DNA of 64,000 bases from Desulfovibrio aminophilus (GTDB taxonomy: Bacteria; Desulfobacterota; Desulfovibrionia; Desulfovibrionales; Desulfovibrionaceae): the NCBI RefSeq assembly GCF_023660105.1, contig NZ_JAMHGA010000017.1, positions 62,001 through 126,000 on the forward strand, in the 5' to 3' direction. The notes under the pieces are model-generated. The model was not told the DNA's origin and ran no database searches. It saw nothing but the letters and a program-made list of their open reading frames with translations. The translations under genes and the position numbers were made by a program. Below are positions 1 through 64,000 of this stretch, piece by piece; position 1 is the stretch's first letter, and each line of letters begins with the position of its first letter.

Positions 1-2682
1 GTGCGCGACGAATTGTTCCCCGGCGCGCCGGTGGTCTTCTGCGGGGTGAACGAGCAGGAGCGGCTGCCCCAGGCCATGCACAACGTCACCGGCGTGGTCG
101 AGAACATCGACGTGGAGGAGAGCCTGCGCATCGCCATGCGCCTGCACCCGGGCCGGGACAAGGTGCTCGTGCTCGGCGACCGCTCGACCACCGGCATGGC
201 CATCCGGGCCCAGGTGGAGCAGGCCGTGCCCGCGCTCCGGGATCGGCTGGCCTTCACCTTCGTCTCGGAGAACAATCTGGCGCATCTCATGGAACTCGCC
301 CGCACCGCCCGGGGCGACACCCTGATCTATTTCATCCCGATGTATCAGGACGTCTCGGGGGAGTCCTTTTCCACCCCGGAAATCCTGGCCCAGATGTCCG
401 CCCAGGCCGGCGCGCCGATCTACAGCAACTGGGAGTTCCTGCTGGGCCACGGCATCGTGGGCGGCCACCTGCTGCGCGGCGAGGACCACGGCCGTCTGGC
501 CGCCCGTCTGGCCCTGCGCGTGCTTCAGGGCGAGAGCCCCGACGCCCTGGGCATCGACAAGAAGGTCTACGGCCGCTTCATGTTCGACCACGACCAACTG
601 GAGCGCTTCAAGATCCGCCGGGAGGACCTGCCCGAGGGCAGCATCGTGATCAACGAGCCGCCCACCTTCTACGAACTGAACAAGCAGGTCTTCTGGATCC
701 TCATCGTGAGCTTCCTGGCCCTGTCCATGGTTCTCGTCTCCCTGGTGAACAACATCAAGCGCCGCAAGGTCATCGAGCGCCGGATCAAGGACCAGGTGGC
801 CTTCCTCCAGCTGCTCATCGACACCATCCCCCTGCCCATCTACTACAAGGGCGGGGAAGGGCAGTACCACGGCTGGAACGCGGCCTTCGAGCGCTGGTTC
901 GGGCTCACGCGCGGCGAGGCGCGCGAGGGCGGGGCCGTGGGGGCCGCGCTCGTGCAGCTGGACGAGGGCGCCGGGCCGCGCGAGCTGCGGCCGGGCCAGG
1001 TGCGCAGCGAGGAGCGCCGCCTGCTCTCGGCCGACGGCACCCCGCACGACGTGGTCCTGCACCAGGCGGCCTACTTCGACGCCACCGGGGCCGAGGGCGG
1101 CCTGGTGGGCGTGATCTACGACATCTCGGCCCTGCGCCGGGCCGAGGAGGACCTGCGCGCGGCCGAGGAGAAGTACCGGGGCATCTTCGAGAACTCGCCC
1201 CTGGGCATCTTCCGGGCCGGGCCGGACGGGCGCTATCTGGAAGTGAACCAGGCCCTGGCGGCCATGCTCGGCTGCGAGAGCCTGGAGGAGGCCCGGGCCT
1301 CGGACCTGAACCTGCTGGCCGTGCTGCGCGCGGACCCGGACCGGGAGGCCGCGCTCCTGGCCGCGCCCGAGAGCGGCGGGGTGGTGCGCTTCGAGACCCG
1401 CTTCAAGCGCAAGGACGGCCGGAGCATCACCGTGACGGTGAACATCCGGCCTGTGCTGGACGAGGACGGCCTGCTCCGCCACTTCGAGGGCATGGTCGAG
1501 GACGTGACCTTCAAGGCCAACCTCGAGCGCCAGCTTCGGCAGTCGCAGAAGATGGAGGCCATCGGCACCCTGGCCGGGGGCATCGCCCACGACTTCAACA
1601 ACATCCTGACCTCGATCCTGAACTCCACGGAGCTGGCCCTGCTCGACCTGCCGGTGGGCGTTCCGGCCCGGGCCGATTTGGAGCGCGTGGTCCGCGCGGC
1701 GCATCGGGGCAGCGCCCTGGTGAAGCAGATCCTGACCTTCTCGCGGCCCTCCCAGGAGGGTTTCCAGGCCACGGACGTGGCCGCCGTGGTCCGTGACGCC
1801 GTGGGCCTGCTGCGGGCCTCCATGCCGCGCAACATCGTGGTGGTGGAACAGCTGGAGGCCCGGCGCGCGCACAGTTTCGCCGACCCGATCCAGATCCAGC
1901 AGATCGTCATGAACTGCGTGACCAACGCCTTCCAGGCCCTGCGCGACATCGGCGGCCGCATCGAGATCGCCCTCGTCGAAGAGGTCTTGGGCGAGGAGCG
2001 GGCCCGGACCCTGAACGTGCAGCCCGGGAGCTACCTGCGCCTGAGCATCGCGGACAACGGCCCGGGCATCCCCCTGGAGATCAGGGACCTCATCTTCGAT
2101 CCCTTCTTCACCACCAAGGACAAGGCCGAGGGCACGGGCCTCGGGCTGGCCGTGGCCCACGGCATCGTCAAGGTCCACAAGGGGGCCATCCGGGTCACGA
2201 GCGCGCCCTTCGAGCGCACGGCCTTCGACATCTACCTGCCCTGCATCGGCCAGGCCGCCGACGACGGGCTGGCCCCGCGCGAGGCCTTTCCCGGGCGCGG
2301 CGAGCGCATCCTCTTCGTGGAGGACGACGAGGACCAGCTGGAGACCATTCCCCGGGTGCTGGCGCGGCTGGGCTACGAGGTCACGGCCCGCCACGACGCG
2401 GCCGGGGCCCTGGCCGCCCTGGCCGAAGCCCCGGACGGGTTCGACTGCATGGTCACGGACTACGACATGCCCGAGGTGAACGGCGTGGACCTGGCCGAGG
2501 AGGTCGGCCGCCGCGCGCCCGGCATGCCGGTGATCCTGGTATCGGGCCGCAAACGGGCCGCCGACGCCCTGGGCGGGGCCGGAAACATCAAGAAACTGCT
2601 GCTCAAGCCCTATGACGGCGGGCACATCTCCCGGGCCATCCGGGAGGCCCTGGCCGAGTCCGGGCGGGGAGTCGCCCCATGA
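1..2682 (+). CDS. Hybrid sensor histidine kinase with ABC-type ligand-binding sensor (5' truncated)
   Basis: Membrane sensor kinase whose N-terminus lies outside the window; the first codon shown is already inside a domain. Residues 1 to about 205 resemble the periplasmic solute-binding fold of the ABC_sub_bind family, so the input is probably a small extracytoplasmic ligand. One membrane helix follows (about 231-250), then two PAS domains (about 267-370 and 388-510), a HisKA domain with phospho-His near 530 (GGIAHDFNNI), a HATPase domain (FFTTKDKAEGTGLGL) and a C-terminal receiver with acceptor Asp near 820 (TDYDMPEVNG). It overlaps the next gene by ATGA, so it is translationally coupled to the sigma-54 response regulator. 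From position in the Desulfovibrio lactate locus it is inferred to control the genes downstream. The ligand is not proven. Confidence 0.9.
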   Translation: MRDELFPGAPVVFCGVNEQERLPQAMHNVTGVVENIDVEESLRIAMRLHPGRDKVLVLGDRSTTGMAIRAQVEQAVPALRDRLAFTFVSENNLAHLMELARTARGDTLIYFIPMYQDVSGESFSTPEILAQMSAQAGAPIYSNWEFLLGHGIVGGHLLRGEDHGRLAARLALRVLQGESPDALGIDKKVYGRFMFDHDQLERFKIRREDLPEGSIVINEPPTFYELNKQVFWILIVSFLALSMVLVSLVNNIKRRKVIERRIKDQVAFLQLLIDTIPLPIYYKGGEGQYHGWNAAFERWFGLTRGEAREGGAVGAALVQLDEGAGPRELRPGQVRSEERRLLSADGTPHDVVLHQAAYFDATGAEGGLVGVIYDISALRRAEEDLRAAEEKYRGIFENSPLGIFRAGPDGRYLEVNQALAAMLGCESLEEARASDLNLLAVLRADPDREAALLAAPESGGVVRFETRFKRKDGRSITVTVNIRPVLDEDGLLRHFEGMVEDVTFKANLERQLRQSQKMEAIGTLAGGIAHDFNNILTSILNSTELALLDLPVGVPARADLERVVRAAHRGSALVKQILTFSRPSQEGFQATDVAAVVRDAVGLLRASMPRNIVVVEQLEARRAHSFADPIQIQQIVMNCVTNAFQALRDIGGRIEIALVEEVLGEERARTLNVQPGSYLRLSIADNGPGIPLEIRDLIFDPFFTTKDKAEGTGLGLAVAHGIVKVHKGAIRVTSAPFERTAFDIYLPCIGQAADDGLAPREAFPGRGERILFVEDDEDQLETIPRVLARLGYEVTARHDAAGALAALAEAPDGFDCMVTDYDMPEVNGVDLAEEVGRRAPGMPVILVSGRKRAADALGGAGNIKKLLLKPYDGGHISRAIREALAESGRGVAP

Positions 2683-4061
2683 ACATCCTGATCATCGACG
2701 ACGACGCGGACGTCCGGGCCACCCTGGAAAGCCTGGTCCGGCGCATGGACCTGGCCTGCGACACGGCGGCCGGGCTGGGCGAGGGCCTGGCCAAGGCCCG
2801 CTGCGGCGGCTACGACGTGGTCTTCCTGGACGTGCGCCTGCCCGACGGCAACGGCCTGGACGCGCTCCCGGTCATCAAGTCCCTGCCGGACTCCCCGGAG
2901 GTCATCATCCTCACCGGCCTGGGCGACCCGGACGGCGCGGAACTGGCCATCCAGGGCGGGGTCTGGGACTATCTCGTCAAGCCCGCGCCGGTGCGCGAGA
3001 CCATGCTCTCGCTCAAGCGGGCCCTGCAGTATCGCCAGGAGAAGAACCGGGCCAAGGGCCCCCGGCCCATCCAGCTCTCCAGCCTGGTGGGCACCTCCCC
3101 GCGCATGCGCCAGTGCTTCGACCTGGCGGCCCAGGCCGCCGCCTCCCAGGCCGCCGTGCTCATCACCGGCGAGACCGGCACGGGCAAGGAGCTCTTCGCC
3201 CGGGCCATCCACGACAACAGCGGCCGTTCGGCCGGGCCCTTCGTGGTGGTGGACTGCGCCACGCTCACCGAGTCCCTGGTGGAGAGCACGCTCTTCGGCC
3301 ACCGCAAGGGGGCCTTCACCGGCGCGGACTGCGACCGCGACGGCCTGGTGCGCCTGGCCGACGGCGGCACGCTCTTCCTGGACGAGGTGGGCGAGCTGCC
3401 CCTGTCCATCCAGAAGTCCTTCCTGCGCGTGCTCCAGGAAAAGCGTTTCCGGCCCGTGGGCGCGTCCCGCGAGACGGCCAGCGACTTCCGGCTCATCGCG
3501 GCCACCAACCGCAACCTGGAGGCGATGGTCGAGCGCGGGGAATTCCGCCAGGATCTCCTGTTCCGCATCAAGACCGTGCACATGACCCTGCCGCCGCTGC
3601 GGGAGCGGCTGGAGGACGTGGGGCTCCTGGCCGCGCGCCGCCTGGAGGCCCTGGCCGCCGACGGCGGACGGCCGCCCAAGGTCATGGACTCGGAGTTCGC
3701 GCAGGTCATCGCGGCCTACTCCTGGCCGGGCAACGTGCGGGAGCTCTACAACGTCATGGAGCGGGCCGTGATCGCGGCCGGGGACGAGCCGACCCTGTTC
3801 GCCCTGCACCTGCCCCAGGAGGTGCGCATCGCCGTGACCCGGGCCCAGCTCTCGCGCGGCGCGGGCGGGGAGGGCGAGGCGGCCTTTCCGGCCGGGGGCG
3901 GCCTGCCCTCCCTGCGGGCCTTCAAGGAGGCGCGGGAGCGGGAGTACCTGGAGCTCCTGCGGCGCGAGTGCGGCGGCGAGATCGGGCGGATGCTCGACGT
4001 CTCCGGCCTGTCCCGTTCCCATCTCTATGCCCTGCTCAAAAAATACGGAGTGGACGTCTGA
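2679..4061 (+). CDS. Sigma-54-dependent response regulator (NtrC family), probable lactate-operon activator
   Basis: 460-residue enhancer-binding protein. An N-terminal receiver has the acidic pair DD at 7-8 and phospho-Asp51 (FLDVRLPDGNG). A central AAA+ domain has Walker A GETGTGKE near 164-171, the sigma-54 contact loop GAFTGA near 211-216 and a Walker B segment GGTLFLDE. A C-terminal Fis-type helix-turn-helix ends the protein (IGRMLDVSGLSRSHLYALL). All parts needed to activate sigma-54 RNA polymerase are intact. It is co-transcribed with the kinase through a 4-base ATGA overlap. Three palindromes and two -24/-12 elements just downstream are the obvious targets. The orthologous position in Desulfovibrio is the regulator of the lactate utilisation genes; assignment to it is inference from synteny. 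Confidence 0.93.
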   Translation: MNILIIDDDADVRATLESLVRRMDLACDTAAGLGEGLAKARCGGYDVVFLDVRLPDGNGLDALPVIKSLPDSPEVIILTGLGDPDGAELAIQGGVWDYLVKPAPVRETMLSLKRALQYRQEKNRAKGPRPIQLSSLVGTSPRMRQCFDLAAQAAASQAAVLITGETGTGKELFARAIHDNSGRSAGPFVVVDCATLTESLVESTLFGHRKGAFTGADCDRDGLVRLADGGTLFLDEVGELPLSIQKSFLRVLQEKRFRPVGASRETASDFRLIAATNRNLEAMVERGEFRQDLLFRIKTVHMTLPPLRERLEDVGLLAARRLEALAADGGRPPKVMDSEFAQVIAAYSWPGNVRELYNVMERAVIAAGDEPTLFALHLPQEVRIAVTRAQLSRGAGGEGEAAFPAGGGLPSLRAFKEAREREYLELLRRECGGEIGRMLDVSGLSRSHLYALLKKYGVDV

Positions 4062-4063
4062 AT

Positions 4064-4079
4064 TGGCATCCCGCGTGCA
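4064..4079 (+). promoter_or_regulatory. Sigma-54 (-24/-12) promoter before the small ORF
   Basis: TGGCATcccgcgTGCA begins three bases after the regulator stop codon. It keeps the invariant GG and GC exactly ten bases apart and matches the TGGCAC-N5-TTGCA consensus apart from two positions. It would start transcription near 4090, about 50 bases before the small protein gene at 4139. Confidence 0.6.
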
Positions 4080-4138
4080 AGAAGAACGGGCGAGGGAGAC
4101 CGGGATGACCCCGGGGCTCCAGACAGGAGCGAACGGAT

Positions 4139-4354
4139 ATGGCCGCCACCAACGCCCGCATCTTTCGAGTGTACGAAGCCGAACAGACCGGCAGGCCGGG
4201 ACCGCGCCTGCGCATCAGCGTGAGCGCCGCGCGGGAGCCCTTGCTGCGCGAGGACATCAGCACGGGCCGCAGGCTCCTGCGCCTGCTGCGCCTGGTTTTG
4301 GAGACCGACGACAAGGCCCTGGCCGAGCGCAGTTCCAGCCGCCACTTCGCCTGA
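4139..4354 (+). CDS. Small conserved-position protein between regulator and PFOR
   Basis: 71-residue protein, basic and Arg-rich, with no signal peptide, membrane helix or recognised domain. The start ATG follows a good ribosome site (AGGAG, eight bases upstream), and a sigma-54-type promoter lies just before it, so it is probably a real gene. The middle (LLREDISTGRRLLRLLRLVLE) is predicted amphipathic helix. An uncharacterised small gene also sits between the response regulator and por in Desulfovibrio lactate loci, which supports it as a conserved member of the locus. Function unknown; a role in regulation is only a guess. Confidence 0.55.
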   Translation: MAATNARIFRVYEAEQTGRPGPRLRISVSAAREPLLREDISTGRRLLRLLRLVLETDDKALAERSSSRHFA

Positions 4355-4361
4355 CCCGGAG

Positions 4362-4379
4362 TGTCCGATTTTTCGGACG
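4362..4379 (+). promoter_or_regulatory. Palindromic operator copy 1
   Basis: Inverted repeat GTCCGA-TTTT-TCGGAC. It is the first of three near-identical palindromes before PFOR, about 275 bases upstream of the predicted start of transcription. Centre-to-centre distance to copy 2 is 28 bases. Probable upstream activating site for the sigma-54 regulator encoded next door. Confidence 0.7.
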
Positions 4380-4389
4380 GGCCATGTTC

Positions 4390-4407
4390 CGTCCGATTTT
4401 TCGGACA
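4390..4407 (+). promoter_or_regulatory. Palindromic operator copy 2
   Basis: Inverted repeat GTCCGA-TTTT-TCGGAC, followed by A. Same core as copy 1, including the TTTT spacer. Centre about 247 bases upstream of the predicted PFOR transcription start. Confidence 0.7.
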
Positions 4408-4516
4408 CGGCCTTCCGGGAATTCACATTTCGCCACGCGCCGATTCTTTCAGATTCCCATTTCCCGGTGGATATGCTTTCATTCGATCAGAGCCCGTCCC
4501 CGTTCCACCGGCCCTC

Positions 4517-4536
4517 CTGTCCGAAAAACCGGACAG
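4517..4536 (+). promoter_or_regulatory. Palindromic operator copy 3
   Basis: Inverted repeat CTGTCCG-aaaaac-CGGACAG. It has the same half-sites as copies 1 and 2 with an A-rich spacer and one more paired base on each side. It lies about 119 bases upstream of the predicted PFOR transcription start, the usual distance for an enhancer-binding protein. The rest of the 4355-4713 gap holds no gene that I can support. Confidence 0.7.
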
Positions 4537-4593
4537 TTCACTCGCCCGCGACCTCCCGGATAACCGCCTTGTTTTCGTAAGGCGTTGAAATAG

Positions 4594-8355
<3,762 letters not shown>

Positions 8356-8368
8356 ACAGGGCAAGGGC

Positions 8369-8396
8369 GGGGGAGCCGGGCGACCGGCTCCCCCTT
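8369..8396 (+). terminator. Hairpin between por and lactate permease
   Basis: Perfect 11-bp stem (GGGGGAGCCGG / CCGGCTCCCCC) with a four-base loop, followed only by TTGTT. With so weak a T-run it may act as a partial terminator or an RNA 3' stabiliser, so that por is expressed above the genes downstream. Confidence 0.6.
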
Positions 8397-8476
8397 GTTC
8401 GCGGGCAGGGACTACCTGATGCTCAAGACCCATGGGGGGCCCCGCGGATGTCTCCGACAACTGCTTGGAGGAGCGT

Positions 8477-10114
8477 ATGGAAAACTGGATTCAGGCTTAC
8501 AATCCGCTGGGAAGCATCCTGGTATCGGCGCTGGTGGCGGGCATCCCCCTCTACATTCTCTTTTTCATGCTGGCGGTGAAACGCATGGCGGGCCACAAGG
8601 CCGCCATCGCCGCCACGGTCGTGGCCGTGCTTCTGGCCATCTTCGTCTGGGGCATGCCCGCGGGCCTGGCGATCAACGCCACGGTCTACGGCGCGGCCTT
8701 CGGCCTCTTCCCCATCGTCTGGATCGTCATCACGGCCATCTGGATCTACAACATGACCGTTGAGTCCGGGGAATTCGAGATCATCAAGAACTCCCTGGCC
8801 AGCATCACCGACGACCGTCGGCTGCAGGCCATCCTGGTGGCCTTCGCCTTCGGCTCCTTCATCGAGGGCACGGCGGGCTTCGGCACCCCGGTGGCCATCA
8901 CCGCCGCCATGCTCGTGGGCCTGGGCTTCAACCCCCTGTACGCGGCGGGCATCTGCCTCATCGCCAACACCGCGCCCGTGGCCTTCGGCGCCATCGGCAT
9001 CCCCATCGTGGTGGCGGCCAAGGTCTCGGACCTGGAAGTGATGAAGATCAGCCAGATCTGCGGACGCCAGCTGCCCTTCCTGTCCGTGATCGTGCCCCTT
9101 TGGCTGGCCGTGACCATGAGCGGCTTCAAGCGCGCCATGGAGGTGCTCCCGGCCGTTCTCGTGGCGGGCGTGTGCTTCGCGGGCTCCCAGTTCATCTTCT
9201 CCAACTATCACGGCCCCTACCTGCCGGACATCATGTCGGCCATCATCACCATCGTCGGCCTGGGCGCCTTCCTGCGCGTCTGGAAGCCGAAGAACGTGTG
9301 GCACTTCCCCGACGAGGCCCCGTCCGCAGGCGGACCCGTGAAGTGCGAGTACGGCATGGGCGAGGTGCTCCGCGCCTGGACGCCCTACATCATCCTGGCC
9401 GTGATGGTTCTTCTCTGGGGCCTGGAGAGCGTGAAGAAGTTCCTTGACGGCATCCTGCTCATCAAGATCAGCTGGCCCGGCCTGCACAACGTGGTCCTCA
9501 AGACCGCGCCCATCGTGGCCAAGGACGTGCCCTACGGCGCGGTGTTCAACCTGAACCTGCTCTCGGCCGCGGGCACGGCCATCTTCTTCTCCGGCCTGCT
9601 CGCGGTGCTGGTGATCCCCAAGTACGGCTTCGGCAAGGCCTTCTCCTGCTTCGGCCGCACGATCTACCAGCTGCGCTTCCCGATCCTGACCATCGCCATG
9701 ATCCTGGGCCTGGCCTACATCATGAACTTCTCCGGCATGAGTTCGACCATGGGCCTGGCCTTCACCGCCACCGGTTCGCTGTTCCCCTTCTTCGCCCCGA
9801 TCCTGGGCTGGCTCGGCGTGTTCCTCACCGGTTCGGACACGTCCTCCAACGCCCTCTTCGGATCGCTGCAGAAGACCACGGCGCAGCAGATCGGCGTGGA
9901 CCCGGCCCTGTGCGTGGCGGCCAACTCCTCCGGCGGCGTGACCGGCAAGATGATCTCGCCCCAGTCCATCTCGGTGGCCACGGCGGCCTCCAACATGGTC
10001 GGACATGAAGGCGACATCTTCCGCTTCACGCTGCCGCACTCCATCGCCATGCTTCTGGTGGTGAGCGTGCTGACCATGCTCCAGGCCTACGTGCTGAAGT
10101 GGATGCTGCCCTAA
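8477..10114 (+). CDS. lldP: L-lactate permease (LctP/LldP family)
   Basis: Inner-membrane lactate uptake protein, 545 residues from the ATG at 8477, which has a GGAGGAG ribosome site. An upstream in-frame codon at 8432 lacks one. It has some 12-14 hydrophobic segments and the family's conserved stretch around FGSFIEGTAGFGTPVAIT (about residues 120-140) and NTAPVAFGAIG. The C-terminal part (SGSDTSSNALFG-type segment, NSSGGVTGKMISPQS) is also typical. It probably works as a proton symporter for lactate, perhaps also glycolate. It lies between PFOR and the dehydrogenases and supplies their substrate. Confidence 0.93.
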   Translation: MENWIQAYNPLGSILVSALVAGIPLYILFFMLAVKRMAGHKAAIAATVVAVLLAIFVWGMPAGLAINATVYGAAFGLFPIVWIVITAIWIYNMTVESGEFEIIKNSLASITDDRRLQAILVAFAFGSFIEGTAGFGTPVAITAAMLVGLGFNPLYAAGICLIANTAPVAFGAIGIPIVVAAKVSDLEVMKISQICGRQLPFLSVIVPLWLAVTMSGFKRAMEVLPAVLVAGVCFAGSQFIFSNYHGPYLPDIMSAIITIVGLGAFLRVWKPKNVWHFPDEAPSAGGPVKCEYGMGEVLRAWTPYIILAVMVLLWGLESVKKFLDGILLIKISWPGLHNVVLKTAPIVAKDVPYGAVFNLNLLSAAGTAIFFSGLLAVLVIPKYGFGKAFSCFGRTIYQLRFPILTIAMILGLAYIMNFSGMSSTMGLAFTATGSLFPFFAPILGWLGVFLTGSDTSSNALFGSLQKTTAQQIGVDPALCVAANSSGGVTGKMISPQSISVATAASNMVGHEGDIFRFTLPHSIAMLLVVSVLTMLQAYVLKWMLP

Positions 10115-10129
10115 GGCGAGACGAACGAA

Positions 10130-10154
10130 GCGGGGCCGGGACTCCCGGCCCCGC
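10130..10154 (+). terminator. Hairpin between permease and glcD
   Basis: Perfect 11-bp stem (GCGGGGCCGGG / CCCGGCCCCGC) with a three-base loop and no T-run. The stem ends at the base before an ATG (10155) that is in frame with glcD. That ATG would be occluded, which supports the start at 10185. It may be a transcript-processing or stability element rather than a true terminator. Confidence 0.5.
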
Positions 10155-10184
10155 ATGAAATTTCACAGCGCCGGAGGAGACGCC

Positions 10185-11573
10185 ATGTTGAGCGACGCGC
10201 TCATCAAGAAGTTCAAGGAGATCGCGGGCCAGGCCAACGTCATGGACGATGAGGCCGACCGCCACGCCTATTCCTACGATTCCGCCGTGCTGCAGCCCGT
10301 GGTCCCGGCCCTGGTGGTCCGCCCCGAGAGCACCGAGGCCCTGGGCAAGGTGGTCAAGCTCTGCGGCGAGAACGGCCTGCCCGTGACCGTGCGCGGCTCG
10401 GGCACCAACCTTTCGGGCGGGACCATCCCGGACCCCCGCGACGGCGTCGTGATCCTGACCAACGCCCTGAACCGCATCCTCGAGATCAACGAGGAGGACA
10501 TGTACGCGGTGGTGGAGCCGGGGGTGGTCACGGCCAAGTTCGCGGCCGAGGCGGCCGCGCGCGGTCTGTTCTATCCCCCGGACCCGGGCTCCCAGGCCGT
10601 GTCCACCCTGGGCGGCAACGTGGCCGAGAACGCGGGCGGACTGCGCGGCCTCAAGTACGGCGTGACCAAGAACTACGTCATGGGCGTGAACTTCTTCGAC
10701 ACCGAGGGCGAGAAGATCGTCACCGGCTCGCGCACCGTGAAGTGCGTCACCGGCCTGAACCTTGCCGGACTCATGGTCGGCTCCGAGGGCACCCTGGGCG
10801 TGTTCAGCGAGATCATCCTCAAGCTCGTGCCCCCGCCGGCGGCCAACAAGGCCATGATGGTCCTCTTCGACGACGTGGCCAAGGCCTCCGAGACCGTGGC
10901 CGCCATCATCGCCGCCAAGATCGTGCCCTGCACCCTGGAGTTCCTGGACAACTTCACCATCCGCACGGTGGAGGACTTCGCCCACGCCGGACTGCCCGTG
11001 GAGGCCAAGGCCCTGCTGCTCATCGAGGTGGACGGCCACCCGGCCCAGGTGGCCGACGAGGCCGCCCAGGTGGAGGCCATCTGCAAGAAGATGGGCGCCA
11101 CCCGCGTGCAGGTGGCCCAGAGCGCCGAGGAGCGCAACAAGGTCTGGGAGGCCCGCCGCGCGGCCCTCTCGGCCCTGGCCCGCGTGCGCCCCACCACGGT
11201 GCTCGAGGACGCCACCGTGCCGCGAAGCAAGATCCCGGCCATGATCAAGGCCCTGGACGAGATCGCGGCCAAGTACAAGCTGCTCATCGGCACCTTCGGC
11301 CACGCCGGGGACGGCAACCTGCACCCGACCATTCTCACCGACCGCCGCGACACGCACGAGTTCGAGCGCGTGGAGCGGGCCATCGACGAGATCTTCGAGG
11401 TGGCCCTGGGCCTCGGCGGCACGCTCTCCGGCGAGCACGGCATCGGCATGGCCAAGTCCAAGTGGCTGGCCAAGGAGACGAGCCGGGGCACGATCCTCTA
11501 TTCCCGCCGATTGAAGAAGGCCCTGGACCCCAAGGACATCCTCAATCCGGGCAAGATTCTCGGGGAGGAGTAG
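10185..11573 (+). CDS. glcD: FAD-binding (D-)lactate dehydrogenase, GlcD-type subunit
   Basis: 462-residue flavoprotein of the GlcD/D-lactate dehydrogenase family, expected to oxidise D-lactate (or glycolate) to pyruvate (glyoxylate). The start at 10185 has GGAGGAG eight bases before it. Residues about 40-180 are the FAD_binding_4 domain (VRGSGTNLSGGTIP; PPDPGSQAVSTLGGNVAENA). The C-terminal FAD-oxidase domain carries GTFGHAGDGNLHPTI and TLSGEHGIGMAKSKW, which are family hallmarks. The Fe-S partner follows after three bases, so the two make a membrane-associated complex passing electrons to menaquinone or another carrier. Stereospecificity is inferred. Confidence 0.93.
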   Translation: MLSDALIKKFKEIAGQANVMDDEADRHAYSYDSAVLQPVVPALVVRPESTEALGKVVKLCGENGLPVTVRGSGTNLSGGTIPDPRDGVVILTNALNRILEINEEDMYAVVEPGVVTAKFAAEAAARGLFYPPDPGSQAVSTLGGNVAENAGGLRGLKYGVTKNYVMGVNFFDTEGEKIVTGSRTVKCVTGLNLAGLMVGSEGTLGVFSEIILKLVPPPAANKAMMVLFDDVAKASETVAAIIAAKIVPCTLEFLDNFTIRTVEDFAHAGLPVEAKALLLIEVDGHPAQVADEAAQVEAICKKMGATRVQVAQSAEERNKVWEARRAALSALARVRPTTVLEDATVPRSKIPAMIKALDEIAAKYKLLIGTFGHAGDGNLHPTILTDRRDTHEFERVERAIDEIFEVALGLGGTLSGEHGIGMAKSKWLAKETSRGTILYSRRLKKALDPKDILNPGKILGEE

Positions 11574-11576
11574 GCC

Positions 11577-12872
11577 ATGGCCGACGTGCGTGAACTCCAC
11601 AAGCTCCTCATGGAGCTGGACGACCAGTTGGTCACCTGCATGCGTTGCGGCATGTGCCAGGCGGTCTGCCCGCTGTACGCCGAGACCGGCCGCGAGGCCC
11701 TGGTGGCGCGCGGCAAGATCGCCCTCCTGGAGCACCTGGCCCACGAGATGATCAAGGACGCCGCCGGGGTCCAGGAGAAGGTCGAGACCTGCCTCTTGTG
11801 CGGGGCCTGCGCGGCCAACTGCCCCAGCGGGGTCAAGGTCCTGGACATCTTCCTCAAGGCCCGGGCCGTGCTCACCGGCTACATGGGCCTGCCCCCGGCC
11901 AAGAAGCTCATCTTCCGGGGCCTGCTCGTGCGCCCCGGGTTGTTCAACACCATCCTCGGCCTGGGGGCCAAGCTCCAGGGCCTGTTCGTCAAGCCGGTCA
12001 ACGAGATGCTCGGCTCCTCCTGCGCCCGCTTCCAGTCGGACGTCATCGGCGACCGGCACTTCCCGGCCCTGGCCGGCGAGCCCCTGCACAAGCTCGTGCC
12101 CAGCCTGGACACGGCCAAGGGCAACAGCGGCCTGAAGGTCGGCTTCTTCCCCGGCTGCATGGTGGACAAGGTCTTCCCCCGCGTGGGCAAGGCCGTGCTC
12201 AAGGTGCTGGAGCACCACGGGGTGGGCGTGTTCCTGCCCGGGCATCAGGCCTGTTGCGGCATCCCGGCCTTGTCCTCGGGCGACCGCAAGAGTTATGATG
12301 TATTGGTGGACAAGAACCTGGAGTGCTTCGCCGGGGGCTCCTTCGACTACCTGGTGACCCCCTGCGCCACCTGCACCTCCACGATCAAGAAGTTCTGGCC
12401 GACGTTCGCGGATTCGGCCGACCAGGGACGGCGTGAGGCCCTGGTGGCGTTGGCGGCCAAGACATTGGACATAAACGAGTTCCTGGTGGACATCCTGAAG
12501 GTTCAGCCGAGCGGCGTGCCCGGGGCCAAGGACATGAAGGTCACGGTGCACGACCCCTGCCACCTCAAGAAGTCGCTGGGAGTGGCGGCCCAGCCGCGCC
12601 AGGTGGTGCGGCTCAACCCCAACGTGGAACTGGTGGAGATGAAGGACGCCGACACCTGCTGCGGGTGCGGCGGCAGCTTCACGCTCCTGCATTACGACTT
12701 GGCCCGCCGGATCGGCAAGAAGAAGCGGGACAACATCGCGGCCTCGGGGGCCCAGGTGGTGGCCACGGGCTGCCCGGCCTGCATGCTCCAGATCACGGAC
12801 ATGCTCTCCAAGGCCGGGGACCGGGTGGCGGTGCGCCATCCCGTGGAGCTCTACGCCGAGACCTTGGGCTGA
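11577..12872 (+). CDS. glcF: Fe-S oxidoreductase, GlcF/HdrD-like partner of GlcD
   Basis: 431-residue iron-sulfur protein. It has two 4Fe-4S ferredoxin motifs (CMRCGMCQAVCP from residue 21, CLLCGACAANCP from residue 72) and then two cysteine-rich CCG domains (ACCGIPALSSG and TCCGCGGSF) of the kind found in heterodisulfide reductase D, GlcF and LutA. It presumably accepts electrons from the FAD of GlcD and passes them to the membrane pool. The ATG lies three bases after the glcD stop, so translation is coupled. Confidence 0.92.
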   Translation: MADVRELHKLLMELDDQLVTCMRCGMCQAVCPLYAETGREALVARGKIALLEHLAHEMIKDAAGVQEKVETCLLCGACAANCPSGVKVLDIFLKARAVLTGYMGLPPAKKLIFRGLLVRPGLFNTILGLGAKLQGLFVKPVNEMLGSSCARFQSDVIGDRHFPALAGEPLHKLVPSLDTAKGNSGLKVGFFPGCMVDKVFPRVGKAVLKVLEHHGVGVFLPGHQACCGIPALSSGDRKSYDVLVDKNLECFAGGSFDYLVTPCATCTSTIKKFWPTFADSADQGRREALVALAAKTLDINEFLVDILKVQPSGVPGAKDMKVTVHDPCHLKKSLGVAAQPRQVVRLNPNVELVEMKDADTCCGCGGSFTLLHYDLARRIGKKKRDNIAASGAQVVATGCPACMLQITDMLSKAGDRVAVRHPVELYAETLG

Positions 12873-12903
12873 GTCGTCAAACGGCCTCAACTAAGGAAGC
12901 GAC

Positions 12904-15012
12904 ATGGACACGATGCGAAAGAACCTGGACGCCCTGTTCTACCCCAAGACCGTGGCCGTCATCGGCGCCTCGGACAAGCCGGGGAAGATCGGGCACACCG
13001 TGGTGGCCAACATGCTCCGTGCCGGCTACCCGGGCGCGCTGATTCCGGTGAACCCGAAGGCCACGGTGATCGAGGGCTTGAAGGTGGCCAACCGCATCCC
13101 GGACCTGCCCCGGGACCTGGACCTGGCGGTGATCACCGTGCCGCGCGACGCGGTCATGCCCGCGCTCAAGGAGCTGGCCGACATCGGCACGCGCTCGGTG
13201 GTGGTCATCACCGCGGGCTTCAAGGAGGTGGGCAAGGAAGGCTATCACCTGGAGCAGGAGATGGCCGAGTTGTGCCGTGAGCGCGGCATCGCCCTGGTGG
13301 GCCCCAACTGCCTGGGCATGATCAACACCGGCAGCCAGGTCAACGCCTCCTTCGCCTCGGGCCAGCCGCCCAAGGGCAAGATCGCCTTCTTCTCCCAGTC
13401 CGGCGCGCTCTGCACCGCCATCCTGGACTGGGCCCTGGGCGAGAACATCGGCTTCTCCAAGTTCGTGAGCCTGGGCAACAAGGCCGTGCTCTCCGAGGCC
13501 CACATGCTCGAATACCTGGGCAAGGACGAGGACACCAACGTCGTGCTCGGCTACATCGAGAACGTGGAGCAGGGCCAGTACTTCCTCCAGCAGGCCGCCG
13601 CGGTCAGCCGCAAGAAGCCGATCATCATGGTCAAGTCCGGCACCACGGCGGCGGGCGCCAAGGCCGCCAGCTCCCACACCGGCGCCATCGCCGGCTCGGA
13701 CGCGGCCTACACCGCGGCCTTCCGCCAGACCGGCGTGATCCGCGTGGAGGATGTCTCCTCGCTGTTCGACTTCGCCCAGGCCTTCTCCACCCAGCCGCTG
13801 CCCAAGGGGCCGAACCTGGCCATCGTGACCAACTCCGGCGGTCCCGGCATCATGGCCGCGGACGCCACGGAGAAGTCCAAGCTGCACATGGCCCGCGTCA
13901 GCAACGAGACCGTCGAGAAGCTGCGCGAGGCCCTGCCGCCGTTCGCCTCCCTGTACAACCCAATCGACGTCATCGGCGACGCCCCGGCCTCGCGCTACAA
14001 GGCCACCCTGGACATCGTCATCGAAGACCCGATGATCCACTCGATCCTGGTGCTTTTGACCCCGACCTCCTCGGCCGAGATCGAGGAGACGGCCCAGGCC
14101 GTCATCGAGACCGCCAAGAAGACCGACAAGCCCGTCTTCGCCTGCTTCATGGGCAAGATGCGCGTCGATCCGGGCCGCCGCCTGCTCCAGGAGGCGGGCG
14201 TCCCCTGCTACGACTTCCCCGAGTCGGCCATCCGGAGCATCGAGGCCATGTACCTCTATTCCGCCTGGAAGGAGAAGGGCGAGCCCGAGTACGCCGAGAT
14301 CGAGCGCGACGCGGGCAAGGTCCGCGCCCTGCTCAAGCAGGTGCGCGCCTCCGGGGCCACCGAGGTGGTCGAGTTCCAGGCCCAGGAAGTCCTGCGGGCC
14401 TACAACCTGCCCACGCCCAGGACCGTGCTGGCCAAGTCCAGCGACGAGGCCGTGGCTGCGGCCGAGGCCATCGGCTATCCCGTGGTGCTCAAGATCGCCT
14501 CGCCGCAGATCTCCCACAAGTCCGACGTGGGCGGCGTGAAGGTGAACATCCAGGACGCCGAGGGCGTGCGCAAGATGTTCTGGGACATCACCAGCCGGGC
14601 CCAGCGCCTGCGCCCCGACGCCTACATCGCGGGCTGCCTGGTCCAGGAAATGGCCCCCAAGGGGGTCAAGGAGGTCATCGTCGGCTTCAAGCGCGACGAC
14701 CAGTTCGGGCCCCTGCTCATGTTCGGCCTGGGCGGCATCTACGTCGAGATCCTGAAGGACATCGCCTTCCGCCTGGCCCCGCTGTCGCGCGAGGACGCCC
14801 GCAACATCATCCGCGAGATCAAGTCCTACATGCTGCTCAAGGGGGTGCGCGGCGAGCCGCCGGTGAACTTCGACGCCTTGGAGAACATCCTCCTGTCCAT
14901 GTCGCAACTGGCGCAGGACTTCCCGGAGATCTACGAGGCCGAGTTCAACCCGGTTCTGGTGAACAGCGAAAAGGCCATCGTGGCCGACGTGCGCATGACC
15001 CTGTCCTCCTGA
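12904..15012 (+). CDS. Acetyl-CoA synthetase, ADP-forming (fused alpha-beta), lactate-locus copy
   Basis: 702-residue fused enzyme: acetyl-CoA + ADP + Pi give acetate + CoA + ATP. Order of domains: CoA-binding (VIGASDKPGKIGHTVVANML at the start), succinyl-CoA-ligase-like (SQSGALCTAILDWAL; SSHTGAIAG with the expected phospho-His), and a C-terminal ATP-grasp domain (KIASPQISHKSDVGGVKV with a second conserved His). In many Desulfovibrio loci this position holds pta and ackA. Here a single enzyme would conserve the energy of acetyl-CoA. A paralogue sits at 57142-59244 on the other strand. The ribosome site is weak (AAGGAAG, five bases before ATG). Confidence 0.92.
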   Translation: MDTMRKNLDALFYPKTVAVIGASDKPGKIGHTVVANMLRAGYPGALIPVNPKATVIEGLKVANRIPDLPRDLDLAVITVPRDAVMPALKELADIGTRSVVVITAGFKEVGKEGYHLEQEMAELCRERGIALVGPNCLGMINTGSQVNASFASGQPPKGKIAFFSQSGALCTAILDWALGENIGFSKFVSLGNKAVLSEAHMLEYLGKDEDTNVVLGYIENVEQGQYFLQQAAAVSRKKPIIMVKSGTTAAGAKAASSHTGAIAGSDAAYTAAFRQTGVIRVEDVSSLFDFAQAFSTQPLPKGPNLAIVTNSGGPGIMAADATEKSKLHMARVSNETVEKLREALPPFASLYNPIDVIGDAPASRYKATLDIVIEDPMIHSILVLLTPTSSAEIEETAQAVIETAKKTDKPVFACFMGKMRVDPGRRLLQEAGVPCYDFPESAIRSIEAMYLYSAWKEKGEPEYAEIERDAGKVRALLKQVRASGATEVVEFQAQEVLRAYNLPTPRTVLAKSSDEAVAAAEAIGYPVVLKIASPQISHKSDVGGVKVNIQDAEGVRKMFWDITSRAQRLRPDAYIAGCLVQEMAPKGVKEVIVGFKRDDQFGPLLMFGLGGIYVEILKDIAFRLAPLSREDARNIIREIKSYMLLKGVRGEPPVNFDALENILLSMSQLAQDFPEIYEAEFNPVLVNSEKAIVADVRMTLSS

Positions 15013-15068
15013 GCGGGGACGGTTTCGGCGGCTGATCACTTCTCACCACAAGGATACGGAGGACGACA

Positions 15069-16142
15069 ATGGTCGGTTTGTACATAGGCTCCACCGCGCA
15101 GTTCGCGGGCAAGAACCTCATGGCCATGGCCCTTGGTCTCAAGCTGCAGAAGGAAGGTCTCAACGTCGGCTACATGAAGCCCGTGGGCGCCATGCCCGGC
15201 CTGGGCAAGGGCAAGGAGGGCGACGAGGACGCCTTCTTCGTCCAGGACGTGCTCGGCCTGGCCCAGGACCCCGAGCTGGTCACGCCCGTGCTCGTGACCC
15301 GCGACTTCAAGATCAAGGCCTTCCGCACCCCCTGCCAGGGCCTTCTGGACAAGATCGTGAGTTCCTACGGCGAGCTGTCCAAGGGCAAGGACGTGATGAT
15401 CATCGGCGGCTCGGGCAGCTTCCTGCACGCGGGCAAGTACTGCTCCGTGGACGGCCCTTCGGTGGTCTCGGCCCTGGGAGCCAAGACCCTGCTCATCGAC
15501 CGCTTCAACAAGGAACTCAACTACGACTACCTGCTCTCGGCCAAGGACATCCTGGAGTCCCGCGACTGCGAACTGCTGGGCGCGGTGCTCAACGACGTGC
15601 ACCCGAGCTACATGGACGAGGCCAAGGAACTGGTGGAGCCCTCGCTCAGGGTGCGCGGCATCGACGTCTTCGGCATCGTGCCCCACGACCCGTTCATGAG
15701 CGGCATCAAGGTCTCCGAACTGGCCGAGCGCCTGGGCGGCCGGATCATCACCGCGCCGAACAAGGCCGACCGCCTGGTGGACACCTTCCTCATCGGCACC
15801 ATGCAGGTGGAGAACTTCCTGACCCACTTCCAGCGGCACAAGAACGCCGCGGTCCTGGTGGGCGGCGACCGCGCCGACCTCCAGTTGGTGGCCCTGGAGG
15901 GCAACTGCCCCTGCCTGGTGCTCACCGGCAACCTCTACCCCAACGACATCATCATGACCCGGGCCGAGGTGCTCGGCGTGCCGATGATCGTGGTCCGGGG
16001 CGACACCTTCGCCACGGCCAAGCTCATGGAGACGGTGCAGGCCACCCAGAAGCTGCGCGCCCAGATCAAGATCAACCACGGGACCCAGCTCATCAACGCC
16101 AATGTGGACGTGCCCGCGCTGCGCAAGAAGCTCGGCGTCTGA
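15069..16142 (+). CDS. BioD-like P-loop/DRTGG-domain protein (Pta N-terminal-like), lactate-locus copy
   Basis: 357 residues. The N-terminal part is a BioD/cobyrinate-synthase-like P-loop ATPase fold (YIGSTAQFAGKNLMAMALGL, then [11 protein letters not shown]). The C-terminal part is a DRTGG domain ([33 protein letters not shown]). These two domains form the regulatory N-terminal half of long phosphotransacetylases, but the catalytic phosphotransacetylase domain is absent. It follows the acetyl-CoA synthetase closely, and the same pair recurs at 56-59 kb, so it probably senses or regulates acetyl-CoA/acetate flux. Catalytic role unknown. Ribosome site GGAGGA before ATG. Confidence 0.85.
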   Translation: MVGLYIGSTAQFAGKNLMAMALGLKLQKEGLNVGYMKPVGAMPGLGKGKEGDEDAFFVQDVLGLAQDPELVTPVLVTRDFKIKAFRTPCQGLLDKIVSSYGELSKGKDVMIIGGSGSFLHAGKYCSVDGPSVVSALGAKTLLIDRFNKELNYDYLLSAKDILESRDCELLGAVLNDVHPSYMDEAKELVEPSLRVRGIDVFGIVPHDPFMSGIKVSELAERLGGRIITAPNKADRLVDTFLIGTMQVENFLTHFQRHKNAAVLVGGDRADLQLVALEGNCPCLVLTGNLYPNDIIMTRAEVLGVPMIVVRGDTFATAKLMETVQATQKLRAQIKINHGTQLINANVDVPALRKKLGV

Positions 16143-16160
16143 TCGCACAAGGGGGCGGGA

Positions 16161-16787
16161 ATGAACGAGAGCCGGAATCCGGTCGAGCTGTTCGAGGAAA
16201 AGGCCAAGGCCGTCTCGGCCCTGGTCACCAGGGTCGCTTCCATGCGCGAGGCCGTGGCCTACGCGCTGGACGTCTGCGACACGAAACAGGCTTGTCAGCT
16301 GCTGGTTTCCGGCTGCTCCGAGCCCCTGTCGGAAAAGGGCCAGGCGCTGTGCGAGACCAAGCAGCAGAAGGTCATCGCCGCGCCCGGCCTTCCTCCCGAG
16401 CTCTTCGCCGAGCTGGAGGCCGGGGCCAGGGAGCGCGGCGTCCTCTGCGTCGAGAAGGGCATGCGCGAGCACCTGGGCGGGGTGGACATCGGTTTCACCC
16501 TGGTCGATTTCGGCATCGCCGAGACCGGCACCCTGGTCATCAACTCCAACAGCGAGGAGCTGCGCCTGGCCACCATGATCGCGGAATTCCACGTGGCCGT
16601 CCTGTCGCGGTCGAAAATCCGCGAGACCTCCCGGGACCTGGAGGCGGAGCTGGCGGCGCTCACCAGCGTCCAGCCGAGCTACACGGCCTTCGTCACCGGG
16701 GCCAGCCGCACCGCGGACATCGAACGGGTGCTGGCCCTGGGCGTCCACGGCCCCCTGGAACTCCACATCCTGCTCCTGGAGGATTAG
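16161..16787 (+). CDS. lutC: LUD-domain protein LutC/LldG
   Basis: 208-residue soluble protein of the LutC (YkgG) family, one part of the iron-sulfur L-lactate dehydrogenase LutABC/LldEFG. The LUD fold shows in the central and C-terminal part (GVDIGFTLVDFGIAETGTLV, with the typical Ser/Asn-rich stretch NSNSEELRL, and ARTADIE-type motif SRTADIERVLALGVHGP). It lies three bases before the next gene, which carries the LutB and LutA functions, so the two make one enzyme that oxidises L-lactate to pyruvate. Confidence 0.92.
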   Translation: MNESRNPVELFEEKAKAVSALVTRVASMREAVAYALDVCDTKQACQLLVSGCSEPLSEKGQALCETKQQKVIAAPGLPPELFAELEAGARERGVLCVEKGMREHLGGVDIGFTLVDFGIAETGTLVINSNSEELRLATMIAEFHVAVLSRSKIRETSRDLEAELAALTSVQPSYTAFVTGASRTADIERVLALGVHGPLELHILLLED

Positions 16788-16790
16788 GCC

Positions 16791-18938
16791 ATGCAGCACG
16801 CGAAGAACCTCAAGGAATACCGCGCCGAGCTGCGCGAGGCCCTGGGCGACGAGTTCCTGCGCCAGGCCATGGACAAGTTCGCCCGCTTCTACCCCGGAGC
16901 CCGCGCCCGGGCCTTCGCGGGCATGGATGTGGACGGCCTCATTCACGAGATCGCGGAGGCCAAGGACAAGGCCGCCGCGCGCATGGACGAGCTCTATGAG
17001 GCCTTCAAGGCCAAGGCCGAGGCCGCCGGGGTCGTGGTGCACCTGGCGCGCACGGCCCGCGAGGCCAACGAGATCATCGCGGCCATCGCCAAGGAGAACG
17101 AGGTCAAGCGCATCGTCAAGTCCAAGTCCATGACCGCCGAGGAGATCCACCTCAACCACCATCTGGAGGCCGAGGGCTACGAGGTCACGGAGACGGACCT
17201 GGGCGAGTGGATCATCCAGCTGCGCGGCGAGGGCCCGACCCACATGGTCATGCCCGCCATCCACCTCTCGCGCTACCAGGTGGCCGACCTGTTCAGCGAG
17301 GTCACCCACCAGAAGCAGGAGGTGGACATCGAGAAGCTCGTCAAGGTGGCCCGCCGCGAGCTCCGGCCCCGCTACATCGAGGCCGAGATGGGCATTTCCG
17401 GGGCGAACATGGCCGTGGTGGAGACCGGGGCCATCGGCATCGTGACCAACGAGGGCAACGCCCGCCTGGTGACCACCCTGCCGCGCGTGCACGTGGCCCT
17501 CATGGGCCTGGACAAGCTCACCCCGACCCTGGCCGAGGGCCTGCGCGTGCTCCGCGTGCTACCGCGCAACGCCACGGGCCAGGCCATCTCCTCCTACGTC
17601 ACCTGGATCAACGGCCGCAACGAGTGCGCCTCCTCTCCGGACGGGAAGAAGATCATGCACATCGTCTTCCTGGACAACGGCCGCTCGGCCCTGGCCCGCG
17701 ACCCGCTCTTCTCCCAGGTGCTGCGCTGCGTGCGCTGCGGGGCCTGCGCCAACGTCTGCCCGGTGTACCGCCTGGTGGGCGGCCACCGCTACGGACACAT
17801 CTACATCGGGGCCATCGGCCTGATCCTGACCTACTTCTTCCACGGTCGGGACAAGGCCAAGAACCTGGTCCAGAACTGCATCAACTGCGGGGCCTGCAAG
17901 GCGGTCTGCGCGGCGGGCATCGACCTGCCCATGCTCATCAAGGAGATCCACGCCCGCATCCTGGACGAGGAGGGGCACTCCGCGCCGAGCACGCTCCTGG
18001 CCGCCGTGCTCAAGAACCGCAAGCTGTTCCACACCCTGCTGCGTTCGGCCAAGCTGGCCCAGAAGCCCCTGGCCTCGGGCGGCTACATCCGCCACCTGCC
18101 CATGCTCCTGGCCAAGGACCAGGGTTTCCGGACCCTGCCGGCCATCGCGGCCAAGCCCTTCCGCGACCTCTGGCCGCGCATCCGGCCCGAGACCAAGTCC
18201 CCGCGCTACCGCGTGGGCCTGTTCTCCGGCTGCGTGCAGGACTTCGTCTACCCCGAGCAGTGCGTGGCCGCGGTGAACGTGGTGGCTGGCAAGGGCGCGG
18301 CCCTGGACTTCCCCCTGGACCAGTCCTGCTGCGGCCTGCCCGTGGTCATGATGGGCGAGATCGAGGCGGCGCGCGAGGTGGCCCGGCAGAACATCCGGGC
18401 CCTGGACCCCGGCAAGTACGATTACATCCTCACGCTCTGCGCCTCCTGCGCCTCGCACCTCAAGCACGGCTACCTGAAGCTCCTGGGCGACGACCCGGCC
18501 TGGGCCGTGAAGGTCCGCCAGTTCGCGGACAAGGTCATCGACTTCAGCTCCTTCGCCCACGACGTGCTCAAGCTCGGGCCCGAGGACTTCCGCAAGGACG
18601 GCGGCAGCGTGACCTACCACGCGCCCTGCCACCTCTGCCGGGGCCTGGGCGTGAAGGACGCCCCCCGCGACTTGCTGCGCGACGCGGGCCTGGACTATAA
18701 GCCCTCCGAGGAAGAGGAGGTCTGCTGCGGCTTCGGCGGCACCTTCTCGATGAAGTTCCCGGAGCTTTCGGCCGAGCTTCTGGCCAAGAAGCTGGAGCAC
18801 GCCGAGGCCACCGGGGCGCAGACCCTGGTCACGGACTGTCCCGGCTGCGTCATGCAGCTGCGCGGCGGCCTGGAAAAGAAGGGCTCGTCCATGCGCGTCA
18901 AGCACATGGCCGAAATCCTGGCCCAGCAGATCAAGTAG
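16791..18938 (+). CDS. lutB: LutB-LutA fusion: LUD domain, ferredoxin domain and CCG domains
   Basis: 715-residue iron-sulfur protein. Residues about 60-290 are a LUD domain (VETGAIGIVTNEGNARL). Residues about 310-375 hold two 4Fe-4S motifs (CVRCGACANVCP from 313, CINCGACKAVC from 363). The remainder has two cysteine-rich CCG domains (SCCGLPVVMMGE and VCCGFGGTFSMK). In most bacteria the LUD-ferredoxin part (LutB/LldF) and the CCG part (LutA/LldE) are separate genes; here they are one chain, as in other Desulfovibrio. With LutC it should form the L-lactate dehydrogenase. Sits three bases after lutC. Confidence 0.92.
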   Translation: MQHAKNLKEYRAELREALGDEFLRQAMDKFARFYPGARARAFAGMDVDGLIHEIAEAKDKAAARMDELYEAFKAKAEAAGVVVHLARTAREANEIIAAIAKENEVKRIVKSKSMTAEEIHLNHHLEAEGYEVTETDLGEWIIQLRGEGPTHMVMPAIHLSRYQVADLFSEVTHQKQEVDIEKLVKVARRELRPRYIEAEMGISGANMAVVETGAIGIVTNEGNARLVTTLPRVHVALMGLDKLTPTLAEGLRVLRVLPRNATGQAISSYVTWINGRNECASSPDGKKIMHIVFLDNGRSALARDPLFSQVLRCVRCGACANVCPVYRLVGGHRYGHIYIGAIGLILTYFFHGRDKAKNLVQNCINCGACKAVCAAGIDLPMLIKEIHARILDEEGHSAPSTLLAAVLKNRKLFHTLLRSAKLAQKPLASGGYIRHLPMLLAKDQGFRTLPAIAAKPFRDLWPRIRPETKSPRYRVGLFSGCVQDFVYPEQCVAAVNVVAGKGAALDFPLDQSCCGLPVVMMGEIEAAREVARQNIRALDPGKYDYILTLCASCASHLKHGYLKLLGDDPAWAVKVRQFADKVIDFSSFAHDVLKLGPEDFRKDGGSVTYHAPCHLCRGLGVKDAPRDLLRDAGLDYKPSEEEEVCCGFGGTFSMKFPELSAELLAKKLEHAEATGAQTLVTDCPGCVMQLRGGLEKKGSSMRVKHMAEILAQQIK

Positions 18939-18950
18939 GAGGTTCGTCAG

Positions 18951-19973
18951 GTGAAGGAAGTCCGGGCGCATGCCCGTGAACTGATGAAGGGTTTCTGCCG
19001 GGTCTGCCCGGTGTGCGACGGCCGCGCCTGCGCCGGGGAGGTCCCCGGCATGGGCGGCCTGGGCACGGGGCGGGCGTTCATGAACAACGTCTCGGCCCTG
19101 GCCTCGGTGCGGCTGAACATGCGGCTCATCCACGAGGCCGCGCAGCCGGACACCTCGCTGGAGCTCCTGGGACTGAAACTCTCCCTGCCCGTGCTGGCCG
19201 CGCCCATCGGCGGCGTGTCCTTCAACATGGGCGGCGGCGTGTCCGAGGCCGACTACATCCGGGCCGTGGTCCTGGGCTGCAAGGAGGCCGGGAGCCTCGG
19301 CTGCACCGGCGACGGCGTGCCCGACGTGATCCACAAGGAGGCCTTCGCCGCGGTGCGCGAGGCGGGCGGCCACGGCATCCCGTTCATCAAGCCCTGGGAG
19401 GACGAGGAGCTTTACCGCAAGCTCGAGGCCGCCGTGGACTCCGGGGCCAAGATCCTCGGCATGGACATCGACGCCGCCGGGCTGGTCACGTTGCGCAAGA
19501 TGGGCCGCCCGGTCTCGCCCAAGAGCCCGGAGAAGCTGCGCGAGATCATCGAGTGGAGCCCCGTGCCCTTCGTGCTCAAGGGCATCATGACCGCCGACGA
19601 GGCCAAGATGGCCCGCGACGTCGGCGCCGCGGGCATCGTGGTCTCCAACCACGGAGGCCGCGTCCTGGATCACACCCCGGGCGTGGCCGAGGTCCTGGCC
19701 GAGGTGGCCGGGTCCGTGCGCGGCGAGATCGCGATCCTGGCCGACGGCGGCGTGCGCACCGGCGAGGACGTGCTCAAGATGCTCGCCCTGGGGGCCCAGG
19801 CCGTGCTCATCGGGCGGCCCTTCAGCGTGGCCGCCGTGGGCGGGCTCAAGGACGGCGTGGCCGCCTACGTGGAGCAGCTGCGCGGCGAGCTGGTCCGCTC
19901 CATGGTCCTTACCGGCTGCGCCGACCTGGCGGCCGTGGACGGCCGCATCCTCTTCAACGGAGGCCGTCGATGA
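18951..19973 (+). CDS. FMN-dependent alpha-hydroxyacid dehydrogenase (LldD-like, short form)
   Basis: 340-residue FMN enzyme of the L-lactate dehydrogenase/glycolate oxidase family with a GTG start behind AGGAGG. It carries the family's FMN and substrate segments: PIGGVSFNMGGG, VPFVLKGIMTADEA, the active-site His in VSNHGGRVLDHTPG, and the phosphate-binding DGGVRTGEDVLKMLALGAQ. It is shorter than E. coli LldD (about 400), and its N-terminus has a cysteine cluster (FCRVCPVCDGRACAGE), seen in many anaerobe homologues, which may bind metal or serve redox control. A third possible lactate-oxidising enzyme in the same operon. The true substrate is not settled. Confidence 0.88.
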   Translation: MKEVRAHARELMKGFCRVCPVCDGRACAGEVPGMGGLGTGRAFMNNVSALASVRLNMRLIHEAAQPDTSLELLGLKLSLPVLAAPIGGVSFNMGGGVSEADYIRAVVLGCKEAGSLGCTGDGVPDVIHKEAFAAVREAGGHGIPFIKPWEDEELYRKLEAAVDSGAKILGMDIDAAGLVTLRKMGRPVSPKSPEKLREIIEWSPVPFVLKGIMTADEAKMARDVGAAGIVVSNHGGRVLDHTPGVAEVLAEVAGSVRGEIAILADGGVRTGEDVLKMLALGAQAVLIGRPFSVAAVGGLKDGVAAYVEQLRGELVRSMVLTGCADLAAVDGRILFNGGRR

Positions 19974-20272
19974 TCAAGCACATCGTCATGTGGACCCTCA
20001 AGGAGGAGGCCCTGGGCAAGAGCGGGGCCGAGAACGCTGCGGAGATGAAGCGCATGCTCGAAACCCTGGAGGGCAAGATCCCGGGGCTGCTGCATCTCGA
20101 GGTGGGCACGGACGTGTTCAACGCCTCTCCGGCCTGGCAGGTGGTGCTCTATTCCGAATTCGCCACCCGGGCGGACCTGGCCGCCTACCAGCCGCATCCC
20201 GAACACCAGAAATGCGTGCAGTTCATCTCCCAGGTGGTTTCCGGCCGGGGCGTGCTGGACTACGAGGTCTAG
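19970..20272 (+). CDS. Dabb (stress-response alpha-beta barrel) domain protein
   Basis: 100-residue protein of the Dabb family, small dimeric ferredoxin-like folds. It starts typically (MIKHIVMWTLKEEA) and ends YEV. Conserved features are the HIVMW strand, the helix with LEGKIPGLLHLEVG, and FATRADLAAYQPHPEHQ. The start overlaps the stop of the FMN enzyme (ATGA), so it is the last gene of the lactate operon. A function as a metabolite-binding or cofactor-stabilising partner is possible but not shown. Confidence 0.85.
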   Translation: MIKHIVMWTLKEEALGKSGAENAAEMKRMLETLEGKIPGLLHLEVGTDVFNASPAWQVVLYSEFATRADLAAYQPHPEHQKCVQFISQVVSGRGVLDYEV

Positions 20273-20308
20273 GCGGGACGGACCGTTTCACTGGAAGCGC
20301 TTCTCCAC

Positions 20309-20339
20309 GGCCGCCGGGAGTATTCCCGGCGGCCTTTTT
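20309..20339 (+). terminator. Rho-independent terminator of the lactate operon
   Basis: Perfect 11-bp stem (GGCCGCCGGGA / TCCCGGCGGCC), four-base loop and a five-T run, 36 bases after the Dabb stop codon. Confidence 0.9.
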
Positions 20340-20432
20340 GCGTTATGCTGGCGTGGGAAAAATCTTACAGGATTGTAATGGTCGAGTGTTTTCCTTGATG
20401 GGCCAATGCGTTCTTCGTAAGAGTACTGGTTG

Positions 20433-20445
20433 CGTCAGTGTGACG
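20433..20445 (+). repeat. Short inverted repeat before the CBS-domain gene
   Basis: CGTCA-gtg-TGACG, 35 bases before the chosen start codon. It could be an operator near the promoter. A weak -35/-10 pair (TTGATG at 20395, TAAGAG at 20418, 17 apart) lies just upstream. Confidence 0.35.
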
Positions 20446-20480
20446 AATGCAGAAAAAACGGAAACCGTGGGAGTGCGATC

Positions 20481-20936
20481 ATGCTTGTCTCGGCAATTTA
20501 CAGTCGCGACGTCACCACCATCCCGGCCGATGAAAGCCTGGGCCGGGTGCTCTGCCTCATGCCGGGCATCCGCTCCAGGCTCGTCTACGTCATCGGGGCG
20601 GACGGGAGTCTGGTGGGAGTGGTCAGCAGCTACGACCTGCTCAAGGTCATGCTGCCCGAGTACCTGGACGCCAACCTGGCCAAGTCCCTGTCAGGGGGCG
20701 AAAACCTGTTCCTGCGGGCCTTCGCGGAACGCTCCGGGACGCCGGTCTCGGAGATCATGAGCACGGAGCTCATCTCCTGTTCACCGGAGGACACCGTGGT
20801 GGAGGTCAACGCCCTGATCCGCGAGAAGGGCGTCAACGTCCTGCCCGTGGTGGACAAGCAGGGCGTCCTGCTGGGCGAGGTCGCCCGCCGCGACATCCTC
20901 AACGCGGTGGCCAAGATCTGTTGCGCAACGTCATGA
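20481..20936 (+). CDS. Two-CBS-domain protein
   Basis: 151-residue protein made of a pair of CBS domains: the first about residues 5-60 (TTIPADESLGRVLCLMPGIR, LVYVIGADGSLVGVVSSYDL), the second about 90-145 (MSTELISCSPEDTVVEVNALI, NVLPVVDKQGVLLGEVARRD). CBS pairs bind adenosine nucleotides and regulate partner proteins. The ATG at 20481 has GGGAG before it; a longer frame from 20430 would cover the inverted repeat and has no clear site. The transporter gene starts 20 bases after the stop, so this protein may regulate that transporter or sense energy state. Confidence 0.82.
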   Translation: MLVSAIYSRDVTTIPADESLGRVLCLMPGIRSRLVYVIGADGSLVGVVSSYDLLKVMLPEYLDANLAKSLSGGENLFLRAFAERSGTPVSEIMSTELISCSPEDTVVEVNALIREKGVNVLPVVDKQGVLLGEVARRDILNAVAKICCATS

Positions 20937-20956
20937 AGGACCGGAGGTCGTAAGGA

Positions 20957-22282
20957 ATGTTCTGGGTCGCAACGGCCATCTTCGTCGTGGCCTACGCCAT
21001 CATCGTCTCCGAGAAAATCCACAAGACCAAGGTCGCGCTGTTCGGCGCGGCGCTCACCCTCATCACCAAGGTCCTCAGCCAACACGAGGCCCTGCACGAC
21101 ATCGACCTGGGCGTGGACTGGAACGTGATCTTCCTGCTCATCTCCATGATGATCATCGTGAACATCATGACCAAGACGGGCGTGTTCCAGTACGTGGCCA
21201 TCAAGGCCGCCAAGGTGGGCAAGGGCAACCCCTTCACCATCATGAGCATCTTCGCCGTGGTCACGGCCGTGTCCTCGGCCTTCCTGGACAACGTGACCAC
21301 CGTGCTCCTGCTGGCGCCCGTGACCCTGCTCATCGCCAACGAGCTGGAAGTGGACCCGATCCCCTTCCTCATCACCGAGGCCCTGGCCTCGAACATCGGC
21401 GGCACGGCCACCCTCATCGGCGATCCGCCGAACATCATGATCGCCTCCAAGGCGGGCTTCGACTTCATGGACTTCATCGTCCACCTGAGCCCGGCCATCG
21501 TGATCATCATGGCGGTCTGGATGCTCATCTGGAAGGTGGTCTTCGGCAAGCGCCTGCATGTGCGCGAGGAGCTCAAGGCCCGGGTCATGGCCATGAACGA
21601 GAACGAGCTCATCAAGGACCCGGTGCTGCTCAAGAAGTCCGGCGCTGTGCTGGGCCTGACGATCCTGGGTTTCATCCTGCACGGCTTCTTCCACTATGAG
21701 CCCGCCACCGTGGCCCTCATGGGCGCGGCCACGCTCCTGTTCATCTCCGGCGAGGAGCCGCACCACGCCCTGGCCGAGGTGGAATGGCCGACGATCTTCT
21801 TCTTCATCGGCCTGTTCATCATCATCGGCGGCACGGTGAAGGTTGGGCTCATCGAGCTGCTCTCCAAGGAGATGATCGCCCTGACCCATCCCACCCAGGA
21901 GAGCATGTTCATGCTCTCCATGGTCATGGTCTGGTTCTCGGGCATCGCCTCGGCCATCGTGGACAACATCCCCTTCGTGGCCACCATGAACCCCCTGCTG
22001 GTGAGCACGGCGGGCACGGTGATGGGAAGCACGGATGTGAGCGCCCTGCAGAGCGCCACCATGCTGCCGGTGTGGTGGGCCCTGGCCCTGGGCGCCTGCC
22101 TGGGCGGCAACGGCACGGCCATCGGCGCCTCGGCCAACGTCATCGTGGTGGGCATCTCCGAGAAGGCCGGACACAAGATCACCTTCGTCCGTTTCCTGAA
22201 GTACGGCGTGCCCGTGACCCTGCTGACCATCGCCATGTCCATGGTCTACATCTGGGTGCGCTATTACGTCCTCAAGGTCTGA
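20957..22282 (+). CDS. ArsB/NhaD superfamily ion transporter (SLC13-like)
   Basis: 441-residue inner-membrane protein with about 11-12 hydrophobic segments. It carries the superfamily signatures, each half containing a loop with conserved Asn/Asp: FLDNVTTVLLLAPVTLLIA, IGGTATLIGDPPNIMIA in the first half and IVDNIPFVATMNPLL, LGACLGGNGTAIGASANV in the second. The family covers Na+/H+ antiporters (NhaD), ArsB and citrate/dicarboxylate carriers; an Na+/H+ antiporter is my best guess. Ribosome site GGAGG before ATG. Probably co-transcribed with the CBS gene; ends at a strong terminator. Confidence 0.85.
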   Translation: MFWVATAIFVVAYAIIVSEKIHKTKVALFGAALTLITKVLSQHEALHDIDLGVDWNVIFLLISMMIIVNIMTKTGVFQYVAIKAAKVGKGNPFTIMSIFAVVTAVSSAFLDNVTTVLLLAPVTLLIANELEVDPIPFLITEALASNIGGTATLIGDPPNIMIASKAGFDFMDFIVHLSPAIVIIMAVWMLIWKVVFGKRLHVREELKARVMAMNENELIKDPVLLKKSGAVLGLTILGFILHGFFHYEPATVALMGAATLLFISGEEPHHALAEVEWPTIFFFIGLFIIIGGTVKVGLIELLSKEMIALTHPTQESMFMLSMVMVWFSGIASAIVDNIPFVATMNPLLVSTAGTVMGSTDVSALQSATMLPVWWALALGACLGGNGTAIGASANVIVVGISEKAGHKITFVRFLKYGVPVTLLTIAMSMVYIWVRYYVLKV

Positions 22283-22306
22283 CCGCGCCGGGGACGGCGC
22301 ATGGAC

Positions 22307-22333
22307 GGGGGGCCCTCGGGCCTCCCTTTTTTT
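22307..22333 (+). terminator. Rho-independent terminator after the transporter
   Basis: GC-rich hairpin (GGGGGGCC / GGCCTCCC, one wobble pair) followed by seven T residues. Confidence 0.8.
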
Positions 22334-22348
22334 CGTCTTGCGGGAACG

Positions 22349-22376
22349 AAAAAGGGGACCTCGCGGTCCCCTTTTT
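22349..22376. terminator. Bidirectional terminator between convergent genes
   Basis: AAAAAGGGGACC-tcgc-GGTCCCCTTTTT is a symmetrical stem with A-run and T-run, able to stop transcription from both sides. It lies between the + strand transporter and the - strand cytochrome. Confidence 0.88.
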
Positions 22377-22394
22377 CTTCCGCCGGGCCGGGGC

Positions 22395-25037
22395 TCAGCG
22401 GATCATGTTCGGGTGGTGGGCCGGGACGTCCATGGCCTCGCGGTGGCAGACCCGGCAGTTTTTCCGGCCGCCGATGGTCGCGGCCTCGCCCTGGTACTGG
22501 AGCGGCTGGACGTTGTCGCGGTCGTCGCCATAGGCGTTGAGCGCCGGGTATTCCGCGTGCGGGCTGTTGTGGCAGGCCGCACACGGCAGGGCCTCCATGT
22601 CGTCCTTGCGCATGCGGTAGAGGCCCTTGGCGTCGGCGGTCCAGGTGTTGAAGGCGTTGGCCTTCTCCAGGTCCGGCGCGGTGTAGTCCTTGTGGCAGGT
22701 CAGGCAATCGGGCTCCTGGAACCAGGGGGTGCGGCCCTTGATCTCGTCCCCGCCGGCCACGCCGCGGGGCTGGAGCAGGCCCAGGAGCTTGGCCGCCGAG
22801 CGCTTGCCCTCCTGGCCCTTGAGCAGGCTGATGGCGTGGTCCTCGATGTAGCCGTGGCACTGCACGCAGGTGATCCCGATGGTTCCATGCACGCCGCGCA
22901 GGCAGCGGGTGGGGCCGTCGGGGCGGTTGGGATGGCAGGATTGGCAGGTCTCCTCGGCGCGGCCGGTGAGGTGCGCGGCGTGGAAGCCGTGCAGGGCCGC
23001 GGGCAGGTTCATGAGGCCCGGGTAGTTGATGGGGTCGCCCTGGGAGCCGAGCACCGGGTCGGGGTGGCAGCTCTGGCAGAGGCGGGGCTTGCCGGCCTTG
23101 GCGTCGGCCAGGAGCGTGGTGCCGTTCATGCGGTCGTGGACCTTGAGCACGTCCTCGGCGGCCAGATCCGAGATGCCCGCCACGCCGTCCACCTTCCAGG
23201 GGCCGCCATGGCAGTTGCGGCAGCCCATCTCCGTGGACGTGGGGGCCACGACCTCGGTCTTGGCCAGGAGCTTGCCGCTGGCCGTGTCGCGCGCCTCCAC
23301 GGTGAACAGCGGGTAGGGATTGTAGCCGTCCTGGTCGGGATAGGGCACCACCGGGATGAGGTCCGCGCCGAAGAGGCCGGACGCGGGGTCAAGCTTCATG
23401 TGCCCGGACAGGCCCTCGCCGGCCACGCCTACGTTCTCGGGCAGATCCTTGCCGAACAGCGACTTGGCGTGCTTCCAGAACTCGACATGTTTGGCGGGAT
23501 ACTCGAAGCCGGGCTCCACGGCGTAGGTCAGGGTCACGCCCTCGGTGACCACCCGCGGGCCGGGGCCGCGCCGGATGAGCACGGCGCGCAGGTCGTTGGC
23601 CGGGGGCAGGAGGATCCAGTAGGGATCCGAGTCCGAGATGCAGTGCATGCCGAGGGTGTTCCAGGTCAGCAGCACGTATTCATCGGTGTTCGCGTCGAAG
23701 GGCGGGGTGGGCACGGGCAGGTCGGCCGGGTCCACGGCCTTGTCGCCGGTGTCCTTCTTGCCGTGCAGGCCCTCGACGATGAAGGCGGCCAGGACCTGGC
23801 GCTCCTCCACGCTCCCGGCGAGGGGCGGCATGTAGGTGTTCACCTTGCCGATGCCGGTGAGGAAGGAGTCCATGCCGAAGAGGCCGAACTTGGCGGTCTT
23901 GGGCAGGATATCGTTCATGGGGCCGCCCACCGAGTGGCAGGACGAGCATTGCAGGTCGAAGAGCACCCGGCCCGCCGCCAGGCGGTTCTCCGGGGTGAGC
24001 GTGACGCCGGCCCATTTGGCCGTGCGCAGCAGGCCCTGGGCCTCCACCGGGGCCAGGTAGGCCGGGCGCAGGGAGTTGGAGTAGGTATGGTGCGGGATGA
24101 GCCAGGGCTTGCGTCCGGCCTCGCGGGTGAACTCGAAGCCGCCGAAGGCCACCAGGCCCGTGAGGACCACCACCAGGGCCAGCTTGCTGCCCACGGCCCG
24201 GGGCAGGCGCAGGGCCAGGACCAGCGCCCCCAGGGAAGCCATGCCGCCCGCCACCAGGAAGACCTTGATGAACGAGCCCGCGCGGCCGTACTTGGCGGCC
24301 ATCAAGGCCTGGGCCTCGGCGGGCAGGGCGGTGATGTTCCACCAGCCGGCGGGCACGGCCAGCAGGAAGCAGATCAGGGTCCACTTGGCGCAGGAGCGCA
24401 CCAGGGCCAGCCGGGTGGGTTCGTCCTGCACGCGGGTGGCGGTGACGAAGCCGAACATCCCGGCGATCATGCCGGTGAGGAAGGTGCGGAAGACCGTGGA
24501 GGGCCAGAAGCCGGGATTGAAGAAGCCGCTCCAGAAGGAGTGGTTCTGGGCCCAGGCCCCGGTGTCGAGCATGAAGGTCAGGATGCCGTTGATGATGAAC
24601 AGCGAGGCGTAGCCCGCGCCGAAATAGATCCAGCCCACGCGGATGTGGGTCTTCCGGTCCATGCGGTCGAATCCGTAATAGTAGACCAGCAGGGCCGCGA
24701 TCTCGATGACGAAGAAGACCCATTCCGTGGCCCAGCCCCAGACGAAGACGTGGATCAGGGTCGAGGTGGCCTGGGGCGAGAGCAGGGCGATGGTGAACCA
24801 GATGCCCACGCCGGACACGCCGCCGAAGACCATGGTGAGCAGGAGGAAGAACTTGGCGTGCTTCTTGACGTAGGCCAGCATGTGCGGGTTGTTCTCACGG
24901 GCGGCGCGGGTCTCCACCAGGGGCAGGAAGAGGCCGCCGCCCACCGCGAAGTGGGCCACGTAGACATGCAGCACGGCGATCAGCGCGATCCAGAATCCGC
25001 CGCCCAGGGCGGTGAGTTGCCAATAGGGGTATTCCAT
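22395..25037 (-). CDS. CydA-like membrane domain fused to an eight-haem cytochrome c
   Basis: 880-residue membrane-anchored multihaem protein. The first 330 residues or so have about eight hydrophobic segments. The opening (LHVYVAHFAVGGGLFLPLVE, His24 and His29) aligns by eye with the first helix of cytochrome bd subunit I, whose His19 binds haem b595. Next comes a class-I-like cytochrome c domain: CSSCH at 364-368, and a possible Met ligand in YMPPLAGS. From residue 606 on there are seven more CxxCH motifs (CRNCH, CQSCH twice, CVQCH, CLTCH, CAACH, CRVCH). The second membrane subunit precedes it by one base. Likely role: transfer of electrons between the membrane and periplasmic c-type haems. 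No CydB gene is nearby. Donor and acceptor unknown. Confidence 0.82.
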   Translation of the reverse strand: MEYPYWQLTALGGGFWIALIAVLHVYVAHFAVGGGLFLPLVETRAARENNPHMLAYVKKHAKFFLLLTMVFGGVSGVGIWFTIALLSPQATSTLIHVFVWGWATEWVFFVIEIAALLVYYYGFDRMDRKTHIRVGWIYFGAGYASLFIINGILTFMLDTGAWAQNHSFWSGFFNPGFWPSTVFRTFLTGMIAGMFGFVTATRVQDEPTRLALVRSCAKWTLICFLLAVPAGWWNITALPAEAQALMAAKYGRAGSFIKVFLVAGGMASLGALVLALRLPRAVGSKLALVVVLTGLVAFGGFEFTREAGRKPWLIPHHTYSNSLRPAYLAPVEAQGLLRTAKWAGVTLTPENRLAAGRVLFDLQCSSCHSVGGPMNDILPKTAKFGLFGMDSFLTGIGKVNTYMPPLAGSVEERQVLAAFIVEGLHGKKDTGDKAVDPADLPVPTPPFDANTDEYVLLTWNTLGMHCISDSDPYWILLPPANDLRAVLIRRGPGPRVVTEGVTLTYAVEPGFEYPAKHVEFWKHAKSLFGKDLPENVGVAGEGLSGHMKLDPASGLFGADLIPVVPYPDQDGYNPYPLFTVEARDTASGKLLAKTEVVAPTSTEMGCRNCHGGPWKVDGVAGISDLAAEDVLKVHDRMNGTTLLADAKAGKPRLCQSCHPDPVLGSQGDPINYPGLMNLPAALHGFHAAHLTGRAEETCQSCHPNRPDGPTRCLRGVHGTIGITCVQCHGYIEDHAISLLKGQEGKRSAAKLLGLLQPRGVAGGDEIKGRTPWFQEPDCLTCHKDYTAPDLEKANAFNTWTADAKGLYRMRKDDMEALPCAACHNSPHAEYPALNAYGDDRDNVQPLQYQGEAATIGGRKNCRVCHREAMDVPAHHPNMIR

Positions 25038-25038
25038 C

Positions 25039-26079
25039 TCAGGACTCCTTCACGGACCGCAGGTATTGGCGCACGAGCCAGGCCACCAGGGGTATGGCCA
25101 GGAGGAACACGGCCAGGAAGAGGATCATGGGCGAATACTCGGCGGTCACGGCCAGGGTGCGGATGTCCTGGTAGGGCGAGAGCAGGATGCCCCGCAGGCG
25201 GTCGCGGACCAGGGCCATGCCCGCCACGGTGAGCACGGTCCAGAGCAGGGCGCCCGGCACGTTGCCCTTGAACGCGGACATCAGCGCGGCGGCGGCCAGG
25301 ACCAGGGCTCCGGCCAGGAGCAGGGCCGAGGTCGCGTTGCCGCCCAGGAACTGTCGCAGCGCGGGCTCGGGCAGCGAGAGCAGGAACCAGACCCCGAAGA
25401 CGACCTGGGCCAGGGTGGCCCGGGTGAACCAGTACAGGCCCGTGCGCACGTATTCCTGGTCGCCCTTGGCGCGGCCCAGCAGGGCCACGGCCAGGCCGCC
25501 CACGGCCAGGGCGGCGACCATGAAGTGCAGCCAGCGGGGCAGGAGCATGGGATCGCCCAGGTTGAGCAGGGAGCCCGCGCGGTTGTCGAACCAGGCGGTC
25601 CAGCGGACCGGGTCGAGCATGAGGGTCATGTTGTTGGAGAAGAGGAACCCGACGAACACGAGCAGGGCCAGGGGCGCGGCGACGAGCAGGGGCCGCGCGC
25701 CGCTCGAGTCGAAGCGGAAGTCGTAGATGTACAGGCCGTAGTAGGCGGCCATGACCAGGATGATGACCGAGAGCCACCATGCGGCCATGATCACGGAACT
25801 GGTGTAGACGAAGTTGCCGTAGAGCACCTGCAGGAAGAGCAGGGGGGCGACGCCCAGGTTGATGGTCAGGGCCAGGGCCGTGGGCATCTTGGTCGAGAGG
25901 TCCTTGGCCAGGGCCGTGTTCGAGCCGCGCAGGTGCGTCGCCAGGGCGATGGCCGCGCCTCCCACCACGGCGTTCATGAGCAGGATGTGGGCCACGAAGG
26001 TGACGTGCAGGAGCGCGTCGAACCAGCCCCAGGGCACCGGGATGGTGTCCGGCGCGGGAATCAGCGATCGAGGGTCCAT
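25039..26079 (-). CDS. Polytopic membrane partner of the CydA-like multihaem cytochrome
   Basis: 346-residue protein with about nine hydrophobic segments and no haem c motif. The ATG at 26079 follows a GAGGAGGAGGAG tract; longer in-frame extensions would run through the divergent panK gene and are not credible. The first helix (FDALLHVTFVAHILLMNAVV, His25 and His31) has the same LH-x4/5-AH pattern as the fused cytochrome downstream, so both look like members of the cytochrome bd subunit I superfamily. It probably forms a heterodimeric integral membrane module with the downstream protein; the two are one base apart. Confidence 0.75.
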   Translation of the reverse strand: MDPRSLIPAPDTIPVPWGWFDALLHVTFVAHILLMNAVVGGAAIALATHLRGSNTALAKDLSTKMPTALALTINLGVAPLLFLQVLYGNFVYTSSVIMAAWWLSVIILVMAAYYGLYIYDFRFDSSGARPLLVAAPLALLVFVGFLFSNNMTLMLDPVRWTAWFDNRAGSLLNLGDPMLLPRWLHFMVAALAVGGLAVALLGRAKGDQEYVRTGLYWFTRATLAQVVFGVWFLLSLPEPALRQFLGGNATSALLLAGALVLAAAALMSAFKGNVPGALLWTVLTVAGMALVRDRLRGILLSPYQDIRTLAVTAEYSPMILFLAVFLLAIPLVAWLVRQYLRSVKES

Positions 26080-26094
26080 ACTCCTCCTCCTCGG

Positions 26095-26116
26095 GTTGAC
26101 ATATGGCTGACATAGC
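26095..26116. repeat. 11-bp direct repeat in the divergent intergenic region
   Basis: TTGACATATGG is followed directly by CTGACATAGCT, so TGACATA occurs twice, 11 bases apart, on the same face of the helix. It lies between the cytochrome operon (-) and coaX (+), 16 bases before the cytochrome partner's start codon. A possible regulator site; weak evidence. Confidence 0.3.
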
Positions 26117-26169
26117 TTGTCCCGCGGAATCTCGGTATGATTTTCCGCGCGGCGGCGGTCCGTCCGTTC

Positions 26170-26198
26170 TTGCGGGGCGTCGGAACCAATGACATACT
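26170..26198 (+). promoter_or_regulatory. Possible sigma-70 promoter of coaX
   Basis: TTGCGG, 17-base spacer, CATACT. Each hexamer matches consensus at four of six positions. Start of transcription would be near 26205, about 35 bases before the start codon. Confidence 0.35.
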
Positions 26199-26238
26199 CT
26201 TCCCTGTCGCGCGCATCAAGCTTTCGGAGTTGAAATTC

Positions 26239-27009
26239 ATGGAGAAAAACATTCTCGTCCTGGACGTGGGCAACACCCAGGCCAAGGCCCGGCCCGTCGG
26301 CCCCGATGGATTCCTTGGCCCGGAGGAGCGCGTTTCCGGGCACAAGGTGTTCGACGCCGAAGCCTGGAGCGGCTGGCTGGAACGGGCGGCCGCCGGAAGC
26401 GGCCCCGCCGCGCTCGTCTTCGCCTCCGTGGTCCCGCCCGCCGATCCCCTGATCCGCGAGGCCGCCGCCGGCCTGGGCTGGACCGCCCTGGCCGTGCCCG
26501 GGGACCTGCCCGTGCCCATGGAGAACCGCTACCAGAAGCCCTGGGAGGTGGGAGCGGACCGCCTGGTGGGCTCCTATGCCGCGCGGCGGCGTTTTCCCGG
26601 GGAGGAGCGGCTCATCGTGGTGGATTTCGGCACGGCCACCACCTTCGACTGCATCCGGGGCGACGCGCTCCTGGGCGGGCTCATCTGCCCGGGCCTGTTG
26701 TCCTCGGCCCGCTCCCTGCACGTGGAGACGGCCAAGCTGCCCCTGCCCACCCTGGAGCTTTCCTCGGACCGGCTGCGCATCGACGTGGGCACCATGGAGA
26801 GCCTGAACCAGGGCCTGCTCTTCGGCGCTGCGGCCCAGGTGGAGGGCTTGGCGTCCCGGCTGGCCGAGGTCATGGGCGGCCCGGCCTTCGTGGCCGCCAC
26901 CGGCGGCCTGGCCCCCAGCGTGGCCCGGGTCTGCCCGGCCATCCGGGCCGTGTTGCCGGACCTCATGTTCGAGGGCCTCGCGGCCCTGTACCGGCGCCGC
27001 GCCGGTTGA
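26239..27009 (+). CDS. coaX: Type III pantothenate kinase
   Basis: 256-residue cytoplasmic enzyme, ATP + pantothenate to 4'-phosphopantothenate, the first step of CoA synthesis. Family marks: phosphate-binding LVLDVGNTQAK at the N-terminus, ENRYQKPWEVGADRLVG (pantothenate-site region), VVDFGTATTFDCI and LLGGLICPGL, ending in a helical FEGLAALYRR. The start MEKNILVL at 26239 has GGAG ten bases upstream; an extension to 26137 would include the promoter candidate. Stands alone between the divergent cytochrome operon and the ECF genes. Confidence 0.93.
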   Translation: MEKNILVLDVGNTQAKARPVGPDGFLGPEERVSGHKVFDAEAWSGWLERAAAGSGPAALVFASVVPPADPLIREAAAGLGWTALAVPGDLPVPMENRYQKPWEVGADRLVGSYAARRRFPGEERLIVVDFGTATTFDCIRGDALLGGLICPGLLSSARSLHVETAKLPLPTLELSSDRLRIDVGTMESLNQGLLFGAAAQVEGLASRLAEVMGGPAFVAATGGLAPSVARVCPAIRAVLPDLMFEGLAALYRRRAG

Positions 27010-27020
27010 CGCGCCCGGAG

Positions 27021-27047
27021 TGTAACGGAGCCCCGGGGCCAGGCGTC
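27021..27047 (+). promoter_or_regulatory. ECF-type promoter, probably autoregulatory
   Basis: TGTAAC, 17-base spacer, CGTC. AAC in the -35 element and CGTC in the -10 element at this spacing are the common ECF signature. It lies 39 bases upstream of the ECF sigma gene, so self-activation is likely. Confidence 0.6.
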
Positions 27048-27085
27048 TTTGTCGTGACGGCCATGCAGGAGACCCGGGTCCGAGG

Positions 27086-27643
27086 ATGATCGACGAAGCA
27101 ACCCAGGCGCTGGAAAAGCGACTGGCGGTCCAGGCGGCGGAGGGCGACGAGCGCGCTTTCGCCGAACTCATGACGCGCCACAAGACCGGGCTCATCCGCC
27201 TGGCCTCCCGTTTTTCCCGCGATCGCGACGAGGTCGAGGACCTCGTGCAGGAGAGCTTCGTGCGGGCCTATCGCGGCCTGCCCGGGTTCCGCCGGGAGTC
27301 CTCCTTCGGGCATTGGCTGCGGCGCATCGCGGCCAATGTCTGCCTGGACCACCTGCGGGCCCGCAAGCGGGAGGCCTGCATCCCGCTGGACGACCTGGCC
27401 GTCGAGCCGTGTGACGAGCAACAGCAGGCAGCGGAACTCCGCAGGGAGAACGCGCAATACGTGGAGAGCCTCCTGGCGCGCCTGTCGCCCCGGGACCGGC
27501 TGATCCTGACCCTCCTGGACCTGGAGGAGATGAGCGTGGCCGAGGTGGCCGCGTTCACGGGTCTGAGCGGGGTCAACGTGCGCGTGCGGGCCTTCCGCGC
27601 CAGGGGAAGACTGCGCAAGATGCTGGAGGGGAACCATGACTGA
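27086..27643 (+). CDS. ECF-family RNA polymerase sigma factor
   Basis: 185-residue sigma factor with only regions 2 and 4. Region 2: RFSRDRDEVEDLVQESFVRA, then FRRESSFGHWLRRIAANVCLDHLR. Region 4: LSPRDRLILTLLDLEEMSVA and the recognition helix around LSGVNVRVRAFRARGRLRKML. No sigma-70 regions 1.1 or 3. The start codon follows GAGG only weakly; the next gene overlaps its end by eight bases. With the two small envelope proteins downstream it forms a compact signalling unit, probably for an envelope or metal stress. Confidence 0.9.
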   Translation: MIDEATQALEKRLAVQAAEGDERAFAELMTRHKTGLIRLASRFSRDRDEVEDLVQESFVRAYRGLPGFRRESSFGHWLRRIAANVCLDHLRARKREACIPLDDLAVEPCDEQQQAAELRRENAQYVESLLARLSPRDRLILTLLDLEEMSVAEVAAFTGLSGVNVRVRAFRARGRLRKMLEGNHD

Positions 27644-27929
27644 GCGGCCCAGGGACTATGGATCGTTCGTGGCCTTGGCGCGCGGCCTGCGGGTGGACGC
27701 CCGCGGCCTGGAGGAGGGCCTGGAGGACCGGGTGTTCGCGCGCATCCGCCGGGAAGGCGCCGCCACGCGGGCGGACCGGTTTTTGTTGACCCTGACCATG
27801 GCCTACGGCGGCGCCGCGGCGGTGGCGCTGTCCTGCGCCTTCCTCCTGGAACGGGCCGTCGGCCAATGGGCCTGGGGCGGTCTCCTTACGGCCATGGGCA
27901 ACGGCCTGTTCCTGACTTACGGAGGGTAG
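27636..27929 (+). CDS. Small membrane protein, probable anti-sigma factor or partner
   Basis: 97 residues: a charged cytoplasmic N-terminal half of about 47 residues, a hydrophobic helix (FLLTLTMAYGGAAAVALSCA) and a second weaker hydrophobic stretch at the end. No zinc-binding anti-sigma motif (HxxxCxxC) is present. Overlaps the sigma gene by eight bases, so it is coupled to it. The layout suggests a membrane anti-sigma factor, but there is no sequence match that I can name. Confidence 0.65.
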   Translation: MTERPRDYGSFVALARGLRVDARGLEEGLEDRVFARIRREGAATRADRFLLTLTMAYGGAAAVALSCAFLLERAVGQWAWGGLLTAMGNGLFLTYGG

Positions 27930-27931
27930 CC

Positions 27932-28324
27932 GTGAGCCGCACCGCGATCATTCTCGCGACCCTGGCGGCCTTCGCCCTGGGCTTCGTCGCCGGCGGCCTC
28001 GGAGGCCGGGCCTATGAACGGGCCATGTTCTTTCGCGGGCCGGGCCCCGGCCATCCGCCGCCCATCGAGGACGTGCTCAAGGAGCGCATGTTCCGCGAGC
28101 TGGACCTGGACGATGCCCAGCGCAAGTCCGTGGGGGCTATCCTGGAGCGGACGCACCGGGACGTGGGCCGGATCATGAGCACGATCCGGCCGGAGATCGA
28201 CGCCCGCCTGGATCGGACCGGCGAGGCCATCCGCCCGCTGCTGCGGCCGGAGCAGGTCCGGCGCTTCGACGAGATGGAGGCCGAGCGCAGGGAGCGCATG
28301 GACCGCGCGGATCGGGGCGAATAG
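27932..28324 (+). CDS. Periplasmic metal-sensor-like protein (CnrX/ZraP-type helical)
   Basis: 130 residues, GTG start behind GGAGG. One N-terminal helix (AIILATLAAFALGFVAGGLGG) acts as membrane anchor. The rest is a charged all-helical periplasmic part with the LTxxQ-like hinge LDLDDAQRKSVGAIL and later LLRPEQVRRFDEM, as in the CnrX/ZraP/CpxP group. In cnrYXH an ECF factor, an anti-sigma factor and such a sensor work together, and the order here is similar. The signal is unknown; the usual metal-binding His residues are few. Confidence 0.7.
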   Translation: MSRTAIILATLAAFALGFVAGGLGGRAYERAMFFRGPGPGHPPPIEDVLKERMFRELDLDDAQRKSVGAILERTHRDVGRIMSTIRPEIDARLDRTGEAIRPLLRPEQVRRFDEMEAERRERMDRADRGE

Positions 28325-28336
28325 CCCGCCTTTTCC

Positions 28337-28355
28337 CGGCCCGGCTTCCGGGCCG
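28337..28355 (+). terminator. Hairpin after the ECF operon
   Basis: CGGCCCGG-ctt-CCGGGCCG, 8-bp perfect stem 13 bases after the stop codon, without a clear T-run. Possible terminator. Confidence 0.4.
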
Positions 28356-28414
28356 CATCCCTTCCCCGCCGCCCGGGAGGTTTTCCCGAACCCGGGGCCT
28401 CCGCGCATGAGCAT

Positions 28415-29788
<1,374 letters not shown>

Positions 29789-29817
29789 CCTCCGCCCGCA
29801 TCCGGCGCCGTCCATGA

Positions 29818-29852
29818 GGGGCGTCGGCGGCTCGTCCGCCGACGCCCCTTTT
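29818..29852 (+). terminator. Rho-independent terminator of enolase
   Basis: Perfect 13-bp stem (GGGGCGTCGGCGG / CCGCCGACGCCCC), five-base loop, then TTTT. Confidence 0.9.
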
Positions 29853-29958
29853 GCTTCGGGAAAGATTATTAATTCCCTCCTCCGTCTTTTCCCTGGGGCC
29901 GATCTGGAGTACATTCAAGGTACTGGACCGTGTCCACTCGGAATTCCAGGAGGACGCC

Positions 29959-30924
29959 ATGCGACGGTTGGCCCTGTTCCTGGCCTGTCTGGCCCTTTGC
30001 GCCGGGCTCTGGACTTGTTCCCGGCCGAAACCCCTGCGCATCGCCATCTCGGCCTGGGCCGGGGTGGAGGTGGCCGAGCTGGCGGCGGCCCTCGGCCTCT
30101 ACGCCAAGCACGGCGTGGAGGTCCGCATGGTCCGCTTCTCGACCTACAGCGACTCCCTGGCCGCGCTGCGCGGCGGCAAGGTGGACGCGGGCATGCACAC
30201 CCTGGACGACGTCATCCGCTCCACGGCCGCGGGCCGGGACGCGCGCGTGGTGCTCGTCACCGACGCCTCCTTCGGCGGCGACGGCCTGGTGGCCCGCAAG
30301 GAGATCAGGACCCTCGCGGACCTCAAGGGCCGCCGGGTGGGCGTGGAGGTGGGCACCGTGGGCCACTATTCCCTGCTCCAGATTCTCAAGCGCGCCGGGC
30401 TGACCCTGGGGGACATCACCGTGGTCAGCATCCCGGCCTGGGAGATCAAGGAGGCCTTTCTCGCCGGGACCATCGACGCGGGCGTGACCTGGGAGCCGTA
30501 TCTCTCGGCCTCGGCCGCCGAAGGCGGGGGCCGCGTGCTCATCACGAGCCGGGACTACCCGGACACCATCCTGACCACGATGGCCTTCGCCGCCGAAGTG
30601 GTCCGAGACCGGCCCGGGGATGTCCGCCGCGTCCTGGCGGCCTATTTCGAGGCCTTCGACTTCCTGCGCGCCCATCCCCGCGAGGCCGACGAGATCATGG
30701 CCAAGGCCGAGGGCATCGGGGTGGAGGAATTCCTGGAACACGCCAAGGGGCTGCGCTACCTGGACCTGGCGGCCAACAAGCGGCTCTTCGCCGATGGGCG
30801 GCTGGCGGCCCTGACCGCCGACATCGGCGCGTTCCTGCGCGGCGCGGGCCTGATCCGCGCGACCCCCGATCCGAAGGTCCTGCTCGACGGAACCCTGTTG
30901 CCCGCCTCCCCGGCGGCGCAATGA
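29959..30924 (+). CDS. Solute-binding protein of the NMT1/SsuA/ThiY type
   Basis: 321 residues with a signal peptide that ends in a Cys (LCAGLWTC), probably a lipoprotein although the lipobox is not canonical. The mature part has the NMT1/SsuA-like periplasmic fold: IAISAWAGVEVAELAAALGL, GKVDAGMHTLDDVIRS, DLKGRRVGVEVGTVGHYSLLQ, AGVTWEPYL. Start ATG 29959 follows AGGAGG. No ABC permease or ATPase is adjacent. Instead a histidine kinase begins 16 bases after the stop, so the protein may deliver its ligand to a sensor rather than to a transporter. Confidence 0.85.
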   Translation: MRRLALFLACLALCAGLWTCSRPKPLRIAISAWAGVEVAELAAALGLYAKHGVEVRMVRFSTYSDSLAALRGGKVDAGMHTLDDVIRSTAAGRDARVVLVTDASFGGDGLVARKEIRTLADLKGRRVGVEVGTVGHYSLLQILKRAGLTLGDITVVSIPAWEIKEAFLAGTIDAGVTWEPYLSASAAEGGGRVLITSRDYPDTILTTMAFAAEVVRDRPGDVRRVLAAYFEAFDFLRAHPREADEIMAKAEGIGVEEFLEHAKGLRYLDLAANKRLFADGRLAALTADIGAFLRGAGLIRATPDPKVLLDGTLLPASPAAQ

Positions 30925-30940
30925 GCCCGGAGTCCGAGGC

Positions 30941-33031
30941 ATGCTCCTGAGCCGACTGGGACCGCGCATCACCCTGTTCATGACCCTGGCCGCCGTGGGC
31001 GTGACCCTCGGCGGGGTCCTGCTCTCCTACTATCCCGTGCGCCAGTCCCTCCTGAACCAGGGCGAACGGCGCATCCGGGTGCTGGCCGACGCCATCCACT
31101 ACACCCTGGACATCTCCTCCAGCAGCAGCGACCTCCTCTCCCTGCGCCGCCTGGTGGAGAAGTGCGGCTCCCTGCCGGACGTGTCCCTGGTGGCGGTGCT
31201 CGATCTGGACGGCACGGTGCGCGCCGCCAGTCGGCCCGACCCGGACATCAGTCCCGAACTCGTGCTCCGGGCCATGGAGGACAACCTGCCGGTGACGGTG
31301 ACCCGGAACGGACACGCCCTCCTGGTCACTCCCCTGCACGGGCCGGTCTACTCGCCCGTGTTCTCGGACGTCTCGGGCGTGCTCTACCTGGACATGGACC
31401 TCGGCCCCATGCTCGACGAACTGCAGGTGCTCTACGGCAGCATCCTGGCCGTCGTCGCCCTGCTGGTCGGGCTCATGAGCCTGTGGGCCATCCTCCTCCT
31501 GCGACGCCAAGTCATCGCCCGCCTGGAGCTGGTGGCCGACGGCCTGGGCCGCGTGCGCTCCGGCGACCTCTCCTTCCGCCTGCCGCTGGACGGCAGCCTC
31601 GGGCGGGGCGACGAGATCGGCGACCTGGCCCGGCACTTCAACGCCATGACCGAAAACCTCGACATGCGCACCCTGGCCCAGCAGCGCGCCGAAAAGGAAC
31701 TCCAGGTGGCCTACTCGGCCCTGGAGGAAAAGGTGCGCGAGCGCACCGCCGAGCTGGCCGAGGCCAACGAACGCCTCTCGGCCCAGATGGAGGAGCGCCG
31801 CCAGGCCGAATGGCGGCTCAAGGAACATCAGATTTTTCTCACCACCGTGCTGGACGGCATCCAGGCGGCCATCTTCGTCTTCGACCCGCAGCAGGGGCGC
31901 ATGGTCAGCTCCAGCTCCGCGGCCCAGTCCCTGGTGCGCATGGACGAGGAGACCATCGTGGCCTCCTCGTGTTCCGCCGGGGTCCAGGTGGCCTTCGTGG
32001 CCGAGGGCCGCACCCTCAATCTGCTCTGCCCGGAGTGGGGTGAGAAGAACACCTATCTGGAGGGCGTGGTGCACCTGGAGGACGGCCGGACCTTTCCGGC
32101 CTCCCGCCAGCTTCTGGAGATCTTCGTGGACGGCCAGGAGCATCTGGCCCAGATCGTCTTCGACATCACCGAGCGCAAGAACCTGGAGCGCCGCCTGGGC
32201 ATGGCCCAGAAACTCGAATCCATCGGCCTGCTGGCCGCGGGCATCGCCCACGAGATCAACACGCCGGTGCAGTACGTGGGCGATTCCGTGCGCTTCGTGC
32301 GCGACTCCTTCAAGGATCTGGCCGGGCTCCTGGACGCCTATGCCGCCTTGATCGCGCGCGCCGGTGAGAGCTGCCCGGGCCGGGACGACCTGCGCCGGGT
32401 GGAGGAGGCCGAGAAGGAGGCCGACCTCGAGTTCCTGCGGGACGAGGTGCCCAAGGCCTGCGGGCGGGCCCTGGACGGGCTGGACCGGGTGGCCCGCATC
32501 GTCCAGGCCATGAAGAACTTCTCCCATCCCGGCGGGGACGAGAAGAAACCCACGGACATCAACAAGGCCATCCAGAACACCGTGATCGTGGCCCGCAACG
32601 AGTGGAAGTACGCGGCCGAGGTGGAGACGGAGCTCTCCCCGGACCTGCCGCTCATCTCCTGCTACGCCGGGGACATCAACCAGGTGCTCCTGAACATGCT
32701 CGTGAACGCCTCGCACGCCATCGCCGAGAAGGTCGGCGACGGGGGGGACAAGGGGCTCATCCGCATCTCCACGACCCCGGCCGGGGAGTTCGTGGAGATC
32801 CGCATCGCGGACACCGGCGCGGGCATTCCCCGGGAGAACCTTGAGCGCATCTTCGATCCCTTCTTCACCACCAAGCCCGTGGGCAAGGGCACGGGCCAGG
32901 GCCTGACCATCGCCCACGACATCATCGTCAACAAGCACGGGGGAAGCATCGACGTGGAGTCCGAGGTGGGGGTGGGAACCGCCTTCATCCTCCGTCTCCC
33001 GCTGGAGCCCCCGGAAAAGGAAGCCACATGA
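30941..33031 (+). CDS. Membrane sensor histidine kinase
   Basis: 696 residues. Membrane helix about 10-33, periplasmic sensor about 34-165, second helix about 166-188 (ILAVVALLVGLMSLWAILLL), HAMP about 190-240, coiled coil about 240-290, a PAS-like region about 295-410, then HisKA with phospho-His437 (AAGIAHEINTPVQ) and HATPase (RIADTGAGIPRENLERIFD; FFTTKPVGKGTGQGL). The catalytic domain with the wording TPVQYVGDSVRFVRDSF is of the NtrB-like HK4 type. Stop overlaps the next start (ATGA), so it is coupled to the HDOD response regulator. The periplasmic part is probably linked to the binding protein upstream. Confidence 0.9.
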   Translation: MLLSRLGPRITLFMTLAAVGVTLGGVLLSYYPVRQSLLNQGERRIRVLADAIHYTLDISSSSSDLLSLRRLVEKCGSLPDVSLVAVLDLDGTVRAASRPDPDISPELVLRAMEDNLPVTVTRNGHALLVTPLHGPVYSPVFSDVSGVLYLDMDLGPMLDELQVLYGSILAVVALLVGLMSLWAILLLRRQVIARLELVADGLGRVRSGDLSFRLPLDGSLGRGDEIGDLARHFNAMTENLDMRTLAQQRAEKELQVAYSALEEKVRERTAELAEANERLSAQMEERRQAEWRLKEHQIFLTTVLDGIQAAIFVFDPQQGRMVSSSSAAQSLVRMDEETIVASSCSAGVQVAFVAEGRTLNLLCPEWGEKNTYLEGVVHLEDGRTFPASRQLLEIFVDGQEHLAQIVFDITERKNLERRLGMAQKLESIGLLAAGIAHEINTPVQYVGDSVRFVRDSFKDLAGLLDAYAALIARAGESCPGRDDLRRVEEAEKEADLEFLRDEVPKACGRALDGLDRVARIVQAMKNFSHPGGDEKKPTDINKAIQNTVIVARNEWKYAAEVETELSPDLPLISCYAGDINQVLLNMLVNASHAIAEKVGDGGDKGLIRISTTPAGEFVEIRIADTGAGIPRENLERIFDPFFTTKPVGKGTGQGLTIAHDIIVNKHGGSIDVESEVGVGTAFILRLPLEPPEKEAT

Positions 33032-34230
33032 AGAACATCCTCTTCGTCGACGACGACGAACAGTTCCTGGACGGAATCCGGGCGCTGCTTCATCGCCGCC
33101 GCAGGGACTGGGGCATCTCCTTCGCGGCCAACGCCCGGGAGGCCCTGGACATCCTGTCCAGCGAGCCGTTCGACGTGGTGGTGGCCGACATGCGCATGCC
33201 CGGCATGAGCGGGGCCGAGCTGCTGGCCGAGGTCCAGAACCTCCAGCCCGGCGCGGTGCGGCTCATTCTTTCCGGGTATTCCGAGCTGCGCTCCTCGTTC
33301 AAGGCGGCCAAGCCCGCGCACCAGTTCCTGAGCAAGCCCTGCCGCTTCGAGGATCTGGTGGCGGCCATCGAGCGCGTCATCCGTCTCCAGCGGGTGCTGG
33401 CCGATCCCGGCGTGCGCGAGACGGTCTCCCGGGTGGGCTCGCTGCCCGCCCTGCCGGACACCTATCTGCGCATCCTGGACGAGCTGCGCAAGCCCGAGCC
33501 CTCCATGCAGCTCCTGGGCGACCTGGTGGCCCGCGACGTGGGCATCTCGGCCACCCTGCTCAAGCTGGTCAACTCCTCCTTCTTCGGCTTTTTCCGGCAC
33601 GTGGCCAATCCCCGCCGGGCGGTCACGCTGCTCGGCACCGAGACCCTCAAGGGCCTCATCCTGGGCGCGCATCTCCTGAGCGGCCTGGATTTGGCCCGGC
33701 TGAAGCCCTTCGCCCTGGATGCGCTCTGGCCCCACAGCATGCGCGTGGCGGCCTGCGCCCGGAGCATCGCCGCCTTGGAGGGCGCGGCGAAGGAGGCGCA
33801 GGAGCAGTGCTGGTGCGCGGGCCTGCTGCACGACACCGGCAAGCTCGTGCTGGCCACCGAGTTCACGGCTGGCTACCTCAAGGTCCGCGACGCCCTGCGC
33901 GCGGGCGGGGCGCTCCTGGAAGCCGAGCGCGCGGCCCTGGGCTCGACGCACGCGGAGGTCGGCGGCTTCCTGCTCGGCCTGTGGGGTGTGGGCGAGGAGG
34001 TGGTGGAGGCGGTCTTCGACCACCATGATCCGGGACGCTCCGGTCTGGCCGGATTCCATCCCGCCGTGGCCGTGCATGCGGCCGACGCGCTGGTGCATGA
34101 GCAGGACGGCGAGGGCGCGGCCTTCCCCGCCCTGGATCGGGAGTGGCTGCGCTCCCAGGGCCTGGAGGAACGGCTGGAGGCCTGGACCGAGGCCTGTGGG
34201 AACATCCCGGAGGAGGGGGCGGAACAATGA
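33028..34230 (+). CDS. Response regulator with HDOD output domain
   Basis: 400 residues: receiver about 1-125 with phospho-Asp54 (VVVADMRMPGMSG) and conserved Lys in LSKPCRF, then HDOD domain about 135-340 (VGSLPALPDTYLRIL; ISATLLKLVNSSFFGF; CWCAGLLHDTGKLVLA; STHAEVGGFLLGLWG; VFDHHDPG). HDOD domains are regulatory relatives of HD hydrolases and often lack activity. The fold here keeps HD in LLHDTG, so weak hydrolase activity cannot be excluded. Lies between its kinase and a second response regulator in a four-gene operon. Confidence 0.88.
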   Translation: MKNILFVDDDEQFLDGIRALLHRRRRDWGISFAANAREALDILSSEPFDVVVADMRMPGMSGAELLAEVQNLQPGAVRLILSGYSELRSSFKAAKPAHQFLSKPCRFEDLVAAIERVIRLQRVLADPGVRETVSRVGSLPALPDTYLRILDELRKPEPSMQLLGDLVARDVGISATLLKLVNSSFFGFFRHVANPRRAVTLLGTETLKGLILGAHLLSGLDLARLKPFALDALWPHSMRVAACARSIAALEGAAKEAQEQCWCAGLLHDTGKLVLATEFTAGYLKVRDALRAGGALLEAERAALGSTHAEVGGFLLGLWGVGEEVVEAVFDHHDPGRSGLAGFHPAVAVHAADALVHEQDGEGAAFPALDREWLRSQGLEERLEAWTEACGNIPEEGAEQ

Positions 34231-35378
34231 AGGGGAAAGTCCTTTTCGTGGACGACGAGGTGAATATTCTGGATTCGTTCCGGGCCGGTCTGCGCAAGGA
34301 ATACGATGTGGACACGGCCCTGGGCCCGCAGGAGGGGCTGAAGAGGATCCAGGAGGCCGGGCCCTTCGGGGTGGTGGTCTCGGACCTCAAGATGCCGGGC
34401 ATGGACGGCATCGACTTCCTCATCCAGGTCAAGGAGCGGACCCCGAACGCGGTGCGGATCATGCTCACCGGCCACGGCGACTTCGACAAGGCCATGGACG
34501 CGGTCAACCGGGGCCACATCTTCCGTTTCCTGCAGAAACCCTGCCCCATGGACGTGCTCAAGTCCGCGCTGGAGGACGGCCTGCGCCAGTACCGCCTGAT
34601 CATGGCCGAGAAGGAACTGCTGCAGAAGACCCTCAAGGGGACCATCGAACTGGTCAACGAGATCGTGGCCCTGGTCAACCCCGAGGCCTTCGGGCGCTCC
34701 CAGCGCGTGCTGCGCTACATCCGCTACATGGTCCAGCAGAAGGAGATCAGGGACGGCTGGCGCTACGAGATGGCCACCATGCTCTCCCAGACCGGCTGCC
34801 TGACCCTCTCGGAGGAGACCCTGCGCAAGGTTCAGGCCGGCGAGGATCTGACCAGCGAGGAGACCCAGCTCTACGAGATGCATCCGCTCATCGGCTCGAA
34901 CCTGCTGGCCCGCATCCCGCGCATGGAGGAGGTGGCCAAGATCGTGGCCTACCAGGAGAAGGGCTTCGACGGTTCGGGCGTGCCCCACGACCCGGTGGAG
35001 GGCGAGGACATCCCCCTGGGCGCGCGCATGCTCAAGCTCGTGCTGGACTACGACGTGGCCCTGAACCGGCTCCACAACCCTGGCAAGGCCTTCCTCTCCC
35101 TGGAGGCCGCGGCCGAACGCTATGATCCCGAGCTGCTCTACCTCCTGGAGGGCTTCCTCGGCGTGGAGGCCCGCTACCAGCTGCGCGAGGTGGACCTGGA
35201 GCATCTGCGGCTCGGCATGATCCTGCACGAGGACGTGCAGGCCTCCGACGGCGTGCTCATGGCCCGCAAGGGCCTGGAGGTCACGGGCGCCCTGCGGAGC
35301 AGGCTGGAGGCCTTCGTGAAGATGGAGCGCATCCGGCCCGTCTTCCCCGTCCTGGTGCCCATCGCCCCGCCGGAGTGA
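34227..35378 (+). CDS. Response regulator with degenerate HD-GYP domain
   Basis: 383 residues, start overlapping the previous stop (ATGA). Receiver about 1-125 with phospho-Asp53 ([13 protein letters not shown]) and Lys in LQKPCPM. The C-terminal part aligns in order with HD-GYP phosphodiesterases, but the catalytic residues have been lost: the HD pair region reads [10 protein letters not shown] and the HHE/GYP segment reads [12 protein letters not shown]. It keeps the helix [13 protein letters not shown]. It is therefore probably a cyclic-di-GMP effector or protein-interaction module without phosphodiesterase activity. Confidence 0.85.
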
Positions 35379-35505
35379 GGCCGCGCGCCGCCCGGCGCCT
35401 CCGTCCTTGCCCTCGGCTCCGCCTGTCCGTATGATCGCCGCCGGAGACGACGGCGCGACGCTCCGTTCCGGCCTCCGAATCCTCAAAAGCACAAGGGGGA
35501 ACCCC

Positions 35506-36372
35506 ATGATCCTTCTGGACGGCAAGAAGGTGGCCCAGGAAATCCGCGCCGAGATCCGCGAAGAGGTCGAGACGCTCAAGAACCGCTACGGCCGCGCCCC
35601 GGGCCTGGCCGTGATCCTGGTGGGCCAGGACCCGGCCTCCCAGGTCTATGTGCGCAACAAGGAGCGGGCCTGCGCCGAGGCGGGCATCGTCTCCCTCCCC
35701 TTCCATCTTTCGGCGGAGACCTCCCAGAACGAGCTGGAGGGCCTCATCCAGCGGCTCAATCGCGACGTGACCGTGGACGGCATCCTGCTCCAGCTGCCCC
35801 TGCCCGCCGGGTTGGACGGCCAGCGCTGCCTGGAGCTCATCGACCCGGGCAAGGACGTGGACGGCTTCCACCCCGTGAACGTGGGCAAGCTGACCCTGGG
35901 CCTGCCCGGGTTCCGCTCCTGCACCCCGGCCGGAGTCATGGAGCTGCTGCGGCGCTACAACCTCTCTCCGGCCTGCAAGAAGGCCGTGGTGGTGGGCCGC
36001 AGCAACATCGTGGGCAAGCCCCTGGCGCTCATGCTCGGCCAGGGCGGGGCCTGCGCCAACGCCACGGTCACGCTCTGCCACTCGGGCACCGCCGACCTCC
36101 GCGCCGAGTGCCGCGAGGCCGACTTCCTCTTCGTGGCCGTGGGCCGCCCCCGCTTCATCACCGGCGACATGGTCAAGCCCGGCGCGGTGGTGGTGGACGT
36201 GGGCATCAACCGCACGGACGACGGGCTGGTGGGCGACTGCGACTTCGAGAGCGTGTCCAAGGCGGCCTCGGCGCTGACGCCGGTGCCCGGCGGCGTGGGG
36301 CCCATGACCATCGCCCAGCTTCTGCGCAACACCATCGACGGCTACAAGGCCCACGTGGGCGTGAAGGAGTAA
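35506..36372 (+). CDS. folD: Bifunctional methylene-THF dehydrogenase / methenyl-THF cyclohydrolase
   Basis: 288-residue cytosolic enzyme interconverting 5,10-methylene-THF and 10-formyl-THF with NADP. Start [13 protein letters not shown] has AAGGGGGA upstream. Family marks: [20 protein letters not shown] with the catalytic Lys, [45 protein letters not shown], and the end motif [16 protein letters not shown]. Normal length. Independent of the signalling operon, with its own ribosome site; the next gene follows after four bases. Confidence 0.96.
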
Positions 36373-36376
36373 GGGC

Positions 36377-37246
36377 ATGGCCGAGCGCATTCTCGTCACC
36401 GGCGCCACCGGAACCATCGGCCGCGAACTGGTTCGCCTCCTGTCCGAGCGCGGCGCGGCCGTGGTCGCGGGCGTGACCTCCGAGGACAAGGCCTCGGCCC
36501 TGGAGTCCCAGGGCGTGCGGGCCGAGGTCTTCAGCTATTCCGACGCCGAGTCGCTGGGACGGATCATGGAGGGCAAGGCCCGGGTCTTCCTGCTCCTGCC
36601 CTTCACCGAGGGCATGAAGCGCTGGGGCCTGGCGGCCCTGGACGCGGCCAAGGCCGCCGGGGTTGCCCACGTGGTCCGCTCCTCGGCCCTCTTGGCCGAC
36701 ACCGAGGCCCACTTCCAGCTCGGCAAGGTGCACGGCGGCGTGGACCTCGCCCTAGAGGAGAGCGGCCTGCCGTTCACCATCCTGCGGCCCAACGTGTTCA
36801 TGCAGAACTACGCCCTGCGCCTCTCCGGGGAGATCCGCGAGAAGAACCGCTTCTCCCTGCCCGAGGCGGACAGCCGCACGAGCTTCATCGACGCCCGCGA
36901 CATCGCGGCCTGCGCCGCCACCGTGCTGCTCGACCCGGCGGAGCACGCCGGACGCACCTATCTGCTCACCGGGCCGGAAGCCCTGTCCAACATGGACGTG
37001 GCCGCCATCCTTTCGGCCGAGGCCGGGCGGGAGATCGCCTATCGCCCGCTGTCCGAGGAGCAGGCCCGCGAGAAGTGGATGTCGGCCGGGCTGCCGGAGT
37101 GGAGCGCGAACATGCTCCTGGGCCTGGCGCGGCAGGTGCGCGAGGGCGTGACCGGGATGGTCACCGGCGCGGTGAAGCACCTTTCGGGCCGCGACCCCGT
37201 GCCCTTCCGCCAGTTCGCCCGGGATTTCCGGCGCAGCTGGATTTAG
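36377..37246 (+). CDS. NmrA-like NAD(P)-binding oxidoreductase
   Basis: 289 residues, Rossmann fold of the atypical short-chain dehydrogenase (NmrA/QOR2) family: GATGTIGRELVRLLSERGA at the N-terminus, RVFLLLPFTEGMKRW, RSSALLADTEA, ILRPNVFMQNYAL, SFIDARDIAACAA. No Tyr-x3-Lys catalytic pair is apparent, so it could be a redox sensor or a quinone or azo reductase. Starts four bases after folD, thus probably in its operon. Confidence 0.82.
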   Translation: MAERILVTGATGTIGRELVRLLSERGAAVVAGVTSEDKASALESQGVRAEVFSYSDAESLGRIMEGKARVFLLLPFTEGMKRWGLAALDAAKAAGVAHVVRSSALLADTEAHFQLGKVHGGVDLALEESGLPFTILRPNVFMQNYALRLSGEIREKNRFSLPEADSRTSFIDARDIAACAATVLLDPAEHAGRTYLLTGPEALSNMDVAAILSAEAGREIAYRPLSEEQAREKWMSAGLPEWSANMLLGLARQVREGVTGMVTGAVKHLSGRDPVPFRQFARDFRRSWI

Positions 37247-37249
37247 CCG

Positions 37250-37897
37250 CTACGGCAGGGGCAGGTCGAGCATTTCGTAGCCCTGCCAGCCGGGGCCGTC
37301 GAAGTGCCACCACTCCGTGGGCAGGGGCTCGAAGCCCTGGGCGCTCATGGCCCGCTCCAGGACGGCGCGGTTGCTCAGCGCCTCGGCCGAAGCGCCCCGG
37401 TAGTCGCGGTGGGCCTTCTCGGTGAAGTCGTCGAAGCCCGAGGGCATGGGCAGTTCCCGTCCCTTGGAGTCCACCAGGCCCACGTCCACGGCCGCGCCCC
37501 GGTTGTGCTTGGAGCCCTGGACGATGACGCCGTCCTTCTTTTCCGGCCGGGCCACGTAGCGCTCGTCCGGCACGATGGCCCAGAAGCGCTCCTGGACGTG
37601 GAAGGGCCGGTAGCAGTCGAAGAGCTTGAGCCCCAGGCCCTGCTTGCGCAGCTCGGCCTGGGCCGCCAGCAGGCGCTTGGCCACGTCGGCGCGCAGGAAG
37701 CAGCGGGCCGAGGGGTAGACGGCCTGGCCGCTGAAGTTGTTCGTGCCGGCGTAGCGCATGTCCAGCACGAGGCTCGGGTCCAGGGTCGAGGGTTCCACGA
37801 ACCCGGCCCGGGCCAGGTCTTCCCCGGCGTCGGAGAACGCGGGCGCGGCCGGGACCAGAAAGGCGAGCAGGAACAGGGCGGCGAGGAGTCGGCGCAT
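37250..37897 (-). CDS. Secreted D-Ala-D-Ala dipeptidase (VanX-like, peptidase M15D)
   Basis: 215 residues with a clear signal peptide (LLAALFLLAFLVPAAPAFS). The zinc-site motifs of the VanX family are complete: SKHNRGAAVDVGL (His and Asp ligands) and EWWHFD (catalytic Glu and His ligand). The substrate-binding Arg is in FDCYRPFHVQ. It should cleave D-Ala-D-Ala dipeptide in the periplasm for recycling or peptidoglycan turnover. No van resistance genes are nearby. Convergent with the reductase gene, 3 bases between stops. Confidence 0.9.
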   Translation of the reverse strand: MRRLLAALFLLAFLVPAAPAFSDAGEDLARAGFVEPSTLDPSLVLDMRYAGTNNFSGQAVYPSARCFLRADVAKRLLAAQAELRKQGLGLKLFDCYRPFHVQERFWAIVPDERYVARPEKKDGVIVQGSKHNRGAAVDVGLVDSKGRELPMPSGFDDFTEKAHRDYRGASAEALSNRAVLERAMSAQGFEPLPTEWWHFDGPGWQGYEMLDLPLP

Positions 37898-37920
37898 GGA
37901 ATCCTCCTTTGGCTCTCGTG

Positions 37921-37953
37921 TTGACCCAACCCGGGCGGAAGGTCAACGCCCGG
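37921..37953. repeat. Two interleaved inverted repeats between vanX-like gene and cupin gene
   Basis: TTGACC (37921) pairs with GGTCAA (37941), and CCGGGCG (37931) pairs with CGCCCGG (37947). The arms are interleaved, so the two stems exclude each other or could form a pseudoknot. TTGACC could also be a -35 element. Confidence 0.4.
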
Positions 37954-38030
37954 ATGCAAGAACATGCAAGATGGCCGGAGACGGGATTGCTAGGAGGGCC
38001 GCATATCGACCCCCAACCAAGGAGCATCCC

Positions 38031-38417
38031 ATGACCTCGCTCTTCGATTGTTTCTGCGACGGAAAGGTGGCCTGCGCGGACCGCGACCTGGCCGCCCGCG
38101 ACCTGCCCTGGAATCCCCATCCCACGTTCCCCGGCGTGGCCCTCAAGCATCTCGTCACCGGCCGCGACACGGACGGCTCGTTCAGCCTGCACCTCGTGCG
38201 CCTGGACCCGGGCAAATCCATCGGCGCGCACACCCACGCGGCCAGCTGGGAACTGCATCAGGTCCTGGAGGGCCGCGGCTCGTGCCGTCTGGGCGAGCGC
38301 GAGTCGGCCTACGGGCCGGGCGTGGGCGGGGTGCTGCCGGCGGGCATGGAGCACAGCGTCCAGGCCGGGGACGAGGGCCTGCGCCTGCTGGCCGTGTTCG
38401 CGCCCGCGTTGCTCTGA
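38031..38417 (+). CDS. Cupin-domain protein
   Basis: 128-residue single-domain cupin. Motif 1 with His ligands is in GKSIGAHTHAASWELHQVL; motif 2 is GGVLPAGMEHSVQAG. The metal and sugar or small-molecule ligand cannot be read from sequence. The start is fixed by AAGGAG seven bases before ATG. The AraC regulator follows after eight bases, so the pair may be a small catabolic or sensing operon. Confidence 0.85.
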   Translation: MTSLFDCFCDGKVACADRDLAARDLPWNPHPTFPGVALKHLVTGRDTDGSFSLHLVRLDPGKSIGAHTHAASWELHQVLEGRGSCRLGERESAYGPGVGGVLPAGMEHSVQAGDEGLRLLAVFAPALL

Positions 38418-38425
38418 GGAGGAAC

Positions 38426-39232
38426 ATGGCAGGAAAGCAGCCCGTCTTCATCCGCGCCGAACAGGCGCCCGGGCTGGCCCTGGTGCGCGGGGTGGGCCTG
38501 AGCGGAAGCCTGCCCCGCCACGTGCATGCCTCCTGGTGCTTCGGCACGGTGGAGCAGGGACGCCGCGTGCTCGGCCTGGGCGGCGTCGAGCACGAGGCCG
38601 TGGGCGGCGACGTGCTCGTGCTGGTCCCCGGGCAGGTGCACTCCCTGCGCCAGGACGGCCCCTGCGCCTTCGCCATGTTCAGCCTGGAGCCCGGTGCTGC
38701 GCGCGCGGCCCTGGGCGCGGTGCTGGCCCCGGGCTCGGCCGCGCCGCGTTTCCGCTCCCCGGTGCTGCGCGATCCCGCGCTCTTCGAGGGCCTGCTCCGG
38801 TTGGCGGCGGCCGTGCGTTCGCACGCCTCCAGCCTGGAGGTCCAGGCCCTGCTGCTGGAGTCCTTGGCGCGGCTCGTGTCCCACGGCGACACGACTCCGG
38901 CCCCGGCTCGGGCCTGCTCCGAGGCCGTGACCCGCGCGCGGCGGTTGCTCGAGGAGCGCTTCAGCGAGAACATCGGTCTGCCCGAGCTGGCCGGGGAATG
39001 CGGCGCGGACCCGTGGTCCCTGTGCCGCGCCTTCTCGGCGGAAGTGGGCCTGCCGCCGCACGCCTTCCAGAGCCATCTGCGCGTGGCCCGCGCCAAGGAA
39101 TTGCTGGCCCACGGCGCGACTCCGGCCGAGGCCGCGCTGGCTTCGGGCTTCTTCGACCAGAGTCATCTGCATCGCCATTTCGTGCGCCTGGTGGGGCTGA
39201 CGCCCGGGCGCTTCGCCGCCGCCTTCCGCTGA
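38426..39232 (+). CDS. AraC-family transcriptional regulator
   Basis: 268 residues. N-terminal cupin-like ligand domain (about 15-110: LPRHVHASWCFGTVEQG, VLVLVPGQVHSL) and two C-terminal helix-turn-helix motifs (about 165-265; NIGLPELAGECGADPWSLCRAF, then ATPAEAALASGFFDQSHLHR and LTPGRFAAAF). Ribosome site GAGGAGG just before ATG. Probably regulates the adjacent cupin gene or itself. Effector unknown. Confidence 0.9.
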   Translation: MAGKQPVFIRAEQAPGLALVRGVGLSGSLPRHVHASWCFGTVEQGRRVLGLGGVEHEAVGGDVLVLVPGQVHSLRQDGPCAFAMFSLEPGAARAALGAVLAPGSAAPRFRSPVLRDPALFEGLLRLAAAVRSHASSLEVQALLLESLARLVSHGDTTPAPARACSEAVTRARRLLEERFSENIGLPELAGECGADPWSLCRAFSAEVGLPPHAFQSHLRVARAKELLAHGATPAEAALASGFFDQSHLHRHFVRLVGLTPGRFAAAFR

Positions 39233-39271
39233 TTTTTCATCGCGTCCGGCCGTTCAATGCGGTGTCGCCGT

Positions 39272-39289
39272 TGCAATCCTCATATTGCA
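39272..39289. repeat. Inverted repeat downstream of araC-type gene
   Basis: TGCAAT-cctcat-ATTGCA lies in an unusually AT-rich pocket 40 bases after the AraC stop and 155 bases before the histone-like gene. It may be an operator for the latter or the AraC protein. A second inverted repeat (CAGGCC at 39348, GGCCTG at 39362) has no T-run. Confidence 0.4.
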
Positions 39290-39444
39290 TTCACATCTGT
39301 GTTTTTGCTTGCCGATGCGCATGAACAAAGTGTTTCCCGTTTTCCGGCAGGCCGTGCCGCCGGCCTGATTCGGGTGTGTTGTGCTGCGGATCTCTTGTCT
39401 TTTTCCAAAAACTATGTATCGCGTTTTGAAACAGGAGGTGCAGC

Positions 39445-39951
39445 ATGCCTTCGAAGAAACCTGCGGAGAGTCCCATGAGCACGACCCCCGAGTCCAAGGA
39501 AGCGCCGGCCAAGGCCGCGCCGAAGAAGGCGGCTCCGAAGAAGCCCGCCGCGAAGAAGGCCGCGCCGAAGAAGGCGGCCGCGAAGAAGCCCGCCGCCAAG
39601 AAGGCCGCGGCTCCCAAGAAGGCGGCTGCGAAAAAGCCCGCCGCCAAGAAGGCCGCCGCGAAGCCCGCCGCGAAGAAGGCTGCCGCGAAGCCCGCCGCCA
39701 AGAAGGCCGCGCCCAAGAAGGCGGCCGCGAAAAAGCCTGCCGCGAAGCCCGCCGCGAAGAAGGCTGCCGCGAAGCCCGCCGCCAAGAAGGCGGCCGCGCC
39801 CAAGAAGGCCGCGGCTCCCAAGAAGGCGGCCGCGAAGAAGCCTGCCGCGAAGAAGGCCGCCGCGCCCAAGAAGGCCGCGCCCAAGAAGGCGGCCGCGAAG
39901 AAGCCCGCCGTCAAGAAGGCCGCGCCCAAGAAGGCCGAACCGGCGAAGTAG
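39445..39951 (+). CDS. Lys/Ala/Pro-repeat histone H1-like DNA-binding protein
   Basis: 168 residues made almost entirely of tandem KKAAAKKPA-type units from residue 15 to 165. Lys, Ala and Pro make up nearly all of it, so it is very basic and disordered or helical, like the C-terminal tail of histone H1, AlgP or Hc1. Probably a nucleoid-associated protein that compacts DNA. AGGAGGTG gives one of the strongest ribosome sites in the window and fixes the start. The DNA repeat makes the gene prone to length change. Confidence 0.82.
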   Translation: MPSKKPAESPMSTTPESKEAPAKAAPKKAAPKKPAAKKAAPKKAAAKKPAAKKAAAPKKAAAKKPAAKKAAAKPAAKKAAAKPAAKKAAPKKAAAKKPAAKPAAKKAAAKPAAKKAAAPKKAAAPKKAAAKKPAAKKAAAPKKAAPKKAAAKKPAVKKAAPKKAEPAK

Positions 39952-40053
39952 GACCGTATTTCCGAGCGGGACGGATCGGGGTGGGGGGGGGCCGGCGCCC
40001 CGGGGTTGTCGCGCCCGTCTTGCCAGCCGCGCGTTGATGCTTACCTTGGCCCG

Positions 40054-42813
40054 ATGCGCAACCACGACCTCCCCGGCCGCGCCATCCATATCGAGGGCGC
40101 CCGCCACCACAATCTCAAGGACCTGACCCTGGACATTCCACGCGACCGCCTGGTGGTGGTCTGCGGTCCCTCGGGCTCGGGCAAGTCCACCCTGGCCTTC
40201 GACATCGTCTACGCCGAGGGCCAGCGCCGCTATGTGGAATCCCTCTCGGCCTACGCCCGGCAGTTCCTGCCCCAGATGGACAAGCCCCAGGTGGACAAGG
40301 TCGAGGGCCTCTCGCCCGCCATTTCGCTGGAGCAGCAGACCGCCACGCGCAACCCGCGCTCCACCGTGGGCACCGTCACCGAGGTCTACGACTTCCTGCG
40401 CGTGTTCTTCGCCCGCCTGGGCCGCTTCCACTGTCCCTCCTGCGGCAGGCCCATCGAGGCCCAGACCTCGGACCGCATCGTGGACGAGATCATGGCCATG
40501 CCCGAGGGCGTGAAGTTCCTTCTCCTGGCCCCGATGGTGCAGCACCAGAAGGGCACGCACAAGGAGCTCTTCGCCAAGCTCAAGCGCGAAGGCTTCTCCC
40601 GCGCCCGGGTGAACGGCGAGGTCGTGCTCCTGGACGACGCGCCCGAGCTGGACAAGAAAAAGAAGCACAGCATCGACCTGGTGGTGGACCGGCTCGTGCT
40701 CAAGCCCGAGATCCGCAAGCGCCTGGCCGACTCCGTGGAGCTGGCCCTGCGCCACGGCGAGGAGTCCTGTTCCGTGGCCGTGGTGGACGGCGGGGAGCGC
40801 TTCTTCAGCACCCTCTCCACCTGCCCCCAGTGCCGCATCTCCATGCCCCGGCTCACGCCCCAGCTTTTTTCCTTCAACAGCCCCCAGGGCGCGTGCCCGG
40901 CCTGCTCGGGCCTGGGCAGCGTGGACTATTTCGAGCCCGACCTGCTGGCCCCGAACAAGGGCCTGTCGCTCGCGGGCGGCGCGGTCATCCCCTGGAAGAA
41001 CCGCCGCGTCCTGGACCGCCATGTCGAGGTGCTCCGCAGGGTCGGCCGCCGCCTGGGCTTCGACCTGGACACGCCCCTGGAGCGCTACGCGCCCGAGTCC
41101 CTGGCGGCCCTGTTCTTCGGCTCGCCCGGGGACGGCTGGCCCGGGGTGGTGCATCTGCTCGAACAGGGCGAGAGCCTGAGCCCCATCTGGCGCGACGAAC
41201 TCTCGCGTTTCCGCCAGAGCCGCCCCTGCCCGGCCTGCAGCGGCGCGCGGCTGCGTCCCGAGTCCCTGGCCGTGCGCGTGGACGGGCTGAACATCTTCGA
41301 GTACTGCTCCCTGTCCATCGCCCGCGCCCTGGAGTGGCTGGACGCGCGCGTGTTCCACGGCCCGGACAACCTCATCGCCGAGCCCCTGCTCAAGGAACTC
41401 AAGCACCGCCTGGGCTTCATGGCCAACGTGGGCCTGGACTACCTGAGCCTGTCGCGGAACATGTCCACGCTCTCCGGCGGCGAGGCCCAGCGCATCCGGC
41501 TGGCCTCGCAGCTCGGCTCGGGCCTGGTGGGCGTGACCTACGTGCTGGACGAGCCCTCCATCGGCCTGCACCCGCGCGACAACCAGCGCCTGCTGGACAC
41601 CTTGCGCAGCCTCCAGGGCCGGGGCAACACCGTGCTCGTGGTGGAGCACGACGAGGCGACCATCAAGAACGCGGACCACGTCATCGAACTGGGTCCCGGC
41701 TCGGGCTGGCTCGGCGGGGAGATCGTCTTCCAGGGTCCGGTGGACGACCTCATGCGCGCCGAGAGCCTCACGGCGAAATACCTGCGCGGCGACCTGGCCA
41801 TCGAGAAGCCCGAGTCGCGCCGCCCGGCGCGCGGCTACCTGAAGGTCAAGGGCGCGCGCACGAACAACCTCAAGGACGTGAGCCTGGACATCCCCCTGGG
41901 CGCGCTGGTCTGCTTCACCGGCGTCTCGGGCTCGGGCAAGTCCAGCCTCGTGGTGGACACCCTCTACAAGCACCTGGCCTTGGCCCGGGGCGTGAAGGTG
42001 GACCAGCCCGGCCTGGTGGCGGGCTTCGAGGGGGCCGAGGCCGTGGAGCGGATCATCTCCATCGACCAGACGCCCATCGGCCGCACCCCGCGCTCCAACC
42101 CGGCCACCTACACCAAGGTCTTCGACGAGATCCGCGACATCTTCGCCGGGAGCAAGGAGGCCAAGGTGCGCGGCTACTCTCCGGGCCGCTTCAGCTTCAA
42201 CGTGCGCGGCGGCCGCTGCGAGACCTGCCAGGGCGACGGCCAGATCCGCGTGGAGATGCACTTCCTGCCCGACGTCTACGTCACCTGCGAAAACTGCAAG
42301 GGGCTGCGCTACAACGCCCAAACCCTGGAGGTCGCCTACCGGGGCAAGAACATCGCCGAGGTCCTGGACATGACCGTGCGTCAGGCCAAGGAGTTCTTCG
42401 CCAACCATCCGGCCCTGCTGCGGCGGCTCTCGGTGCTGGAGGAGGTGGGTCTGGAGTACCTGCGCCTGGGCCAGCCCGCCACCACGCTTTCCGGCGGCGA
42501 GGCCCAGCGGATCAAGATTTCCCGCGAACTGGGCAAGCGCAGCCTGCCCGGCACCCTGTACATCCTCGACGAGCCGACCACGGGTCTGCACATGCACGAG
42601 GTGGGCAAGCTCATCCGCGTGCTCCAGAAGCTCGTGGACAAGGGCGCGACCGTGGTGGTCATCGAGCACAACACGGACGTGATCATGGCCTCGGACTGGG
42701 TCTTCGACCTGGGCCCGGGCGGAGGCGAGGCCGGAGGCCGCATCGTGGCCCGGGGCACGCCCGAGGAGATCATGGACGACCCGGACTCCGTGACCGGCCG
42801 ATTCCTCTATTGA
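40054..42813 (+). CDS. uvrA: Excinuclease ABC subunit A
   Basis: 919-residue ATPase that finds DNA damage for nucleotide excision repair with UvrB and UvrC. First ABC module: Walker [10 protein letters not shown] at 38-46, LSGGEAQRI signature in its second part. Second module: Walker [10 protein letters not shown] near 623, a second LSGGEAQRI, and Walker [13 protein letters not shown]. Zinc modules are CPSCGRPI and [19 protein letters not shown]. No ribosome site precedes the chosen ATG; another in-frame start further up would run into the G-run. TTGCCA at 40020 and TACCTT at 40042 might place the RNA start at or next to the ATG, so translation could be leaderless. Confidence 0.94.
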
Positions 42814-42827
42814 ATTCCTCGAACCCC

Positions 42828-42856
42828 TTGACAGAATTGGCCGGAGAAGCGATTTT
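42828..42856 (+). promoter_or_regulatory. Sigma-70 promoter of the TetR gene
   Basis: TTGACA (perfect -35), 17-base spacer, GATTTT; TTTTAT two bases further on is an alternative -10. It begins 14 bases after the uvrA stop. Confidence 0.6.
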
Positions 42857-42865
42857 ATTGCCGGA

Positions 42866-42881
42866 TTGATCGGCCGATCAA
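42866..42881. promoter_or_regulatory. Perfect 16-bp palindromic operator of the TetR gene
   Basis: TTGATCGGCCGATCAA is fully symmetrical, lies between the promoter and the start codon, and has the size of a TetR-family site. Autorepression is likely. Confidence 0.75.
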
Positions 42882-42895
42882 AACAAGGGGGAGCC

Positions 42896-43480
42896 GTGGC
42901 GAACAAGGACAGGGCCATTCTTCTCGCGGCCCAGGAGCTTTTCGGCCGCAAGGGCTACGCCGGGACCACCATGAAGATGATCGCGGACCAGGCCGGGGTG
43001 GCCTTCGGCCTCGTCTCGCACTATTTCGGGACCAAGGAGGAGCTGTTCCTGGCCGCCGGTTTCGACATGGTGGACAGCGTCCTGGCCGCGGTGCGGCCGG
43101 AACTGGCCAAGGCCGAGAACGGCCTGGCGGCCGTGCGGGCCTTCGTGGGCTCGTACCTGGGCTTCACCCTGGAGCACAAGGCCACCTTCCCGGTGCTCAT
43201 CCGCTGCTCGCCCTTCAGCGACGTGGAGACCCTGGTGGACCGCAAGCGCATTTCGGCCAAGTTCGCGGAGATCTTCACGGCCATCGAGGACGCCCTGGCG
43301 CGCGGCATGGCCGACGGCAGCGTACGCGAACTGCCGGTGAAGGCCACGGCCCTGTTCATCTTCTCCAACATCCTGGGCGCGGTGCGGACCTATTTCCTGA
43401 CGCCCTTCCACCTTCCCGGACTCTTCGAGGAGACCGTGGAATACGTGCTGCGCAGCATCGCGCGGCCCCAGGAGGCCTGA
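42896..43480 (+). CDS. TetR-family transcriptional regulator
   Basis: 194 residues. N-terminal TetR helix-turn-helix (AILLAAQELFGRKGYAGTTM; IADQAGVAFGLVSHYFGTKEEL) and a variable ligand domain. The GTG at 42896 follows AAGGGGGAG and leaves the palindrome outside the gene; a TTG at 42866 would start on the palindrome itself. Same strand as uvrA but with its own promoter. Target genes are not evident from neighbours. Confidence 0.9.
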   Translation: MANKDRAILLAAQELFGRKGYAGTTMKMIADQAGVAFGLVSHYFGTKEELFLAAGFDMVDSVLAAVRPELAKAENGLAAVRAFVGSYLGFTLEHKATFPVLIRCSPFSDVETLVDRKRISAKFAEIFTAIEDALARGMADGSVRELPVKATALFIFSNILGAVRTYFLTPFHLPGLFEETVEYVLRSIARPQEA

Positions 43481-43600
43481 TCGTTCGGTGCCCCACGCCT
43501 CGGCGCGGGAGCGTCCGGGGAAGCGCCTCGCGCCCCGGGCGCGCGGGAAAAGCGGAATGAGCGCCGGGCCCGTGGCCCGGTCCGGATTCCCGACGCACCA

Positions 43601-43635
43601 GGGTCCTCTCCGCCACGCGGAGGGGGCCCTTCTTT
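43601..43635. terminator. Terminator between convergent TetR and metallopeptidase genes
   Basis: A 13-bp stem with wobble pairs around CTCCGC-cac-GCGGAG, followed by a T-rich stretch on the + strand. A shorter hairpin (CCGGGCC-cgt-GGCCCGG) is at 43564. Confidence 0.65.
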
Positions 43636-44332
43636 ATTGTCCGAGCCAGGGGGGCAGGGAGCGGAAGGCTTGGCGCAGGCCGCGTTCGCGGGTCCGGCCG
43701 CCGGGGCGGAAGCCCTCCACCAGGGCCCAGAAGCGGGCCGAGTGGTTCATCTGGCGCAGGTGGCAGAGCTCGTGCACGAGCACCAGCTCGGCCATGTCGC
43801 GGGACAGGAAGAGCAGCTTGCAGTTGAGCGAGATGATCCCGGCCCGGGAACAGGAGCCCCAGCGGCCGCGCTGGTTGCGGACGCGCAGTCCCGAGGGGTG
43901 CAGGCCGGTCTCCAGGGCCAGCTCCCGCAGCCAGGGGCCGAGGACTTCGCGGGCCTTGGCCTGGACCCAGGCGCGCAGGGCCGCGAGGCGTCCGGCCTCG
44001 TCCCCGCCGCGCAGGAGCAGCCGCCCGGCGTTTTCGGTGAGCCGCGCCCGGCCCGGGGCCTCCAGGACATGCACGCTGTAGGACAGTCCCACGGCGGGCA
44101 GGTCCACGCGCTCGGGCAGCTCCGGGAGGGCGCCCGGGGCGGCGGCGTCGGCGGGCAGGCCGCGCAGGGCGCGTTCTATCCAGGAGCGCTTGCCGTCCAG
44201 GATGCGCGGCAGCTCGCGGCGGTCGAAGCCGGGGGGCACGACCACCTCCAGGCCGAGGCCCGGAACCGCGCGCAGGATGACGTGGCGCGCCCGGCGGGAT
44301 TCCCGCAGGCTGAAGGGGGGCACCGTGTTCAT
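43634..44332 (-). CDS. YgjP-like zinc metallopeptidase (M48-related, former DUF45)
   Basis: 232 residues, cytosolic. The C-terminal domain has the zinc motif HELCHLRQMNHSARFW, plus the preceding RNQRGRWGSCSRAGIISLNC typical of this family. The N-terminus carries the SprT/YgjP-type ARHVILRAVPGLGLEVVVP. Members often sit near restriction or DNA-repair genes and are thought to cleave proteins on DNA, but the substrate is not established. Start ATG gives MNTVPPFSLRESRRARH. The divergent acetolactate decarboxylase gene starts 90 bases away. Confidence 0.85.
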   Translation of the reverse strand: MNTVPPFSLRESRRARHVILRAVPGLGLEVVVPPGFDRRELPRILDGKRSWIERALRGLPADAAAPGALPELPERVDLPAVGLSYSVHVLEAPGRARLTENAGRLLLRGGDEAGRLAALRAWVQAKAREVLGPWLRELALETGLHPSGLRVRNQRGRWGSCSRAGIISLNCKLLFLSRDMAELVLVHELCHLRQMNHSARFWALVEGFRPGGRTRERGLRQAFRSLPPWLGQ

Positions 44333-44422
44333 GGGCGGGTCGAGCCTACCCTTGATTTTCCCGCTTGCAAAGACCTATGCTGGGCGCGTTCCCGCCCGTC
44401 CGGGCGGAGGAGGGAGGTCCGC

Positions 44423-45211
44423 ATGCGCAAGGCGTTGTTGATCCTGGCCGTCGTCCTGGCCCTGGCCGTTCCGGCCCGCGCCGGGGGGCCGGGCGACCGC
44501 ATCTTCCAGGTCTCGGTGCTGCCCGCGCTTTTGGCCGGGGACTACGAGGGCTCGCTGTCCACGGGCGACCTGCTCGCCCGGGGCGACTTCGGCCTGGGCA
44601 CCTTCCAGGATCTGGACGGCGAGATGGTGGTTCTGGACGGCGTGGTCTGGCAAGTCCCCTCCGACGGCCGGGTGCGCCGGGCCCCGCGCGGGCTGGGCAC
44701 GCCCTTCGCGGCCGTGACCTTCTTCGAGCCCGACCGGGAGGTGCTCGTGGCCCGGGCCGAGAGCCTGGCGGACCTGGAGCGGCAGGTGGACGCCGCCCTG
44801 CCCACCCGGAACCATTTCTACGCCCTGCGCATCGACGGCCGCATGACCAGGCTCGCCGCGCGCAGCGTGCCGCGCCAGGACAAGCCCTGGCGGCCCCTGG
44901 CCGAGGTGGTCCGGGAGCAGACCCGCTTCACCCTGGACGGCCTGGAGGGGACCCTGGTGGGGCTGCGCTGCCCGGCCTTCGTCGCCGGGGTCAACGTGCC
45001 CGGCTACCACTGGCATTTCCTGAGCGCGGACCGGAGCAAAGGCGGGCACGTGCTGGACTGCGCCCTGGAGAACGCGCGCGTGCGCGTGGACGAGCTCACC
45101 GGCCTGGAGCTGCGCCTGCCCACGGAGGCGGGCTTCACCGGCCTGGACATCTCCGGCGACCACTCGGCCGCCACCAAGGCCGTGGAGAAGACGCCGGGCG
45201 GCAAGCAATGA
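44423..45211 (+). CDS. budA: Alpha-acetolactate decarboxylase with signal peptide
   Basis: 262 residues. (S)-2-acetolactate is converted to acetoin + CO2. Unusually it has a signal peptide (ALLILAVVLALAVPARA), so it acts in the periplasm. The fold is recognisable: DFGLGTFQDLDGEMVVLDGV, PFAAVTFFEPD, and the zinc triad His196-x-His198-x10-His209 in YHWHFLSADRSKGGH. The catalytic Arg/Glu region is around FALVGLRCP. Ribosome site GGGAGG. An Hpt protein overlaps the stop (ATGA) and a glycosyltransferase follows. No acetolactate synthase is adjacent, so the source of substrate is unclear. Confidence 0.88.
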   Translation: MRKALLILAVVLALAVPARAGGPGDRIFQVSVLPALLAGDYEGSLSTGDLLARGDFGLGTFQDLDGEMVVLDGVVWQVPSDGRVRRAPRGLGTPFAAVTFFEPDREVLVARAESLADLERQVDAALPTRNHFYALRIDGRMTRLAARSVPRQDKPWRPLAEVVREQTRFTLDGLEGTLVGLRCPAFVAGVNVPGYHWHFLSADRSKGGHVLDCALENARVRVDELTGLELRLPTEAGFTGLDISGDHSAATKAVEKTPGGKQ

Positions 45212-45522
45212 GCGCCGCCGTGCGCGTGGACCCGTCCCTGGCGGGCATCCTGCCGCGCTATCTTGAAATCTGCCGGGCGGAATCCGCCGCCCTGCTGGAG
45301 GCGGCCCTGAACCGCGACCTGGAGTCCACGCGGCTCCTGGGCCACCGCCTGAAGGGCTCGGGGGCCTCCTACGGGCTCGCCGAGATCAGCCGCCTGGGGG
45401 GCGAGGCCGAGGCCGCGTCCCTGGCAGGGGACCGCGCCCGGGTCCTGGCCCTGTCCGGCGAGCTGGCCCGCTACCTGGAGAACCTGGACGTGATTTGCGG
45501 AGAGGATGCATGCAAGTCCTGA
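45208..45522 (+). CDS. Stand-alone histidine-phosphotransfer (Hpt) protein
   Basis: 104-residue helical bundle with the phospho-His46 in LLGHRLKGSGASYGL, matching the Hpt pattern H-x-L-K-G-x(2)-x-x-x-G. It has no kinase or receiver and would shuttle a phosphoryl group between a hybrid kinase and a response regulator encoded elsewhere. Translationally coupled to the acetolactate decarboxylase (ATGA), and the glycosyltransferase start overlaps its end by 13 bases. Confidence 0.85.
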   Translation: MSAAVRVDPSLAGILPRYLEICRAESAALLEAALNRDLESTRLLGHRLKGSGASYGLAEISRLGGEAEAASLAGDRARVLALSGELARYLENLDVICGEDACKS

Positions 45523-46463
45523 TGCTGGCCATCAACGATCCGGCGGGCACGGCCATCCAGTTCTGCAAGGCCCTGCGCCGCCACGCGGGCGTGGACGCCC
45601 GGCTGTGCACCCTGGAGACGCGCTACACCCATTCCTGGGAGAAGGACCTGCACGTCCCGGATCTGGGGCCTGAGGGAATCGCGGAGCTGGGCGACCTGCT
45701 GCGCACGGCCGACATCCTCCACTTCCACATGACCAGCGACGAGTTCACGGCCTTCGGGCCGTACCTGCCCGCCGACTTCCTGGCGGGCAAGACAGTCGTG
45801 CACCACCACCACGGGCACCACGACTTCCGCAGCAATCCCGAGAAATTCCGCGGCAAGTACCGGGAGCGCGGCCGGGCCAACCTCCTGGTGAGCACCCCGG
45901 ACCTGCTGCGCCTGCTGCCCGAGGCGCGCTGGCTGCCGAACCTCGTGCCCCTGGACGAGCCCTTGCTGCGGCCCGACCCGGACCGCCCGGAGCGGCCGTT
46001 CCGGCTCTGCCACTCGCCCACGCGCAAGGACCTCAAGAACACCGACGAGCTGCTGGCCGTGGTGGAGCGGCTGCGCGCCGAGGGCCTGGACCTGGACTTC
46101 GACCTCATCGACGACGTGCCCAACGCCGAGTGTCTGCGCCGCAAGCGGGCCTGCCACGCGGTCTTCGACCACATGCAGGGCTATTACGGCGTGTCCAGCC
46201 TGGAGGGGCTCTCCCAGGGGCTGGCCGTGATCGCGGGCCTGGACGACTGGTGCCGGGGCCATGTGGTCGAGTTCGCGGGCGCCGGCGACCTGCCCTGGGT
46301 CGTGGCCCGCGACGGCGTGGAGCTGGAGGCGGCCCTGCGCCGCCTGGCCGCGGACCCGGAGCTGCGCCGCGAACTGGGGCGCAGGGGGCGGGAGTTCATG
46401 GAGCAACGCTGGTCGGACCGGATCGTGGCCCGGCGGCTGGCGGACTGGTACGGGCGGCTCTAG
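45510..46463 (+). CDS. Glycosyltransferase (GT4-like)
   Basis: 317 residues, soluble. It has the general pattern of a GT-B glycosyltransferase: an N-terminal acceptor half (MLAINDPAGTAIQFCKALRR; HFHMTSDEFTAFG; HHHHGHHDF) and a C-terminal nucleotide-sugar half (LCHSPTRKDLKNTDELL; GYYGVSSLEGLSQGLAVIAG, where the E of SSLEGL corresponds to the conserved EX7E). Start ATG 45510 follows GGAGAGG and overlaps the hpt gene. Possibly surface polysaccharide or glycan modification; substrates unknown. Confidence 0.75.
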   Translation: MQVLMLAINDPAGTAIQFCKALRRHAGVDARLCTLETRYTHSWEKDLHVPDLGPEGIAELGDLLRTADILHFHMTSDEFTAFGPYLPADFLAGKTVVHHHHGHHDFRSNPEKFRGKYRERGRANLLVSTPDLLRLLPEARWLPNLVPLDEPLLRPDPDRPERPFRLCHSPTRKDLKNTDELLAVVERLRAEGLDLDFDLIDDVPNAECLRRKRACHAVFDHMQGYYGVSSLEGLSQGLAVIAGLDDWCRGHVVEFAGAGDLPWVVARDGVELEAALRRLAADPELRRELGRRGREFMEQRWSDRIVARRLADWYGRL

Positions 46464-46477
46464 CCGGGGAGCGGCTT

Positions 46478-46506
46478 TTGCCTTTGGTCGAAGAGTTCAG
46501 TATAGA
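46478..46506 (+). promoter_or_regulatory. Sigma-70 promoter of the AMIN-domain gene
   Basis: TTGCCT, 17-base spacer, TATAGA. It begins 14 bases after the glycosyltransferase stop. The start codon is at 46533. Confidence 0.5.
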
Positions 46507-46532
46507 AAGGGCACATCTCACAAGGAGCGTCC

Positions 46533-47300
46533 ATGCCCGTCTTGTTCCGTCGCGCCTCGCGCCTGTTCGCCGTGCTGCTGCTGGCCCTCGCCTGCGCCGT
46601 TTCCGCGTGGGCCGAGGACAAGGTCTATGAGGTCCGCATGCCCGTGGACCTGACCGTGGTCCCCCTGGACGGCGTGGAGCCGCCCCTGGTGTCGGAGCCC
46701 GCTCCGGCCCCCGCTCCCGCCCCGGCGCCGGCCGAGAAGGCCGAGACGGACAAGAAGGCCGAGAAGAAGACCGCGGACAAGGGCAAGGCCGAGGCCAAGA
46801 AGGCCCCCGCCGCCGAGGCCAAGGCCGCTCCGGCCGCCCAGGCCGCGAAGAAGCCCGCCGCCGAACCGGAAAAGAAGCCCGCCGCTCCCGTGGCCGAGGC
46901 GGCCAAGCCCAAGCTCGAACCCAAGGCCCAGCCCAAGGCCGAGGCCGAGAAGAAGGCCTCCCCCGCCGGGACCGGCATCGTGCGCGAGATCCAGATGGCC
47001 GTGCGCGACGGGGTCTTCGTGCTCCGCGTGGTCACGGACCGGCCCGTGGATGCCGTGACCTTCCTGAATTTCAAGAACCCCCGGCGGCTGGCCGTGGACA
47101 TCATGGGCAGCTGGCGCCGGCCGGGCAAGGCCGCGATCAGCGCGGCGGACGGTCCGGTGAAGACCGTGCGCGTGGGCGAGCACCCGGACCGGCTCCGGCT
47201 CGTGCTCGACTTCCGCGACGCGGCTTCCGGGGCGGACGTGGTTCCCGAGATCGCCAAGACGCCCGACGGCGTGACCGTGGCCTTCCCCGTGAAGCCTTGA
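46533..47300 (+). CDS. AMIN-domain protein with Ala/Lys/Pro-rich linker
   Basis: 255 residues. Signal peptide (LFAVLLLALACAVSAWA), then a linker about 55-150 made of Ala, Lys, Pro and Glu (APAPAPAPAPAEKAETDKK at its start), then a C-terminal AMIN domain about 155-255 (GVFVLRVVTDRPVDAVTFLN; NPRRLAVDIMGSW; RLRLVLDFRD). AMIN domains target envelope proteins such as amidases and secretins to the cell wall or septum. No catalytic domain is present, so it is a periplasmic adaptor. Ribosome site AAGGAG. Confidence 0.85.
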   Translation: MPVLFRRASRLFAVLLLALACAVSAWAEDKVYEVRMPVDLTVVPLDGVEPPLVSEPAPAPAPAPAPAEKAETDKKAEKKTADKGKAEAKKAPAAEAKAAPAAQAAKKPAAEPEKKPAAPVAEAAKPKLEPKAQPKAEAEKKASPAGTGIVREIQMAVRDGVFVLRVVTDRPVDAVTFLNFKNPRRLAVDIMGSWRRPGKAAISAADGPVKTVRVGEHPDRLRLVLDFRDAASGADVVPEIAKTPDGVTVAFPVKP

Positions 47301-47331
47301 GCCGGAGGGCCTCCCGGACTTCGTAACGCAA

Positions 47332-47360
47332 TCGTCACAAACGGGTCATGCGCCCGTCAC
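47332..47360 (+). promoter_or_regulatory. Pho box (PhoB binding site) before pstB
   Basis: Three 7-bp units with 11-bp periodicity: TCGTCAC, GGGTCAT, CCGTCAC, each separated by four bases, as in the classic Pho box (CTGTCAT repeats). TACTGA, ten bases after it at 47371, can serve as -10. No -35 hexamer is needed in PhoB-type promoters. Confidence 0.75.
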
Positions 47361-47436
47361 GGACGAGCGGTACTGATGGCCGTCTGAACGAATCCCGCGC
47401 CGGACGCCCCCGGACGCGGCGCAGGCGGAGAACCCC

Positions 47437-48198
47437 ATGTCGAGGAAGATCAAGGTCGCGTCCGAGGGCCTGAATTTCTATTACGGCGAATTCAAGGCCC
47501 TGGACAACATCTCCTTGGAGTTCGAGGAGAACCAGGTCACGGCCCTCATCGGGCCGTCCGGGTGCGGCAAGAGCACCTTTCTGCGGTGCATCAACCGCAT
47601 GAACGACCTCATTCCCGGAACCCGGGTGGAAGGCCGCCTGACCCTGGGAGAGGAAGACATCTACGCCCCGGGCCTGGACGTGGTGGCCCTGCGCCGCCGC
47701 ATCGGCATGGTCTTCCAGAAGCCCAACCCCTTTCCCAAGACCATCTTCGAGAACGTGGCCTACGGCCTGCGGGTCAACGGCCTGAAGGACAAGCAGGTCA
47801 TCGAGCAGCGCGTGGTGGAGAGCCTCAAGCAGGCCGCGCTCTGGGACGAGGTCAAGGACCGGCTGCATTCCTCGGCCCTGGGCCTGTCCGGCGGGCAGCA
47901 GCAGCGCCTGTGCATCGCCCGCGCCCTGGCCGTGGAGCCGGAGGTGGTCCTCATGGACGAACCAGCCTCGGCCCTGGACCCCATCGCCACCCAGAAGATC
48001 GAGGATCTCATCCACGAGCTGAAGAAGAACTTCACCATCATCATCGTGACCCACAGCATGCAGCAGGCGGCGCGCGTGTCCGACCGCACGGCCTTCTTCT
48101 ACATGGGGCGGCTCATCGAGGTGGACCGCACCAAGAACATGTTCACGCAGCCCAAGAACAAGCAGACGGAAGACTACATCACCGGACGGTTCGGCTAG
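47437..48198 (+). CDS. pstB: Phosphate ABC transporter ATP-binding protein
   Basis: 253-residue ATPase of the Pst high-affinity phosphate transporter. Walker [10 protein letters not shown] about residues 38-46, LSGGQQQRL signature, Walker [18 protein letters not shown]-loop [11 protein letters not shown], and the usual C-terminal [14 protein letters not shown]. The genes pstS, pstC and pstA are not in this stretch. It is followed by phoU after nine bases, and a Pho box lies upstream. Confidence 0.95.
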
Positions 48199-48207
48199 GA
48201 GATCGAC

Positions 48208-48873
48208 ATGGAACAGCGCGCCCATTTCCACAAAAAGCTCGAGGAGCTCAAGATGCAGGTCCTGCGCATGGCCGCCCTCTCCGAGAAGGCCGTGCACACC
48301 TCCATCAAGTCCTACCTCGAGTTCGACAGCGACCTGGCCGAGGACGTGATCATGGGGGACATCGAGATCAACGATCTCGAGAACGCCATCGACCGTTTCA
48401 ACCTCGAACTGCTCGCCCTGGACCAGCCCATGGCCAAGGACCTGCGCGGCATCGTCGGGGCCATGCGGATCACCATGAACCTGGAGCGCCTGGGCGACGA
48501 GGCCGTGAACCTGGCCCACCGCGCCCTGTTCCTCTCCACCCGGCCGCCCCTGCCCTACAACCAGAAGATGGAGCAGCTCACCGAGGTGGCCAAGAAGATG
48601 CTCTCCTCGGCCTTGAAGAGCTTCGTGGAGGAGGACTCCAAGCTCGCGGAGCAGGTCTGCGCCATGGACAACGAGGCCGACGAGCTGTCCATCAAGATCC
48701 TCAAGCAGTACATCAACGACATGGTCACGGAGTCGCGCATCGTGGAGCGCGGGGTGCACGCCATCATGGCCGCCCGGCACCTGGAGCGCGTGGGCGACCT
48801 GGCCACCAACGTGGCCGAGACCGTGATCTTCATCGTCGAGGGCGAGAACGTGAAGCACCGCTGCCGGGGCTGA
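48208..48873 (+). CDS. phoU: Phosphate transport regulator PhoU
   Basis: 221-residue peripheral protein that signals phosphate status from PstB to PhoR. It has the two three-helix repeats with metal-binding motifs (DLAEDVIMGDIEINDLENAI; LAEQVCAMDNEADELSIKI) and the family marks AMRITMNLERLGDEAVNLA and AARHLERVGDLATNVAE. Ribosome site GGAGAT. Ends before a hairpin terminator. Confidence 0.95.
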   Translation: MEQRAHFHKKLEELKMQVLRMAALSEKAVHTSIKSYLEFDSDLAEDVIMGDIEINDLENAIDRFNLELLALDQPMAKDLRGIVGAMRITMNLERLGDEAVNLAHRALFLSTRPPLPYNQKMEQLTEVAKKMLSSALKSFVEEDSKLAEQVCAMDNEADELSIKILKQYINDMVTESRIVERGVHAIMAARHLERVGDLATNVAETVIFIVEGENVKHRCRG

Positions 48874-48900
48874 CCCGCCTCCGGCGGAAGGCAGGCGTCG

Positions 48901-48932
48901 AAGGGCCCGGGGCGTCGCGCGCCGGGCCCTTT
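48901..48932 (+). terminator. Hairpin terminator of pstB-phoU
   Basis: AAGGGCCCGG / CCGGGCCCTT, 10-bp perfect stem, 11-base loop, ending in TTT. Confidence 0.75.
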
Positions 48933-48972
48933 CGCGTTTCCTCCCGCCCGGCGCGGCGCGGGGAGAAAACGG

Positions 48973-49001
48973 TTTACAGCCTGGGGGAATTTGGATAGAA
49001 G
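48973..49001 (+). promoter_or_regulatory. Sigma-70 promoter of rpsA
   Basis: TTTACA, 17-base spacer, TAGAAG. Transcription would begin near 49008, giving a leader of about 140 bases. Confidence 0.5.
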
Positions 49002-49007
49002 CATATC

Positions 49008-49147
49008 TCTTTCCGGCCGCCCCGGACCGCGCCCAGCGCGCGCCCGGCAAGGCCGCAAGACGGAAGACAGGACGGGAATCGGCCCGGCCGAAGCCCCGTC
49101 GGAAAGGACAATACTGCTGCCCAAGGGCGCGTTGTTGGAGGTAACAT
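49008..49147 (+). other. Long 5' leader of rpsA
   Basis: GC-rich, with possible stems around cgcgcccagcgcgcgcc and ggcccggcc, no open reading frame that I support. In gammaproteobacteria the rpsA leader is where S1 represses its own synthesis, and the same might hold here. The ribosome site is GGAGGT just before ATATG. Confidence 0.3.
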
Positions 49148-50887
49148 ATGGAAAAGAAATCGGGAGCCACCCCGGAAATGGATGTGAACTTCGCGGACGA
49201 GCTGGAGAATTATCTCAAGGCCGACTTCGGCGACCTGGATGAGGGCACCATCGTGCCCGGACAGGTGGTCAAGGTCGACAAGGATCACGTCCTGGTGGAC
49301 GTGAACTTCAAGTCCGAAGGTCAGATCCCCCTCTCCGAGTTCACCGATTCCGAAGGCAACGTCACCGTGTCCGTTGGCGACAAGGTGGACGTTTTCGTGT
49401 CCAACAAGGACGAATCCGAAGGCACCATCCACCTGTCCCGCGACAAGGCCAAGCGGATGAAGCTCTTCGACACCCTGGAGGACGTGCAGGAGAAGGACGG
49501 CACCACCAAGGGCCGCATCGTGCGCCGCATCAAGGGCGGCTACACGGTGGACCTCGGCGGAGTCGAGGCCTTCCTGCCCGGTTCCCACGTCGATCTGCGC
49601 CCGGTCCCGGACATGGACGCGCTCGTGGGCCAGGAGTTCGAATTCAAGATCCTCAAGATCAATCGCCGCCGGAGCAACGTCATCGTCTCCCGCCGGGTCC
49701 TCCTGGAGGAGCAGCGTTCCGAGCAGCGTGACAAGCTTCTGGACCATCTCGAGGAAGGCCAGATCGTCACCGGCAAGGTCAAGAACATCACCGAGTACGG
49801 CGTGTTCATCGACCTGGGCGGCCTCGACGGCCTGCTGCACATCACCGACATGTCCTGGAAGCGCATCAAGCATCCCAAGGAGATGGTCGGCCTGGGCGAC
49901 GAGCTCGAGCTGAAGGTCCTGAATTTCGACAAGCAGGGCCAGAAGGTCTCCCTGGGTCTCAAGCAGCTCGTGCCCGATCCGTGGGAGAACATCGCCGGCA
50001 AGTACCCCGAGGGCGAGAAGTACAAGGGCAAGGTCACGAACCTGGCCGACTACGGCGCCTTCGTCGAGCTGGAAGCCGGCGTCGAGGGCCTGGTGCACAT
50101 CTCCGAGATGTCCTGGACCCGCAAGCTGCGCCACCCCTCCCAGATGGTGCGCGCCGGGGACGAGGTCGAGGTCATCGTGCTGGGCGTGGACCAGGACAAG
50201 AAGCGCATCAGCCTCGGCATGAAGCAGATCCGCCCCAACCCCTGGGACGTGGTGGCCGAGAAGTACCCCGAGGGCACCATCCTTGAGGGCACCATCAAGA
50301 ACATCACCGAGTTCGGCGTGTTCATCGGCATCGAGGAGGGCATCGACGGCCTGATCCACGTGTCCGACATCTCCTGGACCAAGAAGATCCGTCATCCTTC
50401 CGAGGTCTACAAGGTCGGCGACGTGATCCAGGCCAAGGTCCTCACCGTGGACAAGGAGAACGAGAAGTTCACGCTCGGCGTGAAGCAGCTTGCCGAGGAT
50501 CCGTGGAGCCTCGTGCCCTCCAAGTACCCGGTCGGCTCCCTGATCAAGGGCGCCGTGACGAACATCACCGACTTCGGCCTGTTCGTCGAGGTGGAGGAAG
50601 GCATCGAGGGTCTGGTCCACGTGTCCGAGATCAGCCGCAAGAAGATCAAGAGCCCCTCCGAGCTCTACAAGGAAGGGGACGTCATCGAGGCCAAGGTCAT
50701 CCATGTGAGCGCGGACGAGCGCCGTCTCGGCCTGTCCGTGAAGCAGATCAAGGATGACGAGGAGCGCAAGAAGCCCAAGAACTTCAGCACCGCCGGCCCC
50801 GAGACCGGCAACACGCTGGGGGACCTGCTGCGCCAGAAGCTCGAAGACGCCTCCAGCGAGAACGCAGGTGATGGAGACGAGGAATAA
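49148..50887 (+). CDS. rpsA: 30S ribosomal protein S1
   Basis: 579 residues with six S1 RNA-binding repeats, each marked by a GxV-x-(Y/F)G-x-F/V-(V/I) pattern: about 33-100, 120-185, 200-270, 285-358, 372-445 and 459-530 (for instance ITEYGVFIDLGGLDGLLHI and VTNITDFGLFVEVEEGIEGL). It binds mRNA leaders to the 30S subunit. Normal length. The signal-peptide peptidase gene overlaps its end by 17 bases. Confidence 0.96.
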   Translation: MEKKSGATPEMDVNFADELENYLKADFGDLDEGTIVPGQVVKVDKDHVLVDVNFKSEGQIPLSEFTDSEGNVTVSVGDKVDVFVSNKDESEGTIHLSRDKAKRMKLFDTLEDVQEKDGTTKGRIVRRIKGGYTVDLGGVEAFLPGSHVDLRPVPDMDALVGQEFEFKILKINRRRSNVIVSRRVLLEEQRSEQRDKLLDHLEEGQIVTGKVKNITEYGVFIDLGGLDGLLHITDMSWKRIKHPKEMVGLGDELELKVLNFDKQGQKVSLGLKQLVPDPWENIAGKYPEGEKYKGKVTNLADYGAFVELEAGVEGLVHISEMSWTRKLRHPSQMVRAGDEVEVIVLGVDQDKKRISLGMKQIRPNPWDVVAEKYPEGTILEGTIKNITEFGVFIGIEEGIDGLIHVSDISWTKKIRHPSEVYKVGDVIQAKVLTVDKENEKFTLGVKQLAEDPWSLVPSKYPVGSLIKGAVTNITDFGLFVEVEEGIEGLVHVSEISRKKIKSPSELYKEGDVIEAKVIHVSADERRLGLSVKQIKDDEERKKPKNFSTAGPETGNTLGDLLRQKLEDASSENAGDGDEE

Positions 50888-51776
50888 CGAGCACTTCTCC
50901 CAGAGGTATCCGTTTCTCTTCGGTTCCTTACTGATCGTAACGGCCGTGGCCCTCATTCTGGGGGCCATGGCCGCTTCGCGTTTGTTCGACCGCAAGCTCG
51001 CGGGCGGCCTGTCGGGCCAGTCCCTGGGCGTCTGCCGCGTCACCGGCCTGATCATGAGCTCCAAGGACACGGTGGACTGGCTGCGGGAGCTGCGCGACGA
51101 CGCCGCGGTCAAGGGCGTGCTTCTGCGCATCGACTCCCCGGGCGGCGCCATCGGCCCGTCCCAGGAGATCTTCGAGGCCGTGCGCGACCTGTCCAAGATC
51201 AAGCCGGTGGTTTCCTCCTTCGGCTCCGTGGCCGCCTCGGGCGGGTACTACGTGGCCGCGCCCTCGACCATGATCGTGGCCAATCCCGGCTCGCTCACGG
51301 CCAGCATCGGCGTGCTCATGGAGTACCTGGACGTGCAGCAGCTCATCGAGCGCTTCGGCATCCGCCAGGAGCTGCTGGCCAGCGGCAAGAACAAGGGCGC
51401 GGGCTCGCCGTTCAAGACCCTGACCCCGGAGCAGCGGACCCAGATCATGACCGTGATCATGGACCTGCACGAGCAGTTCGTGGACGACGTGGCCGACTCG
51501 CGCAACATGACCCGCAAGGACGTGCAGGCCCTGGCCGACGGCCGCGCCCTCACCGGACGGCAGGCCCAGAGGGCCGGGCTGGTGGACCGACTGGGCGGCG
51601 AGCAGGAGGCCCTGGCCGCGCTCAAGGAGCTCTGCGGCCTTGGCGAAGGGACGGTGGCGCTCAAGGAAGGTCCGCCGGACAAGCGCGACTACCTCGAGCG
51701 CCTGCTGGACACGGTGCAGCGCTATGTGCCCGAGGGCCGCTGGAGCCTGCCCAGCTTCCTCTACCGCTTCCCCTGA
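50871..51776 (+). CDS. sppA: Signal peptide peptidase SppA (S49 family)
   Basis: 301-residue membrane-bound serine protease of short (archaeal/Bacillus) type. One N-terminal helix (FLFGSLLIVTAVALILGAMAA) then the protease domain: LLRIDSPGGAIGPSQEI, nucleophile Ser in SVAASGGYYVAAPS, SLTASIGVLMEYL, and the general-base Lys in LLASGKNKGAGSPF. It degrades signal peptides left in the membrane. Starts inside rpsA (17-base overlap, AGGTG site), so it is tied to the ribosomal gene. Ends at a strong terminator. Confidence 0.93.
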   Translation: METRNNEHFSQRYPFLFGSLLIVTAVALILGAMAASRLFDRKLAGGLSGQSLGVCRVTGLIMSSKDTVDWLRELRDDAAVKGVLLRIDSPGGAIGPSQEIFEAVRDLSKIKPVVSSFGSVAASGGYYVAAPSTMIVANPGSLTASIGVLMEYLDVQQLIERFGIRQELLASGKNKGAGSPFKTLTPEQRTQIMTVIMDLHEQFVDDVADSRNMTRKDVQALADGRALTGRQAQRAGLVDRLGGEQEALAALKELCGLGEGTVALKEGPPDKRDYLERLLDTVQRYVPEGRWSLPSFLYRFP

Positions 51777-51797
51777 GCCGGGGTGCATCCCGAAACG

Positions 51798-51834
51798 AAA
51801 AGCCCGGCGCGGAACACCGCGCCGGGCTTTTTTC
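51798..51834. terminator. Bidirectional terminator after sppA
   Basis: AGCCCGGCGCGG-aaca-CCGCGCCGGGCT, 12-bp perfect stem, with AAAA before and TTTTTT after, serving both sppA (+) and the small - strand gene. Confidence 0.9.
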
Positions 51835-51853
51835 ATCGCGCCGCCGGGGGCGA

Positions 51854-52042
51854 CTACATTTCCAGGACGCCCCCGCTTTCCGCGTGCCAGCCCTTGGCCG
51901 CCCATTCCAGTTCGAACTTGGCCTTGGCCGAGGTCCTGGCGGCATCCGCGTCCGGGGCCATCTCGTCGTAGCGGAACATCCGCTCCTCGCGCTCGGCTCC
52001 CTCGCCGCGCACGGCCTGGATGAAGACCTTGAAGTCGCGCAT
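51854..52042 (-). CDS. Small uncharacterised protein
   Basis: 62 residues, soluble, acidic-basic mix with Glu, Lys and Ala (starts MRDFKVFIQAVRGEGAERE, ends LEM). The ATG at 52042 has AGGAAA upstream; a longer form adds an N-terminal MERNPPFAERKTH that is less likely. No domain recognised. It shares a terminator with sppA and is divergent from the ArsR gene. Confidence 0.6.
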   Translation of the reverse strand: MRDFKVFIQAVRGEGAEREERMFRYDEMAPDADAARTSAKAKFELEWAAKGWHAESGGVLEM

Positions 52043-52102
52043 GTGCGTTTTCCTTTCCGCGAACGGGGGATTCCGTTCCAATCTTTTTGAAACGGTAGCT
52101 GC

Positions 52103-52132
52103 TTGACCCTCTGTTTTTCAAGTACTAAAGTA
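52103..52132 (+). promoter_or_regulatory. Promoter and operator of the ArsR-ABC operon
   Basis: TTGACC, 17-base spacer, TAAAGT. The palindrome TACTAAAGTA (52123-52132) covers the -10 element. A wider inverted repeat AAGTAC (52120)...GTACTT (52142) surrounds it. Probable ArsR binding site. The region is markedly AT-rich compared with its surroundings. Confidence 0.55.
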
Positions 52133-52163
52133 TCTGCGTTGGTACTTAAATAGTAGGAGCGCA

Positions 52164-52492
52164 ATGTCGACGCACGAAAAAATGGCCAGGATGTTCAAGG
52201 TGTTGTCCGTGGAGACCCGGCTGCGCATGATCGGCCTGCTTCAGGGCCGCTCCCTGTGCGTGAACGCCCTGGCCCGGATGTTGGGGGTCACTCCGGCCGC
52301 CGTGTCCCAGCATTTGCGGGTGCTGCGGGATGCCGGGCTGGTGGCCGCCGACCGGCAGGGCAATTTCATGCATTACCGGATCAACCCCGACACGTTGAAT
52401 CTGTGGGACAGGGAGATGCGCGGCCTGCTGCAACCTGCGGCCCCGCGTTCCGAGTTGTTGGCGCGTCTGCATCCGATCCGGGAGCAGGAAAA

Positions 52493-52496
<4 letters not shown>
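52164..52496 (+). CDS. ArsR-family transcriptional regulator
   Basis: 110-residue winged-helix repressor: helix-turn-helix about 33-60 (LARMLGVTPAAVSQHLRVLR) and wing (GLVAADRQGNFMHYRI). The metal-site motif of classical ArsR (ELCVCDL) is replaced by SLCVNAL with a single Cys, so it is probably not an arsenic sensor. Ribosome site TAGGAG. The exporter ATPase gene overlaps its stop by ATGA. Palindromes in the promoter imply autorepression of the operon. Confidence 0.9.
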
Positions 52497-53466
<970 letters not shown>

Positions 53467-53470
<4 letters not shown>

Positions 53471-54204
53471 AGGCCTGGATCGCCTTCTGGAACATCCTGC
53501 TCAAGGACATGCGGACCTATTATCTCAAGCCGCCGAACGTGAGCTGGGGCCTCATCTTTCCCCTGGCCTGGACGAGCATGTTCTTCATCCGTTCCGGCAG
53601 CGGACTGGACAGCATCCCCAGGCTGCTTCCCGGGGTCGTGGCCCTTTCGGTCCTGTTCGGCACGTCCTCCATGCTGGCCGTGACCGTGACCTTCGAGAAG
53701 AGAAACCGTTCCTTCGAGCGCCTTCTTCTGGCCCCGATTCCCTTGGAACTGCTCATGCTGGCCAAGACCAGCGGCGCGATTCTCTTCGGCGTGGCCAACG
53801 CCTTCGTGCCTGTTCTTCTGGCGGCGGCGTTTTCCGATCTGCCGCCCATGGCCTGGGGCGTTTTCCTTCCCGCCGTCTGCCTCACGTCCGTGGTTTCAGC
53901 CTTCCTCGGCCTGTTCATCGCCGTGGCCGTGAGCGAGGTCTTCGAGGCGCAGACCTTTTCGAACTTCTTTCGTTTCCCGATGGTTTTCCTGAGCGGCCTG
54001 TTCTTTCCCATCGCCAAGCTGCCAGCGGTGCTCCAGCCGCTGGCCTACGCGCTGCCCCTGACCTATGGGGCCGACGCCCTGCACGGGGCCGTCCACGGCG
54101 GGAACATGATGCCCTACAGCGTGGATCTGCCCGTGCTGGCGGGGTTCTGCCTTGCCCTGTTCCTGGGCAGTCTCTGGAACATCAAACGCAAGTGGATCGC
54201 CTGA
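53467..54204 (+). CDS. ABC-2 type exporter permease
   Basis: 245-residue inner-membrane protein with six hydrophobic segments, ABC2_membrane family (conserved TFEKRNRSFERLLLAPIPLE and FRFPMVFLSGLFFPIAKLPA, then LTYGADALHGA). Forms the transporter with the ATPase encoded just upstream. The substrate is not identified; antibiotic, lipid or toxic metabolite export is usual for the family. Converges with the LOG gene. Confidence 0.9.
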
Positions 54205-54232
54205 GGTGAGGGGGGGATCGGCCAGGGGCTTT

Positions 54233-54817
54233 CTAGAGCCCTTGTCGTTTTTCGATCCATTTGTCCACGCTGGGCGGCGTGTAGCCCGCGAAGAGGTCCA
54301 GGAGCGCGGCCGGGGCCGTGGCCGAGAGGAGCATGGAGCGATGCGCGGCCATGACGAAGCCCTCGCCCACGGCCTGGTCCAGGAAGGCGTTCAGCGGGCC
54401 GTAGTAGCCGTCCACGTCCAGCAGGCCGCAGGGCTTCTTGTGGAAGCCGAGCTGGGCCCAGGTGAGGATCTCGCAGAGCTCTTCCAGGGTCCCCAGACCG
54501 CCGGGCAGGGCGATGAAGGCGTCCGAGAGCTCGGCCATGAGCGCCTTGCGCTCGTGCATGGAGGCCACCACGTGCAGCTCGGTCAGGCCCGGATGCGCGA
54601 TTTCCTTCTGCTTCAGGGCCTCGGGGATCACGCCCAGGACCTTGCCCCCGGCGGCCAGGGCCGAGTCCGCCAGCTCCCGCATGAGGCCCACGTTGGAGCC
54701 TCCGTAGACTACGTCCAGGCCCCGGTGGGCCAGTTCCCGTCCGGTGTTCCGGGCGGCTTCCAGATAGCGGTGATTGCGTCCCGGGTTGGAGCCCAGGAAG
54801 ACGCAGACGCGTTTCAT
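54233..54817 (-). CDS. LOG family protein (cytokinin riboside 5'-monophosphate phosphoribohydrolase-like)
   Basis: 194 residues, Rossmann-like fold. Family motifs are PGGLGTLEELCEILTWAQLG (PGGxGTxxE) and, before it, VVYGGSNVGLMRELADSAL. The enzyme hydrolyses nucleoside 5'-monophosphates. The start follows TACGGAG. The TerC gene overlaps the start by four bases. Longer in-frame extensions run through TerC and are shadows. Confidence 0.88.
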   Translation of the reverse strand: MKRVCVFLGSNPGRNHRYLEAARNTGRELAHRGLDVVYGGSNVGLMRELADSALAAGGKVLGVIPEALKQKEIAHPGLTELHVVASMHERKALMAELSDAFIALPGGLGTLEELCEILTWAQLGFHKKPCGLLDVDGYYGPLNAFLDQAVGEGFVMAAHRSMLLSATAPAALLDLFAGYTPPSVDKWIEKRQGL

Positions 54818-55518
54818 GTTTTTCTCCGTATGCGCAGGTTGAGCAGTTCCACGAAGAGCGAGAAGGCCATGGCGAAATAGATGTAGCCCCGGTCGATGTG
54901 CCTGCCCAGGCCCTCGGCCACCAGGAATACCCCCACCAGCAGGAGGAAGGAGAAGGCCAGCATCTGGACCGTGGGGTGCTTGTGCACGAAGCGGCCCACG
55001 GGCCCGGAGAAGAAGAGCATCACGATCACGGCGAGGACGATGGCCGCGACCATGATGCGTACGTCCTGGGCCATGCCCACGGCCGTGATCACCGAGTCCA
55101 GGGAAAAGACGATGTCCAGCAGGCCGATCTGGACCACGGCCGCGATCAGCGATCCGGCCCCGTCCGCCTTGGGCTCGCGGCCGTTCTCGTCCTCGATCTT
55201 GCCGTGGATTTCCAGGGTGGCCTTGCCGATGAGGAAGAGCCCGCCCAGCAGGAGCACGAGGTCGCGGCCCGAAACAGCGTGGTCCAGGACGCTGAACAGC
55301 GGCGTGGTCAGGCGCATGATCCAGCTGATGGCCAGCAGGAGCAGGATGCGGGTGCCCATGGCCAGGCCCAGGCCCAGGCGGCGGGCCAGGTCGCGGGTGC
55401 GGAGCGGCAGGCGTCCGGCGATGACCACCACGAAGACGATGTTGTCGATGCCCAGCACCACCTCCAGGGAGGTGAGGGTGAGCAGGGCGACGATGTTCTC
55501 GGCGCTGAGCAGGTCCAC
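54814..55518 (-). CDS. TerC/Alx-family integral membrane protein
   Basis: 234 residues, about seven hydrophobic segments. TerC marks: SLEVVLGIDNIVFVVVIAGRLP and QIGLLDIVFSLDSVITAVGM, with conserved acidic residues D25 and the D of FSLDS. The family is linked to metal (Mn) homeostasis and protein secretion stress; the tellurite link is historic. Overlaps the LOG gene start by four bases. Confidence 0.9.
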   Translation of the reverse strand: MDLLSAENIVALLTLTSLEVVLGIDNIVFVVVIAGRLPLRTRDLARRLGLGLAMGTRILLLLAISWIMRLTTPLFSVLDHAVSGRDLVLLLGGLFLIGKATLEIHGKIEDENGREPKADGAGSLIAAVVQIGLLDIVFSLDSVITAVGMAQDVRIMVAAIVLAVIVMLFFSGPVGRFVHKHPTVQMLAFSFLLLVGVFLVAEGLGRHIDRGYIYFAMAFSLFVELLNLRIRRKT

Positions 55519-55542
55519 GGTTCGTTCCCTGGGGCCTCGCCG

Positions 55543-56049
55543 TCAGCCGGGGTAGGTCCCGGTCTCCTTCTGGAAGAAGACCAGGTCCAGGTCGCGGGGC
55601 GCGAGGCCGAAGCCTCCGAGCAGGGCGTGCACCTGGCCCCGGTGGTGGGTCTGGTGGTTGAAGAAGTGGCTCAGGAGCAGGGCCATGGGCTCGGCGAAGG
55701 CGATGCCCTCGGTGGAGGTGTAGGAGAGCACCTTCAGCTCGTCGCCGGGATTGAGGGCGTCGGCGAAGCGCACGATGCGTTCGTCCTCGGCCGCGCGGGC
55801 CGAGGCGAGTCCGGGCAGGTCCGGGTGGACCACCTCGCCGAGGGAGGCCGGGCACGGCCCCCGGCCGGTGAAGCGGTGCAGCCAGAGCCGGTCGCCCAAC
55901 AGGCCGTGGTTCAGGATGCCCAGGATGGAGCCGAAGTTGACGTTCAGGGCCTTGCCCAGCTGGTCCGGCGTCAGGGCCCCGGCCTCGGCGTAGAGCCGGG
56001 CGTTGGCCCAGGCGTTGTAGCGGGCCAGGGTCTGGAAGAGGGTCTTCAT
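55543..56049 (-). CDS. DinB-family four-helix protein
   Basis: 168 residues. A metal-binding His triad of the DinB/YfiT superfamily is visible: His in ILNHGLLGDRLWL and the pair in HFFNHQTHHRGQVHALL. Probably an S-transferase or hydrolase with a thiol cofactor; substrate unknown. It lies 10 bases after the DRTGG protein gene and 24 bases before the TerC gene, so all may be one transcript. Confidence 0.88.
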   Translation of the reverse strand: MKTLFQTLARYNAWANARLYAEAGALTPDQLGKALNVNFGSILGILNHGLLGDRLWLHRFTGRGPCPASLGEVVHPDLPGLASARAAEDERIVRFADALNPGDELKVLSYTSTEGIAFAEPMALLLSHFFNHQTHHRGQVHALLGGFGLAPRDLDLVFFQKETGTYPG

Positions 56050-56059
56050 GTCCGCCTCC

Positions 56060-57121
56060 CTACAGGTCCAGGCCCGCGCGGATGGCCGCGAAGTCCAGGT
56101 GCCTGGCCACCAGTTCCGCGCCCTGGCGGATCTTGATGGCGTCGCGCAGCTTGTGGCGCGAGAGGATGGTCTCCATCTTCTTGGCCACGGAGTAGGTGTC
56201 CTCGCGGACCATGATGATCGGCGTTTCGAGCACCTCGGAGCGGGTCAGGATGATGTCGTTGGGGTAGAGGTTGCCGGTGAGCACGAGGCAGGGGCAGTCG
56301 CCCTCCAGGGCCACCAACTGCACGTCCGAGCGGTCGCCGCCCACGATGACCGCCGAGTTCTTGCTTCGGCGGAAGTGGGTCATGAAGTTCTCCACCTGCA
56401 TGGTGCCGATGAGGAAGTTCTCCACCACCCGCTCGGCCTTGTTGTGGGCCGAGATGATCTTGCCGCCCAGGCGGTCGGCCAGGTCGGCGACCTTGATGGC
56501 CCCCATGAGCGGGTCCTTGGGGATGATGCCCAGGACCTTGATGCCCCGGCTGTTCAGGAAGGGCGCGATGAGGTTCTCCACCTCGTCCATGAAGGCCGGG
56601 GGAATGTCGTTGAGCACCACGCCCAGGAGTTGGTCGCCCAGGGCCTCCTTGAGGACCACCAGGGTGTCGTAATGCAGCTCCTTCTGGAAGCGGTCGATGA
56701 CCACGGCCTTCAGGCCCAGGCGCTGGACCACGGACACGCCGTCCGTGCAGCAGTACTTGCCCGAATACATGGAGCCCGAACCGCCCACCAGGGTCAGGTC
56801 TCGGCCCCGGCTGATCTTCCCGTAGCTCTCCGCGATGCGGTCCAGCAGGCCGCCGCAGGGCGCGGCGAAGGCCTTGACCTTGAAGTCGTGGGTCACCACC
56901 ACCGGGGTCACGTCCTCCACGGGCTGCTCCAGGCCGAGCACCTCCTGGACGAAGAAGGCGTCCTCGTCGCCCAGGCGGCCGTCCTTTTCCAGGGGCATGG
57001 CCCCCACGGGCTTCATGTAGCCCAGGTCCAGCCCTTCCTTGCGGAAGTGCAGGCCGATGCCCATGATGATCATGTTCTTGCCGGAATAGCCGGAGGTGGA
57101 ACCGATGTAGAGTCCGGGCAT
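56060..57121 (-). CDS. BioD-like P-loop/DRTGG-domain protein, second copy
   Basis: 353 residues, homologous over its whole length to the protein at 15069-16142: [76 protein letters not shown]. It too lacks the phosphotransacetylase catalytic domain. It follows an acetyl-CoA synthetase gene (20 bases after it), so the synthetase-DRTGG pair is duplicated. Likely regulator or partner of that enzyme. Confidence 0.85.
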
Positions 57122-57141
57122 GTGGATGCTCCCCGGAGGGG

Positions 57142-59244
57142 TCAGGCGATGGCGATCTTTACGTCGGCCGCCACCGCGCCCTCCTCGTTGACCAGTATGG
57201 GGTTGAGTTCGATCTCCGCGATCTCCGGGAAGTCCACGGCGATCTGGGAGACGGTGAGCAGGATGTCCTCGATGGCGCCCAGGGCGGCGGGTTTCTGGCC
57301 GCGCACCCCGCGCAGCAGGGGAAAGGTCTTGACCTCGCGGACCATCTCCTGGGCGTCGCCCACGGTGAGCGGGGCCAGACGGTAGGAGAGGTCGCGCAGC
57401 ACGTCGGTGTACGCCCCGGCCAGGCCGAAGGAGAGCAGGGGACCGAACTGCTGGTCGCGGCGCATCCAGACCGCCACGGCGCGGGCGTCGGCCGGGCCCA
57501 TGGCCTGGACCATGCAGCCGGTGACGTGCACGTCCTCGCGGGTGCGGGCCAGGCGCGAGGTGAGCTCCAGGAAGGCTTGGCGCACGGCCGCCGCGTCGGC
57601 CAGGCCCAGGGCCACGCCCCCCGCGGCGGCCTTGCTGGCCAGGTGCGGCGAGGCGATCTTCAGGGCCACGGGGAAGCCGATGCGCTTGGCGATCCGGGCG
57701 GCCTCGTCGCTGGTGCGGGCGAACTTGGTTTCGGGCACGGGCAGCTCGTAGGCCAGGGCCAGCTGCATGGCCTGGGTCTCGGTGAGGTCCGAGAGGCCGG
57801 TGGCCTTGGCCTCGCGCAGGATGGCCTCGGCCTTGCCCTTGTCGCGGCGGAAGCAGACCTCCACCGGATAGGCCCGGTTGCGCCAGGACTGATAGGCGTA
57901 CATGGCCTCCATGGCCCGCACCGCGGACTCGGGGAAGGCGTAGCAGGGCACCCCGGCCTCCAGCAGGATGTCCCGCCCGGGGGCCACCCGGGGGCCGCCC
58001 ATGAAGCAGGCGAACACGGGCTTGCCGCAGTCCTTGGAGACCTCGGCCACGGCCCGGGCGGTCTCTTCGATCTGAGCCGAGGAGGTGGGCGTGAGGAGCA
58101 CGAGCACGGCGTGGGCCATCTCGTCGGCCAGCACGGTCTCCAGCGTGGCGCGGTAGCGGGCGGCGTCGGCGTCGCCGATGATGTCGATGGGGTTGTACAG
58201 CGAGGCGAAGGACGGCAGGGCCGCGCGCAGCCGCTCCAGGGTGGCCGCCCCGGGGCGCATGAGCTGGAGCCGCGAGTTCTCGCAGGCGTCGGCGGTGAGG
58301 ATGCCGGGGCCGCCGGAGTTGGTGACCACCATCAGGTTGGGGCCCGCGGGCAGGGGTTGGCTGGAGAAGGCCCCGGCCAGGTCGAAGAGGCTCTCCACGT
58401 CCGGGGCGTGCAGGATGCCCGCCTGGCGGAAGGCGGCGTCGTAGGCCGGAGGCGAGCCCGCCAGGGAGCCGGTGTGGTTCGAGGCGGCGCGCGCGCCGGC
58501 CGGGGTGGCTCCGGCCTTGATCATGACCACGGGCTTCTTGGCCGTGACCCTCTGGGCGGTGGTGAGGAGTTCCTGGCCGTTGTCCACGCTCTCGCAGTAG
58601 CCGAGGATGACCCGCGTGTCCGGGTCGTCGCCCAGGGCCTCCAGCAGGTCGGCCTCGGAGAGCGCGGCCTTGTTGCCCAGGCTCACGAACTTGGAGAAGC
58701 CCATGTCCTCGGACACGGCCCAGTCCAGGATGGCCGCGCAGAGGGCCCCGGACTGGGAGAAGAAGGCGATGTTGCCCGGAATCGGGCAGGCCCGGGCGAA
58801 GCTGGCGTTCAGGCCGAAGGGCGCGTTCATCAGGCCCAGGGAGTTGGGCCCCAGCAGGGTGATGCCCCGGCGGCGGGCGACGCGGGCCACCTCTTCCTCC
58901 AGCCTCCAGCCGTCCTTGCCGGTCTCCTTGAAGCCCGCGGCGAGCACGATGGCCGCGCGCAGGGACTTGGCGGCCAGCTCCTCCAGGGCGGGGCGGACCT
59001 TTTCGCGGGGCAGGCAGATCACGGCCAAGTCCGGGGCGTCGGGCAGCTCGGCCGCGGAGCGCAGCACCGGCAGGCCGAGGATGTCTCCACCCGCCGGGTT
59101 GACGGGCAGGATTTTCCCCGTATACCCGGAGGAGACGAGATTCGAGAGGACCGTGTGTCCGACCTTGCCGGGGTGGCGGGAAGCCCCCACTACCACCACG
59201 GAGCGAGGCTCGAACAGGGCCTTGAGGGGGGCATCGGAATGCAT
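57142..59244 (-). CDS. Acetyl-CoA synthetase, ADP-forming, second copy
   Basis: 700 residues, paralogue of the enzyme at 12904-15012, with the same domain order: CoA-binding ([20 protein letters not shown]), ligase ([24 protein letters not shown] with phospho-His) and ATP-grasp ([18 protein letters not shown]). In the ATP-grasp motif the first copy has ISHKSDVGGV; here it is [10 protein letters not shown], so the expected His there is replaced by Ala. This copy may therefore have altered activity. Divergent from rnc, with only 21 bases between start codons. Confidence 0.9.
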
Positions 59245-59265
59245 CGCGACCCGGCGGAGCGCTCA

Positions 59266-59967
59266 ATGGATGAGGTTTTCGAGCAACTTCAAGAACGTAT
59301 CCATCATCGTTTCGGGCAAGTCAAGCTCCTGCGGGAGGCCGTGACCCACAGCTCCTACGCCAACGAGCAGGAGGAGCCCATGCCGGACAACGAGCGCCTG
59401 GAGTTTCTGGGCGACGCCGTGCTGGAACTCTGCGTCTCGGGCGAGTGCTTCCGGCGCTATCCGGAGGCCGACGAGGGGCGGCTGACCAAGATTCGGGCCA
59501 AGCTGGTCAAGGAGAAGAGCCTGGCCCGACTGGCCCGCGACATCTCCCTGGACGCCTGCCTGCGCCTGGGCCGCGGCGAGGAGACCCAGGGCGGCCGGGG
59601 CCGGGAGTCGCTGCTGGCGGACGCCCTGGAGGCGGTCTTCGGGGCCGTGTTCCTGGACGCGGGCTTCGAGGCGGCCCGGGCCTGCATCCTCGGCCTGCTG
59701 GAGGACCGCTGGCCCGAGGAGACGGACTGCACCGACCCCAAGGACCACAAGAGCCGCCTGCAGGAGGTGACCCAACGCCATTTCCGCGAGCGGCCGCGCT
59801 ATTTCCTCTCCGGGGCGTCCGGTCCGGAACACGAGAAGGTCTTCGAGGTCACGCTGCGGCTGCCCGGGGGGCTGGTCTTCTCCTCCACCGGGGGCAGCCT
59901 GAAGAGGGCCGAGCAGAGCGCGGCCCAGGCGGCGCTCCAACATCTCGCGGGTCAGGGCCTGGACTGA
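59266..59967 (+). CDS. rnc: Ribonuclease III
   Basis: 233-residue dsRNA endonuclease for rRNA and mRNA processing. The signature [14 protein letters not shown] with catalytic acidic residues and the second site in [14 protein letters not shown] are complete. A C-terminal dsRNA-binding domain begins near KSRLQEVTQ (about residue 162). ATG 59266 has GGAG; an in-frame ATG at 59239 would add nine residues and overlap the acetyl-CoA synthetase start. Normal length. Ends before a bidirectional terminator. Confidence 0.95.
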
Positions 59968-59991
59968 GTCCTCCCGGTTCCGTCATGGGCG

Positions 59992-60027
59992 AAAAAAAAC
60001 GCCCCGGGTGCGGGCCCGGGGCGTTTT
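59992..60027. terminator. Bidirectional terminator between rnc and flagellin
   Basis: AAAAAAAA, then stem CGCCCCGGG / CCCGGGGCG, then TTTT. Serves both convergent genes. Confidence 0.88.
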
Positions 60028-60048
60028 CGCGTTCGATGCCGGCGGTGA

Positions 60049-60969
60049 TCAGCCGCTGATGAGCTGCAGGGCCATCTTCGGCAGGGAGTTGGCCTGGGCC
60101 AGCATGGCCACGGCCGACTGCGAGAGGATCTGCTGACGGGTGAATTCGGTCATCTCGTCGGCCACGTCCACGTCCGAGATGCGGGATTCGGCGGCCGACA
60201 GGTTTTCGCCCTGGATGGTCAGGTTGGTGATCGTGTTTTCCAGGCGGTTCTGCATGGAGCCGAGGTTGGCGCGGATCTTGTCCTTGGAGATGATGGCCTG
60301 GTTGATGGCCGCCAGGGCGGCCTGGGCCAGGGCCTGGGTGGAGATGGCCTTGCCCGCGTTGACCTCGTCGCCGGTGCCGGTCTTGGCCGCGGCGGCGTGG
60401 CCGAGGCCGAGCAGGGAGGCCGTGGCTCCGGCGACCGCGATGTAGTAGTAGTCCTCGGCCGAATCGTTGCCGGTGCCGAAGTGGATCTTCAGCGGGCCGC
60501 TGGAATCCAGGCCGTGGCCGTTGTGCGCGCTGATGCTGCCGGACAGGTTGCCGTTGAGCAGGTAGATGCCGTTGAAGTCCGTGGCGTTGGCGATTCGCGT
60601 GATTTCCGAGGCCATGGCCTGATATTCGGAGTCGATGATCAGGCGCTGGTCGGAGTTGTAGGTGCCGGTGGCGGCCTGCAACGCCAGTTCCTTCATGCGG
60701 ATGAGCTTCTCGTCCACCACCTGGAGCGCGCCGTCGGCGGTCTGGATGAGCGAGATGGCGTCGTTGGCGTTGCGCACGCCCTGCTGCAGGGAGCTGATGT
60801 CCGCGCGCATGAGCTCGCGGATGGCCAGGCCGGCGGCGTCGTCGGCGGCGGTGCCCACGCGCAGGCCCGAGGAAAGACGCCGGGTGGAGACGCTGAGCTG
60901 GCCATAGGACTGGCCCAGGTTCCGAGCGGCGTTCATCGCCATCAGGTTGTGGTTGATGACCAGGGACAT
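60049..60969 (-). CDS. fliC: Flagellin
   Basis: 306-residue filament subunit. Conserved N-terminal D0/D1 (SLVINHNLMAMNAARNLG; RLSSGLRVGTAADDAAGLAI; ANDAISLIQTADGAL) and C-terminal helix (NRLENTITNLTIQGENLSAA; SRISDVDVADEMTEFTRQQI; SVAMLAQANSLPKMALQLI). The central variable region (about residues 135-205) is short. Ribosome site AGGAGG. A consensus sigma-54 promoter is 46 bases upstream. It is downstream of the fliK-flgD-flgE genes but has its own promoter. Confidence 0.95.
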   Translation of the reverse strand: MSLVINHNLMAMNAARNLGQSYGQLSVSTRRLSSGLRVGTAADDAAGLAIRELMRADISSLQQGVRNANDAISLIQTADGALQVVDEKLIRMKELALQAATGTYNSDQRLIIDSEYQAMASEITRIANATDFNGIYLLNGNLSGSISAHNGHGLDSSGPLKIHFGTGNDSAEDYYYIAVAGATASLLGLGHAAAAKTGTGDEVNAGKAISTQALAQAALAAINQAIISKDKIRANLGSMQNRLENTITNLTIQGENLSAAESRISDVDVADEMTEFTRQQILSQSAVAMLAQANSLPKMALQLISG

Positions 60970-61014
60970 GGGAAACCTCCTTGTTGGGCTGCAATTCCTT
61001 TTGCGGCCCATCAA

Positions 61015-61029
61015 GCAATGAAGGTGCCA
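61015..61029 (-). promoter_or_regulatory. Consensus sigma-54 promoter of flagellin
   Basis: Read on the - strand it is TGGCACcttcaTTGC: both elements match the consensus at every position with the right five-base spacing. Transcription would start near 61003, about 34 bases before the start codon. Confidence 0.88.
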
Positions 61030-61216
61030 ATTAATATAATCTTAACAAAACAAAGGTATTATAATGTTCAATAAAGTCTAGAGATGACGCCTGAAACCAG
61101 GTTCGGCAGGTTTTTCCTCCCCTTGGGCGTCAGGGAACCGTCAAAAAATGCCGCCGGGTCGCGGCGTGGACGGGCGTGAATGCCTGTTCGGAAGGGCCTG
61201 GAATGAAAAGAGGAGA

Positions 61217-61249
61217 GGCCCGCGCCGGGGGGTCAGTCCGGTGCGGGCC
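61217..61249 (-). terminator. Hairpin terminator of flgE
   Basis: GGCCCGCACCGG / CCGGCGCGGGCC on the - strand (one mismatch) followed by a pyrimidine run TCTCCTCTTTTC. A perfect 10-bp hairpin (61268-61293) lies just before it. Confidence 0.6.
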
Positions 61250-61328
61250 GTCTCGTCGGGGTTTCGCGCCGCCGGGCCGGGGAGCCCGGCGGCCGCTTCT
61301 TCAGGAGACGTCAGCCTGGGTTTCGGGG

Positions 61329-62975
61329 CTAACGCTTCATGGCGATGACTTCGCCGAGGAGGCTGTCGGCCGTGGTGATCACCTTGGTGTTGGCCTGGAA
61401 GCCGCGTTGGGAGGTGATCATGTTCACGAACTCCGTGGCCATGTCCACGTTGGACAGCTCCAGGGAGTTGCCGTCCACGGTGCCCTTGCCCGTGGACCCC
61501 GCCTGGCCGGTGAGGGCCGGGCCGGACTTCAGCGTCTCGGAGAAGAGGTTGCCGCCCTCCCGGCGCAGGCCCCACTGGTTGGTGAAGGTCGCCAGGGTCA
61601 GGGAGTAGAGCTCCAGGGTCTGGCCGTTGGAGTACTGCCCGGAGAGGACGCCGTCGCGGCTGACCGAGACGTTCAGGAGCACGCCCGCCGTGTAGCCGTT
61701 CTGGCTCTGGAACAGGGTGGACGATCCGCCGGTGTCGTAGCTCTGGGTGGCCAGGGCGCTGATGGCCGGGTTCTTGGCCGTGGGCAGGAGCGTGACGTGG
61801 GTGATGTCGTTGCCCACCATCGCGGCGTTGGTGGCCAGCACGCCGGGACTGGACCAACCGCGGGTGATGGAGCCGCCGCCGTTGCTGGTCAGGTCGGTGT
61901 TGCGCAGGCCGAAGTTCATCTCGATGGGCAGGGCGTTCACCCCGTTGTCCAGGCTCGCGTTGGACTGGGAGAGGAAGTTCGGGGTGAAGACCGGATAGCC
62001 GCTGGTGGAGAAGGACGCCAGGGTCCAGGCGCTCAGGTCCTTGACGTTGCCGCCCGCGTTGCTCTTCAGGGTGAAGGCGCTCTGGCTCACCAGCTGGCCG
62101 GTGCGGAAGGTCAGGGTGCCGACCATCATCACGCCCGCGGCCGAGGTGTCGCCGATGCGCGTGCCGCCGAAGGCGCGGCCGTCGTCGGCGGGCTGAGTGG
62201 TGACCATGTATTCCCAGGTCGAGTAGCCGCCCGCGTCGGACAGCGTGACCTTGTCGAAGTACACGGTCACGGTGTGCGCCGCGCCGATCTCGTCGTAGAC
62301 CTTGATGGAGGTCGAGTAGGAGTAGAGGCCTTCGTTCAGCGGGGTGGCCGCGGTGCCGTTCCAGTTCTCGAACATGGCGAAGTAGGGGTTGGTGGCCGAG
62401 TTCGAGGCGCTGACCGCCGAGGGGTCCAGGTTGGTCACGATGTTGATGTTGCTCGTGACCTTGGGCGGCGACTGGAAGTTCTCCAGGCGGATGTCCGTGG
62501 GCACGCCCACGATGCGGCGCCGGTTGCTGGTGTCCGTGGTGGACACGGCGGCGGTGGACGTCGTGGTCTGTTCCATGGCCCAGCCCTGGAGCACGTAGCC
62601 GTGGGGGTCCACCAGGTAGCCGTCGGCGTCGAAGCGGAAGTTGCCCGCGCGGGTGTAGTACTGGCTCTCGGAGTCCTTGACCTTGACGATGAAGAACCCG
62701 TTGCCGCTGATGGCCATGTCCGTGGACTCGGACGTGGTGGAGAAGGAACCCTGTCCGAAGTCGTTGAACACCGAGGCCACGCGCACGCCGCGGCCGATCT
62801 GGGCGATGCCCGAGGCCGTGGGGTAGTCCTGGCTCATGACGTCCTCGAAGTCCATGCGCGCGCCCTTGTAGCCCACGGTGTTCACGTTGGCGAGGTTGTT
62901 GCTGATGACCGTCAGCTGCTCGCTGTGCACCGACAGGCCGGAAATTCCGGCGTAGAGGGATGAACTCAAACCCAT
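61329..62975 (-). CDS. flgE: Flagellar hook protein FlgE
   Basis: 548 residues, larger than the 400-residue enteric hook protein because of a longer variable middle. The N-terminal rod/hook motif (SSSLYAGISGLSVHSEQLTV; SNNLANVNTVGYKGARMDF) and the C-terminal end (LELSNVDMATEFVNMITSQR; NTKVITTADSLLGEVIAMKR) are conserved, as is SESTDMAISGNGFFIV. Forms the flexible hook, built on the scaffold from FlgD. The start follows AAGGAGGT. 60 bases after flgD. Confidence 0.95.
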   Translation of the reverse strand: MGLSSSLYAGISGLSVHSEQLTVISNNLANVNTVGYKGARMDFEDVMSQDYPTASGIAQIGRGVRVASVFNDFGQGSFSTTSESTDMAISGNGFFIVKVKDSESQYYTRAGNFRFDADGYLVDPHGYVLQGWAMEQTTTSTAAVSTTDTSNRRRIVGVPTDIRLENFQSPPKVTSNINIVTNLDPSAVSASNSATNPYFAMFENWNGTAATPLNEGLYSYSTSIKVYDEIGAAHTVTVYFDKVTLSDAGGYSTWEYMVTTQPADDGRAFGGTRIGDTSAAGVMMVGTLTFRTGQLVSQSAFTLKSNAGGNVKDLSAWTLASFSTSGYPVFTPNFLSQSNASLDNGVNALPIEMNFGLRNTDLTSNGGGSITRGWSSPGVLATNAAMVGNDITHVTLLPTAKNPAISALATQSYDTGGSSTLFQSQNGYTAGVLLNVSVSRDGVLSGQYSNGQTLELYSLTLATFTNQWGLRREGGNLFSETLKSGPALTGQAGSTGKGTVDGNSLELSNVDMATEFVNMITSQRGFQANTKVITTADSLLGEVIAMKR

Positions 62976-63035
62976 GACAGACCTCCTTATGAAAGCGGCG
63001 AAACCCGTTTCGTATCTTCGTCCGAGGGAGTGACC

Positions 63036-63743
63036 CTAGGAACCCGTCGTCGTGTTGGGGCTGGTGATCTCGGTGATGTTCTTGTAGTTCACGGTGCGGC
63101 CGTCCTTGAGGGTCAGGTACAGCTCGCCGCCGGAGTTCACCACGCCCGCGACCACTCCCGACACCTCGGTCTGGATGAGCACCTTGGCGCCCTTGGCGTC
63201 CTCGCCCATCATGCCCACGGTGTACTTGCCGTCGGGCACGGTGGTCCCGGCGGAGTTCTTGCCGTCCCAGGTATAGGAGTAGGTGCCGGCCTTGCGCGCG
63301 CCGAGCGTCTCGCTGCGCACGATGTTGCCCTCGGAGTCGTAGACGTTCACGATGATGTTGTTGACGGCCTCGGACATGCCGTAGGTGATGGAGCTGATGC
63401 TGCTGCCGTCCTTGGTCACCGTGTAGCCCTTGGCCTTGATGCTCTTGCCGATGAAATTCGTGGCCGAGTAGAGATCCTTTTCGCTGTTGGCGTCCACCAG
63501 GCTCTTGATGCCCTTGTTGATGTTCGTCAGCTGCTCCAGGCTGGAGAACTGCGCCAGCTGCGAGGTCATCTCCTTGTCGTCCATGGGATTCATGGGGTCC
63601 TGGTGGGTCAGCTGGGCGATCAGGATCTTCATGAACGTGTCCTGGTCCATGGAGGTCTTGTGCGTGACCTCGTTGCTGGCCGCCTGCTGGGCGGCGGCCC
63701 CTCCGAGAAGGGAGCTGGCTGCGGAATAGTATTCGGTGCTCAT
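63036..63743 (-). CDS. flgD: Flagellar hook assembly protein FlgD
   Basis: 235 residues, scaffold cap for hook assembly. The conserved N-terminal block (DTFMKILIAQLTHQDPMNPM; EMTSQLAQFSSLEQLTNINK) is followed by the FlgD Ig-like/Tudor-like part (VYDSEGNIVRSETLGARKAG; YSYTWDGKNSAGTTVPDGKY). Lies between flgE and the FliK-like gene, 11 bases after the latter, as in most flagellar hook operons. Confidence 0.93.
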   Translation of the reverse strand: MSTEYYSAASSLLGGAAAQQAASNEVTHKTSMDQDTFMKILIAQLTHQDPMNPMDDKEMTSQLAQFSSLEQLTNINKGIKSLVDANSEKDLYSATNFIGKSIKAKGYTVTKDGSSISSITYGMSEAVNNIIVNVYDSEGNIVRSETLGARKAGTYSYTWDGKNSAGTTVPDGKYTVGMMGEDAKGAKVLIQTEVSGVVAGVVNSGGELYLTLKDGRTVNYKNITEITSPNTTTGS

Positions 63744-63754
63744 GCCGCGACTCC

Positions 63755-64000
63755 TTAGGCGATGAGGTGCAATCCCTGGTCGGCAAGACTTGCCTGCCGC
63801 TCGGAAGAAAGCACGTCCTGTGCCAACCCGATCTCGTCATCGCCCATGCGCAGGCGCCACTTCTGGCCGCTCATGGCCTCCCGCTGCTCGCGCGCCTGAT
63901 TGTGCTGGTCCTGGCCGAGCCAGGCCGCCTGGTCCTGGTTGCCCGAAAGCCCGGTCTGGACTTCCATGCGGGCCACCTTGAGCCCCTGGTCCTCCAGGGC
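63755..64000 (-). CDS. fliK: Flagellar hook-length control protein FliK, C-terminal end (partial)
   Basis: Only the last 81 residues are in the window; the frame is open to the edge (LEDQGLKVARMEVQTGL is typical of the FliK C-terminal Flg_hook domain, where an ALExxGL helix is followed by a strand). After this comes a Gln/Arg-rich tail (GNQDQAAWLGQDQHNQAREQ) and a C-terminal QGLHLIA. The neighbours flgD and flgE support the assignment. The gene begins beyond base 64000. Confidence 0.7.
   Translation of the reverse strand, partial: ALEDQGLKVARMEVQTGLSGNQDQAAWLGQDQHNQAREQREAMSGQKWRLRMGDDEIGLAQDVLSSERQASLADQGLHLIA

Follow-up and report, generated by a model that had tools for sequence, protein, structure and literature searches.

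An octahaem CydA-like protein and a CydA-like partner from Desulfovibrio aminophilus, a probable two-part membrane enzyme related to cytochrome bd oxidases

The window analysed, a 64,000-nucleotide stretch of the Desulfovibrio aminophilus genome, contains two adjacent genes, P0001 and P0002, which on the basis of their sequences and structural models probably encode a two-part membrane enzyme related to the cytochrome bd oxidases. On the same grounds we consider it fairly likely that they form a two-subunit member of the bd superfamily that lacks the known quinol site and uses electrons from periplasmic c-type cytochromes to reduce O2. What the analysis shows is the gene pair, the model fold, the conserved residues, the haem motifs, the consistent pairing and the O2-related neighbours in some relatives. 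The pattern exceeds chance, because the pair, the motifs and the residues are kept across phyla.

Organization of the gene pair

Both reading frames were found open exactly where the initial annotation had placed them (Table 1). The stop codon of P0002 lies just before the ATG of P0001, and the gap between the frames is one base. As had been reported, no CydB gene adjoins the pair; a canonical CydA and CydB are encoded in the same genome on contig C15.

Table 1. Positions in the window of the two genes, their domains and selected residues
Feature	Position	Strand	Description
P0001	22395..25037	minus	880 aa; CydA-fold domain and eight c-type haem motifs
CydA-fold membrane domain of P0001	24072..25037	minus	residues 1-322; 8 membrane helices in model
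Class-I cytochrome c domain of P0001	23766..23993	minus	residues 349-424; CXXCH at 364, Met 403
Beta domain and seven-haem tail of P0001	22398..23681	minus	residues 453-880; seven CXXCH
H24 of P0001, counterpart of helix-1 haem ligand His	24966..24968	minus	invariant in 68/68 CydA-c domains; aligned with canonical CydA
EAGRKPW of P0001	24102..24122	minus	residues 306-312; E306, R309 and P311 invariant in 68/68
P0002	25039..26079	minus	346 aa; partner subunit with CydA fold and 9 helices, no haem c
H31 of P0002, helix-1 His	25987..25989	minus	invariant in 66/66; aligns to P0001 H24 and canonical CydA
H185 of P0002, counterpart of b558 ligand His	25525..25527	minus	aligned to canonical CydA; invariant
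M288 of P0002, possible haem ligand	25216..25218	minus	invariant in 66/66

Domains and haem motifs of P0001

Profile searches and a count of the CXXCH motifs confirmed that P0001 joins a CydA-like domain to one class-I-like haem c domain and a seven-haem tail, as first described. PF01654 (CydA) scored 39.3 bits against a cut-off of 26.2, with its best stretch at residues 17-229; for PF13442 (class-I cytochrome c) the score was 28.1 bits over residues 352-420, against a cut-off of 27. The eight CXXCH motifs lie at residues 364, 606, 654, 698, 724, 778, 819 and 861, and eight are present in all 38 aligned full-length rows, P0001 of the window among them; besides its seven motifs the tail has eight further invariant His. 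NCBIfam matches to NrfH, DmsE-type, QrcA and other families scored far under their cut-offs in every case and were rejected. The loop charges agree with a periplasmic N-terminus, and since eight membrane helices precede the c domains in the model, these domains are predicted to lie on the N-terminal side.

Fold of the two subunits

Structural comparison supported the proposal of a CydA fold in both subunits. Using VIA-align, the P0001 model was aligned to 7oy2_C with a Z of 29.7 (314 residues, 3.2 A) and the P0002 model to 7ose_A with a Z of 28.6 (329 residues, 3.6 A), whereas the best NrfD-like ActC chain reached 17.4 and 18.7, respectively. Because the CydA scores lie far above those of ActC, an NrfD-like fold was ruled out for P0001 and P0002, and neither it nor an unrelated fold, the outcomes named beforehand as contrary to the proposal, was found.

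P0002 matched no Pfam or NCBIfam family at E<=1, PF01654 and PF02322 included, and gave only chance-level matches to PDB sequences. In hhalign it showed 91.9% probability to 61 CydA sequences versus 2.0% to 58 CydB sequences, and its identification as CydB was ruled out by these profiles together with the lack of a PF02322 match. The structural call between CydA and CydB was less clear-cut than that from the sequence profiles: Foldseek returned nothing at E<=0.001 (best 1.5e-3), with TM values of 0.69 and 0.71 for two CydB chains, 0.59-0.66 for CydA and 0.53-0.62 for other CydB; with VIA-align, the CydA chain was the best in all 10 bd entries among the matches listed.

Residues at the predicted haem and quinol sites

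In the profile comparison, the His and Glu pair of canonical CydA align with H24 and E105/E112 of P0001, and H24 aligns with H31 of P0002, in agreement with the helix-1 His seen in both proteins by the initial annotation. H24 is the counterpart of H19 of E. coli CydA, whose numbering is used below for H19, E99, E107, E445, R448, H186 and Met393. Residues H24, E105, E112, R184, E302, R305, E306, R309 and P311, and likewise the CXXCH at 364 and M403, were invariant in all 68 CydA-c domains aligned, many of them from relatives without the seven-haem tail. The EAGRKPW segment is the probable counterpart of the E445/GRQPW region, judging from the motif, a weak HMMER stretch to 5doq_A (i-Evalue 14) and the reach of the fold alignment; over residues 311-320 the confidence of the model drops to 58. 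Counterparts of H19, E99, E107, E445 and R448 are present in P0001. That of the b558 ligand H186 is absent, with no His in helix 177-200 and the canonical His aligned with F183; for the b558 ligand Met393, the profile alignment stops at residue 230. Helices 6 and 7 span residues 206-236 and 252-274 in the model, and the 15 residues between them leave no space for a Q-loop.

No CXXCH occurs in P0002, which was correctly described as having no haem c. It keeps the His of helix 1 and of helix 5 (H185, the counterpart of E. coli H186), lacks the helix-3 Glu pair, and has Asp at the position matching the E445 counterpart of P0001; its second helix-1 His, H25, is not conserved. The expectation of b-haem ligands in both subunits was thus borne out in part: P0001 has the H19/Glu/Arg set without a counterpart of H186, and P0002 has counterparts of both His without the Glu pair.

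Distribution and gene neighbours

Among 198 genomes of the phylum, all 36 carrying the CydA-c domain of P0001 also have the P0002 family, and the domain is present in 36 of the 37 genomes having the P0002 family; in genome G161, 1.8 Mb of sequence separates the two genes. The octahaem CydA fusion was found in Desulfobacterota, Bacteroidota, Spirochaetota and KSB1.

No O2-related gene adjoins the pair in the window itself. At locus L010, genes for canonical CydA, CydB, cytochrome c3, an FMN reductase/LMWPc, an ODP-flavodoxin protein and a HEAT protein were found upstream of the pair; the ODP-flavodoxin and HEAT genes recur in L008, L023, L026 and L174, canonical CydA is found in L004 and CydA-CydB in L043. 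The CydAB, c3 and flavodiiron-type neighbours in L010, with parts of the set in four other relatives, point to O2 reduction. Of 49 loci, 4 have CydA or CydB in their flank, where one or two copies per 3.5 Mb would lead one to expect 0.14-0.27; this excess was seen before being tested. A wider survey covered 28 fused relatives, leaving out nine near-duplicates and ORFs below 100 aa; genes were called by guessing from the longest ORF. From a selection of 177 neighbour ORFs, 172 entered joint scans and five were scanned separately. No common theme was found among the 172 neighbour proteins, the families considered being the commonest 25 of 92 and of 120, most with one or two members, so that a rare theme may escape.

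Proposed mechanism and alternative explanations

In the mechanism that we infer, with its haem types, donor, direction, O2 substrate, proton uptake and physical complex, the seven-haem tail would receive electrons from small cytochromes of the periplasm, for example c3 supplied by H2 or formate. The electrons would pass on through the class-I haem c to the CydA domain and its b595/d-like site of two haems. There O2 would be reduced with protons from the cytoplasm. P0002, a CydA paralogue, would take the place of CydB and may hold one b haem. The role would be O2 scavenging in anaerobes, perhaps with some charge separation.

P0002 could bind quinone, and one alternative is a quinol:cytochrome c oxidoreductase, or the reverse. 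In it, menaquinol and a b haem would be bound by P0002, and electrons would travel through the CydA domain to the octahaem chain and on to periplasmic or extracellular acceptors with no O2 chemistry. The invariant H31, H185 and M288 of P0002 could hold such a haem, and the tail weakly resembles domains II/IV of MtrC/MtrF (multihaem profile PF22113, 28.5 bits, below the curated cut-off of 30). However, P0001 has the invariant His/Glu/Arg set of the O2 site and no room for a Q-loop, CydAB and flavodiiron-type genes are neighbours in some relatives, and porin and multihaem cytochrome families are absent from the 25 commonest neighbour families of each set (of 92 and 120). We regard this alternative as unlikely. 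Of the functions first suggested, the conserved site and the CydAB/flavodiiron-type neighbours of some relatives favour O2 reduction fed by c-type electron input, whereas transfer from quinol to the periplasm or the reverse gained no positive evidence.

A further alternative, which would look alike in sequence, is a reductase with the bd fold whose substrate is NO, peroxide or some other small oxidant. Flavodiiron-type proteins can take NO as well as O2 as substrates, and bd enzymes also deal with NO and peroxide. The residues of P0001 are nevertheless those of the O2 enzymes, and canonical CydAB lies nearby in some relatives; a substrate other than O2 seems to us rather improbable. That the CydA-like domain is just a structural or sensory anchor, with redox activity confined to the octahaem part, has very little likelihood: relatives of that part without a CydA domain do exist, one in the same genome, but all 68 of the CydA-c domains, many of them tail-less, keep the ligand and acid residues unchanged, and the pairing with P0002 is consistent.

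If O2 reduction from periplasmic cytochromes is correct, anaerobes would gain a bd-type oxidase bypassing the quinone pool, periplasmic oxidation of H2 or formate would be coupled directly to O2 removal, and such an enzyme may let anaerobic bacteria burn off traces of O2. Passages of the published work on D. vulgaris Hildenborough describe a mutant without both known membrane oxidases as no worse than the single mutants at 0.02% O2 and wild-type-like in several respects, and its authors call the balancing mechanism unknown. We tentatively propose, with some doubt, that the pair is a further quinol-independent membrane O2 reductase of strict anaerobes, with a bd fold, that draws its low-potential electrons directly from the network of multihaem cytochromes in the periplasm, has spread among Desulfobacterota, Bacteroidota and Spirochaetota as one unit, and possibly contributes to the compensation for oxidase loss in D. 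vulgaris.

Comparison with known systems

The pair shares with the canonical bd quinol oxidase (CydAB, qOR) the CydA fold, the helix-1 His, the helix-3 Glu pair and a GRQPW-like motif with Glu and Arg. It differs in having no CydB, no room for a Q-loop and no b558 His in P0001, in the haem c domains that follow helix 8, and in having a second CydA paralogue as partner. OR-C consists of CydA-like proteins with haem c, and the single-haem relatives found here (15, and a further 4 with a two-haem partner) may belong to it; the seven-haem tail of P0001 would set it apart from OR-C. The cc(o/b)o3 oxidase of Desulfovibrio vulgaris is a haem-copper enzyme with a fold unrelated to bd. Like the proposed enzyme, it reduces O2 at the membrane of a sulfate reducer and has a cytochrome (c553) as donor, according to passages of PMC4383621.

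OR-C is named in passages of PMC10839748. Passages of PMC10839748 and PMC12342949 propose, for the OR-N type CydAA' found in Nitrospinota and Nitrospirales, that two CydA paralogues form a pair and that cytochrome c replaces quinol as the donor. Both are likewise proposed for P0001 and P0002, whose pairing is seen in the genomes; the octahaem fusion is not described for OR-N in those passages. The statement that the pair resembles no standard Desulfovibrio complex is a fair one, but passages of PMC10839748 already present bd-like enzymes that lack a quinol site and have paired CydA paralogues. No octahaem CydA fusion was found in print among titles, abstract openings and selected passages. This fusion looks like a new form; quinol-site-less bd enzymes and paired CydA paralogues are already known.

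A CydA-like family of the same phylum (L114-L121) resembles P0001 in its CydA-like domain and nearby cytochrome c genes, but its CydA-like protein has no CXXCH and the CydA-c profile matches it weakly or not at all. Relatives of the complex in split form were found in Desulfovibrio sp. A2 and Nitratidesulfovibrio oxamicus.

The gene pair in the window

P0002, a CydA-fold protein, is encoded upstream of P0001, which joins a CydA-fold domain to a class-I haem c domain and a seven-haem tail, with a single base between the two genes. As both adjoining genes lie on the opposite strand, the pair stands alone in the window. Pfam analysis matched P0001 to PF01654 (CydA; best stretch 17-229) and PF13442 (class-I cytochrome c; residues 352-420), and its tail to cytochrome c7 (PF14522). 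Eight CXXCH motifs were found in P0001 and none in P0002. Canonical CydA and CydB are also encoded on another contig of this genome, that CydA scoring 575.7 bits versus 37.7 for P0001. Two plus-strand genes at 16791-19973 of the window resemble, by eye, those for a LUD/4Fe-4S protein and for an alpha-hydroxyacid dehydrogenase, and may serve lactate use.

Position of the gene pair and its neighbours in the window
Feature	Position	Strand	Length
CitMHS-type transporter	20957-22282	opposite to pair	
P0001	25037-22395	minus	880 aa
P0002	26079-25039	minus	346 aa
type III pantothenate kinase	26137-27009	opposite to pair	

Predicted fold and topology

The AlphaFold model of P0001 had a pLDDT of 87.5 and a pTM of 0.83, confidence falling to 64 at residues 241-250 and 58 at residues 311-320; that of P0002 had values of 92.2 and 0.89. 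All 13 Foldseek matches of P0001 in the PDB at E<=0.001 were bd subunits. P0002 had none at this threshold, and its first 17 matches, from E 1.5e-3, were all bd subunits. VIA-align superposed both on CydA chains (P0001, Z 29.7, 314 residues, 3.2 A; P0002, Z 28.6, 329 residues, 3.6 A), versus Z 17.4 and 18.7, respectively, for the NrfD-like chain ActC. Profile comparison gave probabilities of 96.3% (P0001) and 91.9% (P0002) with CydA, and 1.0% and 2.0% with CydB, so that both group with CydA and not CydB; P0001 and P0002 matched each other at 96.4%.

The P0001 model has eight membrane helices, with two to three Lys/Arg in each assigned cytoplasmic loop and at most two in each short periplasmic loop; the loop charges of P0002 are less decisive on orientation. 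Canonical CydA has a ninth helix. In the P0001 model the haem c domains come after helix 8, on the N-terminal side, so that cytochrome c takes the place of that helix. Helices 6 and 7 are separated by 15 residues, too few for a Q-loop.

Conserved residues

We compared 68 CydA domains with their haem c (45 octahaem, 3 split, 15 single-haem, 4 single-haem with a two-haem partner and 1 other), excluding matches weaker than 1e-20. All 68 keep H24, E105, E112, R184, E302, R305, E306, R309, P311, the CXXCH at 364 and M403, and all 66 partner proteins keep H31, G40, Q84, H185, G229, M288 and R292. In profile alignments the helix-1 His of canonical CydA aligns with H24 of P0001 and H31 of P0002, and its Glu pair with E105/E112 of P0001, where P0002 has Trp and Leu; its b558 His aligns with H185 of P0002, and P0001 has Phe there. 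Asp 293 of P0002 sits at the position of P0001 E306. Of the 66 partners, 46 carry an acidic residue (Asp or Glu) here, and every one of the 15 that belong to the single-haem form has Glu, so P0002 has not lost the site entirely. Three features point to a probable GRQPW counterpart in P0001: the motif itself, a second, weak alignment stretch (i-Evalue 14) and how far the fold alignment extends. The tail of P0001 holds eight more invariant His (H634, H683, H686, H717, H734, H827, H874 and H875), which for seven haems would be enough for bis-His ligation.

Predicted function

Taken together, the data favour the pair being a cytochrome c-fed O2 reductase that lacks the known quinol site. The octahaem CydA fusion was not found in the literature searched, which did not extend to Murali 2021, where the bd-like families are reportedly defined. 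Passages of PMC7618691, PMC10732223, PMC5492636, PMC7726332, PMC4383621 and PMC6964889 do not mention the octahaem complex. Bd-like oxidases without quinol oxidation, for which a cytochrome c donor and a pairing of two CydA paralogues are proposed, have been described (PMC10839748, PMC12342949), as have bd-like terminal oxidase complexes of Manganitrophaceae (PMC9040806). The octahaem fusion looks like a new version of such oxidases.

Distribution of the pair

A pattern scan of genome contigs, which can miss distant relatives, yielded 51 loci, mostly from metagenome-assembled genomes. Each of the 38 aligned full-length proteins, P0001 included, has eight CXXCH motifs; going by record titles, their hosts belong to Desulfobacterota (Desulfovibrio and other delta-type sulfate reducers), Bacteroidota (including Draconibacterium orientale, with a complete genome), Spirochaetes and KSB1. 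At 42 of the 51 loci the gene immediately upstream encodes a P0002 homologue; seven of the other nine are fragments or have too short upstream DNA, and the remaining two, L040 and L041, encode stand-alone proteins related to the haem part. At L047-L050, which include loci of Desulfovibrio sp. A2 and Nitratidesulfovibrio oxamicus, two genes replace the fusion, one of 435-472 aa for the CydA domain with its haem c and a multihaem gene of 594-646 aa. P0001 was matched at E<=1e-30 in 71 of 119 genomes of the window's taxonomic family, some matches being to the haem part or CydA part alone.

Among 198 genomes of the phylum, 36 carry a P0001-family CydA domain, with or without the tail (E<1e-80), and 37 the P0002 family (E<1e-18), the cut-offs having been chosen after the gap in scores was known. 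All 36 also have the P0002 family; the sole P0002-family genome without such a CydA domain is G082, where the P0002 match lies 119 bases from a contig start. Genomes with weak matches only were not counted: 21 for the CydA domain (E 4.3e-11 or weaker), where the match fell on canonical CydA genes in 16 and on other CydA-like genes in 5, and, for P0002, G099 (1.8e-5). In G161 the two homologues are 1.8 Mb apart on one contig, the octahaem gene at L136 and the P0002 homologue at L174.

A quick tree was built from 76 CydA domains, with canonical CydA as the root; 25 of its 73 inner branches are weak. In it the single-haem forms make one starred group separate from the octahaem forms. As drawn, it needs four changes of the octahaem label, of which starred branches force at least two, versus 24.3 in shuffles. 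Bacteroidota, Spirochaetota and KSB1 proteins cluster with some proteins of the window's own phylum on an unstarred branch with support 94, which suggests transfer between phyla.

Gene neighbours of the relatives

At L010, genes for canonical CydA, CydB, cytochrome c3, an FMN reductase/LMWPc protein, an ODP and flavodoxin protein, which is of the flavodiiron type, and a HEAT protein precede the pair in one direction. This HEAT-repeat gene (L010:6075-6770) lies just before the pair, and a fragment of the same kind occurs in L025. ODP-flavodoxin and HEAT genes are also found at L008, L023, L026 and L174; at L174 they adjoin CydA, CydB and the P0002 homologue, P0001 being absent from the locus. 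A C-terminal piece of CydB occurs at L023, canonical CydA at L004, and CydA and CydB nearby at L043 (a Bacteroidales genome). CydA or CydB lies in the flanks of 4 of 49 loci, namely L004, L010, L023 and L043 (480,125 bases of flank, two stand-alone haem proteins excluded), versus 0.14-0.27 expected if 3.5 Mb of genome holds one or two copies. Since a modestly supported branch unites L010 and L023, these were counted as three events; the chance of at least three is 0.0004-0.003, a rough value computed after the association was noticed. Broad neighbour scans of the relatives gave no common theme, which counts against an O2-related neighbour signal.

Related haem and CydA-like proteins

The window's genome also encodes a stand-alone eight-haem relative of the P0001 haem part (L166:5918-7609, contig C21, about 52% identity), adjoining a PAS/histidine kinase gene. 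Ten-haem relatives of the tail (L171:4055-5950 and L172:4638-6434) adjoin molybdopterin oxidoreductase genes, with CoxI also close at L172. By eye, and with no such Pfam assignment, these molybdopterin genes appear formate dehydrogenase-like; indirectly, they fit a haem part that would draw electrons from periplasmic dehydrogenases. In a variant at L122, L123, L125 and L127, the CydA protein has one haem c and its partner two CXXCH motifs. Another CydA-like family of the phylum (L114-L121; 614-731 aa) is free of CXXCH and has small cytochrome c genes nearby.
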